A stretch of DNA of 41,174 nt from the NCBI GenBank assembly GCA_020347625.1, contig CP070735.1, positions 2,932,129 to 2,973,302 of the forward strand, in the 5' to 3' direction. The stretch comes from Deltaproteobacteria bacterium. GTDB lineage: Bacteria; Desulfobacterota; Syntrophobacteria; BM002. Positions 1 through 41,174 of this stretch are shown piece after piece. Below the pieces are notes generated by a model, which had not been told where the DNA came from, did no database searches, and saw nothing but the letters and a program-made list of their open reading frames with translations. Numbering within the stretch: the stretch's first letter is position 1; the number at the start of each line of letters is the position of its first letter. The position numbers were made by a program, and so were the translations under genes.

Positions 1-42
1 CTCAAGCCCTCCGGTTTATATCTCGTCGTTTTTTCAAATCGG

Positions 43-606
43 ATGTTCGAGCAAAAAGCAATCAAGATTTGGCGTCAATCGGGCGAGGAAGAGCGTGTAC
101 TTCTGGTTGAAGAATTGTTCAACAGGGCGGGAAGTTTCAAAACGGTTCAAGTATTCGTGTCCAAGGGCAAGCCGCGGCCCCGAGATGACAAATACGGTCA
201 TCTTGGTATTCCCAGCGATCCAATATACGCAGTCTACGCTGAAAAAAAAGGCGGAAAGAAGAAAACTAGGCCCACCCCATCCTCCATTATTTCGCCTGAT
301 GATCCCGACCCAGAAACGCTGCAGCGGCGAAAAGCTGCGGTAAAGCACACCCTGAAGTGCCCTTACTGTGGAGAGACTTTGCTAAAATGGGCCGTCCCTC
401 AGAGTCCCTTTACCGCCTGGGACGTGGATTTCATGTATATGTGTTTCAACGATGAGTGCCCCTATCTGGTGCAAGGTTGGGAAGTTATGGCGCAACAGGG
501 CAACCGGGGACTGTCTTACCGCTTTACCTACAATTCATATCGAGATCAGTGCATGTCGACGCCAGTCCCAAACCTTCATGCTCTGAAAGAGGGAATTATT
601 GATTGA
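43..606 (+). CDS. Hypothetical zinc-ribbon protein, distantly Ogr/Delta-like
   Basis: Function is not known. The protein has 187 residues. A four-cysteine metal site is visible in the C-terminal half: CPYCG at residues 106-110, then Cys134 and Cys139 in CFNDEC, followed by aromatic residues and a YRFTYN segment. The pairing of CxxCG with CxNxxC recalls the Ogr/Delta zinc-finger family of phage activators, but the arginine-threonine segment of that family is not seen, so I would not assign that role. Residues 40-105 are rich in Lys, Arg and Pro and look flexible. The frame stays open for 14 codons upstream to the window edge and no ribosome site precedes the ATG at 43, so the true start may lie outside the window. 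The photolyase gene follows about 100 bases downstream on the same strand. Confidence 0.6.
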   Translation: MFEQKAIKIWRQSGEEERVLLVEELFNRAGSFKTVQVFVSKGKPRPRDDKYGHLGIPSDPIYAVYAEKKGGKKKTRPTPSSIISPDDPDPETLQRRKAAVKHTLKCPYCGETLLKWAVPQSPFTAWDVDFMYMCFNDECPYLVQGWEVMAQQGNRGLSYRFTYNSYRDQCMSTPVPNLHALKEGIID

Positions 607-706
607 GTTATCGCTGGCGGCTATTCTTAGGGAACTTCACCACTTCTAATGGGGTGAGACCCGAGGTAGACTCTATGTAACTTGCAGCAAAACTGGAGAG
701 CGAATC

Positions 707-2053
707 ATGATAAATCCCAAGAGGGTCAGGGTGATCAAGGAGGGCGAAAGAGTCGCAGGCCCTGTTGTCTATTGGATGAGCCGGGACCAGCGGGTGAATG
801 ACAACTGGGCGCTGCTTTTCGCCCAGGAATTGGCACTGAAAAACAAAGTGCCACTCGCTGTGGTTTTTTCGCTAGTTCCAAGTTTTCTCAATGCGACCCT
901 CAGACAGTACGGCTTTATGCTCAAAGGCTTGGGCGAGGTGGAGCGTAGTCTCGCTGAACTGAACATTCCCTTTTTCTTGCTCATGGGCTTGCCAAAGCAG
1001 CAACTTCCAGCATTTATGGCAAAACATGAGATCGGTCATCTGGTCACTGACTTTGATCCATTGCGGATCAAGAGAGAATGGAAAAAAGAGGTCGCAGCAC
1101 AAGCCAAGACTTATATCCATGAGGTTGATGCCCGCAATATTGTTCCCTGCTGGGCCGCCACAGACAAGAAAGAGTATGCCGCCTATACCCTGCGACCCAA
1201 GATTCATCGGGCCCTGCCTGAATTCTTGGAGAAATTTCCACCGTTGCAGGACCATCCCTTTAAATGGCCTGAGAAAGTGAAAAAAACAAACTGGGACAAA
1301 GCTGAAAAATCACTCAAAATTGATCGTTCCGTCCCAGAAGTTGATTGGCTCATCCCTGGAGAAAAGGCAGCTGCAAAAATTCTGGATCATTTTCTGACAA
1401 CCAAACTCTCAGCGTATAGTTCCAAGAGGAATGATCCCAATGAAGACGCCGTCTCCCACCTTTCCCCTTACCTCCATTTCGGTCAGATCTCTGCGCAGCG
1501 AGTGGCGTTGGAAGTGCGCAAGCAGAAGGTGAGCAAAGCGTCCAAAGATGACTTCCTGGAAGAGCTCATTGTCCGCCGTGAGCTTTCAGATAACTTTTGT
1601 TACTACAATCCGGACTACGACAAGTTTGTCGGATTCCCGGAATGGGCTCAGAAAACCCTCAACGAACATCGCGGTGATAAGCGGGAGTACATTTATTCCC
1701 TCGAGCAATTTGAGAACGGTGAAACCCACGATGACCTCTGGAACGCTGCCCAATTCGAGATGGTTAAAACCGGGAAGATGCACGGCTACATGAGGATGTA
1801 CTGGGCAAAAAAGATTCTGGAATGGACTGCATCTCCAGAAGATGCTCTGGAAATTGCTATCCTACTCAATGACAAATATGAGCTCGACGGCAGGGATACG
1901 AACGGGTACGTGGGCATCGCATGGAGTATCGGTGGCGTGCACGATAGGGCCTGGAAGGAGCGGTCTATCTTTGGTAAGGTGCGCTACATGAGCTATGGTG
2001 GCTGCAAGGCAAAATTTTCAGTGAAGACCTATATCGAACATCATTTATCATGA
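707..2053 (+). CDS. phr: Deoxyribodipyrimidine photolyase, class II
   Basis: A flavoenzyme that splits UV-induced cyclobutane pyrimidine dimers with light energy. The 448-residue length fits class II CPD photolyases. The N-terminal photolyase-fold signature YWMSRDQRVNDNWAL is at about residues 22-36. The class II FAD/DNA-binding end is seen at about residues 393-440 with DGRDTNGYVG, WSIGGVHDRAW and a conserved SYGGC segment. A GGAGAG ribosome site lies six bases before the ATG. A PAS-LuxR regulator starts 26 bases downstream, so the two are probably cotranscribed. Class II enzymes are scattered in anaerobes; here it may serve surface-sediment exposure. Product assignment is secure from the motifs. 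Confidence 0.95.
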   Translation: MINPKRVRVIKEGERVAGPVVYWMSRDQRVNDNWALLFAQELALKNKVPLAVVFSLVPSFLNATLRQYGFMLKGLGEVERSLAELNIPFFLLMGLPKQQLPAFMAKHEIGHLVTDFDPLRIKREWKKEVAAQAKTYIHEVDARNIVPCWAATDKKEYAAYTLRPKIHRALPEFLEKFPPLQDHPFKWPEKVKKTNWDKAEKSLKIDRSVPEVDWLIPGEKAAAKILDHFLTTKLSAYSSKRNDPNEDAVSHLSPYLHFGQISAQRVALEVRKQKVSKASKDDFLEELIVRRELSDNFCYYNPDYDKFVGFPEWAQKTLNEHRGDKREYIYSLEQFENGETHDDLWNAAQFEMVKTGKMHGYMRMYWAKKILEWTASPEDALEIAILLNDKYELDGRDTNGYVGIAWSIGGVHDRAWKERSIFGKVRYMSYGGCKAKFSVKTYIEHHLS

Positions 2054-2079
2054 ACTGAAGTTTTCCAAGGGAACTTTGC

Positions 2080-3039
2080 ATGACCCCGAAGCCGACATAT
2101 GAAGAACTTTTGCAGCGAGTTCAACGGTTGGAGCAAGAAGCTCGAAAGCTCAAGGAAGCCGAGGTATCTTTGCGTCTAACTGAACAGTATGCCAATGCGG
2201 CAATCAACTCTCTTACGGCAAACATTGCTATTTTAGATAAGAACGGGGTCATTTTGGAGACCAACCAATCATGGCAAAATTTTGCTTTGGAGAACGGGCT
2301 GACGTCATCGCCGGATACGGTGGGACTCAACTACTTAGGCATATGCGATTCCGCCGAGGGGGAACCGGCGGAAGTGGCTAAAGCACACGAGGTGGCCGCC
2401 GGCATTAGAGCAGTAATCGCTGGAGAGCTGGACGAATTCCTGACAGACTACGAGTCTCATTCCCCAGCGGAAAAGCGTTGGTTTTATATGCGTGTTACTC
2501 GACTGGCAGGGCAAGAACCTCTGCGAGTGGTTGTAAGCCACGAAAATGTCACTCCTCTTAAGCTTGCTGAGGAAGCTTTGAAAGAAAGAGAGCAGGAACT
2601 CGAACTTCAGAGGCAGAAGCTGGAGGAAACCAATACCGCGCTGCGAGTTTTGCTGAAAGCGAGGGAGGAGGACAAACGCGACCTTGAAGACAAGGTATTG
2701 GCAAACGTCAAGGAGCTCGTAAACCCATACATCGAAAAGCTCAATAATTCCGGTCTGGATGCAAGGCAAAAGGCGTATCTGGAAATTGTGGAATCCAACC
2801 TTAACGACATCATATCCCCCTTTTTGCACCAGCTGTCGTCAAAATACCTGAGTCTCACCCCGAGGGAAATTCAGGTGGCTGGTCTCGTGCGAGAGGGAAA
2901 AACAACCAAGGAAATAGCAGAGATTTTGAGCATCTCCACCAATGCAGTTGATTTCCATCGTAAGAACGTCAGGGAAAAACTTGGCCTGAAGAACAAAAGT
3001 GCCAACCTCAGAACCCACCTGCTTTCTCTCGGACAATAG
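2080..3039 (+). CDS. PAS-domain regulator with LuxR-type DNA-binding domain
   Basis: Predicted one-component transcription regulator of 319 residues. The N-terminus (5-35) is a short coiled coil. A PAS-like domain covers about 36-160, with the typical start ILDKNGVILETNQSW. A second coiled coil spans 162-205. A helical linker containing KAYLEIVESNLNDI precedes the LuxR helix-turn-helix at 257-315, marked by LTPREIQVAGLVREGKTTKE and by AVDFHRKNVREKLGL. No phosphoacceptor receiver domain is present, so it probably senses a ligand or redox state through PAS. An AAGGGA ribosome site lies about nine bases before the ATG. Its place directly behind the photolyase gene suggests a shared transcript. 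The ligand and targets cannot be read from the sequence. Confidence 0.88.
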   Translation: MTPKPTYEELLQRVQRLEQEARKLKEAEVSLRLTEQYANAAINSLTANIAILDKNGVILETNQSWQNFALENGLTSSPDTVGLNYLGICDSAEGEPAEVAKAHEVAAGIRAVIAGELDEFLTDYESHSPAEKRWFYMRVTRLAGQEPLRVVVSHENVTPLKLAEEALKEREQELELQRQKLEETNTALRVLLKAREEDKRDLEDKVLANVKELVNPYIEKLNNSGLDARQKAYLEIVESNLNDIISPFLHQLSSKYLSLTPREIQVAGLVREGKTTKEIAEILSISTNAVDFHRKNVREKLGLKNKSANLRTHLLSLGQ

Positions 3040-3057
3040 TGATTTTGGACCATTAGG

Positions 3058-3462
3058 CTATGCTGTAACCAGATTGACTTTTGTTCGCATCCGAGCAATA
3101 AAACGATCTTCGTCGATCACAAATCTTTCGTGTGTACCCTCACCTATCATTTCGTGCTCGTCCCAGGCCCGGAGGCGAAACGTAACCTTTCTGCCTTCAA
3201 CCGCCGTTACCTCAGCATGTGCCTTTACCTGCTCTCCCAAAGGGGTGGCTGCCAAGTGGCGCACGTCCAGTTTCGTGCCAACAGTTGTTTTGCCTTCCGG
3301 CAAGAGATGGTCAATTGCTGCGACCGCTGCAGCTTCCATTAATGCTATCATTGCTGGAGTGGCATAGACATCTACCCTGCCGCTGCCGATGTGCTTGGCC
3401 GTCAGTTCTACGGTGACACTGGATATTTTTTCCCCCGTTAGTCCCGTTTGAATTGCATCCAT
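3058..3462 (-). CDS. Hotdog-fold thioesterase, FlK (fluoroacetyl-CoA thioesterase)-like
   Basis: Predicted acyl-CoA thioesterase of 134 residues. The FlK family uses a Thr-Glu-His triad. Here Thr35 (in YATPAMIALME), Glu43 and His69 (in VRHLAATP) show the spacing 8 and 26 that I recall for Thr42, Glu50 and His76 of FlK. The stretch AHAEVTAVEGRKVTFRLRAW is the usual central strand pair, and the protein ends near the normal family length. The ATG follows AAGGA at five bases. The gene converges with the PAS-LuxR gene, 18 bases apart, with no clear terminator between. The real substrate is unknown; family members outside Streptomyces are not expected to act on fluoroacetyl-CoA. Confidence 0.85.
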   Translation of the reverse strand: MDAIQTGLTGEKISSVTVELTAKHIGSGRVDVYATPAMIALMEAAAVAAIDHLLPEGKTTVGTKLDVRHLAATPLGEQVKAHAEVTAVEGRKVTFRLRAWDEHEMIGEGTHERFVIDEDRFIARMRTKVNLVTA

Positions 3463-3513
3463 AATTATCCTTTCCCCTCATTGGGTTTTTGCAAGCAAGC
3501 AGCTTAACATAAT

Positions 3514-3548
3514 AATGCCTTCCCCGAACACATTACGGGGAAGGCATT
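3514..3548 (-). terminator. Perfect 13-bp hairpin, probable terminator of the fasciclin gene
   Basis: Arms AATGCCTTCCCCG and CGGGGAAGGCATT pair perfectly around a nine-base loop. On the minus strand the stem is followed by a T-rich stretch (ATTATTATG), about 110 bases past the stop codon of the fasciclin gene. The T tract is weak, so it may act partly as a 3' stabiliser. Confidence 0.6.
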
Positions 3549-3657
3549 TGGTTTTCTGGATTCATCATTTCAGCCGATATTCAATATTGACTTCAACATA
3601 TTGATATCACACCATGCAACTTTCACACATAAGTTGAGCGCTAAGTGAAGAATTAGC

Positions 3658-4173
3658 TCAGTTTGGAATAATCACTCTATCGATCACATGTATCACACCG
3701 TTACTTGCCAATATGTCAGTCTTTACCACGTTGGCATCGTCAACTTTCACACCATCTGAAGTATCAATTGTAATCATCTGACCTTCTAAGGTCTTTGCCG
3801 AATTGAGCTTGGTAACATCGGCTGCCATTAATGTCCCAGAAACCACATGGTAAGTGAGGATTTTCTGCAATTTGGCTTTATTTTCAGGCTTGAGCAAGTC
3901 AGCTAGGGTACCTTCCGGTAACTGGGCGAAGGCCTCATCAGTGGGAGCAAAAACTGTATATGGACCACTGGTCATAAGCGTTTCGGTCAAATCAGCAGCT
4001 TGAAGCGCGGCTACGAGCGTATTGAATGAACCCGCTCCAATGGCTGTATGCACGATGTCGCTAGGCCGTTTGTGGCCGTAGCCATAATTTCCAGCATAGA
4101 CGCTACCAACTAGGCTCGCTCCAATTAACAGTACGGTAATAATGGTTAATATATTTGTCTTTGTTCTCTTCAT
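3658..4173 (-). CDS. Secreted fasciclin (FAS1) domain protein
   Basis: Exported protein with one FAS1 domain, a fold linked to adhesion. Residues 1-27 form a signal peptide with basic N-terminus, hydrophobic core and a cleavage-type end SVYA. The FAS1 domain fills about 38-171, with the first conserved motif [15 protein letters not shown] near 92-106 and the second, [13 protein letters not shown], at the C-terminus. The 171-residue length fits single-domain periplasmic or secreted bacterial members. GGAGG lies seven bases before the ATG. The gene is monocistronic in appearance, with hairpins on both sides. Its partner or ligand cannot be inferred. Confidence 0.93.
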
Positions 4174-4282
4174 TTTTTAGCCTCCAGTGTCAAATCTAAT
4201 TTACAATTTAAATTTCAAGTTTGTCGTAGACAAAGATAGTGTCATTTGGAATTAGCGCAACGGTAAAAGATAACCACTAAAA

Positions 4283-4301
4283 TGGTAGGCTTAACCTACC
4301 A
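4283..4301 (-). terminator. Weak terminator-like hairpin behind the lipocalin gene
   Basis: TGGTAGG and CCTACCA form a 7-bp stem with a five-base loop, followed on the minus strand by ATTTTAG. A second small hairpin (stem with one G-U pair, 4384-4408) lies closer to the lipocalin stop. Between them, 4305-4370 holds a purine-rich word series (AGGAGACAGGAG-like). Confidence 0.35.
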
Positions 4302-4433
4302 AGCAGTTAGGAGTGGGGAGACAGGAGACTAAAGATAAAAGATAGCAGACAGGAGTATATAGGAGCGGAGAACTATCTCGAGAACTTGCTAAGATTGGCC
4401 TAGCAATGACCTGATAACATCCCTTTCCAGTCT

Positions 4434-4964
4434 TCAAGGCAGGTTGTGCTGTACATAAATCAGATTTTCTGTATCGAATCCCCATTCTCTGGCGTGGGCA
4501 ATCAGATTTGTAAGTATCTTGTCCTCTATCGCCTTCTCTCGCGACAAAATCCATAAATAGGATCGACTTGGCCCGCTCACCATTGCGTACTTGTATTCCT
4601 CCTTATCGAGAGCTATGACGTGATAGCCGCCATAGAATGGGCCAAAAAATGACACCTTAAGGCTGCCCACGGTCTCGTCCTCGAGAAAGTAGGCCCGCCC
4701 AGTTATATCCTTCCATTTTCCGGATTTCTCGTTAAAACCCCGGTTGATGACCTCAATGCCACCGTCAGTCCTTCTTGAGTACTGGGCGCTCACGTTGCTG
4801 AGGTTGCGTTCGAAGGAATGGTCCAACCTGGCGATCTCGTACCATTTTCCCAGATACCTGTCAGATTCGAAACCTTTAACGGGTTGCAGCCCGGAAGGGA
4901 TACCAGTACAGCTAGCCAGTGATAGCATGCTGAGAAGCCCCACGAGTTTCCTCATTCGTTTCAT
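4434..4964 (-). CDS. blc: Outer-membrane lipocalin lipoprotein (Blc-like)
   Basis: Lipid-binding lipocalin anchored by an N-terminal lipid. From the chosen ATG the lipoprotein signal is MKRMRKLVGLLSMLSLASC with lipobox L-A-S-C and lipidated Cys19; Thr at +2 agrees with outer-membrane sorting. The first lipocalin motif appears as YLGKWYEIARLDHSFER, and the bacterial Blc end as SREKAIEDKILTNLIAHARE. I prefer this start because GGAG lies six bases upstream; an ATG four codons earlier has its purine stretch too close. Family members help maintain the cell envelope and bind lysophospholipids. The SDR gene lies upstream on the same strand, 56 bases from this start. Confidence 0.93.
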   Translation of the reverse strand: MKRMRKLVGLLSMLSLASCTGIPSGLQPVKGFESDRYLGKWYEIARLDHSFERNLSNVSAQYSRRTDGGIEVINRGFNEKSGKWKDITGRAYFLEDETVGSLKVSFFGPFYGGYHVIALDKEEYKYAMVSGPSRSYLWILSREKAIEDKILTNLIAHAREWGFDTENLIYVQHNLP

Positions 4965-5020
4965 GAAATTCTCCATACCCTCATTTTCAAAGGTGGTGTA
5001 TCCTGCTCTCAGTGTTCATT

Positions 5021-6001
5021 TCACGATTTCGGTAGAAAACACGACTGTCTGGAGATAAGTTTCCCTGGCCCCTTTTCAATTTCTTGTAAAGCGTTACAGA
5101 TGGACTGCTCGAAGGAAGTCAGCTTGATGGGGATGAGTTCACGGATACGATTCTCCCTGCAAATGACCTCATTTCTCAGGCCTTCCACCAGTGGATTCAC
5201 GATGCCGGAGGGCACCGGTGTGACCAGGTTGACCCAATAGGTGGAGAGGCGTGGTGTGAGGACGGGCACCGTAATAATAATACGCTTCAGGCCCCGCACC
5301 CGAGAATAAATTTCCATCATGTCTCTATAGGTGAGTATTTCAGGCCCGCCCACGTCCAAGGATAGACCACCGGTTGCCGGCTCTCGTAAGCAACCAAGCA
5401 GATAGTCAACCATGTCCCTGATGTCGATGGGTTGCGCTCGAGTTTCGATCCATCGTGGACAGACCATCACCGGCAACCGCTCGACCAGGAACCGGAGCAT
5501 CTCGAAGGGTGCGCCCCCTGCTCCCATAATGTTTGGCGCCCTCAGTATGGTGGTTTGGGCCCGACCCGAGGAGAGAATCTCACCTACTTCTTGTCGGCTG
5601 GCAAGGTGCTTGGAAAGTTTATCACCGGTCTCTCCTAGACCGCCTAGATAAATAATGCGCTGAAGCCCAGCCCGGTCCGCAGCCTGAACAAAGTTTCCCG
5701 CGGCTGAACGATCCCGTTCGGCAAAAACCTTGTTTTCACCGATGGTCCGGCCACCCATGGAGTGCACCATGTAATATGCCACCTCAATTCCTTCCAGAAC
5801 TCTGTCCAATGTTTCCGCCTTGAGTAGGTCGCCTTTAACGATTTCCACTTCCTCTTCTGGAAGCAGTCCCTCCCTGAGTTTTTCCGGCGAGCGCACAAGA
5901 GAGCGAACTTTCAGGCCGCGAGCGGTAAGGGCATGGAGCAAACGACCACCGACAAAGCCGGTGGCTCCTGTCACTAATATTTTCCCAGACATTTCAATCA
6001 T
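5021..6001 (-). CDS. NAD(P)-binding atypical SDR (NmrA/YbjT-like)
   Basis: Rossmann-fold protein of 326 residues. The nucleotide motif VTGATGFVGG is at about 10-19, followed by an acidic strand end and the second-half signature ILRAPNIMGAGG. The classical YxxxK active site is not obvious, as in atypical SDRs that act as binding proteins or use other chemistry. The C-terminal third (SLDVGGPEILTYRDMMEIY) resembles YbjT and NDUFA9-like proteins. Two in-frame ATGs three codons apart are possible starts; GAGGAG ten bases before the first supports it. A role in lipid or quinone metabolism has been suggested for relatives, but the substrate here is unknown. The lipocalin gene follows on the same strand. 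Confidence 0.82.
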   Translation of the reverse strand: MIEMSGKILVTGATGFVGGRLLHALTARGLKVRSLVRSPEKLREGLLPEEEVEIVKGDLLKAETLDRVLEGIEVAYYMVHSMGGRTIGENKVFAERDRSAAGNFVQAADRAGLQRIIYLGGLGETGDKLSKHLASRQEVGEILSSGRAQTTILRAPNIMGAGGAPFEMLRFLVERLPVMVCPRWIETRAQPIDIRDMVDYLLGCLREPATGGLSLDVGGPEILTYRDMMEIYSRVRGLKRIIITVPVLTPRLSTYWVNLVTPVPSGIVNPLVEGLRNEVICRENRIRELIPIKLTSFEQSICNALQEIEKGPGKLISRQSCFLPKS

Positions 6002-6146
6002 CCCTGTAGTTCTCCTCTTTACCTTAAAAAAGTCAGCCAGATGGTCAATTCTTGCTGCATGTGGTTGGTAGCCTGCAATCCCCGCATATGAAATATATAG
6101 TTATGCTGATTTGATTTCGCAAGAGCTAATCTGGGACAAAGGGAGC

Positions 6147-6243
6147 GCCGGGCAGTAAACACTGCCGAGCGGGCAGCGAGCGGCAAGCAGCAAGACTGAT
6201 AGATGACTTGTAAGCTCAGATCTGCCAGCTGCTAGCTGCTCGC
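6147..6243. repeat. Phrase palindrome B (GCAGC / CAGCTG words)
   Basis: Left arm 6150-6200 repeats GGGCAGCGAGCGGCAAGCAG-type words; right arm 6216-6243 carries their complement (CTGCCAGCTGCTAGCTGCTC). The right arm contains the tsaD stop codon and encodes the last residues of TsaD, so the element has fused to the gene end. Same vocabulary as palindromes at 23971, 25484 and 34613. Confidence 0.7.
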
Positions 6244-7302
6244 TGCAAGATCCGGCCAGCGCGAAATGGCGTCAAAATCGAGGTCCCAATCACCATTGGT
6301 CTGTCTGAGCCGATAAAAACCAGCGGCGGCGATCATTGCTGCATTGTCGGTGCAGAGTTCAGGTCTGGGCAATTCTAGGGGGAGACCAAGGCTAGCCACC
6401 TGGTCCTGTAATCGCTGGCGCAGACGGCTGTTGGCCGCCACCCCGCCAGCCACCACCACCTGGCTGACCTCAAATCGTTGAGCTGCAGTACAAGTCTTTT
6501 CCACCAGTACGTCTACCACCGCCTCTTGGAAGCTGGCGACAATATCGGCAATCTGAACCGGAAGCTGGTTTCCCAATGAGGGAGCACCAACAGCAATACC
6601 ATTCCCATCGTCTTGAGTGGTGTCCAGATATCTCCGAACGAAATTGACCACTGCGGTCTTGATTCCACTGAAACTGAAGTCGAGGGAGTCCTTTTCCAGG
6701 TAAGAGCGTGGGAAAGTAATGGCTTTCGGGTTGCCACTGCGCGCCAATTCATCAATAACCACTCCACCCGGGTAGCCAAGATCAAGGAACTTGGCTACTT
6801 TATCGAAGGCCTCACCAGCTGCATCATCCCGGGTTCGACCGACCAAAGTGATGTCGCCGTAGTCCTTGACGTAGTAGAGATTGGTGTGACCCCCAGAAAC
6901 TACCAGGGCAATAGCTGGAAAGGAGGGTGGCGAGTCCTCCAGAAATGCGGCAAGAATGTGTCCCTCCAAATGATTTACGGCAACCAGTGGTTTACCCGTG
7001 GCGTAAGCCAGCCCTTTTGCAACCCCGACTCCCACCAGAAGGGAGCCAACCAGGCCCGGCCCCTGGGTAACAGCTATGGCATCCACGTCTGGCAGGTCCA
7101 CACCTGCCCGTTGCAGTGCCTCGGAGATCACCGGGACGATTACCTTTAGATGTTGCCGCGAGGCTAGCTCAGGCACCACTCCGCCGTAGGGGCGGTGAAT
7201 GACAATCTGTGAGGATACCACACTCGAAAGAATCCGGCGCCCATCTTCGACCACAGCAGCAGCGGTCTCATCACAGGAGCTTTCGATACCTAAGACAATC
7301 AC
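6232..7302 (-). CDS. tsaD: tRNA N6-adenosine threonylcarbamoyltransferase TsaD
   Basis: Transfers the threonylcarbamoyl group to A37 of tRNAs reading ANN codons, working with TsaB and TsaE. The start GIESSCDETAAAVVEDG is the family signature. The metal-binding HxxxH is His111 and His115 in NHLEGH, and GPGLVGSLLVG and VSGGHTNLYY are the nucleotide-binding segments. The protein has 356 residues, slightly longer than the usual 335-345, partly because its last codons come from an intergenic repeat. The start is GTG with GAGGT eight bases upstream. tsaE of the same pathway lies 7 kb away; tsaB and tsaC are not in the window. Confidence 0.97.
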   Translation of the reverse strand: MIVLGIESSCDETAAAVVEDGRRILSSVVSSQIVIHRPYGGVVPELASRQHLKVIVPVISEALQRAGVDLPDVDAIAVTQGPGLVGSLLVGVGVAKGLAYATGKPLVAVNHLEGHILAAFLEDSPPSFPAIALVVSGGHTNLYYVKDYGDITLVGRTRDDAAGEAFDKVAKFLDLGYPGGVVIDELARSGNPKAITFPRSYLEKDSLDFSFSGIKTAVVNFVRRYLDTTQDDGNGIAVGAPSLGNQLPVQIADIVASFQEAVVDVLVEKTCTAAQRFEVSQVVVAGGVAANSRLRQRLQDQVASLGLPLELPRPELCTDNAAMIAAAGFYRLRQTNGDWDLDFDAISRWPDLAASS

Positions 7303-7344
7303 AGGTCTTACCTCTTGGTTAGTAGATTGCTCAGCGATTGTTAT

Positions 7345-7466
7345 TTTTCATGTGTCATTTTGCATCTCGCATTTTTCATTTAAATGGAGTGACGTCGTGA
7401 CTCTTATCCCCAATGTGCAATGATAAATGCCCAATGATAAATGCGCAACGATAAATGCAAAGCTGC
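7345..7466. repeat. Phrase palindrome C (GATAAATGC / GCATTTTTC words)
   Basis: Left arm 7345-7378 carries GTCATTTTGC, ATCTCGCATT and TTTCATTT words. Right arm 7409-7461 carries three tandem copies of a word like GCAATGATAAATGC. The loop holds GTGACGTCGTGAC. It lies in the divergent gap between tsaD and moaA. The word recurs inside the palindrome at 23971. Confidence 0.65.
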
Positions 7467-7516
7467 CTGCTAACGGTTCCCGTCTTAGCTACGCGCTTTG
7501 CGCTTAGGTAAAATTC

Positions 7517-7545
7517 TTGACTTCGGCAACGCTGTTTTTTATTAT
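7517..7545 (+). promoter_or_regulatory. Sigma-70-type promoter of moaA
   Basis: TTGACT and TATTAT are separated by exactly 17 bases, a near-consensus vegetative promoter. The predicted transcript starts near 7552, giving a leader of about 90 bases before the moaA ATG. Confidence 0.7.
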
Positions 7546-7553
7546 GTTGCAGG

Positions 7554-7573
7554 TTATGTCAAAACTGACATAA
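7554..7573 (+). promoter_or_regulatory. Perfect palindromic operator candidate upstream of moaA
   Basis: TTATGTCA-AAAC-TGACATAA is a perfect 8-bp inverted repeat with a 4-base spacer, placed right at the expected transcription start. The geometry fits a dimeric regulator, for example of the CRP/FNR family (half-site TGTCA, N4). Binding there would block initiation. A short mRNA hairpin is the other option. Confidence 0.5.
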
Positions 7574-7641
7574 AGGAGTTCTTCATTCGGAGTCCTGTAA
7601 AACCTCACTAGATACCAGACGATTCGCTGTTGGAAATTGAA

Positions 7642-8634
7642 ATGACCCTACTAACCGACCGTTATAAACGCTCCATCGACTATCTCCGAGTCTCAATCAC
7701 CGACCATTGCAATCTCCACTGCATCTACTGCATGCCACTGGGAGGTGCACCCAAGCTGGAACATAAAGAGATCCTTTCTTACGAGGAATTCCTCCGGATT
7801 ATTCAGGTGGCACTGAAGATGGGAATTTCCAAAGTACGACTGACCGGGGGAGAACCATTGGTTCGCAGGGGAGTCAGTGACTTCTGCCGACGACTGGCAA
7901 AGCTTCCCGGCCTCAAGAGTCTCAGCCTCACCACTAATGGGGTCTTGCTGGAAGAACTCGCCTCAGAGCTACACGGTGCCGGCATCCGCCGAATAAATAT
8001 CAGTCTGGATACACTCCAGCGCCAGAAGTTTCTTCGGATCACCCGGAGGGATGAGTTTGACAGGGTCTGGCGCGGAATCCAGGAAGCGGAGCGAGTCGGA
8101 TTTGATCCGGTAAAAATCAATGTGGTGGTAATGCGGGGAATAAATGACGACGAGGTCCTCGAGTTGGCTCGCTTGACCCTGAATTACCCCTACCACATCC
8201 GATTCATAGAGTTCATGAAAATCAACAGTGATGACGACTGGGTCGATCAGCACTATGTTAGTGCTGATGAGATTCTTGCCAAGCTTAGCACGGTGGCTCC
8301 CCTGGAGCAGGTTGTCTACCAAAACACCAACGGCCCTGCCCGCCACTTCGTCTGGCCGGATGCGGTTGGCATGATCGGCATCATCAGTCCCATCAGCCAC
8401 CACTTTTGTCCCACCTGCAACCGGATACGTTTAACGGCCGACGGAAAGCTGCGCAGCTGCCTTTTTTCTGACCAGGAATTGGACATAAAATCTCACATAC
8501 GCCAAGGCGCCACAGACGCTGGTCTTGCTCAAATTCTCAAAGATTCAATCGCCAACAAGCCCGAGAAACACTCCATACAGTCCGACCTGTTCCGTAAATG
8601 CCAAAGTCGGCCCATGGTCGCCATAGGCGGTTAG
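7642..8634 (+). CDS. moaA: GTP 3',8-cyclase MoaA (molybdenum cofactor synthesis)
   Basis: Radical SAM enzyme of the first step from GTP to cyclic pyranopterin. The SAM cluster motif is Cys23, Cys27 and Cys30 in CNLHCIYC. The second, substrate-binding cluster is CPTC plus a third Cys 14 residues later (CNRIRLTADGKLRSC). The protein ends in the Gly-Gly tail needed by MoaA. I chose the ATG at 7642 because the family begins with a short stretch before DRYKRSIDYLRVS; a TTG four codons earlier is the alternative. No other moa gene is near. The cofactor is required by MopB-family enzymes in general, although the Qrc complex encoded in this window probably does not use it. Confidence 0.96.
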   Translation: MTLLTDRYKRSIDYLRVSITDHCNLHCIYCMPLGGAPKLEHKEILSYEEFLRIIQVALKMGISKVRLTGGEPLVRRGVSDFCRRLAKLPGLKSLSLTTNGVLLEELASELHGAGIRRINISLDTLQRQKFLRITRRDEFDRVWRGIQEAERVGFDPVKINVVVMRGINDDEVLELARLTLNYPYHIRFIEFMKINSDDDWVDQHYVSADEILAKLSTVAPLEQVVYQNTNGPARHFVWPDAVGMIGIISPISHHFCPTCNRIRLTADGKLRSCLFSDQELDIKSHIRQGATDAGLAQILKDSIANKPEKHSIQSDLFRKCQSRPMVAIGG

Positions 8635-8701
8635 ATCGTTGACTGTAACCTTTTTCCGTTCTAGAATCTCCCCATGCCATTCCAGCATTGCACAGAAAAG
8701 C

Positions 8702-8730
8702 ATCCAGGCCCAGAGAACCTGGCTTTGAGC
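8702..8730. repeat. Dispersed 29-bp repeat, copy 1
   Basis: Starts ATCCAGGCCCAGAG and ends CCTGGCTTTGAGC. It matches 17775-17803 at 26 of 29 positions in the same orientation. It contains CCAGG and CCTGG as a small stem. It lies about 68 bases past the moaA stop codon. Confidence 0.6.
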
Positions 8731-8731
8731 T

Positions 8732-8757
8732 GCCCCCCAAGGGGGCTTTAGAAGTTT
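8732..8757 (+). terminator. GC-rich hairpin with T tract, probable moaA terminator
   Basis: GCCCCC and GGGGGC pair around CAA, followed by TTTAGAAGTTTTT. It lies about 100 bases after moaA on the same strand. Confidence 0.5.
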
Positions 8758-8777
8758 TTCCTTCGCACGGGAGCCAG

Positions 8778-8872
8778 CTGGAGTAGTGGAGTAATGGAGT
8801 AATGTAAGAACTTTTTAGAGCTGAATCTTGGGGTTTTAGCTTTTTCCAATACTCCAATACTCCATTACTCCA
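8778..8872. repeat. Phrase palindrome D (GGAGTAAT words)
   Basis: Left arm 8778-8804 has three tandem copies of GGAGTAATG-like words. Right arm 8846-8872 has their complement (CCAATACTCC repeated, then CCATTACTCC). The 41-base loop is AT-rich. Together with the 29-bp repeat and terminator it fills the gap between moaA and the kinase gene. Confidence 0.75.
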
Positions 8873-8969
8873 AAACCGCTGGACATGTCTACCGGCAAAG
8901 CCATTGAACTTTGACCTGGCCTGAAGGACCAGTTTTTTCATGTCTAAATAACCTTCCCGGAAAATTGTG

Positions 8970-10058
8970 ATGACCAATCCTAGCTCTCTCGACCATGAGC
9001 TCCTCCAGGCAGTTTTACAATCAATACCTTATAGCGTTTTGCTGTTCGAGCCGGATGGACAAGTCATTTTCGCCAACAGTTTTGCGGAACAGTTGCTGGG
9101 TTTCCAATCCGGAGAATGGCATGGCAAGTCTATCGCCGACCTGTTTTTGGAGGAAGACTGCGAGATCTTTCTTCCCAACATAATCAAACTAACGAGAGAA
9201 AAAGGGGAGTTTGCGGGCGAGTTGCTTCTCCGCAATAGTAGAAATGAGGAGTTCTTTGCCCACCTCACAACCTCCCTCCTGAGTAAGGTAGAAGCGGAGA
9301 TTTTCATTGCCACTATCGAGGATATAGGCGATTTAAAAACGCTCCAGCGTCAATCCATGGAGTCTGAGCGTCTACGGTCCATGGCCAAAGTAGTAGATCA
9401 GATCGCCCACCACATCCGCAACCCAATTGCTGCAATAGGTGGATTTGCCGCACGACTGCGCAGAAAGGATGTTGGTAAAAAAGACAGGCAGCTCTATCAG
9501 GAGATAATCTTCCAGGAAGCTAGCCGGCTGGAAGGCCTACTCAAAAGCCTCTCAAATTTTACAACCCTACCCCTTCCAACCATGACAGAAGAAAGTCTTG
9601 ACCTCCTTTTGGGGCGTGCCCTTGAATTGGTGCCGGAGCCATTGCGAGAGACAGCCTTAGCGTGTCGTACCCCACCTTCTGAGGAACTGCAGTCCCTGCG
9701 CGGTTACATGGATTTGGCTTTGTTGGCCCAAGCCCTAGCCAACATCATCACCAATGCTTTGGAGTCTGGAGATCCAACGGCGGCAATCAATATCCAAGCA
9801 AGTGGTAAGGGCGGCCGCTTATATCTCAGCGTGGCTGACACTGGCAGGGGCATCAGAACATCAGATATTCCCCTCGTGTTCGACCCACTTTTTACCACCA
9901 AGGTTGGTCACGTGGGCCTCGGTCTCACCGTGAGCCAACGCATCCTTTACGATCACGCTGGCACAATAGACATCGAAAGTAAAGTTGGGCAGGGAACTGC
10001 GGTGAGATTGGAGATACCGTGCGATCGGCGGCGGTCTATTCGAGTAAGACGCCTTTAA
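8970..10058 (+). CDS. PAS-domain sensor histidine kinase (orphan)
   Basis: Cytoplasmic sensor kinase of about 362 residues with no membrane segment. A PAS domain covers about 8-122 (VLLFEPDGQVIFANSFAEQL). The HisKA phosphoacceptor is His147 in HHIRNPIAAIGG. The ATPase domain shows the N box NIITNALESG, G1 DTGRGI, F box FDPLFTTK and G2 GHVGLGLTVSQRI. I take ATG at 8970 rather than the GTG one codon earlier. No response regulator is adjacent, so its partner is encoded elsewhere. It converges with the ComEA-like gene, 25 bases apart. The signal is unknown. Confidence 0.92.
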   Translation: MTNPSSLDHELLQAVLQSIPYSVLLFEPDGQVIFANSFAEQLLGFQSGEWHGKSIADLFLEEDCEIFLPNIIKLTREKGEFAGELLLRNSRNEEFFAHLTTSLLSKVEAEIFIATIEDIGDLKTLQRQSMESERLRSMAKVVDQIAHHIRNPIAAIGGFAARLRRKDVGKKDRQLYQEIIFQEASRLEGLLKSLSNFTTLPLPTMTEESLDLLLGRALELVPEPLRETALACRTPPSEELQSLRGYMDLALLAQALANIITNALESGDPTAAINIQASGKGGRLYLSVADTGRGIRTSDIPLVFDPLFTTKVGHVGLGLTVSQRILYDHAGTIDIESKVGQGTAVRLEIPCDRRRSIRVRRL

Positions 10059-10083
10059 GGCAGCAGTCAAAAGGGGGACGTTG

Positions 10084-10683
10084 TCACCGGCTAGATTTGC
10101 CAACTGCTGACTGACTCGCGCCAACCTGCAGATAGGGCCGCAAACGGTTCAGACTCGCAGGGCCAATACCCTTTACAGTGAGAAGGTCTTCAAGGCGGGA
10201 AAAGCCTCCCGCGCGCTTGCGCTCAGCAACGATGCCTTTGGCCAAACTCTCTCTGATACCTGGTACCAGGGCCAGCTCTGCACAAGTCGCCTGGTTCACA
10301 TCCAGCGGCTCTCCCAATACCAAGCGACTTGGAACCGCCATCCATCCAATGCGCACACTGGCAACGGTATTGCTCTCCGCTACAATCTGGAGGCGACTGG
10401 CGTGAGCAACCCGCACTGCTTCCCATTGGGGTGGTAGCTTCAGATCGGGAAGTAGCCCCCCTGCGCGAGTCACCGCCTGAAACACTGTAACTGGCTGATC
10501 AAATGAATAGATCCCAGGAGTTCGGACCTTGCCGCTCACCTGGACGACCGCACCCAGCGGGTAAACCTGGGGAGGTGCGGAAGATAACCGATGCTGAGCG
10601 TAGTGGCGCCATCCATAGAAGGATAGAAGGAAAATAGAGAACAGAATGACCGTGGCCGCCTGTGAGCGAGAAAAACGATTCAT
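10084..10683 (-). CDS. comEA: ComEA-like helix-hairpin-helix DNA-binding protein with SLBB domain
   Basis: Membrane-anchored protein of 199 residues resembling the DNA receptor of natural transformation. A single membrane segment is at about 10-27. An SLBB-like domain follows at 42-95 (VQVSGKVRTPGIYSFDQPVT, then QAVTRAGGLLPD). The C-terminal pair of helix-hairpin-helix motifs is at about 128-190, with LDVNQATCAELALVPGIRE and LLTVKGIGPASLNRL. This domain order matches ComEA of Gram-positive bacteria rather than the short form of gamma-proteobacteria. AAGGTGAG precedes the ATG. No comEC or pilus genes are in the window, so competence is an inference only. Confidence 0.88.
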   Translation of the reverse strand: MNRFSRSQAATVILFSIFLLSFYGWRHYAQHRLSSAPPQVYPLGAVVQVSGKVRTPGIYSFDQPVTVFQAVTRAGGLLPDLKLPPQWEAVRVAHASRLQIVAESNTVASVRIGWMAVPSRLVLGEPLDVNQATCAELALVPGIRESLAKGIVAERKRAGGFSRLEDLLTVKGIGPASLNRLRPYLQVGASQSAVGKSSR

Positions 10684-10760
10684 CTCACCTTGGTAAAGAA
10701 GTTATTTGGCGTGATTAAAGGAAGCTAGAAAATTCTAGAGTGCGCCTGAAGCATTAACGA

Positions 10761-10859
10761 TTTTAGATTGCAGATTGCGGATTGCGGATTGAAACTGCGA
10801 AATTTGGCTAACTTCGAAGCCCAAAGCTTTTAAATCTGCAATCTAATATCTTAAATTTT
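10761..10859. repeat. Phrase palindrome E (AGATTGC words)
   Basis: Left arm 10761-10790 has four tandem words of the form AGATTGCGG. Right arm 10832-10859 has TAAATCTGCAATCTAATATC. The right arm runs into the cimA stop codon at 10851. Same vocabulary as 35740-35767. Confidence 0.75.
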
Positions 10860-12431
10860 CTTGTCTTCGTCCTTGAACATCTTATAATTGATGCTGTCCA
10901 CCAGCGCCAGCCAGCTGGCCTCAAGAATGTTCTCCGAGACTCCCACTGTGCCCCACACGCTTTCTCTATCGACAGATTCTATTAGCACCCGAACCTTGGC
11001 GGCGGTGCCTTCTTTACCAGGTAATACCCTGACCTTGTAGTCGTTTAACCGCATATTTGCTAGTTCTGGATAAAACTTTTCCAGGGCCTTGCGAAGGGCG
11101 TTGTCCAAAGCATTTACCGGCCCCACTCCACTGGCGGCTGTGTGCTCCACCTTTCCGCCGACTTTCACCATGACCGTAGCCTCTGATTCCGCGGTCTGAC
11201 TTTCATCCGTCTTAGATACGAGAACTCTAAAGCCCACCAGTTCAAAATATCGCTTCACCTTCCCCAGCGCCCGGTTCAGCAGAAGCTCAAAGGACCCTTC
11301 TGCCGCCTCGTATTGAAAGCCCTCGTGTTCGAGTTCCTTGAGTTCTTCCAAAACCTGCATGGCAATGGGGTCCTTGCTGGAAATCTTTATACCGTATTGC
11401 TCAGCCTTTTGTTTTATGGTGCTGCGACCGGAAAGATCTGAAACCAGAACGCGCCGCTGGTTGCCAATCAGCTCCGGTTGCATGTGCTCGTAGGTTTGCG
11501 GGTTACGCTCCACTGCTGCCACGTGTACTCCGCCCTTGTGGGCAAAGGCGCTACGCCCCACATAGGGTTGGTACCTAAATGGCCGGATGTTGGCCAGTTC
11601 GAGAATGTACCGGGAAGTCTCGCGCAGCTTGGTGAGCTGCTTGTCTGTCAAGCAATCCAGGTTCATCTTCAACTTGATGGCTGGAATGATACTGCAAAGA
11701 TTGGCATTGCCGCAGCGCTCCCCCACACCGTTCATCGTACCCTGAACGTGGTTCGCTCCCAGTTCCACTGCCGCCAGCGAGTTGGCCACGGCCAACTCAG
11801 AGTCGTTATGGGTGTGGATGCCTAGCTCAGCCTTGGGAAACTCCTTTTTCACCCTTCGGATGATTTTTCTCAGCTCTTCGGTAAGGGTCCCGCCGTTTGT
11901 ATCACAGAGGACGAGACAGTCGGCACCCGCCTCCAGCGCCGCCTTGAGAGTGGCAAGAGCATATTCCGGGTCCGCCTTGAATCCGTCAAAAAAGTGCTCG
12001 GCATCATAGAAAAGTTTCCAGACCTTTGGCCGCAGATATGCCAGTGAGTCGTGGATTATTTCCAGATTCCTCTCTAGGGTGGTGCGCAATGCATCCCGAA
12101 CATGCACATCCCAGCTCTTGCCGAAGATGGTAACCACATCGGTCTTCGCTTTTAGGAGCGCACCCAAGTTGCGGTCTTTGTCCGCCGCAGAACGGGGATT
12201 GTGGGTACTGCCAAATGCTGCAATTTTGGCCTGCTTCAGTTCGTAGTTCTTGATCTCCTTGAAGTAGGCAACATCCTTTGGATTTGACCCGGGCCAGCCA
12301 CCTTCTATGTAGTTTATGCCCAACTCATCTAACTTCTTGGAACAACGAATCTTATCCTCTAAAGAAAGATTAAAGTCTTCTGCCTGGGTTCCATCCCTCA
12401 GTGTCGTGTCATAGATCTCTATCTTACGCAT
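10851..12431 (-). CDS. cimA: (R)-citramalate synthase
   Basis: Condenses acetyl-CoA and pyruvate to citramalate, the threonine-independent entry to isoleucine. The HMGL-like barrel starts with [15 protein letters not shown], and the metal site HxH is in [14 protein letters not shown]; the motif [15 protein letters not shown] is typical. The C-terminal part (about 390-520) is the LeuA-type allosteric domain. At 526 residues and with an [11 protein letters not shown] segment it matches the CimA clade known from Geobacter rather than LeuA. AGGA lies six bases before the ATG. It lies downstream of lysC on the same strand, with a word-repeat element between. Confidence 0.94.
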
Positions 12432-12490
12432 TGCTTTTCCTGTCTGTGTTCTGGGTTTTTTGGTCTTGACGTTCCATACCTTGGGAACTC

Positions 12491-12619
12491 ATTAAATTTT
12501 AGGAATTCAAGAGATAAACATTCGATTAAATTTATCAGTTAGGTGTGAATCCTAATTCCTTAATTCCCCAATTCGCTAATTCCTCAATCTATTTTATGTT
12601 TCGGAATTCGAAATTCGGA
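12491..12619. repeat. Phrase palindrome F (GGAATTA / GGAATTCG words)
   Basis: A short left part at 12497-12510 has TTTTAGGAATTC. The right part 12548-12590 has four tandem words of the form AATTCCTT on the opposite strand sense. At 12600-12618 follow TTCGGAATTCGAAATTCGG words. It fills the gap between cimA and lysC. Same words recur at 24569 and 35778. Confidence 0.6.
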
Positions 12620-12696
12620 CGTATAACCATCTTTTCGACCTGGCCATTTCTTTATGTACCACAGAATAACCCCACGAAAAAGTGGCCGGGGTTTAC

Positions 12697-13938
12697 TTAC
12701 TCCGGGATCTCGTGCTGCAAGGGTTTATCCAGTTCAAACTCTTCGTGCAGAACTTGCACGGCTTTGGCAGTGTGACGGTCTTCAATAACGCAGGAAACCT
12801 TAATCTCCGAAGTACTTATCATGAGAATGTTTATATTCTCCTTGGCAAGCGCTTGGAACATTCTTGAGGCTACACCGGCGTGGTGACGCATGCCCACACC
12901 GATGATGGAGACCTTGGCGATGTTTTCATCGCTGGAAATCTCCAAGGTTTGCCAATCCGTCTTCATCCCCTCCAGGATGCGAATGGCTTTTTGGCGATCC
13001 GGTCGGGGCACCGTGAAGCTCAGGTTGGCTAGGTCGGTGTCGCCTGTGCTTCCCTGGATGATCATGTCAACCACGACGTCCTCATTGGCAATTGCGGTAA
13101 ATATCCGGGCCGCCACACCAGGTACATCCGGTATCCCTGCCAGAGTTATGCGGGCGTCGCTCTTGCTGTAGGCTACCCCGGAGACCATCACTTTTTCCAT
13201 GGACTTTTCCTCCTTGACCACCATGGTGCCAGGCTCATCCACAAGAGAAGAGCGGACGTGAATGGGCACATTGTATTTCTTGGCGAATTCAACCGAGCGA
13301 ATGTGGAGCACCTTGGCCCCCATACTGGTCATCTCAAGCATCTCATCGTAAGAGATGCGCTGCAACTTCCTGGCCTTGTGATAGATATCCGGGTCAGTGG
13401 TGTAAACTCCGGCCACGTCAGTGTAAATCTCACAAACGTCAGCAGCTAGGGCCGCAGCCACTGCGACAGCCGTGGTGTCTGAACCTCCACGGCCAAGCGT
13501 GGTGATGTTACCCCTTTCGTCCAAACCCTGGAATCCTGCAATCACCGGGATGCAGCCTTTATAGAGGTTATGCCAGATGGGTTCAGTGCGAATTTCACTG
13601 ATACGCGCCCTGCCGTAAGAGCGATCCGTGTATATTCGAGCTTGATGTCCGAGCAGAGACAGGGCCTCATGCCCCATTTGCTTTACCGCTATACTGAAGA
13701 GAGAAATGGTGACCTGCTCACCCGTTGCAAGCAGCACGTCTTGTTCACGTGGGTCCGGTTCATTGGCCACCTTATGAGCCAACTGAATGAGTCTGTCCGT
13801 TTCTCCGGCCATAGCGGAGAGCACCACCACCACGTCATGACCACTCTCTCTGGTTTCGATGACACGTTTGGCCACCGCCTTGATTCTCTCGGTGTCGCCC
13901 ACCGAGGTTCCACCATATTTCTGAACAATGAGCGCCAT
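12697..13938 (-). CDS. lysC: Aspartate kinase
   Basis: Phosphorylates aspartate, the first step to lysine, methionine and threonine. The kinase domain opens with VQKYGGTSVGD and contains TTLGRGGSDTTAVA and DVAGVYTTDP. Two ACT domains fill about 265-410, with ARITLAGIPDVPGVAARIF and VSIIGVGMRHHAGVASRMF, so feedback control by lysine and/or threonine is expected. The length of 413 residues is typical of monofunctional class II-type enzymes. A promoter is visible about 130 bases upstream. The leader shows no lysine-riboswitch core. A word-repeat element separates it from the cimA gene. Confidence 0.97.
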   Translation of the reverse strand: MALIVQKYGGTSVGDTERIKAVAKRVIETRESGHDVVVVLSAMAGETDRLIQLAHKVANEPDPREQDVLLATGEQVTISLFSIAVKQMGHEALSLLGHQARIYTDRSYGRARISEIRTEPIWHNLYKGCIPVIAGFQGLDERGNITTLGRGGSDTTAVAVAAALAADVCEIYTDVAGVYTTDPDIYHKARKLQRISYDEMLEMTSMGAKVLHIRSVEFAKKYNVPIHVRSSLVDEPGTMVVKEEKSMEKVMVSGVAYSKSDARITLAGIPDVPGVAARIFTAIANEDVVVDMIIQGSTGDTDLANLSFTVPRPDRQKAIRILEGMKTDWQTLEISSDENIAKVSIIGVGMRHHAGVASRMFQALAKENINILMISTSEIKVSCVIEDRHTAKAVQVLHEEFELDKPLQHEIPE

Positions 13939-14067
13939 TGATTTAGATCCACCCCAATACTTAGTGCCAGAAACTCAGCCGTTTTTACTAACCGTTACGA
14001 TGGTGGTCGAAGCACGCCGCTGAATGAGGCAGCTCACCAAAATCTTTGCCAGATCGCCGCAGAAATA

Positions 14068-14096
14068 ATTATATCGTATAAAATCTTTAGATTGAA
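14068..14096 (-). promoter_or_regulatory. Promoter of lysC
   Basis: On the minus strand TTCAAT and a perfect TATAAT are separated by 17 bases. Transcription would start near 14061, giving a leader of about 120 bases. This suggests lysC is a separate unit from tsaE. Confidence 0.6.
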
Positions 14097-14162
14097 CGAT
14101 ACGTGCAAAAGTGTCAATGGAAAAAAGAAAGGAAGGGGTCTCGTGCTTAGGATTCCAGATTG

Positions 14163-14666
14163 TTAGCTTTCTGTTTCATTCAGGGCGGCGAGCGCTCCTA
14201 GACGCTTCTGCCAACTTGCTCCGAAGGCATAGAAGGTGAGATTTCTGCCTGTTTCGCCAGTGAAAACCAAGTGAATCTCCAGCCGCTCGGCGGGTAAATA
14301 ATCACCGAGCCGCTCGGCCCACTCAATGGCCACAGCCCCCTCACCGTAAAGGATTTCCTCAAGTCCGAGCTCTGAGAGCTCCGCAACGGTGGCCACCCGG
14401 TACAAGTCAAGATGATAAAAGGCAATCCTTCCCGGATATTCGTTTATAATGGCAAAGGTTGGGCTTGTGATATAGAAGGTTTCGGGAACTTGCAACCCTT
14501 GAGCCAGTCCTTGAGAGAAAAGCGTCTTACCACTCCCCAGCTCCCCCACCAGCCCGATTACATCTCCCGGCTGCAGTAATCGTCCCAGTTCTTCGGCAAG
14601 AAGTCGAGTCTCATTGGGATTAGATGTCAACCTCTCCCAGGTATGCAGCGGTTTATTATCTGCCAT
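14163..14666 (-). CDS. tsaE: tRNA threonylcarbamoyladenosine synthesis ATPase TsaE
   Basis: P-loop ATPase that supports TsaD and TsaB in t6A formation. The Walker A motif is GELGSGKTLFSQGLA near residue 40, and ITSPTFAIINEY, FYHLDLYRV and AIEWAERL are the family segments. I start at the ATG giving 167 residues. A GTG 12 codons upstream would also be open, but it lies inside the CACTAGG word repeat, which argues that the extension is not coding. The protein ends at the expected length. tsaE follows nnr on the same strand, as in many bacteria; a 176-base palindrome sits between them. Confidence 0.95.
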   Translation of the reverse strand: MADNKPLHTWERLTSNPNETRLLAEELGRLLQPGDVIGLVGELGSGKTLFSQGLAQGLQVPETFYITSPTFAIINEYPGRIAFYHLDLYRVATVAELSELGLEEILYGEGAVAIEWAERLGDYLPAERLEIHLVFTGETGRNLTFYAFGASWQKRLGALAALNETES

Positions 14667-14692
14667 CGACTTCTTGTGGTCCGTGAGAAGCA

Positions 14693-14868
14693 AACTAGGC
14701 ACTAGGGACTAAGCACTAAGCACCAAAACTTGTAACGGGGAATGGGGAACGCGGAGTTACAAGAAGCGAAGAAAGCAGTTACATAGACCAGCTATAATCA
14801 AACATTCAGAGTTCCGAATTCCGTGTTTTTATCTTTTGTGCCTAGTGCATAGTGTCTAGTGCCTAGTC
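14693..14868. repeat. Phrase palindrome G (CACTAGG words, nested GGGGAA words)
   Basis: Arms of about 32 bases (14693-14724 and 14837-14868) pair over most of their length; each is four tandem copies of a word like CACTAGG. Inside lies a second, weaker pair: GGGGAATGGGGAACGCGGAG at 14737 and its mirror AGAGTTCCGAATTCCGTG near 14810. It separates nnr and tsaE. Confidence 0.8.
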
Positions 14869-14894
14869 TTTCCTTGCCTTTATTAGCTACGCCT

Positions 14895-16454
14895 TCAACT
14901 CGTCTGCGCGGCCAAGTCCTTTAGCACGGTGGGTATTTCCTCCAGGAGATCTGTGGCCATCATGCCTCGGTCCCCCCATCGTATCGCCAGCCGGTCGGCT
15001 GCCTTTCCGTGGCAATAGACCCCGAGGCAGGCAGCATCAAAGGACGACAGACCCTGAGCCAGAAAGCCAGCGATCAATCCTGTGAGCACGTCGCCAGTGC
15101 CACCACTGGCTAACCCCGGATTACCACTGCTGTTAATGGCCAGTCGACCTCCAGAACTACATATCAGGGTTCGAGCTCCTTTGAGCACGAGAGTGACGCC
15201 ATATTTCTCACTGAAGGACTGAACCACAGCGAGTCTGTCGTTCTGAATTTCAGCTGCGCTACGCTCTAATAGACGTCCCATCTCACCGGGGTGGGGCGTC
15301 AGGATCACAGGTGCACCGGCCCTGGTCAGTACTTCCAGATGACCTGCCAATCCGTTAACCGCATCGGCATCGAGTACGAGTGGGCAAGAGCTGCTTTCTA
15401 TAAGTTCTAGAACTACCTGTATGGTCTCCTTATGCTCGGAAAGCCCTGGTCCAAGAGCCAGGGCTTGTTTGCCTTCAAGCAGAGTTTGTATCCTGGGCAA
15501 TGCTTCCCGCGCCACAGTCTGCTCAGCGGTTTCAGCCAAGGGCTCAGTCATGACTTCGGTAAGCTTCACCTCCATTAGTCCATGTAGCGAGGCTGGTACC
15601 GCAAGGGTTACTAATCCAGCACCCGCCCGCGCCGCTCCCAATCCTGCCATGGCGCCAGCACCGGTCTTTCCAACAGAGCCACCCACAATCAGGACATGTC
15701 CAAATGAACCCTTATGACTGTCGATGGATCTGGGCCGGATTAGAGAAGCAAGATCACTCGCCTCCAGCCAGATCCGGGGCGCATCTTCTATTTCAATAAC
15801 GCTTCTTGGCAGACCAATGTCAACAACCTCCAGGTGGCCCACAAATGAGCAGCCTGGTGTCACCAATAGCCCTACTTTGGGCAATCCTAGGGTGGCCGTT
15901 ACGGTTGCCTGGATGCAGGTTCCCAGAGGCTGACCGCTGCTAGCATTCAGACCTGAGGGCAGATCCACTGCAACCACAGGCCGCCCGAGCTGGTTGACCA
16001 GATCAATGACTTTTCGATAAAAACCTCGCACCGGAGCATTGAGTCCGGTTCCCAGAATGGAATCCACGATTAGGTCAGCATCCGCCAACTTCCTCCTCAG
16101 CTTTTTGATGCCCGCGCTTTCGGTGACTTCCTCCACCACCAAATCCAGCTTCTGAATGATTTCAAGATTGCTCCTGGCGTCACCTTGATAGCTACCTAAC
16201 TTTTTCAGGCAGTATACGACCACATTCACCCGCTGTTGCCAGAGATGGCGGGCGATGACAAAGCCATCGCCACCGTTGTTACCGCCACCGGCGAGAACCG
16301 CCACCCTTTTCCCGCCCATATCGGGAAAATAGCGCCACATAACTTCGGTGGCACCACGACCGGCGTTCTCCATCAGGACCACACCGGGAATACCCAAGAC
16401 CTCAATGGCAATTCTATCCATCCCTGCCATTTCTTCGCCTGTCACCGCACGCAT
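14895..16454 (-). CDS. nnr: Bifunctional NAD(P)H-hydrate epimerase / dehydratase
   Basis: Repairs hydrated NADH and NADPH. The N-terminal epimerase half (YjeF_N, about 1-215) has AGGGNNGGDGFVIARHL and the catalytic DSILGTGL. The C-terminal ADP-dependent dehydratase half (about 230-515) has SHKGSFGHVLIVGGSVGKTG, LDADAVNGL and the anion-hole motif GNPGLASGGTGDVLTGLIAG. The 519-residue length is normal for the fused form. It starts five bases after acpS ends, so pdxJ, acpS and nnr form one operon. Confidence 0.97.
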   Translation of the reverse strand: MRAVTGEEMAGMDRIAIEVLGIPGVVLMENAGRGATEVMWRYFPDMGGKRVAVLAGGGNNGGDGFVIARHLWQQRVNVVVYCLKKLGSYQGDARSNLEIIQKLDLVVEEVTESAGIKKLRRKLADADLIVDSILGTGLNAPVRGFYRKVIDLVNQLGRPVVAVDLPSGLNASSGQPLGTCIQATVTATLGLPKVGLLVTPGCSFVGHLEVVDIGLPRSVIEIEDAPRIWLEASDLASLIRPRSIDSHKGSFGHVLIVGGSVGKTGAGAMAGLGAARAGAGLVTLAVPASLHGLMEVKLTEVMTEPLAETAEQTVAREALPRIQTLLEGKQALALGPGLSEHKETIQVVLELIESSSCPLVLDADAVNGLAGHLEVLTRAGAPVILTPHPGEMGRLLERSAAEIQNDRLAVVQSFSEKYGVTLVLKGARTLICSSGGRLAINSSGNPGLASGGTGDVLTGLIAGFLAQGLSSFDAACLGVYCHGKAADRLAIRWGDRGMMATDLLEEIPTVLKDLAAQTS

Positions 16455-16459
16455 TTTTT

Positions 16460-16837
16460 CTATCCTTCAAGCACCACCACGGCTATGGCTGAATCGCGTT
16501 CATCCGAAAGGCTCAACCAGGCTCTCTTGGCTTCCATTTTCTCTAGCAATTGTTTGGCCCTGTTGTGCAATAGCAAACTGGGTTTGCCGAGATCGTCCTG
16601 GACAACTTCAACGTCACGCCAGCGCAAACCCTCCCTAATTCCTAGACCCAGGGCCTTGGCAAAGGCCTCCTTGGCCGCGAAGCGCAACGCCAAACACTGC
16701 GCCGGCCGAGCTCTCCCTTGGCAGCGTTCTATTTCAGCTGCTGTAAAAATACGCTCCAGGAAACGCTGGCCCCAGCGCTCCACTGCCCGCTCCATCCGGT
16801 CTATATTTACCAAATCAACGCCTATGCCTCGAATCAT
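16460..16837 (-). CDS. acpS: Holo-[acyl-carrier-protein] synthase
   Basis: Transfers phosphopantetheine from CoA to acyl carrier protein. MIRGIGVDLVNIDRMERA carries the metal-binding Asp8, and RFAAKEAFAKALG carries the catalytic Glu-Lys. The 125-residue length is typical. The start is fixed by a 4-base ATGA overlap with the stop codon of pdxJ, which marks translational coupling; a longer reading ten codons upstream would run back into pdxJ. Confidence 0.96.
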   Translation of the reverse strand: MIRGIGVDLVNIDRMERAVERWGQRFLERIFTAAEIERCQGRARPAQCLALRFAAKEAFAKALGLGIREGLRWRDVEVVQDDLGKPSLLLHNRAKQLLEKMEAKRAWLSLSDERDSAIAVVVLEG

Positions 16838-17577
16838 AATCCAGTCCGACGCCAGGCAGCTCCCCAAGAGATCAGCTCCACCATCTCACGCACGGCTCGC
16901 TCAAATCCAACGAGTACTGCCCGAGCAACGATAGCGTAGCCAATGCTGAACTCTTCGATTTCCGCAATGTCTGCAAGCCACCCAATGTTACGGTAGTCCA
17001 GGCCGTGGCCGGCATTTACTCCAAGGCCCACCTTGTGAGCCAGTTTTACTGCGTTTTGTATCCGGTCGAATTCTTCCTGCCGTTCGCTTAGGGTCATGGC
17101 TTCACAGAAAGGACCTGTATGAACCTCAATGTAATCAGCCTCCACCCATTGTGCTGCCTTCACCTGATCCAGATCCGGGTTAATAAATAGACTCACGGTT
17201 ATATCCGCATCCTTAAATAGTCGGACGTACTTTTTGAGCGTTTCCCTGTTCAGCTGTACTTCCAGCCCACCCTCAGTGGTAAGTTCTTCCCGTCTTTCCG
17301 GTACCAAGGTAACCATGTCTGGTTTGACGCTGAGTCCGATTTTGAGCATCTCTTGACTTGCAGCCATTTCCAGGTTCAATTTGGTCTTCACCGTCTGTCG
17401 CAGCAGGTTCAAATCACGTTCCTGGATGTGACGCCGATCCTCGCGTAAATGTACAACAATGCCCTGAGCTCCGGCGAGTTCAGCCAAAGCCGCAGCGGTG
17501 ACCGGATCCGGTTCCTCCGCCCGACGTGCTTGTCGCACCGTAGCTACATGATCCACATTCACTGCCAGCTTCGCCAC
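16834..17577 (-). CDS. pdxJ: Pyridoxine 5'-phosphate synthase
   Basis: Last step of the DXP-dependent vitamin B6 route. The family start AKLAVNVDHVATVRQARR, the motif HLREDRRHI, EVHTGPFC and VNAGHGLDYRN are all present. I choose the GTG at 17577 because GGAGG lies eight bases upstream and the product then begins as other PdxJ proteins do; a GTG three codons earlier overlaps the ribosome site. The protein has 247 residues. It leads the pdxJ-acpS-nnr operon. The 230-base gap upstream holds a small stem (17720-17740) and one copy of a dispersed repeat. Confidence 0.97.
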   Translation of the reverse strand: MAKLAVNVDHVATVRQARRAEEPDPVTAAALAELAGAQGIVVHLREDRRHIQERDLNLLRQTVKTKLNLEMAASQEMLKIGLSVKPDMVTLVPERREELTTEGGLEVQLNRETLKKYVRLFKDADITVSLFINPDLDQVKAAQWVEADYIEVHTGPFCEAMTLSERQEEFDRIQNAVKLAHKVGLGVNAGHGLDYRNIGWLADIAEIEEFSIGYAIVARAVLVGFERAVREMVELISWGAAWRRTGL

Positions 17578-17774
17578 GCCTATCACCTCCGCTTATTGTG
17601 TCAGTTGTAGGTTTTAACCTCTATTCAAAGCATCGTTTCCTCGAGGGCGACTATTTGGTACCCAGATTCAAGCTCGAGTGTGACGCTTTACCTTTTCCAG
17701 CTCCATACAGTCGAATCCAGGTGAGTAGCAAGAGCTCACCCAGCAAAACTTGGAAGGTTCGAAGGGAGTAAAGA

Positions 17775-17803
17775 ATCCAGGCCTAGAGGACCTGGCTTTG
17801 GGC
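17775..17803. repeat. Dispersed 29-bp repeat, copy 2
   Basis: Starts ATCCAGGCCTAGAG and ends CCTGGCTTTGGGC. It differs from 8702-8730 at three positions. Here it follows the ybeY stop codon directly; read on the minus strand its stem is followed by ATTCTTTACT, so it may serve as a terminator. Confidence 0.6.
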
Positions 17804-17807
17804 GTTT

Positions 17808-18242
17808 CTAATCAAGTAACGCCAGCAACTCAGCAGATCGCTCTTCCATCTGCCGGGCTGCGTCCTCACCTTGCTCGTGATTGAAGCCAACCAGGTGCAG
17901 GATACCGTGAACCAACAGGCGGGAAAACATGGTGTCTAGAGGGATGCCCGCCTCGACGGCCTCCCGCTGGGCAGTGGGAAGAGAGATTACAATGTCACCG
18001 AGGAGCTCAGGGGAAATCGCGCCGTACTCGCCATCACGCATGGCAAAGGCCAGAACATTGGTGGGTCCTCGGCGTTTTCGATATTGCCAATTAAGCGAAC
18101 TCATCTGCTCATCGTCTACCAGCACCACGCTGAGCTCGCTATCAAAACATTCCAAGGCGCTTAAGATCTTCCTCGCCTTCGTCTTGATCTTCTCCGGATC
18201 CGTTGCGATCTCGCTTTGCTGGTCGGTGACCTGGATCTCCAT
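17808..18242 (-). CDS. ybeY: Endoribonuclease YbeY (16S rRNA maturation)
   Basis: Zinc-dependent RNase needed for 16S rRNA 3'-end processing and ribosome quality control. The metal site is His112, His116 and His122 in HGILHLVGFNH. The region LSVVLVDDEQMSSLNWQYR and PTNVLAFAMRDGE is typical. I start at the ATG giving 144 residues, where the family begins (MEIQVTDQQ). This start lies 101 bases inside the upstream pgpH-like gene in another frame. AGGA lies twelve bases upstream. An earlier ATG, 17 codons before, is possible but not supported by the family. Confidence 0.95.
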   Translation of the reverse strand: MEIQVTDQQSEIATDPEKIKTKARKILSALECFDSELSVVLVDDEQMSSLNWQYRKRRGPTNVLAFAMRDGEYGAISPELLGDIVISLPTAQREAVEAGIPLDTMFSRLLVHGILHLVGFNHEQGEDAARQMEERSAELLALLD

Positions 18243-20625
18243 TTGCTCGAGCTTTTCCTTCGGTACCCTTGGCGGCAGGCTCAGGGTATTCAATCCGTTG
18301 ATGAGATATTCCCATGATTATCTGGATGAAGCTTTTGGCGATCTGATGTATATCTTTTAGAGTCAGCTCACACTCATCCAGTTGCCCGTCTGAGAAGATC
18401 TTGTTGATAATTTTCTGGACCAGTCCTTGAATCCGAGACGCGGTGGGGTCGGTGAGGGTGCGGGAGGCAGCTTCCACAGCATCTGCCAAAAGCACCAGAC
18501 CGGCCTCCTTGGTTTGCGGTTTCGGACCGGGATAGCGATAGTCCTCCACCAGCACAGGGGATACATCACCCCCCTTGCCTTTTTTGAGCTTTTCCTGCAA
18601 ATCTAATGCTTTCTGATAGAAGAAGGTAATGAGGCTGGTGCCATGATGCTGCTCAATGATGTCCTGGATATCCTGGCCCAGTCGATGCTCTTTGGCCAGA
18701 TCCACACCGTCTTTTACATGGGAGATGAGAATGAGGCTGCTCATAGACGGCGCCAAACGCTCGTGCTTGTTTTCACCTCCAGCCTGATTCTCTACAAAAT
18801 ACTGGGGCTTATTGATCTTGCCGATATCGTGATAGTAGGCAGCCACTCTGGCAAGCAATGAATTGGCGTCTATAGACTTTGCTGCCGCTTCCACCAGGTT
18901 TCCCACAATGAGACTGTGGTGGTAAGTACCAGGCACCTGAACCATGAGTTGCCGGAGCAGGGGCTGGTCCATGCTGGCCAACTCCAGCAGTTTCACATCG
19001 GTGGTGTAGTTGAAACCCATCTCCGCCAGAGGACAAAGGCCGGTGGTGACAACACCGCTAAGCGCTCCTCCAGCGATGCCGAACAATAAATCTATTCCAG
19101 TTTGGGTACTGAATACCCGCTCGTAAGCGAGAGTCACAAAAACAATCACCGCCGCATTCGCCAGACCAACAGCCAGTCCAGTCCGCAAAGGGGTGCTGCG
19201 ATCCCGGCAAACAACCACCCCCTGGACGCCCACCAGTGAACCTATTAGGTAGTAGAACAGCAGGTTAATCTGGCGGTCCAGAACCAATGCACACATCAGT
19301 GCGATGAAAAAAGCAAACAAAATTGCGACTGTCGGTCCGAAGAAGATGGTAACCAGCATGGCACCAGCAGCCATAGGCAGCAAATAGAAAATGGCCTCCT
19401 GACTGATTAAAGCAAAGGCGGTCTGCATGGCCTCGGCCACCCCCACAGAAAGCTTCGCCAGCACCAATAAAATGGTAATAACTACGGCCAGAAAGAGCAG
19501 ATCCTTGGTCTTGGTGGAAAACTGGCGGACGTATTTGCCGGCCACTTGTACGGCAAGCCACATCAACAAGCCGACCAGTAGGGCCGTTCCCAGCATGGTG
19601 AAGAGCACCCCTTTCTCGAACTTGCCCTCGGCCTGCATTTGCAGCTTGAGCACCTCCTCTTTACTGAGTCTTTGGCCCTCACGAACAATCATCTCCCCTT
19701 TCTTAACCTGAAAGAATACCGGCTTTACCGCCTCCACGGCATTTTGTCTGCGCAATTCGGTCTCGTTGCGGTTAAACGTTATGTTTGGCGGCAGCAGCGC
19801 TTGGGCAAGGTGCACAACAGCCATGCGCACCCTCCGATTGTCCTCCTCCAGTATGGCACTAGCACGCAACCGTATCTGTCTTCTGGCATCATCCAGGCTG
19901 AGAAAACTCAGTAGATCCACAACCCGGGACTCTTCACCGGTTTGTACACTCCTCAGAATTATCCCCTTCTGCATCTCACTGAGCAGCAAAGATTTGTTAC
20001 CAACAACCCCACCAGAGAGAACATTTTTTGCCAGTTCCACCACCTCATCTTCAATTCGTAGGTCAAACTTCTCCTTGAGCAGGACGGCATAGTCTGCATC
20101 GGAAATGGTGATCCCGAGCTTTGTCTCAAGATCCTTCTTCTGCTCAATGGCCTGCTCTCTGGACGATTTGTGAATACCGCGAAGATCTTCTGTTCCCGCG
20201 GCTTTTTTTGTTCCAGTATTTTTCTCTGGTTGTTGATAAAGGGCGCGCATCATGCTAAAAGCAGCATCCAGCCGCTGTCTGAGTTGCTGAGCTGTATCTT
20301 CATGCAGGTCATAGACGGCAAGAGATTTGGCCGCCGCCTCGTCGCGCTTCTTTTCGGTATCAGCTTCATCGGTTACCAGGAAGTCGCGTGCTGCCTTGAT
20401 GTCGTGATCCGCCACATCTCCCACCTGGTAATGTACTGGAAGCACAATATAATGGGGCGTAACTAGAATGCCCAGAACCAGACTAATCCCCACAAGCAGA
20501 AGTATTCGCTGCCATAATTGCGTCGGGGCCTCTGCATCTGGTTGGACGCGATCCCTCCGCTCACGTGGTCCTGACCGTTTCCTTGCATCAGCACTCTGTT
20601 GCCACTTCTTCTTCAATAGCTCCAT
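18142..20625 (-). CDS. pgpH: Seven-transmembrane HD-domain phosphohydrolase (PgpH family)
   Basis: Membrane protein of 827 residues. A first membrane segment is at about 37-57. An extracytoplasmic 7TMR-HDED-type domain covers 60-320, then a block of about seven membrane segments (335-510). The cytoplasmic HD domain (about 525-740) shows TYHHSLIVGNL, AAYYHDIGKINKP and EQHHGTSLITFFY. PgpH in Firmicutes hydrolyses cyclic di-AMP; the substrate in Desulfobacterota is not settled, so the symbol marks family membership. The tail after the HD domain is charged and probably disordered, and its last 101 bases also encode the start of ybeY. The neighbourhood phoH, pgpH, ybeY is conserved in many bacteria. 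Confidence 0.92.
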   Translation of the reverse strand: MELLKKKWQQSADARKRSGPRERRDRVQPDAEAPTQLWQRILLLVGISLVLGILVTPHYIVLPVHYQVGDVADHDIKAARDFLVTDEADTEKKRDEAAAKSLAVYDLHEDTAQQLRQRLDAAFSMMRALYQQPEKNTGTKKAAGTEDLRGIHKSSREQAIEQKKDLETKLGITISDADYAVLLKEKFDLRIEDEVVELAKNVLSGGVVGNKSLLLSEMQKGIILRSVQTGEESRVVDLLSFLSLDDARRQIRLRASAILEEDNRRVRMAVVHLAQALLPPNITFNRNETELRRQNAVEAVKPVFFQVKKGEMIVREGQRLSKEEVLKLQMQAEGKFEKGVLFTMLGTALLVGLLMWLAVQVAGKYVRQFSTKTKDLLFLAVVITILLVLAKLSVGVAEAMQTAFALISQEAIFYLLPMAAGAMLVTIFFGPTVAILFAFFIALMCALVLDRQINLLFYYLIGSLVGVQGVVVCRDRSTPLRTGLAVGLANAAVIVFVTLAYERVFSTQTGIDLLFGIAGGALSGVVTTGLCPLAEMGFNYTTDVKLLELASMDQPLLRQLMVQVPGTYHHSLIVGNLVEAAAKSIDANSLLARVAAYYHDIGKINKPQYFVENQAGGENKHERLAPSMSSLILISHVKDGVDLAKEHRLGQDIQDIIEQHHGTSLITFFYQKALDLQEKLKKGKGGDVSPVLVEDYRYPGPKPQTKEAGLVLLADAVEAASRTLTDPTASRIQGLVQKIINKIFSDGQLDECELTLKDIHQIAKSFIQIIMGISHQRIEYPEPAAKGTEGKARANGDPGHRPAKRDRNGSGEDQDEGEEDLKRLGMF

Positions 20626-20654
20626 AGTTTATCTCTGAGCGTCTACGAGGAAAA

Positions 20655-20754
20655 GCTCGACTGCACTAAACTCGGGCTTAAATGCCGCCTAAATCGGACC
20701 GCATGAAGACTCACTAAAGCTTCGGTCTCAGCTAGGGGTTTATGACAGTCGAGC
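20655..20754 (-). other. Possible structured spacer between phoH and pgpH
   Basis: GCTCGACTG at 20655 and CAGTCGAGC at 20746 form a perfect 9-bp stem. A smaller GACCG/CGGTC pair lies inside. The 207-base gap has no gene. It could be a leader structure of the pgpH transcript or chance pairing; no known RNA family was recognised. Confidence 0.25.
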
Positions 20755-20832
20755 CAGCATGTTTCACAACACCTTGGATGACTAAGCAAATTGCGCGCCA
20801 GTTCGCATCGCAATCTCTTGTGCATAAGAGCA

Positions 20833-21828
20833 CTAGCTTCGCTTATTACGATCAGCTCGCTCATACGCCTTGATGATATCTTGCACCAAACGGTGGCGAA
20901 TGACATCTTTATCAGTAAAATAGACGAATTTCAATCCTTCGATCTTCGCCAGTATCTCAATGGTCTCAATGAGACCGGAGCGAGTACCATTGGGCAGATC
21001 TATCTGGGTAATGTCGCCGGTAATCACCGCCTTAGAACTGATACCAAGACGGGTGAGAAACATTTTCATCTGCTCCGAAGTGGTATTTTGGGCTTCATCC
21101 AAAATGACAAAACAATCGTTGAGGGTACGGCCCCTCATGAAGGCTAGAGGTGCCACCTCAATGACGCCCCTATGGAGCCAGGTGGAGGTCTGGTCAAAAT
21201 CAATCATGTCGTGGAGAGCATCGTACAGAGGGCGCAAGTAAGGGTTTACTTTCTCCACCAAGTCCCCAGGAAGAAATCCCAATTTTTCACCGGCTTCAAC
21301 CGCCGGACGCACCAGGATAATACGATTGATTTCCCCGGCATTTAGGGCCGAAACTGCAGTGGCCATAGCCAGATAAGTCTTTCCTGTTCCTGCTGGACCT
21401 ATGCTGAAGACGATGTCGTAGGCCCGGATTGCATCAATGTATTCTTTCTGAGCCATAGTTTTGGGCGTGATAACCCGTTTCTTGGAAGTGACATAGACCG
21501 CATCTAGAAAAATTTCGCGGAGACGAGCCTTGAAATTGCCGCTGAGTATCTGAATGGCGTGGTTAATATCACTGGGATAGAGGGGATAACCTTCTCGGAG
21601 CAGTCCGTAAAGCTCCTCAAGTACGCGTTGCGCCAACTTTACTCCTGCTTCTTCCCCAAGCAGGGTAATCTGGTCACCGCGCAAGTTGAGCTTTACCTGA
21701 AGTCCCTTTTCAATGAGTCGAAGGTTGGAGTTGCGCTCGCCGCATAGATTCAGAAGCAGGGCGTTATCATCAAAGCGGAGTGTGACATCGCCCGGGCCAG
21801 GTGCACTGGCATGCACAGACTTGGACAA
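20833..21828 (-). CDS. phoH: PhoH-family ATPase (PhoL type)
   Basis: P-loop ATPase of 331 residues, thought to act in RNA metabolism with YbeY. Walker A is [16 protein letters not shown] near 145, Walker B is [12 protein letters not shown] near 245, and GDITQIDLP and [15 protein letters not shown] follow. An N-terminal KH-like region covers about 20-90. The start is TTG with AAGGA eight bases upstream, an uncommon but well-supported choice. It begins four bases after yjbQ ends, so the two form an operon. Confidence 0.95.
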
Positions 21829-21832
21829 CTTT

Positions 21833-22258
21833 CTATTCCTTTTCTCCCATGACCTGAATTATCAACCGTCGGCGGCGCGCCTTATTGTCGAAATTGATGA
21901 ACACCACCTGCTGCCAGGTACCCAGGCTCAAACGCCCATCCACCACAGGTATGTGCAGAGAAGGTCCCAGCAGAGCGGCGCGCACATGGGAATGGCCGTT
22001 GCCATCGCCCCAGCGTTGATCGTGGGCGTAAGGGATATCCCTCGGAGCCAACCGCTCGATGGCGTCAGCAAGATCCTGAATGACACCGCTTTCATATTCG
22101 ATTGTCGTGAGAGCTCCAGTTGATCCCGGCACAAAAAGGATCATTGCTCCGCGTTTAATCTGGCTCTGAGCCAGGTGCTGGTCTACCAGGCCAGTTATGT
22201 CCACGATATCGGTGCCGATCTTGGTGTCGATTTCGGCAATTTCAGTTATGACGGTCAT
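21833..22258 (-). CDS. yjbQ: YjbQ/UPF0047 family protein (secondary thiamine-phosphate synthase type)
   Basis: Small enzyme of 141 residues. The family core [36 protein letters not shown] and [12 protein letters not shown] is clear; the two His in NGHSH are the likely metal ligands. YjbQ proteins show weak thiamine-phosphate synthase activity in vitro, but the physiological role is open. It is the first gene of the yjbQ-phoH pair, which shares a divergent gap with cvpA. Confidence 0.92.
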
Positions 22259-22607
22259 GGTTGATTATAAGGTTTCTATTTGCGACAGAATTAAGCCTTT
22301 ATTTTCCAAGTAAAACCTGGCAAATCTGCAAGTTATACGCCAAGAGTGGTTGACAGTTATTTGCACTGCCTGCAAACTCTATCTTTCAAATCTTGAACCA
22401 CTGTGTCATTTGGTCCATTTTAGGCTGTGCCAACCGACAACCCTTAAAAATTCCAATCCTCACTTCTCTAGTTGGACTTCTAACACAAACAACTCGAGCC
22501 TGCAAGTATGACAGGATTCGTCTTCCCTGCGTGTTTTTTGATTTTTTTAATGAAGAGAGCTATTTATCCTTGACGACTACAACCGAATCTGATACCTCCT
22601 TCGCAAA
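22259..22607. other. Divergent intergenic region between yjbQ and cvpA
   Basis: This 349-base gap has no gene or word palindrome. It must carry both promoters. TTGACA at 22350 on the plus strand lacks a good -10 partner, and a late TTGACG near 22571 has only a poor one. The region is AT-rich just before cvpA. I see no RNA family. Confidence 0.4.
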
Positions 22608-23165
22608 ATGAATATTCTCGATATCATTCTCCTGACAATATTGGCAGTAGCCCTCATCCGAGGCCTACTCCGTGGCATGATCCGGCAGGTCGCCTCCCTT
22701 TTGGGGATTCTCACAGGATTTGTAGTGGCCGGGCATCTTTACCTACGCTTTTTGCCGCTATTTCGGCACCACTTGCCATCTGTTGCTCATCTCGACGTTC
22801 TCACTTATCTTGTAGTTTTTGGTGCAACCTGGCTGGTAATCGTTCTCTTGGGGATTCTCTTTGTGCGGCTGAGCCGGGCAATGATGATGGGTTGGGCGGA
22901 TCGTTTCCTTGGCGGTGCTCTGGGGCTGATCAAGGGAGTGGTGGCAGCTGTGGTGATGGTAACCATGCTTACCCTATTTCTTCCCGCCAAGTCCCCGATT
23001 CTGACTGGCTCTCTGCTCAGTGTACACGTCCAAAAGGCAGGTTATTATTTGGTTCAACTTATCCCTCAGGATTTGCGGCACCGCTATGAGAAAGGGCATG
23101 AAACCCTTGTACGTCGACTTGAACGGCAGCAGATAACCCGCGACATGGAGAGGATAAACCGCTGA
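22608..23165 (+). CDS. cvpA: CvpA family inner-membrane protein
   Basis: Protein of 185 residues with four predicted membrane segments (about 1-18, 27-50, 62-87 and 100-125) and a basic, soluble C-terminus. The start MNILDIILLTILAVALIRGL and the motif RGLLRGMIRQVASLLGI are typical of CvpA, linked in enterobacteria to colicin V production and envelope tolerance. No clear ribosome site precedes the ATG. mazG follows 27 bases later, so they are probably cotranscribed. The molecular function is unknown in general. Confidence 0.88.
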   Translation: MNILDIILLTILAVALIRGLLRGMIRQVASLLGILTGFVVAGHLYLRFLPLFRHHLPSVAHLDVLTYLVVFGATWLVIVLLGILFVRLSRAMMMGWADRFLGGALGLIKGVVAAVVMVTMLTLFLPAKSPILTGSLLSVHVQKAGYYLVQLIPQDLRHRYEKGHETLVRRLERQQITRDMERINR

Positions 23166-23192
23166 TCAATAGCTGCCGCGCAGAGGTAGTAA

Positions 23193-23966
23193 ATGGCTGA
23201 GCCGGGAAGAGAATTTGAGAAGTTGTTGGAACTTGTGGCCCGGCTCCGATCCGAGGACGGCTGTCCCTGGGATCGAGAGCAAACCCCCACCACTATCAAG
23301 CGTTACCTCCTTGAGGAAGTCTATGAATTGATAGACGCGGTGGAACACCGTCACGCTGATCAGGTGGCTGATGAACTGGGGGATCTGATCTTCATGACGA
23401 TTTTTTTGGCGCATCTCTATGTTGAACAGGACCAGTTCCAAATGGAACAGGTGCTCAGCAGGGTGGCAGAAAAGATGGTACGGCGGCATCCCCACGTTTT
23501 CGGGAATCGTCAGGTCGACTCTGCTAGTCAGGTCAAGCTCAATTGGGAAGAGATCAAACGTCAGGAAAGACCCCCTAAGCCTCTCAGTGAGGTTCTCGAC
23601 GCGGTCCCGCGTGCACTGCCCTCACTTATGCGTTCATACCGCATACTCTCAAGACTGGGCCGCAATTTACAGCGACCCCTCAATCAGGATATCCTTCATT
23701 CCCTACTACGCCAATCCTTCTCCATCCTCCTTCAGCAGGGCGACAGCGAAAATGGATCTCCGTTGCAAGATATTTTGGGCAATCTGCTCTTGCTTCTCGT
23801 GGCCTTCGGTCTGCATGAGGACATTCGTGCGGAGGAAGCACTTGCCAGCGGTCTTGAGCGTTTTTGTGCTCAGGTGGAACGCGTTGAAGCCAGTCTAAAT
23901 GCGGCGGGCAAGGATTGGCAGGACCTTTCGGAGGCTGAAGAACGATCGCTGTGGGAAAACCTCTAA
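23193..23966 (+). CDS. mazG: MazG nucleoside triphosphate pyrophosphohydrolase, C-terminal domain degenerate
   Basis: House-cleaning enzyme converting NTPs to NMPs and pyrophosphate. It has the two-domain length (257 residues). The N-terminal domain keeps the metal motif, EEVYELIDAV followed by DELGDLIF. The C-terminal domain aligns in position (LPSLMRSYRILSRLGRNLQ), but where acidic residues are expected it has RQSFSILLQQ and QDILGNLLLLLV, so the EExxE and ExxD metal ligands are lost. In Escherichia coli the C-terminal domain is the active one, so this protein appears reversed. GAGGT lies five bases before the ATG. A nested word palindrome follows the gene. Confidence 0.92.
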   Translation: MAEPGREFEKLLELVARLRSEDGCPWDREQTPTTIKRYLLEEVYELIDAVEHRHADQVADELGDLIFMTIFLAHLYVEQDQFQMEQVLSRVAEKMVRRHPHVFGNRQVDSASQVKLNWEEIKRQERPPKPLSEVLDAVPRALPSLMRSYRILSRLGRNLQRPLNQDILHSLLRQSFSILLQQGDSENGSPLQDILGNLLLLLVAFGLHEDIRAEEALASGLERFCAQVERVEASLNAAGKDWQDLSEAEERSLWENL

Positions 23967-23970
23967 ATGC

Positions 23971-24150
23971 TCCAGCTGGCAGCTGACAGCGGGCAACTGG
24001 CAGCTTCAGACATTTCGCATTACGCCTTTCTCATTTATCACCCTACATCTTGATGAAATAGTTCTTGATTCTAATTGATAATGCGACATGAGAGATGTGA
24101 AATGTAAAATGTGCCTGCTGCTTGCTGCAATCTGCCTGCTGACAGCTGAC
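23971..24150. repeat. Phrase palindrome J, two vocabularies nested
   Basis: Outer arms 23972-24006 and 24112-24150 use GCAGCTGACAGC-type words. Inner arms 24010-24042 (CATTTCGCATTACGCC) and 24076-24111 (GATAATGCGACATGAGAG) use GATAATGCG and GTGAGATG words. The order is mirrored, so the whole region can fold back on itself. It lies between the convergent mazG gene and the SRP RNA, touching the T tract of the latter. Confidence 0.75.
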
Positions 24151-24156
24151 AAAAAA
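24151..24156 (-). terminator. T tract ending the SRP RNA
   Basis: Six T residues on the minus strand follow the closing helix of the SRP RNA after two bases (GCTTTTTT). The closing helix plus T tract acts as an intrinsic terminator. Confidence 0.7.
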
Positions 24157-24158
24157 GC

Positions 24159-24432
24159 CCTTGGCCGTGCACCCCTCGTCGGGTTCAATCCTTCCAGGGA
24201 ACTGTCAGCGTCAGAGACCTGATTAGAGATATCCGCGACACAAACTGCAATACTTACCGCTGCTTCCTCCCGGACCTGACGGGGTTCGTATCCGTTTGTT
24301 GCGCAGTGTCCAATCAGCACCAACCACCGACAGGCCCAAGTCGGACTGTGGCTCTTCGAAGGGAATTCGATCCCGCATAAGCGGATTTCGGGCTACAGGG
24401 CACCGCTAGCTCCCCATCTAGCACGACCAAGG
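24159..24432 (-). ncRNA. ffs: Signal recognition particle RNA, long bacterial form
   Basis: RNA scaffold of the SRP, which targets nascent membrane proteins. The conserved Ffh-binding apical hairpin is at 24253-24287 (minus strand: CAGGTCCGGGAGGAAGCAGC). The 5' end CCTTGGTCGTGC pairs with the 3' end GCACGGCCAAGG over 12 positions with one G-U pair, which defines an RNA of about 274 nucleotides. The 5' part carries GCTAGATGGGGAGCTAGCGG and TGCCCTGTAG, which I recall from long SRP RNAs of Geobacter-like bacteria and which should form the Alu part. The apical tetraloop is GGGA rather than the common GGAA, still GNRA. Promoter and T tract flank it exactly. Confidence 0.95.
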
Positions 24433-24441
24433 ACAAATTTT

Positions 24442-24447
24442 ATTATA
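24442..24447 (-). promoter_or_regulatory. -10 element of the SRP RNA gene
   Basis: A perfect TATAAT lies about ten bases before the RNA 5' end on the minus strand. No good -35 is seen at 16-18 bases (TGGGAA at 17). Confidence 0.6.
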
Positions 24448-24540
24448 GCTTCGCTGAAAGCCGATTCCCACCACAAACAGCATAAATAATACAAAACGAC
24501 ATCAGAGATGATGTCGAATCGGCAACATCTCTGGGACCAC

Positions 24541-24700
24541 GGATGTGAGATATGGGATCTAGACATTCAGGAATTGCAAATTTAGGGATTAAGGAATTGA
24601 GCGCGGTCTTGAAAAATCCCTGAATTCCTGAATTTGATCCTCACATCTCAAATCTCACATCAACCATCGGTTTACCTTCTTCGCGCTCTTCGCGGATTTA
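24541..24700. repeat. Phrase palindrome K (GTGAGATG + GGAATTTA + CGCGAAG words)
   Basis: Left arm 24541-24600 reads GTGAGATATGGGATC words, then GGAATTG and TTTAGGGATTAAGG words. Right arm 24612-24662 carries the complements in mirrored order (AATCCCTGAATTCC, then CTCACATCTCAAATCTCACA). A further word, CTTCGCGCTCTTCGCGGA at 24680, follows up to the stop codon of the TraB-like gene. A separate perfect 6-bp hairpin is at 24498-24515. Confidence 0.8.
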
Positions 24701-24702
24701 AT

Positions 24703-25440
24703 TCATAATTCTGCTCCAGCCCCCTCATTCAATAACACTCTCCGAGGCTGCAAATGCTCGAGGCGTTCATAAAGGGTACTGCCAGTGCGCAAACCCAGCA
24801 AATGCTGCCACCCCCCAATGTAAGCCAGTCGACCATTTCGAAGCCGGCCATAGACCGTTCGCAACCCCCGAGCTAGTTCCGCCTCTCGCTGCTGCCAGTT
24901 AGCATCGGCTGACCAGCCCACAGCAAAGGCAGAAGCCAGCGACTTACCCCGATCGCTCAGGAGATAGGCCGCTAACTGATAGCCCTTCCGGACCTCCTTT
25001 CTGAGGTTCTCGGGGAACTGTTGCAGTAATGCTGCCAAATTATCGCGGCTCAAAAGCTGCTGCCATTCTGCTTGGATAAGGCTTCTGCTCCAGTGTGAAG
25101 AATCGAGGCAGGAGAGTGTGGCGGTGCTGTCGCGACAGTACTTCAGAGCAACGCGGTATTCAAATGGCATGAGAAACTGGGCCTCGATGGCATGGATCTG
25201 ACCCCACCGCCGCCAGGAAACCTGTAGCGTCTTTGCCACCCGATTTAAATTGCGCTTCAAACTCCGACGTAAGCGACGACCGTTTTTCTGTCGATAAAAG
25301 AGTCCATAAGTACTAACTTCGACAGCCACCGCTGCTGGGCGTTCCCTTGCCAGAAGTCTTCTCAGCTTGACCGCACCGTCCGGATCACGATGGACCGTCC
25401 CTATTAAGAGCAACTCTTTCTCTTTCCCGCTGTCGGTCAC
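24703..25440 (-). CDS. Hypothetical protein, weakly TraB/PrgY (TIKI)-like
   Basis: Function not established. From the GTG chosen here the protein has 245 residues. Its first strand ELLLIGTVHRDPDGAVKL followed by AVAVEVSTYG recalls the GTxH and VxVEL segments of TraB/PrgY-type proteins, and YIGGWQHLLG near the end fits a third segment with a conserved His. The middle is rich in Arg and Leu. The frame continues 29 codons upstream to a TTG, but that part lies in a GCAGCTG word repeat, so I exclude it; AAAGG precedes the GTG. It is last in a possible operon with J-domain and HAD genes. Membrane segments are not seen. Confidence 0.6.
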   Translation of the reverse strand: MTDSGKEKELLLIGTVHRDPDGAVKLRRLLARERPAAVAVEVSTYGLFYRQKNGRRLRRSLKRNLNRVAKTLQVSWRRWGQIHAIEAQFLMPFEYRVALKYCRDSTATLSCLDSSHWSRSLIQAEWQQLLSRDNLAALLQQFPENLRKEVRKGYQLAAYLLSDRGKSLASAFAVGWSADANWQQREAELARGLRTVYGRLRNGRLAYIGGWQHLLGLRTGSTLYERLEHLQPRRVLLNEGAGAEL

Positions 25441-25479
25441 GAGACCTTTCCCGTATAGCCCATCGTTGGTCGCGATTCT

Positions 25480-25625
25480 CCAGCTGGCAGCTGACAGCCC
25501 GCAGCGGGCAGTTTGTAGATTGGTCAACGGTGAATGCCTGAATGCGCCTCCGTTAGGATGCTTTTAATCGCCGTGCCTTTGCGTCTACGCGTCATTCTAC
25601 CTGCCTGCTGCACTCTGCCCGCTAC
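25480..25625. repeat. Phrase palindrome L (GCAGCTGACA words)
   Basis: Left arm 25480-25515 (AGCTGGCAGCTGACAGCC, GCAGCGGGCAG) and right arm 25604-25625 (CTGCCTGCTGCACTCTGCC) use the same words as 23971 and 34613. The right arm begins right behind the J-domain stop codon; the left arm overlaps the open frame before the TraB-like gene. Confidence 0.7.
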
Positions 25626-25955
25626 TTATTCGTCTTCTTCCTCTTCCCTCTCTGCGCGGATGTTCTCACCAAACCGTTGGTACCACCACTTCTCTGGGTC
25701 AAAAGACTCCACCACTTCCGGGAGAAAGGAAAAAGGATAGTTCTCGCAATAATCCAGAAGTAGACGGTAGGCAGCGTTGATTTCCTTAATCTTCTTTGAA
25801 TCTCTTGGATCTTCGCTCAGAGCGTCAGGATGCCACCTCTTGCACATGCCACGATATGCAGCCTTGATCTCCTGGATACTCGCCTGCTCTCTCAGGCCCA
25901 GGAGGCGACGGGCCCGTTCGATCTCGACAGCATTAAAAGCGGTTCGCTTCATCAT
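25626..25955 (-). CDS. Short J-domain (DnaJ-like) protein
   Basis: Predicted Hsp70 cochaperone of about 109 residues. The J domain spans about 8-70: RRLLGLREQASIQEIKAAYR, then the diagnostic HPD in KRWHPDAL, then IKEINAAYRLLLDYC. The C-terminal tail FDPEKWWYQRFGEN ends in a strongly acidic run. There is no Gly/Phe or zinc region, so it is a type III protein with a specialised client. I use the ATG pair at 25955/25952, with AGGA close upstream. It follows the HAD gene by 26 bases. Confidence 0.9.
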   Translation of the reverse strand: MMKRTAFNAVEIERARRLLGLREQASIQEIKAAYRGMCKRWHPDALSEDPRDSKKIKEINAAYRLLLDYCENYPFSFLPEVVESFDPEKWWYQRFGENIRAEREEEEDE

Positions 25956-25981
25956 ACCATCCTGCCCAGCTGTAATACTGG

Positions 25982-26659
25982 TCAAAGGCCAGGGTGGCTA
26001 CCCAACTGCCCCAACAGGGGGATAAGTGCTGCAAAATCGCCTAAATGATGATCCGCCTCAAGCACCTCATTGCGATAGGCAATAAAAAGCACGCCTGCAC
26101 GTTGGCTCGTCTCTAGGTCCACCTCCGAGTCGCCTATATAGCACGCTTCTTGTGGTCTTATCTCAAAATAGGAAAGGATCTTGTTGAGGGATTCTGGATG
26201 AGGCTTGGGATTTTGAACATCGAGCGCGGTAACCACCAACTCGAAATATGGATGCAAGCCAAATTTTTCCAGGACCTGGTCCATGGTCCGGGTTCGGTTG
26301 GTGGCAATTGCAACTTTGTAATGGTGGTGCAGTTGTTCCAAACACTCCAGTAATCCCGGTTCCAGGGAAAGCAAATCAATCAGGGGTTGATAATCCATTT
26401 CCTGCCATAAATGGTTGGCTTCCCTTATTAGCTTGTCATCTCGGAGGAGATACTCCAGCGACTCCTGGAGTGTATGAGAGTGCACGTAATTTAACTGTTT
26501 CTCGGTAAGTTGCCCCTTGTTGAAGTGAGAAAGAAATTGGTTATACAGGTGGGCGTTTGCCGCTCTCGAGTCGAGGATCACGCCATCGCAGTCAAATATT
26601 ACGGCCTTGATGGCTCCGTCAGATCCGGAGCTTATCTCTTCAGAAGTCCTGCTAATCAT
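25982..26659 (-). CDS. HAD-superfamily phosphatase (phosphoglycolate phosphatase-like)
   Basis: Soluble hydrolase of about 225 residues. Motif I is VIFDCDGVILDS with nucleophile Asp, motif II is AIATNRT, motif III is NPKPHPESL, and motif IV is CYIGDSEVDLETSQRAG. A helical cap lies between motif I and II (about 30-100). The start is uncertain: the ATG used here overlaps the stop codon of the small acidic gene by 8 bases (ATGATTAG), which suggests coupling; an ATG 16 codons upstream is also open. The substrate is unknown; relatives act on phosphoglycolate, beta-phosphoglucose or pyrophosphate. Confidence 0.9.
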   Translation of the reverse strand: MISRTSEEISSGSDGAIKAVIFDCDGVILDSRAANAHLYNQFLSHFNKGQLTEKQLNYVHSHTLQESLEYLLRDDKLIREANHLWQEMDYQPLIDLLSLEPGLLECLEQLHHHYKVAIATNRTRTMDQVLEKFGLHPYFELVVTALDVQNPKPHPESLNKILSYFEIRPQEACYIGDSEVDLETSQRAGVLFIAYRNEVLEADHHLGDFAALIPLLGQLGSHPGL

Positions 26660-26876
26660 CTTCCTGCCAGAGCTTTTCTCGCTTAATTCCCTCAAGAAAG
26701 CGCTCATTACCGCGTCGATTTTTCTTCACTTGTCGGAGGAATTTCCGCATCTCCCCATCCGGAAACATGGAGTTGAGATCGCGCTCCTCTTCCCGAAAAA
26801 CCCGGTTCAGATCAACCGCTTCTGCCTCGGTATCGGTTTCTTCTTGCTCACCATTCTCAACCTGCTGTTCGTCCAT
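26652..26876 (-). CDS. Small acidic protein of unknown function
   Basis: Not recognised. The 74-residue product is highly charged: an acidic start (GEQEETDTEAEAVDLNRVF) and a mixed basic end (FLRQVKKNRRGNERFLEG). It has no membrane segment or cysteine. That it is real is supported by GGAGG five bases before the ATG, by a promoter about 90 bases upstream, and by the tight stop-start overlap with the HAD gene. Confidence 0.7.
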   Translation of the reverse strand: MDEQQVENGEQEETDTEAEAVDLNRVFREEERDLNSMFPDGEMRKFLRQVKKNRRGNERFLEGIKREKLWQEDD

Positions 26877-26967
26877 GCCTGCCTCCGAATTGATTTTTAT
26901 ACAATGAGATAAATTAATTTATTTTCAACAAGTTGTCTCTTAGAAGGTCCTCCTCTTTACAGGCAGA

Positions 26968-26996
26968 CTAATATATAATAAGGTTTGATATGTCAA
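26968..26996 (-). promoter_or_regulatory. Promoter of the small acidic protein-HAD-J-domain operon
   Basis: On the minus strand TTGACA and TATTAG lie 17 bases apart; the spacer is AT-rich. Start expected near 26961, about 85 bases before the ATG. Confidence 0.6.
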
Positions 26997-27011
26997 GCTC
27001 AAGGGTTGTGC

Positions 27012-27157
27012 CCTGCCGAAGGCAGAGAATACAGAGCCCATGGTAAATAGCGTAAGGCGAATTCATAAAATCCAGTAGTCAGGAGCCAGTAGGTAAAAGA
27101 GAGCCGTTTCAGTTTTAGTCTTCTAGCGCCTGGATTCTTGCTCCTTTAGCTTATGCC
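27012..27157. repeat. Phrase palindrome M (CCAGGAG / CAGGAGCCAG words)
   Basis: Left arm 27069-27093 reads CCAGTAGTCAGGAGCCAGTA; right arm 27120-27151 carries TCTAGCGCCTGGATTC and TTGCTCCTTTAGC as complement. A small CTGCC-GAA-GGCAG hairpin stands at 27013-27025. It occupies the divergent gap before nadB; no clear nadB promoter is seen. Confidence 0.55.
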
Positions 27158-27189
27158 TTTAACCCTAGCTAAAGAATAAACAATTAATA

Positions 27190-28827
27190 ATGACTAATGA
27201 CACAATGACTTACGATATCCTCGTGGTCGGCAGCGGTATCGCCGGGCTCACCTTCGCCCTCAAGGTGGCAGATCGCCGTAAAGTGGCGGTGGTAACAAAA
27301 AAGGAAAAAGTCGAAACCAGCACCAATTACGCTCAGGGTGGCATCGCTTCAGTCCTGGGCTCGGATGATTCCTTCGACCTGCATATACAGGACACCCTGG
27401 TATCGGGTGACGGCCTCTGCTATACCGATGTGGTGGAGATGGTGGTGAGAGGCGGCCCTGCTCGCATTCAAGAACTTGCCCAGATGGGTGTTCGTTTCCA
27501 CCAGAGTAAGCAGGACGAGCAGTCCTTCGATCTCGCCCGCGAAGGAGGCCATTCCCGCAGCCGTATCGTCCATGCGCAGGACATGACTGGCAGGGAGGTG
27601 GAGCGCGTTCTGGTTTCCATGGCCGAGGCCCATCCCAATATCACGCTATATGAAAATCACATTGCCATCGACCTGATCATTGAGTGTCACCTACTCAAAC
27701 GGGGGTTACTGACTGCCCAACGGCGCGAACGCTGCTGGGGAGCCTACGTGCTGGATATTGAGGGAAATCGCATCCTCACTTTCCTGGCAAGAGATACACT
27801 TCTATGTACCGGCGGCGCTGGCAAAGTATACGTGTACACCAGCAATCCTGATGTGGCTACGGGTGACGGGGTGGCCATGGCCTATCGAGCCGGAGCTGAA
27901 GTTGCCAACATGGAATTTGTCCAGTTCCACCCCACTTGTCTCTACCACCCTCATGCTAAAAACTTTCTAATTTCTGAAGCGGTACGTGGCGAGGGGGGAC
28001 GTATCATCGACAAAAGGGGCGAGGCCTTCATGGAGAAATACCACCCCCTCAAAGATTTGGCCTGCCGTGATGTGGTGGCCCGAGCCATTGACACCGAGAT
28101 CAAACAAAGTGGTGACGACTGCGTCTATGTGGACATCAGCCATAGAGATGATGATTTCTTACGGCAGCGATTTCCAAGCATTCATGAAAAATGTCTGTCT
28201 CTGGGGATCGACATAGCACGTGAACCCATACCGGTGGTGCCAGCGGCCCATTACATGTGCGGCGGCATTCTCACTGACAAGCAAGGCCGCACCAGCATCA
28301 AGCACCTTTACACTTTGGGAGAATCAGCCTGCACCGGGCTCCATGGCGCCAACCGCTTGGCCAGCAACTCACTTTTGGAGGCCCTGGTTTTCTCACACAA
28401 CGCCGCCGAAGATATCAACAGCCAGCCCACCTCTCCCGCCGAAGAAATATCTTTTCCGGAGGTTCCTCCTCTTGAAATGCCGTCGAACGCTAACGACAGC
28501 GAGATGGTGTTAATCGCCTACAACTGGGACATTATCCGCCGCCTTATGTGGAACTACGTGGGCATTGTCCGTACAGACAACAGGTTGCGACTGGCGCAAA
28601 ACCACCTTGCCCAGATCCAGCACGAGATAAACGAACACTATCCCAACATCAGCCTCAACAGTGATCTCATCGAACTTAGAAACCTCGCCACTGTGGCGGA
28701 GTTGATCGTGGGCTGTGCGCTCAAGCGCAAAGAAAGCCGGGGTTTACACTTCAACGTCGACCATCCCCAAAAAGATGATGAACACTGGCAGCAGGACACC
28801 CTTACCCGGCTCGACCAGTGGTCATGA
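27190..28827 (+). CDS. nadB: L-aspartate oxidase
   Basis: FAD enzyme making iminoaspartate, the first step of NAD synthesis; fumarate can serve as acceptor in anaerobes. The FAD motif is VVGSGIAGLTFALKVA at about 11-26. STNYAQGGIASVLG, HSRSRIVHAQDMTG, EFVQFHPTCLY, and HGANRLASNSLLEALVFS are family segments. The length of 545 residues fits. The N-terminus has a second Met at position 6; no good ribosome site is seen for either. nadA and nadC are not adjacent. A word-repeat region and a strong hairpin follow. Confidence 0.97.
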   Translation: MTNDTMTYDILVVGSGIAGLTFALKVADRRKVAVVTKKEKVETSTNYAQGGIASVLGSDDSFDLHIQDTLVSGDGLCYTDVVEMVVRGGPARIQELAQMGVRFHQSKQDEQSFDLAREGGHSRSRIVHAQDMTGREVERVLVSMAEAHPNITLYENHIAIDLIIECHLLKRGLLTAQRRERCWGAYVLDIEGNRILTFLARDTLLCTGGAGKVYVYTSNPDVATGDGVAMAYRAGAEVANMEFVQFHPTCLYHPHAKNFLISEAVRGEGGRIIDKRGEAFMEKYHPLKDLACRDVVARAIDTEIKQSGDDCVYVDISHRDDDFLRQRFPSIHEKCLSLGIDIAREPIPVVPAAHYMCGGILTDKQGRTSIKHLYTLGESACTGLHGANRLASNSLLEALVFSHNAAEDINSQPTSPAEEISFPEVPPLEMPSNANDSEMVLIAYNWDIIRRLMWNYVGIVRTDNRLRLAQNHLAQIQHEINEHYPNISLNSDLIELRNLATVAELIVGCALKRKESRGLHFNVDHPQKDDEHWQQDTLTRLDQWS

Positions 28828-28853
28828 CCCATCCGTAACCAATAACAAAACGA

Positions 28854-29078
28854 GTTTAAGCATCCGCAGAGGACGCAAAGGGGCACCAAGCGTGAAAAAA
28901 GATTTGCTTTTCCCATTGGAAGCTTCCCCAGACTTGAATGGAAACGTTTTGTGTTTACACGAGACTCAACATATTTCGTAGAGTAAAATAATCTAAAAAC
29001 TTAGAGCCGCTTCACCTATTTGGTGAAAAATATAATTTTCTATCTTAAGCGACCCTTTGCGCCCTTGGCGGATTTAGC
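28854..29078. repeat. Phrase palindrome N (CGCAGAGGACGCAAAGG words)
   Basis: Left arm 28854-28882 has AAGCATCCGCAGAGGACGCA and AAGGGG; right arm 29046-29077 has GACCCTTTGCGCCCTTGGCG and GATTTAG, its near complement. The loop is about 165 bases and includes a perfect 6-bp stem TTCACC/GGTGAA at 29011-29027. Same word type as 24676-24700. Confidence 0.6.
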
Positions 29079-29098
29079 TAACCTTGAGGGACAATAAG

Positions 29099-29127
29099 AA
29101 ACGCCCCGGTAAAGCCGGGGCGTTTTT
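29099..29127. terminator. Strong bidirectional terminator between nadB and qrcD
   Basis: AAACGCCCCGG and CCGGGGCGTTT form a perfect 11-bp stem with a TAAAG loop, followed by TTTTT on the plus strand. On the minus strand it lies 21 bases past the qrcD stop with a shorter T tract, so it probably ends both units. Confidence 0.85.
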
Positions 29128-29147
29128 AATTGCTAGGCCAGTTTTTA

Positions 29148-30380
29148 TTAGTCAAGCGGATTTAGTTCTCGTTCCCTGGGGAACATGGGCAGATAGCGAT
29201 AGGAAACCGAGAGAAGCAGGGCGCCGTATGCGATGAGAGCGGCGGTGGGTGCCCACTCCTGCCAGGTCGGCACATAGACTTCCAAGCTCTCGAAAGGCAG
29301 TACCGGCAATGCAAGGTTCTGGACGGTAAAGACGAAGCGGTTTATAACAATGCCCGCACAGTTTAGCACACAGGCGATGATGAGCCAGACATCATCCTCC
29401 CTGGCTCTTGGGGTGAGAAGAATAATGGCAGGCAGGATACCACATACACCCAGTTCGGCTATCAGGAGCCATATGCCGTAAGGTGCCTGGTAAAATTCTG
29501 AGAAGCTTATACCCATTGCAGGTGCCGTGCTCGTAGCCCACCACCAGGTATCCAGGAACTTGAAAACCAGGTAAAAGGCGAGCAGATACCCGGTCACCTT
29601 GGCCAAAAGCGAGATCGCCTCTCGCTTAACAAGTTGCTTTCGCGTTATTCCCTGCAGCATCATGCATACAAGGATGGTAAGTGCCGGACCAGAGGCTATG
29701 GCTGATGCCACGAATAAGAAGAAGGTCCAGGGCCAGATAAAGAAGCCTTCTCGAAAGGCGAATGGCCGCGCAAACATCACCCCGTAAAGGCCACCCAGCG
29801 AACCTTGGTGAAAGAAACTCAAAAAGGTTCCGGTGGCCGCAAATACCACCATGATCTCGTGCAGATTGTGACTGAAGAAGTGGAACTCCGGCACCTTGTC
29901 CAACTGCCGGTTCTCCAAAATCAAAGGCAGATATTCAATGGTCAGGACAATGGTGTAGCAGGTTATGCAGAAGATCACTTCAGTGAGCATGGAATGCACA
30001 TTTGGGTGCCAGAATGAGAACCAACCGCGGATTGGCTGGCCAATTTCCAAGAGCAGGACGACTTGAGCGCCGGTGTAGCAGATGAAGCCTACGACCACGG
30101 CAAGGCTGATGATGTCTTTGAGCTCTTTTTTACCGATAACATAGGTAAGAAAACCGGTAAAAAAAGCGCCTGCCCCTAAAGCAATTACCGCCAGGTCCGC
30201 GGTGATATAAAGACCGAAGCCGAAAGAGTCATTGAGACCGGTCTGATTGAGTCCCTTCCACAACACGAGGAACCCACCCAGCACGCCCCAGCCAATAACG
30301 GCAAAGATCACTAACAGCCAGAGGCAAAAACTACGAAATGAACACCGCTTTACCCCTTCAGGGATGAGTGCTGAATCCAT
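29148..30380 (-). CDS. qrcD: Qrc complex membrane subunit, NrfD/PsrC type
   Basis: Integral membrane quinone-reducing subunit of 410 residues with about ten predicted membrane segments, as in ActC and QrcD; NrfD and PsrC have eight. The first segment is at about 18-42 (LLVIFAVIGWGVLGGFLVLW), and the protein ends in a short polar tail. It anchors the complex and hosts the menaquinone site facing the periplasm. AGAGGA precedes the ATG. It is the last gene of qrcABCD, 32 bases after qrcC, and is followed by a strong terminator. ActC would be the alternative, but actDEF genes are missing here. Confidence 0.88.
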   Translation of the reverse strand: MDSALIPEGVKRCSFRSFCLWLLVIFAVIGWGVLGGFLVLWKGLNQTGLNDSFGFGLYITADLAVIALGAGAFFTGFLTYVIGKKELKDIISLAVVVGFICYTGAQVVLLLEIGQPIRGWFSFWHPNVHSMLTEVIFCITCYTIVLTIEYLPLILENRQLDKVPEFHFFSHNLHEIMVVFAATGTFLSFFHQGSLGGLYGVMFARPFAFREGFFIWPWTFFLFVASAIASGPALTILVCMMLQGITRKQLVKREAISLLAKVTGYLLAFYLVFKFLDTWWWATSTAPAMGISFSEFYQAPYGIWLLIAELGVCGILPAIILLTPRAREDDVWLIIACVLNCAGIVINRFVFTVQNLALPVLPFESLEVYVPTWQEWAPTAALIAYGALLLSVSYRYLPMFPRERELNPLD

Positions 30381-30412
30381 GGTCGTCCTCTTTTCTCCAT
30401 GGTGTTTCTGGG

Positions 30413-31162
30413 CTAAATAACGTTATCCGACAGTTTGCGAATCCAATCCTGAGTGCTCAGGTAGTAAACCTTGGGCTCTGTACCAAGCCTTTCTAAAAGC
30501 CGGAAGGCGTGTGGACTCTTGGCCAGTTTGGCCACTTCACTGTGGGAATCAAATAGGTTTCCGAAAGTCATGGCCTTAGCCGGACAAGCCTCGACACAGG
30601 CCGGCACATATTCACCCTCGTGCAGTTCTCGGCGCCCCTCAATAAAAGCCTTTTCTTTAGCCAGTTGCAACCGATGCACGCACATGGTGCATTTTTCCAC
30701 CACTCCCCGCATTCTGGTTGAGACATCTGGGGTAAGCATCTCTTCCATGGGTTTGGGCCACTTGGGATCCCACCAGTTGAAGTAACGAGCGTGATAAGAA
30801 CAGGCAGAGATGCAGTACCGACAGCCGATACAACGCACAGGAATATGGTTTACCAGGCCGGTCTCTTCGTCTCGCTGCGTGGCATTTACCGGACAAACGA
30901 AGGTACAGGGCGGGTAAGGAGGCGTATCGCAGTGCAGACACGGTCTGGGTAGATAGGCCTGACGATGCTCCGGATAGGATTTACCATTATCGAGAGAATA
31001 AACCTCCAACCAGGTGATGGAGCGCAACTTATTGGTTTCATCCTCGCGGAAAGAAACATTGTTTTCCTGCTGGCAGGCCACTGAACATGCCATACAGCCA
31101 GTGCACTTGTCCACATCGATGACCATGCCGTAGCGAATTCCATTTGCTTTATTCCCGCTCAT
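30413..31162 (-). CDS. qrcC: Qrc complex iron-sulfur subunit
   Basis: Periplasmic electron-transfer subunit of 249 residues with ferredoxin-like Cys groups: CTGCMACSVAC at 20-30, CLHC followed by CTFVCP, CIGCRYCISAC, and CTMC paired with CVEACP. Together these give ligands for up to four Fe-S clusters. No signal peptide is present, so it is expected to be exported together with the Tat-type QrcB. It passes electrons from the cytochrome and QrcB side to QrcD. GAGGT lies five bases before the ATG, and qrcB ends eight bases upstream. Confidence 0.9.
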   Translation of the reverse strand: MSGNKANGIRYGMVIDVDKCTGCMACSVACQQENNVSFREDETNKLRSITWLEVYSLDNGKSYPEHRQAYLPRPCLHCDTPPYPPCTFVCPVNATQRDEETGLVNHIPVRCIGCRYCISACSYHARYFNWWDPKWPKPMEEMLTPDVSTRMRGVVEKCTMCVHRLQLAKEKAFIEGRRELHEGEYVPACVEACPAKAMTFGNLFDSHSEVAKLAKSPHAFRLLERLGTEPKVYYLSTQDWIRKLSDNVI

Positions 31163-31170
31163 TTCCTACC

Positions 31171-33543
31171 TCATATTTTGGAGATTTTCACCCGGGTATC
31201 CCACCAGGTAGCAAGGCCGGTGATCTGCTCCTGTCGGACCACGAGAATCTCATTTGCGTTGACGCCTTTGCCCTTTATGAAAGAGTCGAAGGCTGTATGC
31301 CCCAGACCCGTAGGAATAAAGACGACACCTGGCCGCGCCGCTTGAGTCAGGTGAACCCGGACTTTGACTGTACCCCGCTCGGTCTGCAGTTCGACCCTAT
31401 CACCTTCTCTGAGACCGGCTCTGCCGGCTGTCTCCGGATTGATCTCCACAAAAGAATCATTCCCCTTTAGTTGGAAATCGAAGAGCAGCTTGGTCATGAA
31501 GGGTGGATTTGCAACGGGACCATTGGTGATAGCCATACTCTCGTAAGGCACTAGCACCAGCGGATACGTGTTTGTATCACCCGCAGGTTCAACCGGGGCA
31601 TAGTGAGGCAAATAAGTAACAATACTTCCCTCAATACCAACTTGGCGCATCTTTTGACAGAAAAATTCAAATTTGCCCGTAGGGGTTTTGAAGGCCGAGT
31701 CCCATGAAGGCATGGGCTCAGATGTATCAAACCAGCAACCGTATTCGGTCAGCTTCTCCCAGAGTTCATCAAAAGACCCGTAGTTGGGCTCGAGATTTTG
31801 GCCAAGACCAACATTCCATGGTTCAATGCCGGGTTCATCAGCCACCCGGCCACTCGGAACGTTTGCAAGCCCTTTGACTCTTTCCCGTAAAGCAGCTTCG
31901 TAGTCTGACCAGGGAAAGCTGGCCGCCACACTGCCGCCTAAGGACTTGGCCAGCTGGATCAGCACATCACCCGGATGCCTGGTTTCAAACCGGGGATTCA
32001 AGACCGGATTGCTCAGCCCAAAGACCCTGTACTGAAGACCCGGGGGCGTGGGCACATCTTCCAACCGTTCTAGATAGGTCGGACCCGGCAGTACCAGGTC
32101 GGCCAACTGGGTGGTCTCATCCATGAAGGAGGAGAAAGAAACCACCGTCTCCATTTTTTCCAGAGCTGCGGTAAATGACTGGGCATCGGCGAGATTATGG
32201 ACCGGATTGGCTTCGTAAACCCATAGCATCACCCCAGGCTGGACGCGCCCCTCTTTGGCTTTGTTGACAAAATTATAGAAGACCTGGGTTGACAGCGGGA
32301 ATTGGGAGCCGCCCGCGCCGTCAACTCTGGGGGCGCTCTTGCCCCTGAGGCTTGTTGCATCCAGTACCACCTCCGGCCACGGAGCCAGAGGCAGCTGCGG
32401 TTTTCTACTCATGCCACCGGCCTGATGCAGGCTGCCCACCAAAGCATTGAGGCTTTGCACTGCAAGAAAATCATATACACTGCCGGGCATCCTCCCCTGT
32501 CCCAGACCATGCAAAGCAACGGCTGGTTTGGTCCGGGCGAAATCCCGAGCCAGGGCTACTATCTTGCTCTTATCCACCTGGGTGATTCCCGCCACCTTTT
32601 CCGGAGTGTAGTCCCTGCGCAGTAGGCTTCTGAACTCCTCGAAACCGTGTGTGTGCTGGCCGATAAAAGAGCGATCGTAGAGTCCCTCGCTAACGATTAC
32701 CTGAGCAAGGCCCAAGGCAAGTGCCGCCTCCGTGCCCGGAACTACCGCCACCCACTCATCGGCTTTGGAAGCGCTCAGCGATCCTCGGGCCTCCACCTGA
32801 ACGGTGCGGGTGCGGCTACGATTGGTCTGGCTCCGCCATCCACCAAAAGCCGCCATCATACGACTAGGCGCGGTCCATCCCTCGATGTAGCTACAGCCGA
32901 AACTCATGACCATTTTTGCATTTTCCAGGTCGTAACCGATGGGGCTACTGGTCCCCTGGCTGACCAATGATCCCAGCGCCTGTGCGTCTGCGGCCGCTGG
33001 CATGGTTAAGTAGTTCGGCGAGCCGTATGCCTGGAGAAAACGGGAAAAAAGCTCAGGAACGGTGCCCTCGCTCTTGCCGCTGACGCAAACGAGACCGGTG
33101 GTTTGCTGCCGCATTTTCTGCAACTGGCTGGCAAGAATTTGAAGGGCCTCGTCCCAGCTGATGGGTTTAAAGGTCTTTAGATCGCCCCGCTTGCCAGTTT
33201 GTTGCAGAGGGGTTTCGATCCGGCTTGGACCGTAGAGAAACTGAAGGCCGGCAGCGCCCAGAGGGCAAATACCCCCTTGGTTCACAGGATGGGTGGGGTT
33301 ACCATCGATATTAACTGCATTCCTGTCATTGATGAGTCGAACGCTGATACCGCATCCCCCTGGACAGAGTTGACAGACGGTGTTTACCGTGCTGGCCCCA
33401 CCCCTCTCGGGTGAGGGGCGCCAGAACCAATTCTGCGTCCAGATGGCAGTATCGTCCGCCAGTTTCCACGGCAGAGGCGACAAGAGCGTGCCGCCCACCC
33501 CTCCTGCTATCAATTTAACGAAGGCTCTTCTGTCTAATTTCAT
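31171..33543 (-). CDS. qrcB: Qrc complex MopB-family subunit (probably without molybdenum)
   Basis: Large periplasmic subunit of 790 residues from the molybdopterin oxidoreductase family. A Tat-type signal begins with DRRAFVKLIAGG. The N-terminal cluster is Cys57, Cys60, Cys64 and Cys93 in CQLCPGGC and GGICPLG. The C-terminal domain (about 660-780) has TNGPVANPPFMTK and the barrel ERGTVKVRVHLTQAARPGVV. In characterised Qrc this subunit has no Mo cofactor; I see no clear Cys, Ser or SeCys ligand here, in line with that. It follows qrcA by 140 bases and precedes qrcC by eight. Confidence 0.88.
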   Translation of the reverse strand: MKLDRRAFVKLIAGGVGGTLLSPLPWKLADDTAIWTQNWFWRPSPERGGASTVNTVCQLCPGGCGISVRLINDRNAVNIDGNPTHPVNQGGICPLGAAGLQFLYGPSRIETPLQQTGKRGDLKTFKPISWDEALQILASQLQKMRQQTTGLVCVSGKSEGTVPELFSRFLQAYGSPNYLTMPAAADAQALGSLVSQGTSSPIGYDLENAKMVMSFGCSYIEGWTAPSRMMAAFGGWRSQTNRSRTRTVQVEARGSLSASKADEWVAVVPGTEAALALGLAQVIVSEGLYDRSFIGQHTHGFEEFRSLLRRDYTPEKVAGITQVDKSKIVALARDFARTKPAVALHGLGQGRMPGSVYDFLAVQSLNALVGSLHQAGGMSRKPQLPLAPWPEVVLDATSLRGKSAPRVDGAGGSQFPLSTQVFYNFVNKAKEGRVQPGVMLWVYEANPVHNLADAQSFTAALEKMETVVSFSSFMDETTQLADLVLPGPTYLERLEDVPTPPGLQYRVFGLSNPVLNPRFETRHPGDVLIQLAKSLGGSVAASFPWSDYEAALRERVKGLANVPSGRVADEPGIEPWNVGLGQNLEPNYGSFDELWEKLTEYGCWFDTSEPMPSWDSAFKTPTGKFEFFCQKMRQVGIEGSIVTYLPHYAPVEPAGDTNTYPLVLVPYESMAITNGPVANPPFMTKLLFDFQLKGNDSFVEINPETAGRAGLREGDRVELQTERGTVKVRVHLTQAARPGVVFIPTGLGHTAFDSFIKGKGVNANEILVVRQEQITGLATWWDTRVKISKI

Positions 33544-33683
33544 GAGATCCTTCCCCTTGAGTTAGCTCAGCTTCTCCTTGCTATTGGAATAATGGAACGA
33601 TGTGACATAAGGCTAATAGGAAACAAGTAAGGACTCTGTAAAATCACACTTGACTTCAACAGCGCGCAGAACCTCCGAGTCGG

Positions 33684-34250
33684 CTAATGGTGACAGGTGT
33701 CGCAGCTGTTTGAAACATTTTCCCTGGCGTGACAATCTTCGCACACGTGCATCTTCATAATTTCAATGGGGTAGCCAGTAAGGCGGTTTATCTTGACCGG
33801 AGGTGCCTTGATTTCATTTTCCACATCCCGATGGCATACTGAACAGGCCATCTCCGCCATCTTTACATGAGCCACGTGGGAGAAGAAGACATTGTCAGGC
33901 TGCCTGGTGTAAGAGACCCAGGGAATCTCCTTTTCCGGCTCCACAAATTCTGACACCAGTCTTTCCTCGTCCTCGGTCTCACCCTGTACCTCTCCATGAC
34001 ATTCGACACAGGCTGACAACATGGGTTTGCCGGCATAGGTGCCGTCCTCCCGAAAATAGTGGCAATCCTCACAGCTCAAGCCTGCCTCTTCCTGGTGGAT
34101 TTGGTGGTTGTAATTTATCGGCTGGTATTCAGTCGTGTAAAGGAGTTGCGGAAAAACTACCCAACCGACAAACAGGGCACCAGCAAAGCCCACAACAAAG
34201 AGGAGCCAACCTAGTAGACCAGAATCGTGCTTCTTGTTTTCTTCGGTCAT
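33684..34250 (-). CDS. qrcA: Qrc complex multihaem cytochrome c
   Basis: Membrane-anchored periplasmic cytochrome of 188 residues that accepts electrons from cytochrome c3. One uncleaved N-terminal membrane segment is at about 12-36. Five CxxCH motifs are visible: CEDCH, CVECH, CSVCH, CEDCH and CDTCH, the last in the C-terminal SCDTCHH. QrcA of Desulfovibrio is described as hexahaem, so one haem may be missing or bound by a variant motif. GAGG precedes the ATG. As first gene of qrcABCD it is read from a sigma-70-type promoter at 34402-34430. Confidence 0.9.
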   Translation of the reverse strand: MTEENKKHDSGLLGWLLFVVGFAGALFVGWVVFPQLLYTTEYQPINYNHQIHQEEAGLSCEDCHYFREDGTYAGKPMLSACVECHGEVQGETEDEERLVSEFVEPEKEIPWVSYTRQPDNVFFSHVAHVKMAEMACSVCHRDVENEIKAPPVKINRLTGYPIEIMKMHVCEDCHARENVSNSCDTCHH

Positions 34251-34401
34251 GGAACGCCTCGGTAATTTGGAGTGTTGGTTTAAGGAATGGAGGTGAGATA
34301 CTGTGGCGCGGTCCTATTTCCCCACCTGTATCCGTCGCAGGAGGGATTGGAGTCAGGATCACGCTAGAATTAAGCTTTTTTTCACAAGCTGAGTTCGTAT
34401 T

Positions 34402-34430
34402 CTTCTACCGATTTCCTCCCGTTTTGTCAA
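34402..34430 (-). promoter_or_regulatory. Promoter of the qrcABCD operon
   Basis: On the minus strand TTGACA and TAGAAG are 17 bases apart; a second TTGACA lies 16 bases further upstream. The leader to qrcA is about 145 bases. Confidence 0.5.
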
Positions 34431-34483
34431 GTGAAAAGGTTGTCAAACCTACGAAAGAAACCCGCCACCAGGACCGGACTCTC

Positions 34484-34513
34484 TTGACATCGAGGTAAGA
34501 AGTTCCCTATGTT
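34484..34513 (+). promoter_or_regulatory. Possible promoter of the lysR gene
   Basis: TTGACA and TATGTT with an 18-base spacer. If used, the leader of about 290 bases would contain the whole nested palindrome at 34567-34742. Confidence 0.4.
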
Positions 34514-34566
34514 GGAGTTGACCTTACTATTCTCCGGATTAAGCTGTCAGGGTTAACTTGCTTTTT

Positions 34567-34742
34567 GCGCGTAAGGCTTAGGGCACAAGGCCTAGGGCAC
34601 AAGGAAAATAAAGTTGGCAGCGGACAGCTTGCAGCAAGCAGCCAATATTCATCACGACCTGCCAGCTGCTTGCTGCCGGCTGCATGCTGGGCAAGGGCCT
34701 TTGCCCTGTGCCTTGCATCTTGGCCCTGGCGCCTTGCGCCGT
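34567..34742. repeat. Phrase palindrome P, two vocabularies in mirror order
   Basis: Order is A-B-loop-B'-A'. A (34571-34604): AAGGCTTAGGGCACAAGG words. B (34613-34643): GGCAGCGGACAGCTTGCAGC words. Loop 34644-34657. B' (34658-34689): CTGCCAGCTGCTTGCTGCC. A' (34690-34740): GGGCCTTTGCCCTGTGCC and CCTTGCATCTTGG. It stands between the divergent qrcA and lysR genes, 68 bases before the lysR start. Confidence 0.8.
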
Positions 34743-34810
34743 TTTCTTATAGTCTTGGGGCTCACCGCGGAAAGCCTGAAACATTTAAAAACACCCTGGA
34801 AGGATGCACC

Positions 34811-35707
34811 ATGGACCTTCGTCGATTGGAAGTCTTCTGCAAGGTTTATGAATTGAAAAGCTTCTCACGTGCGGGTGAGGCCTCATTGCTTTCCCAGCCG
34901 ACCGTAAGTGAGCATATTCGCCATCTTGAGCACTTACTCGAAGTGCAACTTTTTGACCGCCTTGGTAGGGAGGTGGTTCCAACACGCGCCGGCGAGATCC
35001 TCTATAATTACGCTCGCCGCATGTTGAATCTGAGAAGGGAGGCGAACCGTACCCTGGAACTTTACCGGGGAAAGACCTCTGGGGAATTGGAGCTGGGAGG
35101 CAGTAACATACCGGGCCAGTACATTCTGCCTCCTCTCATTGGCAGCTTCAAAGAGAACTTTACAGATATTCGTATACGGTTGGTTATTTCCGATACCATG
35201 AAAATTACCAACATGGTACTGGAGGGTTCTTTGGAGCTCGGCGTGGTTGGAGCAAAAATGAAGAATAACAAATTGCACTTCGACCAACTTTTTCACGATG
35301 AACTTGTACTGGCGGTATCACCCGACCATAGTTGGGCCAGCCGCACCACCGTTAGCTTAGAGCAGCTCTCAGAGAGTCCCTTTATCATGCGTGAACATGG
35401 CTCGGGGACCAGAATGATGATGCTGGAGATTCTGGAGCAGGCAGGTTTCGATTCCCAGAAGCTGAACGTTGTGGCGGAGATGGGCAGCACCGAGGCCATC
35501 CGGCAAGCGATCAAAGCCAAAGTGGGAGTTTCTATTCTGTCACGCCGTGCCATTGCTGATGACCTTCGCTTTAAGCAACTTCGTCACGTTGCCATCCGAG
35601 GGCTCACCTTTTCCCGTCACTTCTATCTGGTGACCCACATAAAGCGCTCCAGATCGCCTGTGGGACAGGCTTTCGTGGATTTTCTCACAGAAAATCGGGA
35701 CAAGTAA
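34811..35707 (+). CDS. LysR-family transcriptional regulator
   Basis: DNA-binding regulator of 298 residues. The winged HTH covers about 1-60 (MDLRRLEVFCKVYELKSFSR, then LSQPTVSEHIRHLE). The effector domain covers 90-295, with LELGGSNIPGQYILPPLI, ELGVVGAKM and GSTEAIRQAIKAKVGVSILS. This start has AAGGA six bases upstream; the frame is open far upstream, but that part lies in a word palindrome and is not coding. The whole sequence resembles the CysB/CbbR-like clade that NCBI names selenium-metabolism-associated LysR, from memory. It is divergent from qrcA and could control it, but this is only positional. Confidence 0.92.
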   Translation: MDLRRLEVFCKVYELKSFSRAGEASLLSQPTVSEHIRHLEHLLEVQLFDRLGREVVPTRAGEILYNYARRMLNLRREANRTLELYRGKTSGELELGGSNIPGQYILPPLIGSFKENFTDIRIRLVISDTMKITNMVLEGSLELGVVGAKMKNNKLHFDQLFHDELVLAVSPDHSWASRTTVSLEQLSESPFIMREHGSGTRMMMLEILEQAGFDSQKLNVVAEMGSTEAIRQAIKAKVGVSILSRRAIADDLRFKQLRHVAIRGLTFSRHFYLVTHIKRSRSPVGQAFVDFLTENRDK

Positions 35708-35712
35708 GTCAT

Positions 35713-35900
35713 TGATGTGAGATGTGGGATATGGGATTGGAGATTTCAGATTTTAGATTGTAGATTTAGAAATGAAAGAATTTAGGAATTTAGGGATTAG
35801 GGGATTGTGGATTTCGGAATGCGGATATGGGATGTGGGATGTGAGATGTTAATGGATCCTGTTTTTTTCTCACATAGCATGTCTCTCATTCCAGATCGCA
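35713..35900. repeat. Phrase array Q: at least four vocabularies in tandem
   Basis: Reads in order GTGAGATGTGGGATATGGG (35716), GATTTCAGATTTTAGATTG (35742), GAATTTAGGAATTTAGGG (35779), TGGATTTCGGAATGCGGA (35808), then GGGATGTGGGATGTGAGATG (35829). A T run follows, and CTCACATAGCATG plus TCTCATTCC at 35869 gives the reverse complement of the first word. It directly follows the lysR stop. Confidence 0.8.
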
Positions 35901-35922
35901 TTTGGCAGACATCCCTTTGCAC

Positions 35923-35952
35923 TTGACAAAAACTCATCTATGTGTTTATTAG
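35923..35952 (+). promoter_or_regulatory. Promoter of the rpmH-rnpA cluster
   Basis: TTGACA and TATTAG with an 18-base spacer. A second start signal, an extended -10 TGCTAATAT at 35999-36007, lies closer to rpmH. Confidence 0.5.
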
Positions 35953-36063
35953 ATACGCCTTTATGTTCATATTTGCACCCGCTCTGCGCTTTTCCCTTTG
36001 CTAATATAAACAACTAGCACCGGAGTGGGACAGACAAGCGGCTCATAACGGAATAGCAAGAGA

Positions 36064-36198
36064 ATGAAACGTACGTATCAACCAAGCAACACCCGGAGAA
36101 AAAGGACCCATGGCTTTTTGGTCCGAATGCGTAAGAAGTCGGGCCGAAAGGTAATTAGCCGCAGAAGGGCAAAGGGGAGAAAAAGGCTCGCCGTCTAA
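36064..36198 (+). CDS. rpmH: 50S ribosomal protein L34
   Basis: Ribosomal protein of 44 residues, the usual length. The sequence begins [20 protein letters not shown] and ends [12 protein letters not shown], matching L34 across its length. It opens the conserved cluster rpmH-rnpA-yidD-yidC-khpB-mnmE; rnpA starts four bases later. dnaA, often upstream of rpmH, is not here; the lysR gene and a word array occupy that place. Confidence 0.98.
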
Positions 36199-36202
36199 AC
36201 AA

Positions 36203-36625
36203 ATGGGACGGAATGGCAAGAGTCAGGGGAATAAAAATTTTGCCCAGGATCCGCATGGTGGCGCCGGCTCCGTTGAGAAAAAACATTCTGCCTTCAGGAG
36301 ACACGAACGGTTGCGACGCCCAATAGACTTCCAGCTTGCGCTCCGCCACGGAAGCCGTCGCCATACGAAAAACTTCACCATCATCCTGCGGCCAAATGCC
36401 CTGCAATTCACGCGGTTGGGGGTTACGGTTGGTAAGAAGGTAGGGAACGCAGTCAAGCGAAATCGAGTTAAACGCTGCCTTCGCGAGTTTTTTCGTTTAC
36501 ATAAGCACAAGTTGCCACCTTCACATGATCTGGTGATTATAGCCAAGAGGGACGCGGCAACACTTGCTTATCGCGACGTACGCGAGGAATTGGCGGCTGT
36601 GTTAGTGCAAAACAACTGTCCATGA
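36203..36625 (+). CDS. rnpA: Ribonuclease P protein component
   Basis: Basic protein that assists RNase P RNA in tRNA 5' maturation. The body FRRHERLRRPIDFQLAL, the RNR motif region KVGNAVKRNRVKRCLREFFR and the end SHDLVIIAKRDA are typical. The 140-residue reading has about 30 extra N-terminal residues (Gly, Asn, Lys-rich) compared with most RnpA. No other ATG, GTG or TTG is available in frame near the body, so this start 4 bases after rpmH is kept, probably by coupling, since no ribosome site is seen. Confidence 0.94.
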   Translation: MGRNGKSQGNKNFAQDPHGGAGSVEKKHSAFRRHERLRRPIDFQLALRHGSRRHTKNFTIILRPNALQFTRLGVTVGKKVGNAVKRNRVKRCLREFFRLHKHKLPPSHDLVIIAKRDAATLAYRDVREELAAVLVQNNCP

Positions 36626-36843
36626 TCAAAACCATTTTAGTCGCATCAATTCGAGCATACCAGCTCGTCATTTCGCCATGGACCCGCCCGTCCTGCCGCT
36701 TTACCCCCACATGTTCTGAATTCGCCCGCCAGGCCATTGCCACATTCGGTGCAGGCCGGGGTCTGGTGCTTGCCATCCGACGGCTCCTGCGCTGTCATCC
36801 GTTCCATGCCGGCGGTTGCGACCCGGTTGACAACTACCGGTGA
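36622..36843 (+). CDS. yidD: Membrane protein insertion efficiency factor YidD
   Basis: Small membrane-associated protein of 73 residues that aids YidC-dependent insertion. The family core YQLVISPWTRPSCRFTPTCS and CHPFHAGGCDPV is complete with its conserved Cys. The ATG overlaps the rnpA stop codon (ATGA), so it is coupled. Confidence 0.96.
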   Translation: MIKTILVASIRAYQLVISPWTRPSCRFTPTCSEFARQAIATFGAGRGLVLAIRRLLRCHPFHAGGCDPVDNYR

Positions 36844-36985
36844 TACGAAGACGCCACGAAATCTTGCTGATCAACGAGAGGGCAACATAGCCCACTCAGC
36901 GATGGCTACCCCTGAAAAGGGCGGGCCACTGCTCCTAGTTCTCTCATGGCATCAGATTTTTCATCTGCGGCAGGAGCTCTAGAAC

Positions 36986-38656
36986 ATGGAAAAACGTGTC
37001 TTACTGGCGATTGTGCTCTGCATAATAGTGCTGGTCCTGTGGGAGAAGTTCTTCGTTCCCAAAAAACAACCACCTCCACCCACAACCTCCCCAAAGGTTG
37101 AGCAACCTACTCCTGCACCAGCCACGCAAGAAAAGGTAACGCCCGAGATTCCCCCGGCTGCTGTAAGCGAAGCCCCACAGGCAACCGTACCGTCAGTACC
37201 ACCTCCCACCGCGCGACCGGGCCGGGATGTGGTAGTGGAAAGCCCCCTTTACCGTGCAGTCTTTACTGAAAGAGGAGGTCGTCTCAAAAGCTTTGTCTTG
37301 AAGCGCTATCGAGAAACCATAGATGAGAACTCGCCGGGGATGGAGCTAATCAAGACAAGTAGGATCGAGGATCTTCCCCTTGCTTTCAATATTGTCAATC
37401 ATCCAGTCGCAGCTCTGTACCTGGCACCCTATGTGGCCGATCAGACGTCGGTGACAGTAGGCAGTGGAGAGAAGAAAACGCTCACTTTCAAATATGAAGC
37501 TCCTGGTTGGCTGAAAATCAGCCGACAATACATTTTCAATTCGGACAGTTACCTCATCGATCATACTGTGAAGATCGAGAATCTGGGGGCTCAGCCATGG
37601 GGAAATGCCACCAGCTTGAGCCTGATTAACCTGCCTTTTTCCGTTGGGGGCGCAAGCCGTTACAGCTTCCAGGGGCCAGCTCTCTTGGTGAACAACGAGC
37701 TGAATGAGATCAAGTTCAAAAAAATCAAGGGTGGAATGCAATTCCCCGGACCTATCGACTGGATTGCCTACACTAATCAGTACTTCACCATAGCTGTGAT
37801 TCCTCTGAATCAGTTACCCAATTACGCTAAGCTCAGGAGTCTGGATCAGGACACTCAAATGGTGGAGACCTCCCTCTTTGGCCCCCAAGTCATGTTCCAA
37901 CCTGGAATTCAACAGGAATTCCAATATCAGCTCTACATGGGACCCAAGGAGATAAAGACCCTGAAAGCCGCCGATCCCAAGCTGGCGAAGGCGGTCAACT
38001 TCGGCTGGTTTGATGTCATTGCCCAACCCCTGCTCGTCTGTCTGAAATTCTTCCACCGCTTTCTGCACAACTACGGACTGGCAATAATTTTACTTACTGT
38101 ACTGATCAAAATCCTTTTCTGGCCACTCACCCACAAAAGCTACGTATCTATGCAGGCAATGAAGAAACTTCAGCCCAAAATGGCCAAGATAAGGGAAAAA
38201 TATAAAGATGATAAAGAAAAAATGAACCAAGAGATCATGCAGATGTACCGAACCCACAAGGTGAATCCCATGGGCGGTTGTTTGCCCATGGTTTTGCAGA
38301 TTCCTGTTTTCTTCGCCTTATATCGGGTGCTTTACAGCTCTATAGCCATGCGTCATGCTCCCTTCGTCGGGTGGATCAATGATCTCTCAGCACCAGATCG
38401 CTTGTATGTGGGCTTCACTATCCCTTATCTTGGGGGACTTCCTGTACTCACCCTGCTTATGGGCATATCCATGTTTCTCCAGCAAAAGATGACCCCCACT
38501 TCGGCTGATCCAAGACAAGAAAAGATGATGCTCATGATGCCGGTAATTTTTACCGTCTTTTTTGTCAACTTTCCCAGTGGTCTGGTGCTCTACTGGTTGG
38601 TGAACAACATTCTGTCCATTGGGCAACAATACTACATCAACAAGAAAGCAGCCTGA
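36986..38656 (+). CDS. yidC: Membrane protein insertase YidC
   Basis: Sec-associated and independent insertase of 556 residues, the long Gram-negative form. The first membrane segment is at about 4-21, followed by a Pro-rich linker (30-75) and the periplasmic beta domain (80-340). The conserved membrane core has GLAIILLTVLIKILFWPLTH, MGGCLPMVLQIPVFFALYRV and LYWLVNNILSIGQQYYI. AGGAG lies nine bases before the ATG. A 142-base gap separates it from yidD. Confidence 0.97.
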   Translation: MEKRVLLAIVLCIIVLVLWEKFFVPKKQPPPPTTSPKVEQPTPAPATQEKVTPEIPPAAVSEAPQATVPSVPPPTARPGRDVVVESPLYRAVFTERGGRLKSFVLKRYRETIDENSPGMELIKTSRIEDLPLAFNIVNHPVAALYLAPYVADQTSVTVGSGEKKTLTFKYEAPGWLKISRQYIFNSDSYLIDHTVKIENLGAQPWGNATSLSLINLPFSVGGASRYSFQGPALLVNNELNEIKFKKIKGGMQFPGPIDWIAYTNQYFTIAVIPLNQLPNYAKLRSLDQDTQMVETSLFGPQVMFQPGIQQEFQYQLYMGPKEIKTLKAADPKLAKAVNFGWFDVIAQPLLVCLKFFHRFLHNYGLAIILLTVLIKILFWPLTHKSYVSMQAMKKLQPKMAKIREKYKDDKEKMNQEIMQMYRTHKVNPMGGCLPMVLQIPVFFALYRVLYSSIAMRHAPFVGWINDLSAPDRLYVGFTIPYLGGLPVLTLLMGISMFLQQKMTPTSADPRQEKMMLMMPVIFTVFFVNFPSGLVLYWLVNNILSIGQQYYINKKAA

Positions 38657-38723
38657 GTTTGACTCTTACAATCAAAGCTCACTTTCTCACTGCCTCGTTG
38701 CCCGCTTGATTATGGAGGAAACC

Positions 38724-39428
38724 ATGTCATCCATGGAAATTGAAGGAAAATCGGTTGAGGAGGCCATTGAAGCGGCCTGCCAACGTCTCAATCTCGCCGC
38801 AGATCAGTTGGAAATCGAAATTATCTCCCACGGCTCGTCGGGCATCTTTGGCATCGGCACCAGAAATGCTAAGATTTTGGTGTCTCCGAGGGAAGCGAGC
38901 GATGAAGCCCCCCTGGAGGAAGCAAAAGAAATTCTGGAAAACATTCTTACCCACATCCAAATTCCAGCTACTGTAGAAGCCACCTGGTCTGATGACCAGA
39001 TCAAATTGGACATATCTAGCAATGGCTCTGGACTTCTCATCGGCAAGCGTGGTCAGACCCTTCAATCGTTACAGTATATCGTCAACAAGATGTACAACAG
39101 ACAGGCATCTAAGAAGTTCCACATCATTGTGGATACGGAAAATTATCGGGAGAGGAGACGCAAAGCGCTCACCGAGGTGGCTCTGAACTTGGGCAACCGG
39201 GCAAAAAAAACCGGAAAACCTGCTACCAGCAGCCCGATGAGCGCCTACGACCGGCGTATCATCCACCTAGCCCTAAAGGATGACCGCCAGGTGCGGACCA
39301 AAAGCAAGGGGGACGGGGCTATGCGTAAAGTGGTCGTCTTCCCCGTTAAAAAAGATCGTCCTGGCGGAAAAGATAGCAGCCCACCCGACTCCTCGGCCCA
39401 AGCTCCGAGTGGTTCCGGGAGGTCATGA
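38724..39428 (+). CDS. khpB: RNA-binding protein KhpB (Jag)
   Basis: RNA-binding protein of 234 residues. A Jag-N domain covers about 1-54 (GKSVEEAIEAACQRLNL, then GIFGIGTRNAKI). The KH domain (75-150) has the loop GLLIGKRGQTLQSLQ. The R3H domain (155-215) has YRERRRKALTEVA and SPMSAYDRRIIH. I start at the ATG that has GGAGG five bases upstream; another ATG four codons earlier lies in that ribosome site itself. The Ser/Pro-rich tail overlaps mnmE by the ATGA junction. In Firmicutes KhpB pairs with KhpA in cell-size control; here its role is inferred only. Confidence 0.94.
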   Translation: MSSMEIEGKSVEEAIEAACQRLNLAADQLEIEIISHGSSGIFGIGTRNAKILVSPREASDEAPLEEAKEILENILTHIQIPATVEATWSDDQIKLDISSNGSGLLIGKRGQTLQSLQYIVNKMYNRQASKKFHIIVDTENYRERRRKALTEVALNLGNRAKKTGKPATSSPMSAYDRRIIHLALKDDRQVRTKSKGDGAMRKVVVFPVKKDRPGGKDSSPPDSSAQAPSGSGRS

Positions 39429-40819
39429 AACTCAATAAATTCTTCGAAGATACCATTGCCGCCATCGCCACACCAGTGGGGACGGGGGGTATCGGCATCA
39501 TCAAAATTAGCGGCCCCCAGGCCTGGGACATAGGCCGCCAGCTTTTTCATAAATCTGGATCGTTGGAAACCATCCAGTCCCACCACCTATATCACGGCCA
39601 CATCATCGAGCCCAAAACTGGCATCTCCGTGGATGAGGTACTTCTCAGCTTCATGCGCGCACCGACCACCTATACCCGGGAAGACGTGGTTGAGATCAAT
39701 TGTCACAGCGGTCTCGCGGTACTTGACCGTATTCTTGAATTGGTAATTCGGGCAGGCGCCCGCTTGGCGGAACCGGGTGAATTCACCCGGAGGGCTTTCG
39801 TCAATGGCCGCATTGATCTGACCCAGGCGGAAGCGGTTCTGGATCTCGTCAACTCAAAAACCAGAAGAAGCCTTCACCTCGCAAGCGAGCACCTTAGAGG
39901 TGGGCTCCAGGTTATTATTTCTGACTTGCGAGCGCATCTACTGGATATGCTTGCAACGGTGGAAGCTGCCATTGATTTCCCCGAGGAGGATTTGGAACTT
40001 CTGGAAGGAAAAGATCTGGCCGTGCGCTTACGCCAGCAAGTACAAGATCCTATCTCCCAGTTGCTCGAGCACTACGAGGACGGCCGCATCTTGAGAGAAG
40101 GTTTGGCGGTCATTATTGCCGGCAAGCCCAACGTCGGCAAATCCAGTTTGCTCAATAACCTGCTGCGCTCCAATCGTGCTCTGGTCACCCCTATTCCGGG
40201 CACCACCCGTGACGTCATCGAGGAAAGTCTCAGCCTCAGGGGCATTCCTCTGCGACTGATGGATACAGCCGGTCTACGCCAGGCCGACAATATTGTGGAA
40301 CAGCTCGGCATGGAATTCACCAGGGAGCGCTTGGCTCAAGCTGATCTGGTCCTGTTCGTCTTGGACAGGAGCGCATCACTGACACCCGAGGATCGACATA
40401 TTTATGACGACATTGGCAACAAGCCGATGGTCATGATTCTGAATAAGATAGACCTGGAGCTTCATCCTGATTTTGCGGCGATCAGGGATCAATTTGCAGA
40501 TGAAACAATTGTGGAGATCTCTGCCCTCCATGGCGATGGAATGGAATCACTCAAGGATGCCGTTTTCCAGACCATTCTCGGAGGGCGTCTCGACACGGAG
40601 ACTTCAGTGGTAGCTCCCAACCTGCGACACAAGATATGCTTGGAGCAGAGTCTGGCGGCAGTCGATCGGGCTCTGGAACTGCTGGATGGCCACCACTCAG
40701 CCGAACTGGTAGCTCTGGAAATGCAGGAGGCGCTTGCCCAGCTTGGAGAGATCATCGGAGTGACCACAACCGAGGACTTGTTGGATCAGATCTTCAGCCA
40801 GTTTTGTGTGGGCAAGTGA
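39425..40819 (+). CDS. mnmE: tRNA uridine-5-carboxymethylaminomethyl modification GTPase MnmE
   Basis: Modifies the wobble uridine with MnmG. N-terminal folate-binding domain with IAAIATPVGTGGIGIIKISG; GTPase domain at about 225-380 with P-loop GKPNVGKSSLLN near 232, GTTRDV, DTAGLR and NKIDL. The C-terminal FCVGK supplies the Cys used in catalysis. The 464-residue length is normal. It overlaps khpB by four bases, and a strong terminator follows. Confidence 0.98.
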   Translation: MKLNKFFEDTIAAIATPVGTGGIGIIKISGPQAWDIGRQLFHKSGSLETIQSHHLYHGHIIEPKTGISVDEVLLSFMRAPTTYTREDVVEINCHSGLAVLDRILELVIRAGARLAEPGEFTRRAFVNGRIDLTQAEAVLDLVNSKTRRSLHLASEHLRGGLQVIISDLRAHLLDMLATVEAAIDFPEEDLELLEGKDLAVRLRQQVQDPISQLLEHYEDGRILREGLAVIIAGKPNVGKSSLLNNLLRSNRALVTPIPGTTRDVIEESLSLRGIPLRLMDTAGLRQADNIVEQLGMEFTRERLAQADLVLFVLDRSASLTPEDRHIYDDIGNKPMVMILNKIDLELHPDFAAIRDQFADETIVEISALHGDGMESLKDAVFQTILGGRLDTETSVVAPNLRHKICLEQSLAAVDRALELLDGHHSAELVALEMQEALAQLGEIIGVTTTEDLLDQIFSQFCVGK

Positions 40820-41174
40820 AATAAGAGCAAGATAAAATCTATAATAATCAAGGGGTTTTGACATTCCAAGACCCCTTTTTCTTTGCCTCTCGCAATGGTC
40901 AATTTTAGCCGTTTTTAGCCCTTTTTTGTGGTTCGTATGGCAGAAATTAAGCAGACTTTTTTGACTTGATGGGCACAATTTATCTCTGCCAGATAAGATC
41001 CATATATGGTAGCCGGTTCTCAAGAGGCAAAGTGTAGATTAAAGTATGTAATGCAAACTCCAAACGAAATGGTGGGAGGGTATATATCTTAGAGCTGGAG
41101 CTTAGAAGGTGGGATGCAAGAATCATCTTTGCGTTTCTGAAGCCTCACTAAGGTTTTTGAGAAATCTTGGCGAA
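40820..41174. other. Intergenic region after mnmE, no gene seen
   Basis: Apart from the terminator, the 355 bases hold a small perfect palindrome TTATCT-CTGCC-AGATAA at 40980-40996 and a TTGACT at 40961 without a good -10. No reading frame, DnaA box or word palindrome is seen. A next gene probably starts beyond the window. Confidence 0.5.
40850..40880 (+). terminator. Intrinsic terminator of the rpmH-mnmE cluster
   Basis: AAGGGGTTTTG pairs with CAAGACCCCTT (11 positions, one G-U) around ACATTC, followed by a T run. It lies 30 bases past the mnmE stop. Confidence 0.85.

Follow-up and report, generated by a model that had tools for sequence, protein, structure and literature searches.

A mirrored element of seven-base words between mazG and the SRP RNA gene and its likely relation to intergenic stem-loops carrying IVP genes

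Introduction

What is the nested palindrome that fills the spacer between the convergent mazG and SRP RNA genes of this deltaproteobacterium? The palindrome lies within the window, i.e. the whole analysed stretch of 41,174 nucleotides of contig CP070735.1. A sequence-only reading had proposed that it may be a barrier between the two genes, or that the region next to the SRP RNA may be a preferred landing site. On the evidence presented below, a different explanation appears rather more probable than its competitors taken together: the palindrome would belong, as an ORF-less copy, to a class of intergenic stem-loops with mirrored arms of degenerate tandem words, 7 or 8 bases long, in which other copies carry a gene for the 23S-rRNA-intervening-sequence protein (IVP) in the loop. 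The best reading of this class is that it is intergenic and resembles the intervening sequences (IVSs) that interrupt ribosomal RNA, and it is probably mobile. If so, the junction palindrome would be a guest next to the SRP RNA gene and not a part of it.

Layout of the junction element

The mazG gene (23193–23966, plus strand; PF03819 at 85.1 bits, NF007113 above its cut-off) converges on the SRP RNA gene (24165–24426, minus strand; RF01854, 146.6 bits), and the element between them (23973–24151) consists of two arms of degenerate 7-base words in mirror image. An outer left arm of GCAGCNN-type words (23970–24007; inverted repeats I1/I2) is followed by an inner left arm of CATTTNN-type words (24009–24041; I3/I4/I9), a 36-nt loop (24042–24077), an inner right arm of NNAAATG-type words (24078–24112; I3/I4/I9) and an outer right arm of NNGCTGC-type words (24113–24151; I1/I2). 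Both left arms show period-7 runs, and the right arms share the run at 24078–24153. The inverted repeats place the mirrored outer GCAGC and inner words just where the sequence-only reading had seen them. Its statement that the right arm ends at the T tract of the SRP RNA is likewise borne out, as six A residues on the plus strand (T6 on the SRP strand, 24151–24156) stand directly after the arm; this T6 follows the closing helix of the SRP RNA (24159–24170 with 24421–24432, inverted repeat I10). That reading did not mention that both arms are 7-base tandem arrays, with lag-7 identities of 0.57 and 0.65 versus 0.25 in shuffles and high values also at lag 14.

The outer arms pair 23973–24004 with 24117–24148 at 72% complementarity or, alternatively, 23977–24004 with 24124–24151 at 79%, while the inner arms pair 24011–24022 with 24079–24090 at 92% over 12 nt. 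A single gapped alignment joins 23973–24040 to 24076–24141 with a global score of 28.6. Shuffling the letters of the right arm never attained this score in 2000 trials (best 19.4), and 19 of 2000 shuffles with intact right-arm heptads did so. Against dinucleotide shuffles, the RNA fold of the element has z values of −4.9 on the plus and −3.1 on the minus strand (−3.4 for either strand when a slightly different stretch is folded), and the DNA fold has a z value of −3.3. The loop has no assigned ORF and no PF05635 match, all four matches of the genome to this family lying elsewhere, and no sequence connects it to an IVP gene. When plasmid DNA was searched with the junction as query, matches were found only at query positions 1060–1238, within the SRP part.

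A second mirrored element, with outer ATGTGAG and inner AGGAATT words, lies 5' of the SRP RNA (24540–24670). Hence, elements of this kind flank the SRP gene on either side.

Word arrays and their mirroring across the genome

Twenty evenly spaced 20-kb stretches were analysed together with the window, giving a sample of 441,174 bases with 361 genes called by our own script and 109,882 intergenic bases. Intergenic counts of exact 5-mer triples were 355 (period 7), 53 (period 8) and 124 (period 14), with zero to two at periods 5, 6, 9–13 and 15. Similarly, 203 period-7 runs were found between genes versus 15 within genes, and the other periods from 4 to 12 yielded 5 to 18 runs between genes, except for 48 at period 8. 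Many arrays are about 4–8 words long and some are much longer. Arrays of period 7 or 8 occur in 18 of 36 convergent, 85 of 190 tandem and 16 of 45 divergent gaps, the smaller share in divergent gaps not being significant (p 0.25).

In the same-genus genomes G399 and G400, 200-kb samples contained 47 and 52 period-7 triples, and same-gap array pairs matched inverted in 3 of 16 and 5 of 13 cases and directly in none and one, respectively. A 200-kb sample of the same-family G405 held 12 triples, with one of five same-gap pairs inverted and none direct, and the same-class G371 had no period-7 triple in 200 kb. A strict pattern of four TATAAC heptads was tried as a marker for the phylum and discarded, since it occurred in only 4 of 395 genomes.

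The mirroring is a property of arrays that share a gap. Among period-7 array pairs from one gap, 37 of 161 match inverted and 4 of 161 directly; for pairs from different gaps, the counts are 121 and 115 of 2980. When period-8 arrays were included and the score was lowered, 41 of 271 gaps held an inverted pair. Where inverted pairs could be compared, seven were nested, two stood side by side and two were crossed. Array pairs of one word family within one gap are opposed in 39 cases and parallel in six, and 38 of the 39 opposite pairs follow the usual order of their family, GCAGC coming first in 9 of 9 and reversed ATAAC in 9 of 10. In base composition, G exceeds C in the 5' arm of 38 of 44 pairs of this genome, 22 of 26 IVP pairs and 18 of 22 GxxExxY pairs.

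The words combine a fixed core with free spacer letters. Neighbouring ATAACNN words differ at 0.10–0.23 of core versus 0.55–0.68 of spacer positions, and neighbouring GCAGCNN words at 0.14–0.15 in CAG and 0.36–0.56 elsewhere; for GCATAGN the contrast is much less clear (0.19–0.40 throughout). As the word seeds were chosen by the analyst, these rates are biased towards low differences at the seed letters. Recent copying of one arm from the other was considered as the source of the mirroring and rejected, because spacer letters agree no better between two arms than between unrelated arrays (matches of 0.56 versus 0.60 with arrays of other gaps; mean percentile 0.43, n=34). Mirrored arrays also fold well: in gaps of 80–320 nt, 20 of each kind being sampled, gaps with mirrored arrays had a mean fold z of −3.17 (11 below −3), compared with −0.34 for unmirrored arrays and −0.37 for gaps without arrays (one below −3 in each).

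IVP and GxxExxY genes between mirrored arms

All four PF05635 genes found in this genome (L237–L240) sit between mirrored word arms, the arm words of these loci being GCCAGTTTA, GCAGC, GCATAG and TGGAGTA. Three of the four were flagged by the array finder; the arms of L237 (inverted score 24.2) were recognised by eye. The IVP gene at L238 is flanked by GCAGC words in the same polarity as in the element beside the SRP RNA.

PF05635 matches are present in 161 of 297 genomes of the phylum, 153 of them above the family cut-off. An IVP set of 34 loci was assembled from the four loci of this genome and the best-scoring locus of each of 30 other genomes. In a first pass over 28 of these, leaving out L241–L243 (no ORF chosen) and L252, L253 and L263 (clipped), 22 had arrays on both sides, and 23 exceeded the cross-locus 95% level for inverted flanks versus four for direct ones; none of seven neighbouring control genes had mirrored flanks. 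A uniform pass then covered 32 IVP loci (without L252 and L259), 29 of 30 GxxExxY loci (PF13366; without L291) and 29 of 30 loci of ribosomal protein L27 (without L308). An inverted flank score of at least 14 was reached by 26 of 32 IVP loci, a direct one by 5 of 32, and 24 of 32 had period-7/8 arrays on both sides. The GxxExxY loci gave 23 of 29 inverted (22 above their 95% level) and 12 of 29 direct; only 2 of 29 had period-7/8 arrays on both sides and 8 of 29 had period-9/10 arrays, the words appearing longer by eye. For L27, inverted, direct and two-sided counts were all 0 of 29. Because the cross-locus 95% level of L27 was 46.2, the groups were compared at a fixed score. As a control L27 is weak, since in its gene-dense setting the flanks often consist of genes.

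None of the 20 IVP loci scanned, out of 30 from the phylum, overlapped an rRNA or any other Rfam family. LSU rRNA itself gave no match in the single-contig, 87.5% complete assembly of this genome, in a search that also missed 4 of 14 control genomes. On plasmids, tblastn returned 29 records with IVP, 28 cyanobacterial and one from Azospirillum. Twelve plasmid loci were examined, of which 11 had an inverted score of at least 14 and all 12 had word arrays of period 6–10 on both sides; the exception, L366, has parallel G-rich arrays. Since cyanobacterial arms have words in common, only 5 of the 12 exceeded the cross-locus 95% level.

Some further loci of this kind were encountered. An integrase or tyrosine-type recombinase is annotated next door in four of the 12 plasmid IVP loci (L363, L367, L368 and L369), and the Azospirillum plasmid locus L372 has an IVP-like stretch between mirrored heptads (601–948) that carries no feature in its incomplete gene table. 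In the source genome, a partial PDDEXK_3 (GxxExxY) gene was found at L236 (G000:C1:3061587-3061787), with 66 of 117 positions matched.

The junction in relatives

The same junction, which the sequence-only reading had pointed to for comparison, was examined in nine relatives with MazG identities of 64–73%, leaving out L029 (36%) and another 70 loci (45% or below). The SRP RNA is convergent with mazG in eight of them, the stretch being masked in L030, and seven (L021–L025, L027 and L028) have period-7/8 arrays in the spacer, made from several vocabularies. The array test was negative for the spacers of L026 and L030; that of L026 holds a GxxExxY ORF, and the words on its two sides are by eye of CGCAGAG type. 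The self-inverse score of the spacer was matched by few of 200 shuffles in L021 (0), L027 (1), L024 (5), L026 (6) and L028 (6), and was unremarkable in L025 and L030 (18 of 200 as good) and in L022 and L023 (127 of 200). By eye, L025 and L028 have GCAGC arms set against the SRP T tract like the source genome.

A MazG tree places L025 among L021, L023 and L024, whose spacer words are different. L021, L023 and L025 are 94.9–96.9% identical in mazG and 97.5–98.7% in the SRP stretch, yet the L025 spacer has no blast match to those of L021 or L023 between these conserved flanks. Between L023 and L025, similarity breaks off within the stop codon of mazG and, on the other side, at the T tract of the SRP RNA, and the spacers of L021 and L023 have two short pieces of 53 and 47 nt in common. 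The junction element of L021 (4792–4976) is 93.5% identical to L025 1167–1351, which is a different gap, about 0.7 kb upstream of mazG, where L021 carries other sequence. Hence, the junction spacer has been replaced, and one element stands at different places in close relatives. At E 1e-10, matches to the L021 element occur in eight of ten genomes, with at least 46 in one of them (40 candidates scored per genome), and the copies have nested outer layers in common by eye. The L021/L023/L025 junction comparisons showed no target-site duplication. A duplication of 5–6 nt near L023 3027–3035, suggested by blast ends (L023 against L021, L024 and L025), was dismissed, as the inserts differ and contain no period-7/8 run.

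L021 4811–4943 and its copies form a 133-nt core repeat with CAAATC arms, nested in TGGAGT arms and further layers. The copy in the source genome is 92% identical over 160 nt at a MazG identity of just 73%, which points to transfer or strong constraint.

The swapped spacer and the arrays of several vocabularies in seven of nine relatives support the proposal that the SRP RNA end may be a preferred landing site. The preference itself is less certain: the junction is not clearly special, given that an array is also present in 204 of 587 intergenic segments of 150 nt drawn at random from this genome. The five tRNAs in the sample were too few to judge tRNA ends as landing sites.

Alternative explanations

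The proposed barrier would be a selected bidirectional 3'-end hairpin that keeps the convergent SRP RNA and mazG transcripts apart. The element does fold on both strands, and the corresponding spacer fold is strong in L021 (z −5.8 and −8.1) and fair in L027. However, it is weak or absent in L023 (1.5 and −0.2), L030 (0.5 and 0.4) and L028 (−0.7 and −1.8) and reaches only −1.6 and −1.5 in L022, the spacer sequence is swapped among close relatives, and the same elements are found in tandem and divergent gaps. An intrinsic terminator for either gene was rejected on the position of the T tract, which is on the wrong side of the palindrome in both directions: the stem is followed by A6 instead of T on the plus strand, and T6 precedes the stem on the minus strand. 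A scan for intrinsic terminators likewise found none within the element. Because T6 is part of the end of the SRP closing helix, and on the wrong side, the barrier proposal is left unsupported, and we consider a selected hairpin of this kind improbable. Still less probable is that the palindrome is an ordinary MITE-like element derived from a DNA transposon. Such an origin would fit the inverted ends, the dispersed copies and the high copy number of a nested family in the genus, but the arms are tandem words of many vocabularies instead of one terminal sequence, the loop ORFs found encode IVP or PDDEXK_3 and not transposases, and the junction comparisons showed no target-site duplication.

The strongest competitor, although itself unlikely, is a by-product of replication, in which 7-base slippage in tolerant intergenic DNA generates the arrays and template switching at quasi-palindromes mirrors them, with neither an element nor a function involved. 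The excess of heptanucleotide repeats in bacteria is ascribed to polymerase slippage in earlier work (PMC4692102, PMC4679880). Moreover, array length varies and the arrays are located where little is lost, lying closer to the upstream stop in 59 of the 85 array-bearing tandem gaps. A fixed core with variable spacer letters, a single polarity and arms that match each other no better than strangers would not be expected from slippage followed by drift or if one arm had recently been copied. Nor does slippage account for IVP and GxxExxY genes in the loops, for a single element at different places in close relatives or for the lack of period-7 triples in the G371 sample.

Relation to known elements

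An IVP/S23p ORF is located in the loop of many, but not all, IVSs, and IVP is an Avd-like four-helix bundle. The junction element resembles the 23S IVSs (PF05635, TIGR02436) in its inverted arms, which are able to form a stem around a loop, and ORF-bearing members of its class encode the same protein family. In contrast to these IVSs, it lies between mazG and the SRP RNA and not in 23S rRNA, the arms of the class are long degenerate word arrays, and the junction copy has no IVP/S23p ORF. The Coxiella study describes a 23S IVS with a stem, an S23p ORF and tandem heptameric repeats beside it, its excision by RNase III, and a solved S23p structure that is a homopentamer (PMC4990558).

It is already known that IVSs can have an ORF and a stem, and that heptamer repeats occur between genes. 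Cyanobacterial STRRs are heptanucleotide tandem repeats, and MITEs and REP/REPIN are small dispersed palindromic intergenic elements. With the heptanucleotide SSRs of Nostoc/Xanthomonas and Beggiatoaceae (TAACTGA), the junction element shares 7-base tandem words between genes; unlike these, the present arrays comprise several words per genome, mirrored pairs, variable spacer letters and small genes in loops. With MITEs and REPINs it shares inverted ends, but many-vocabulary tandem words replace the one conserved terminus. The heptanucleotide excess and intergenic heptamer repeats are on record in two papers, one author already having weighed a repeat-binding protein as the possible mobile part, and the Beggiatoaceae account lists 169 direct TAACTGA sets and one inverted (PMC4692102, PMC4679880).

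PF05635 is reported to resemble Avd, the accessory protein of diversity-generating retroelements (PMC10053308). The L238 IVP matches bAvd at 35.3 bits, below the cut-off of 40, and in contrast to these retroelements the 87.5% complete genome has no RVT_1 (reverse transcriptase) match. The legend of a figure panel showing what CRISPR adaptation modules are associated with lists the 23S rRNA IVP (PMC10910872), and a further paper names GxxExxY beside one reverse transcriptase (PMC8934634). A search of one open library of papers, mostly at listing level, returned no description of intergenic IVP or GxxExxY genes enclosed by mirrored, nested arms of words, nor of their ORF-less kin.

Proposed origin and possible function

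If the junction palindrome is an ORF-less intergenic stem-loop of the IVP-bearing class, the mirrored word elements are probably mobile or selfish, and ORF-less copies would derive from ORF-bearing ones or depend on them. In transcripts of either neighbour the arms would pair to give an RNA hairpin, which RNase III might cleave as it does 23S IVSs, and any effect on the 3' ends of mazG or the SRP RNA would then be a by-product. The homopentameric S23p and the many arrays of about 4–8 words invite the guess that each S23p/IVP subunit could read one word.

Several observations speak against the explanation as a whole. The copy at the junction has no ORF, the junction comparisons showed no target-site duplication, the genome has no RVT_1 match, the self-inverse score of the spacer is unremarkable in L022, L023, L025 and L030, direct matches occur in 12 of 29 GxxExxY and 5 of 32 IVP flanks, and plasmid locus L366 is parallel. 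The controls for the IVP flanks are L27, which is weak, and the seven neighbouring genes. Most mirrored pairs in this genome are without an ORF, so the tie to IVP may be loose.

A broader and more tentative proposal, to which we give somewhat less than even weight, is that much unexplained heptanucleotide-repeat DNA of bacteria represents arms of stem-loop mobile elements. Autonomous forms would encode IVP or, with longer words, GxxExxY and be accompanied by ORF-less kin; their arms of fixed-core, free-spacer words would perhaps be read or copied by an Avd-like protein, and they would invade sites such as the SRP RNA 3' end. This would explain where the degenerate heptanucleotide repeats known from several phyla come from, and likewise the many small genes for IVP/four-helix-bundle and GxxExxY proteins that are found outside ribosomal RNA, and a small IVP-type protein would be expected to bind or act on the word arms.

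Minor observations on word arrays

Runs of N are present in some fetched stretches of the source assembly. Heptad arrays with other words were seen by eye at one Lentisphaerota and two Clostridiales/Bacillota loci (L059, L060 and L065). Within the window, a GCAGC array at 25478–25522 begins with the same 21 nt (CTCCAGCTGGCAGCTGACAGC) as at 23970, about 1.5 kb away, and overlaps a called ORF at its end. The region 34615–34740, inside a stretch that our own script called coding, contains mirrored GCAGC words and an array of CTTG type. Finally, a dispersed repeat about 280 nt long, with mirrored TGGAGTA octads in its interior, has a copy at 8680–8955; at least 49 matches to it were found in this genome at E 0.001 (40 of 90 candidates scored).

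Follow-up and report, generated by a model that had tools for sequence, protein, structure and literature searches.

Among the longer simple repeats, those of seven nucleotides are reported to be the commonest in many bacteria, the top class between 5 and 11 nt in most genomes, and they are usually ascribed to polymerase slippage (Mrazek 2007, as cited in PMC4679880 and PMC4692102). The Beggiatoaceae repeat TAACTGA is one exact word, for which a single indirect repeat was reported (PMC4692102, PMC4679880). Paired arrays appear in the 2009 genome paper of Geobacter metallireducens, whose account of repeat sites describes pairs of tandem 7-8 nt sites in classes 1-3, that is, few classes with 8 to 24 pairs each, which were read as regulator sites, with IHF/HU proposed (PMC2700814). 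Our literature search found no paper describing bacterial palindromes of heptads nested in one another. Among miniature mobile elements, MITE and REP/BIME/REPIN copies have defined inverted ends, and within a copy one arm normally matches the other.

The element described here lies upstream of a lysR-type regulator gene in the window (the whole stretch of 41,174 nucleotides that was analysed). It is one copy of a large, little-described class of nested seven-base-word elements in an uncultured, sulfate-reducer-like genus, a class with a period of seven, words of fixed polarity, and an inner module, B, that is reused within different outer words. On balance, we favour reading the feature as a nest of two dispersed miniature foldback-like elements that were presumably mobile.

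The nested hairpin upstream of lysR

Four arrays in the mirror order A-B-loop-B'-A' can be read directly in the sequence at 34573-34740 (Table 1), as the original prediction had claimed, and models of the vocabularies, derived from the full sample, place exactly A(+), B(+), B(-) and A(-) at the element with scores of 24-29 bits (25.8 for A, at 34567-34608, 26.5 for B and 29.4 for B'). Two separate word families are indeed nested here, with cores of about GGCaCAA (A) and GCAGCnn (B), both of period 7. The arms pair by word core, not letter by letter (the B arms are about 80% complementary), and heptads are more numerous in A' than in A. The predicted RNA fold reaches -93.2 kcal/mol on the plus strand (z -3.99) and -91.0 kcal/mol on the minus strand (z -4.30), with 0 of 200 shuffles as good in either case, which upholds the expectation of folding better than shuffled sequence; with DNA parameters, z is -2.5.

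Table 1. Positions in the window of the nested arrays and of the features around them
Feature	Position	Strand	Sequence or basis
Divergent multihaem cytochrome gene	33684-34250	-	Pfam Cytochrome_C7 / Cytochrom_CIII; qrcA-like by neighbourhood (molybdopterin oxidoreductase next)
Sigma-70-like promoter	34484-34513	+	TTGACA-18-TATGTT; faces lysR
A, left outer arm	34573-34604	+	AAGGCTT AGGGCAC AAGGCCT AGGGCAC AAGG; period-7 array, vocabulary GGCaCAA
Junction tag	34605-34615	+	AAAATAAAGTT; joins outer array to left arm of B; common form GAAATACAGCT
B, left inner arm	34616-34643	+	GGCAGCG GACAGCT TGCAGCA AGCAGCC; period-7 array, vocabulary GGCAGCn
Loop	34644-34659	n/a	Sequence and fold
B', right inner arm	34660-34691	-	GCTGCTT GCTGCCG GCTGCAT GCTGGG
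A', right outer arm	34692-34740	-	CCTTTGC CCTGTGC CTTGCAT CTTGGCC CTGGCGC CTTGCGC
Terminator-like GC hairpin and T run, end of A'	34727-34741	+	Consensus match alone
lysR-type regulator gene	34811-35707	+	Pfam HTH_1 and LysR_substrate; start MDLRRLEVF chosen by ortholog conservation

Since the promoter lies upstream and faces lysR, the element is probably located in the lysR leader; the congeners examined retain the TTGACA box ahead of lysR. A 380-aa open reading frame that runs from TTG 34565 across the element was set aside, the orthologs beginning with MDLRRLEVF (ATG 34811).

The vocabulary models also mark many arrays in other parts of the window, and inverted heptad pairs of various words occur at six additional places, 6167-6251, 7338-7461, 10753-10860, 14690-14874, 24538-24669 and 25478-25627. 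At 23969-24148, a B pair surrounds a gAAATGa pair and ends 16 bp before a large SRP RNA match (24165-24426, minus strand). This SRP RNA was the sole match in an Rfam search of the window, which returned nothing at the lysR element.

A genome-wide class of period-7 arrays

The original prediction missed that the genome contains hundreds of such elements. The segment has 64 matches in its own genome (3.22 Mb, one contig), the best of which is 86% identical over 110 bp and spans B, the loop and both asymmetric junctions, with a different word immediately outside. Within 500 kb of this genome, taken at fixed coordinates, 124 arrays of lag 7 were detected, 112 of them intergenic, compared with 0 in shuffles and at most 13 arrays per 500 kb at any other lag below 14 (0-2 at lags 3-6 and 10-13). 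The density amounts to about 250 arrays per Mb, about 90% of them intergenic, and clustering yields about 20 vocabularies with at least 5 arrays each. A small excess was also seen at lags 8 and 9 (13 and 8 arrays per 500 kb, respectively), likewise in the congener G002.

The genome was sampled as 20-kb stretches, with open reading frames called by a simple rule, and 840 kb of it, partly chosen near matches, served to train the vocabulary models, with G002 as an independent check. All genomes compared are MAGs, the relatives being uncultured and labelled Deltaproteobacteria, Desulfobacterota, Desulfobacteraceae or Syntrophobacterales. Array detection combined with exact-consensus pairing found no nests; the arrays are too degenerate for this, and vocabulary profiles are needed. 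Core columns of the vocabularies are about 0.8 identical and wobble columns near 0.4, both within arrays and between loci, and C looks rare in the wobble columns of several left-arm words.

Array density in G002 is about that of the genome studied here (G000). It is low in G010, which belongs to another genus of the same family, and falls further in G030, a member of the same class. Exact A' words are patchy in the phylum, occurring in 12 of 198 genomes, while the reversed control gave one match each in 2 genomes.

The words have a fixed polarity. In G000, same-vocabulary pairs are inverted in 140 cases and direct in 15, versus 25 and 17 under permutation, and the pairs of each word nearly all face one way; same-word neighbours within 300 bp are arranged left-right 179 times, right-left once and directly 15 times. 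G002, which was not used in model building, shows the same polarity with 58 inverted and 4 direct pairs, the exception being one pair of the near-palindromic word tCGAAaT, and in other families of the phylum same-word neighbours of GGCaCAA are left-right in 12 cases and right-left in 0. When neighbouring arrays are counted regardless of word (LL 88, RR 86, LR 173, RL 20), left-arm runs are followed by right-arm runs, with 174 LL/RR transitions against 20 RL.

Where two complete pairs occur at one place, 12 are nested, 0 crossing and 6 side by side, whereas random insertion would give about 9% nested, this being the share of free intergenic length that lies in loops. One composite family accounts for five of these 12 nests, which leaves about 8 distinct nest types. 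The layers follow an outer-to-inner order: aGgGCAT then GCagGCA (15:0), CGCAtAG then AAcGGTa (15:0), and GCagGCA then ACTAgGC (13:3). The order in the right half is predicted from that in the left half at 42:13, and the order in G002 from that in G000 at 41:4. The position of A outside B at lysR is one instance of this general grammar.

Both modules also occur apart. A stands by itself at loci L009, L014-L017, L057 and L064, B is found without A at L010, L011 and L018, and B lies within aGgGCAT in place of A at L003, L020 and many more. The junction tag followed by the start of B has 18 copies in the genome and 0 in the reversed control. At most of these 18 places the tag GAAATACAGCT and the B start abut the outer array in the same phase, suggesting that part of the nesting arose as composites were copied, or as elements entered at a precisely defined position.

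Two further assemblies were observed alongside. A composite CGCAtAG/AAcGGTa nest with the conserved loop GATTATGCGC...CGCAAC recurs in G000 and G002, its loci including L070:11969-12123, L086:2985-3145, L116:14476-14604 and L120:620-767. At L014-L017, the A-word pairs are contained in a larger non-heptad repeat with the ends AGGCCC...GGACCTGG / GACCTGGCCC...GGACCAGG.

Candidate explanations for the arrays and nests

Short intergenic units with inverted ends of tandem sub-sites, a variable loop, many copies, module reuse and nesting point to a non-autonomous foldback-like element. Each element would consist of two short arrays of a single degenerate heptad word, in inverted orientation and separated by a short loop, and in the 5' leader of lysR a B element would sit inside the pair of A arrays. 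Such elements would belong to the foldback or MITE-like type, with the heptad arrays acting as end sequences that might be read in register by trans-acting machinery, whether a protein or something else. New copies would preferentially enter, or preferentially survive in, the loops of existing copies, and some composites would subsequently have been copied whole. The occurrence of A without B, of B without A and of B within other words, and nesting far above random insertion, fit the original suggestion that one palindrome was inserted into the loop of another. The large hairpin would then be a by-product of the inverted ends, exerting no conserved control over lysR, and the lysR element probably represents the remains of a mobile element, not a switch of the gene.

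No transposase, empty site or empty/filled pair with target duplication was established. Nor did the 1.24 Mb sample contain a heptad-ended copy that carries a gene, and the same-word left-right excess stops by about 300-600 bp, with none at gene-sized distance. RAYT/Y1_Tnp, the one transposase family compared, was considered as the mover and rejected, as gene counts do not follow array number: Y1_Tnp genes number 2 in G000, 1 in G002 and 0 in G007, and 9 in G030 even though that genome has few arrays. Against mobility, furthermore, each of the about 20 vocabularies would require its own recognition specificity unless one reader served them all, and the fixed junctions may reflect copying of a few composites instead of repeated loop insertion. 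A more far-reaching version, which we put forward tentatively and regard as rather doubtful, would extend this to the genus as a whole: about 20 foldback elements coded by heptads, each word having a polarity of its own, would insert into one another's loops, following a canonical sequence from the outer to the inner layer. Successive waves of elements would then have left a layered record in the nests, and the enzyme behind them, as yet undescribed, would read DNA in steps of seven bases and tolerate, or favour, arms that match imperfectly.

The main rival to the mobile-element reading is that DNA- or RNA-binding proteins, such as global regulators or nucleoid proteins, recognise the arrays as paired sites with a direction, in which the core is selected, the wobble is free and nesting results from the packing of sites. 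The contrast between core and wobble columns, the fixed polarity and the inverted pairing all agree with binding sites, which is also the proposal made in the G. metallireducens account for paired 7-/8-nt arrays (PMC2700814). However, there are hundreds of arrays in about 20 words, the vocabulary in the lysR gap is not conserved among congeners, and nesting in a canonical order would not be expected from site packing, so that we consider this explanation unlikely.

Replication slippage, by which seven-base simple repeats would grow and decay with inversion as a secondary event, is less likely still. It has been proposed for heptanucleotide repeats in general, as noted above, and some long aGgGCAT arrays do look slippage-like. 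Yet adjacent heptads are alike at 0.418 compared with 0.400 when dealt at random from other loci within the vocabulary, a small although significant excess that leaves slippage a small part, in line with the original view that simple tandem slippage does not suffice. Strict polarity, inverted partners, mirror nesting and a layer order shared across species are not predicted by slippage.

It is also improbable, to a greater degree, that the hairpin is a functional RNA leader or attenuator of lysR ending in the terminator-like hairpin. The strong fold, the promoter upstream with the hairpin in the leader, and an A' array near -70 common to six species speak for such a function. Nevertheless, the opposite strand folds equally strongly, and the count of terminator-like consensus matches is not above shuffle expectation. 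In ten further lysR leaders from nine congeners, the orthologous gap varies widely. Five congeners (G001, G003, G004, G007 and G008) carry an A' array without A and without B, its end about 57-68 nt from the lysR ATG, compared with 70 nt in the window. The leader of G009 contains a nest of aGgGCAT / tCGAA-type / inverse / aGgGCAT' (z -4.6) and that of G002 a similar one, whereas G006 has neither the A' array nor such a nest. In this comparison, which the original prediction had proposed, five congeners keep A' only and two carry other nests. Four congeneric leaders (G004, G001, G006a and G005) showed no pairing above shuffles when folded; those of G003, G007 and G008 fold well, probably owing to a different hairpin. 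The predicted location between divergent genes in the lysR leader probably holds, but the hairpin is not conserved there, and the unpaired leaders tell in part against the prediction, namely against a conserved lysR structure. The lysR gap is a hypervariable leader. Inspection of the gap sequences by eye revealed no clean filled/empty site pair. In the same gap at L023, L024 and L029, another dispersed-looking hairpin, GCTTGCTCCTACAG ... TGTAGGAGCAACC, is present, twice in tandem in L024.

Finally, strand copying by template switch or palindrome duplication, also raised in the original prediction, would account for the mirror order and the complementary word cores but is contradicted for the whole class and is highly improbable at lysR, because arms created by copying or kept by selected pairing should agree more at wobble positions within a locus than across loci, whereas they agree less in both G000 (0.427 versus 0.479; 0 of 1000 permutations as low) and G002 (0.461 versus 0.507; 6 of 1000). 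At core positions, same-locus and cross-locus arms do not differ. The lower wobble agreement indicates that the complementarity of the arms comes from their common word, and the deficit itself may result from loss of perfect palindromes.

Comparison with known repeat systems

MITEs and REP/BIME/REPIN elements resemble the present elements in being small, non-coding, intergenic and dispersed inverted repeats. The traits of MITEs found here are inverted ends, short length, lack of coding sequence, multiple copies and intergenic location; the ends, however, are degenerate heptad arrays, not defined sequences or one TIR. In anatomy, the only level at which we compare them, the Drosophila elements Foldback and Galileo are similar, being described as having long inverted ends of short internal tandem repeats with unequal arms, but they are eukaryotic and much longer, and Galileo has a P-superfamily transposase.

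The heptanucleotide repeats of Calothrix/Nostoc, Xanthomonas and Beggiatoaceae are likewise of period 7, intergenic, multicopy and patchy across taxa, but they are described as direct repeats that lack inverted partners with a set polarity (PMC4692102, PMC4679880). The arrays of G. metallireducens are, in that paper's account of its repeat sites, short tandem 7-/8-nt arrays in opposite-strand pairs at variable distance, mostly intergenic and multicopy, and the same account makes no mention of nesting, a canonical layer order or about 20 vocabularies (PMC2700814). By eye, the class 3 consensus given there, MTYCTGA, resembles the AGaAtCc vocabulary described here, on the other strand. The present arrays share two features of those paired heptads, tandem 7-nt words and opposite-strand pairs at variable distance.

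The question of why the repeats have a length of seven thereby becomes testable, and a candidate reader or mover of seven-base words is implied. The arrays are of the same kind as the heptanucleotide repeats and the paired arrays of G. metallireducens; new here are the number of vocabularies, the strict polarity, the mirror nesting in canonical order and the wobble deficit.
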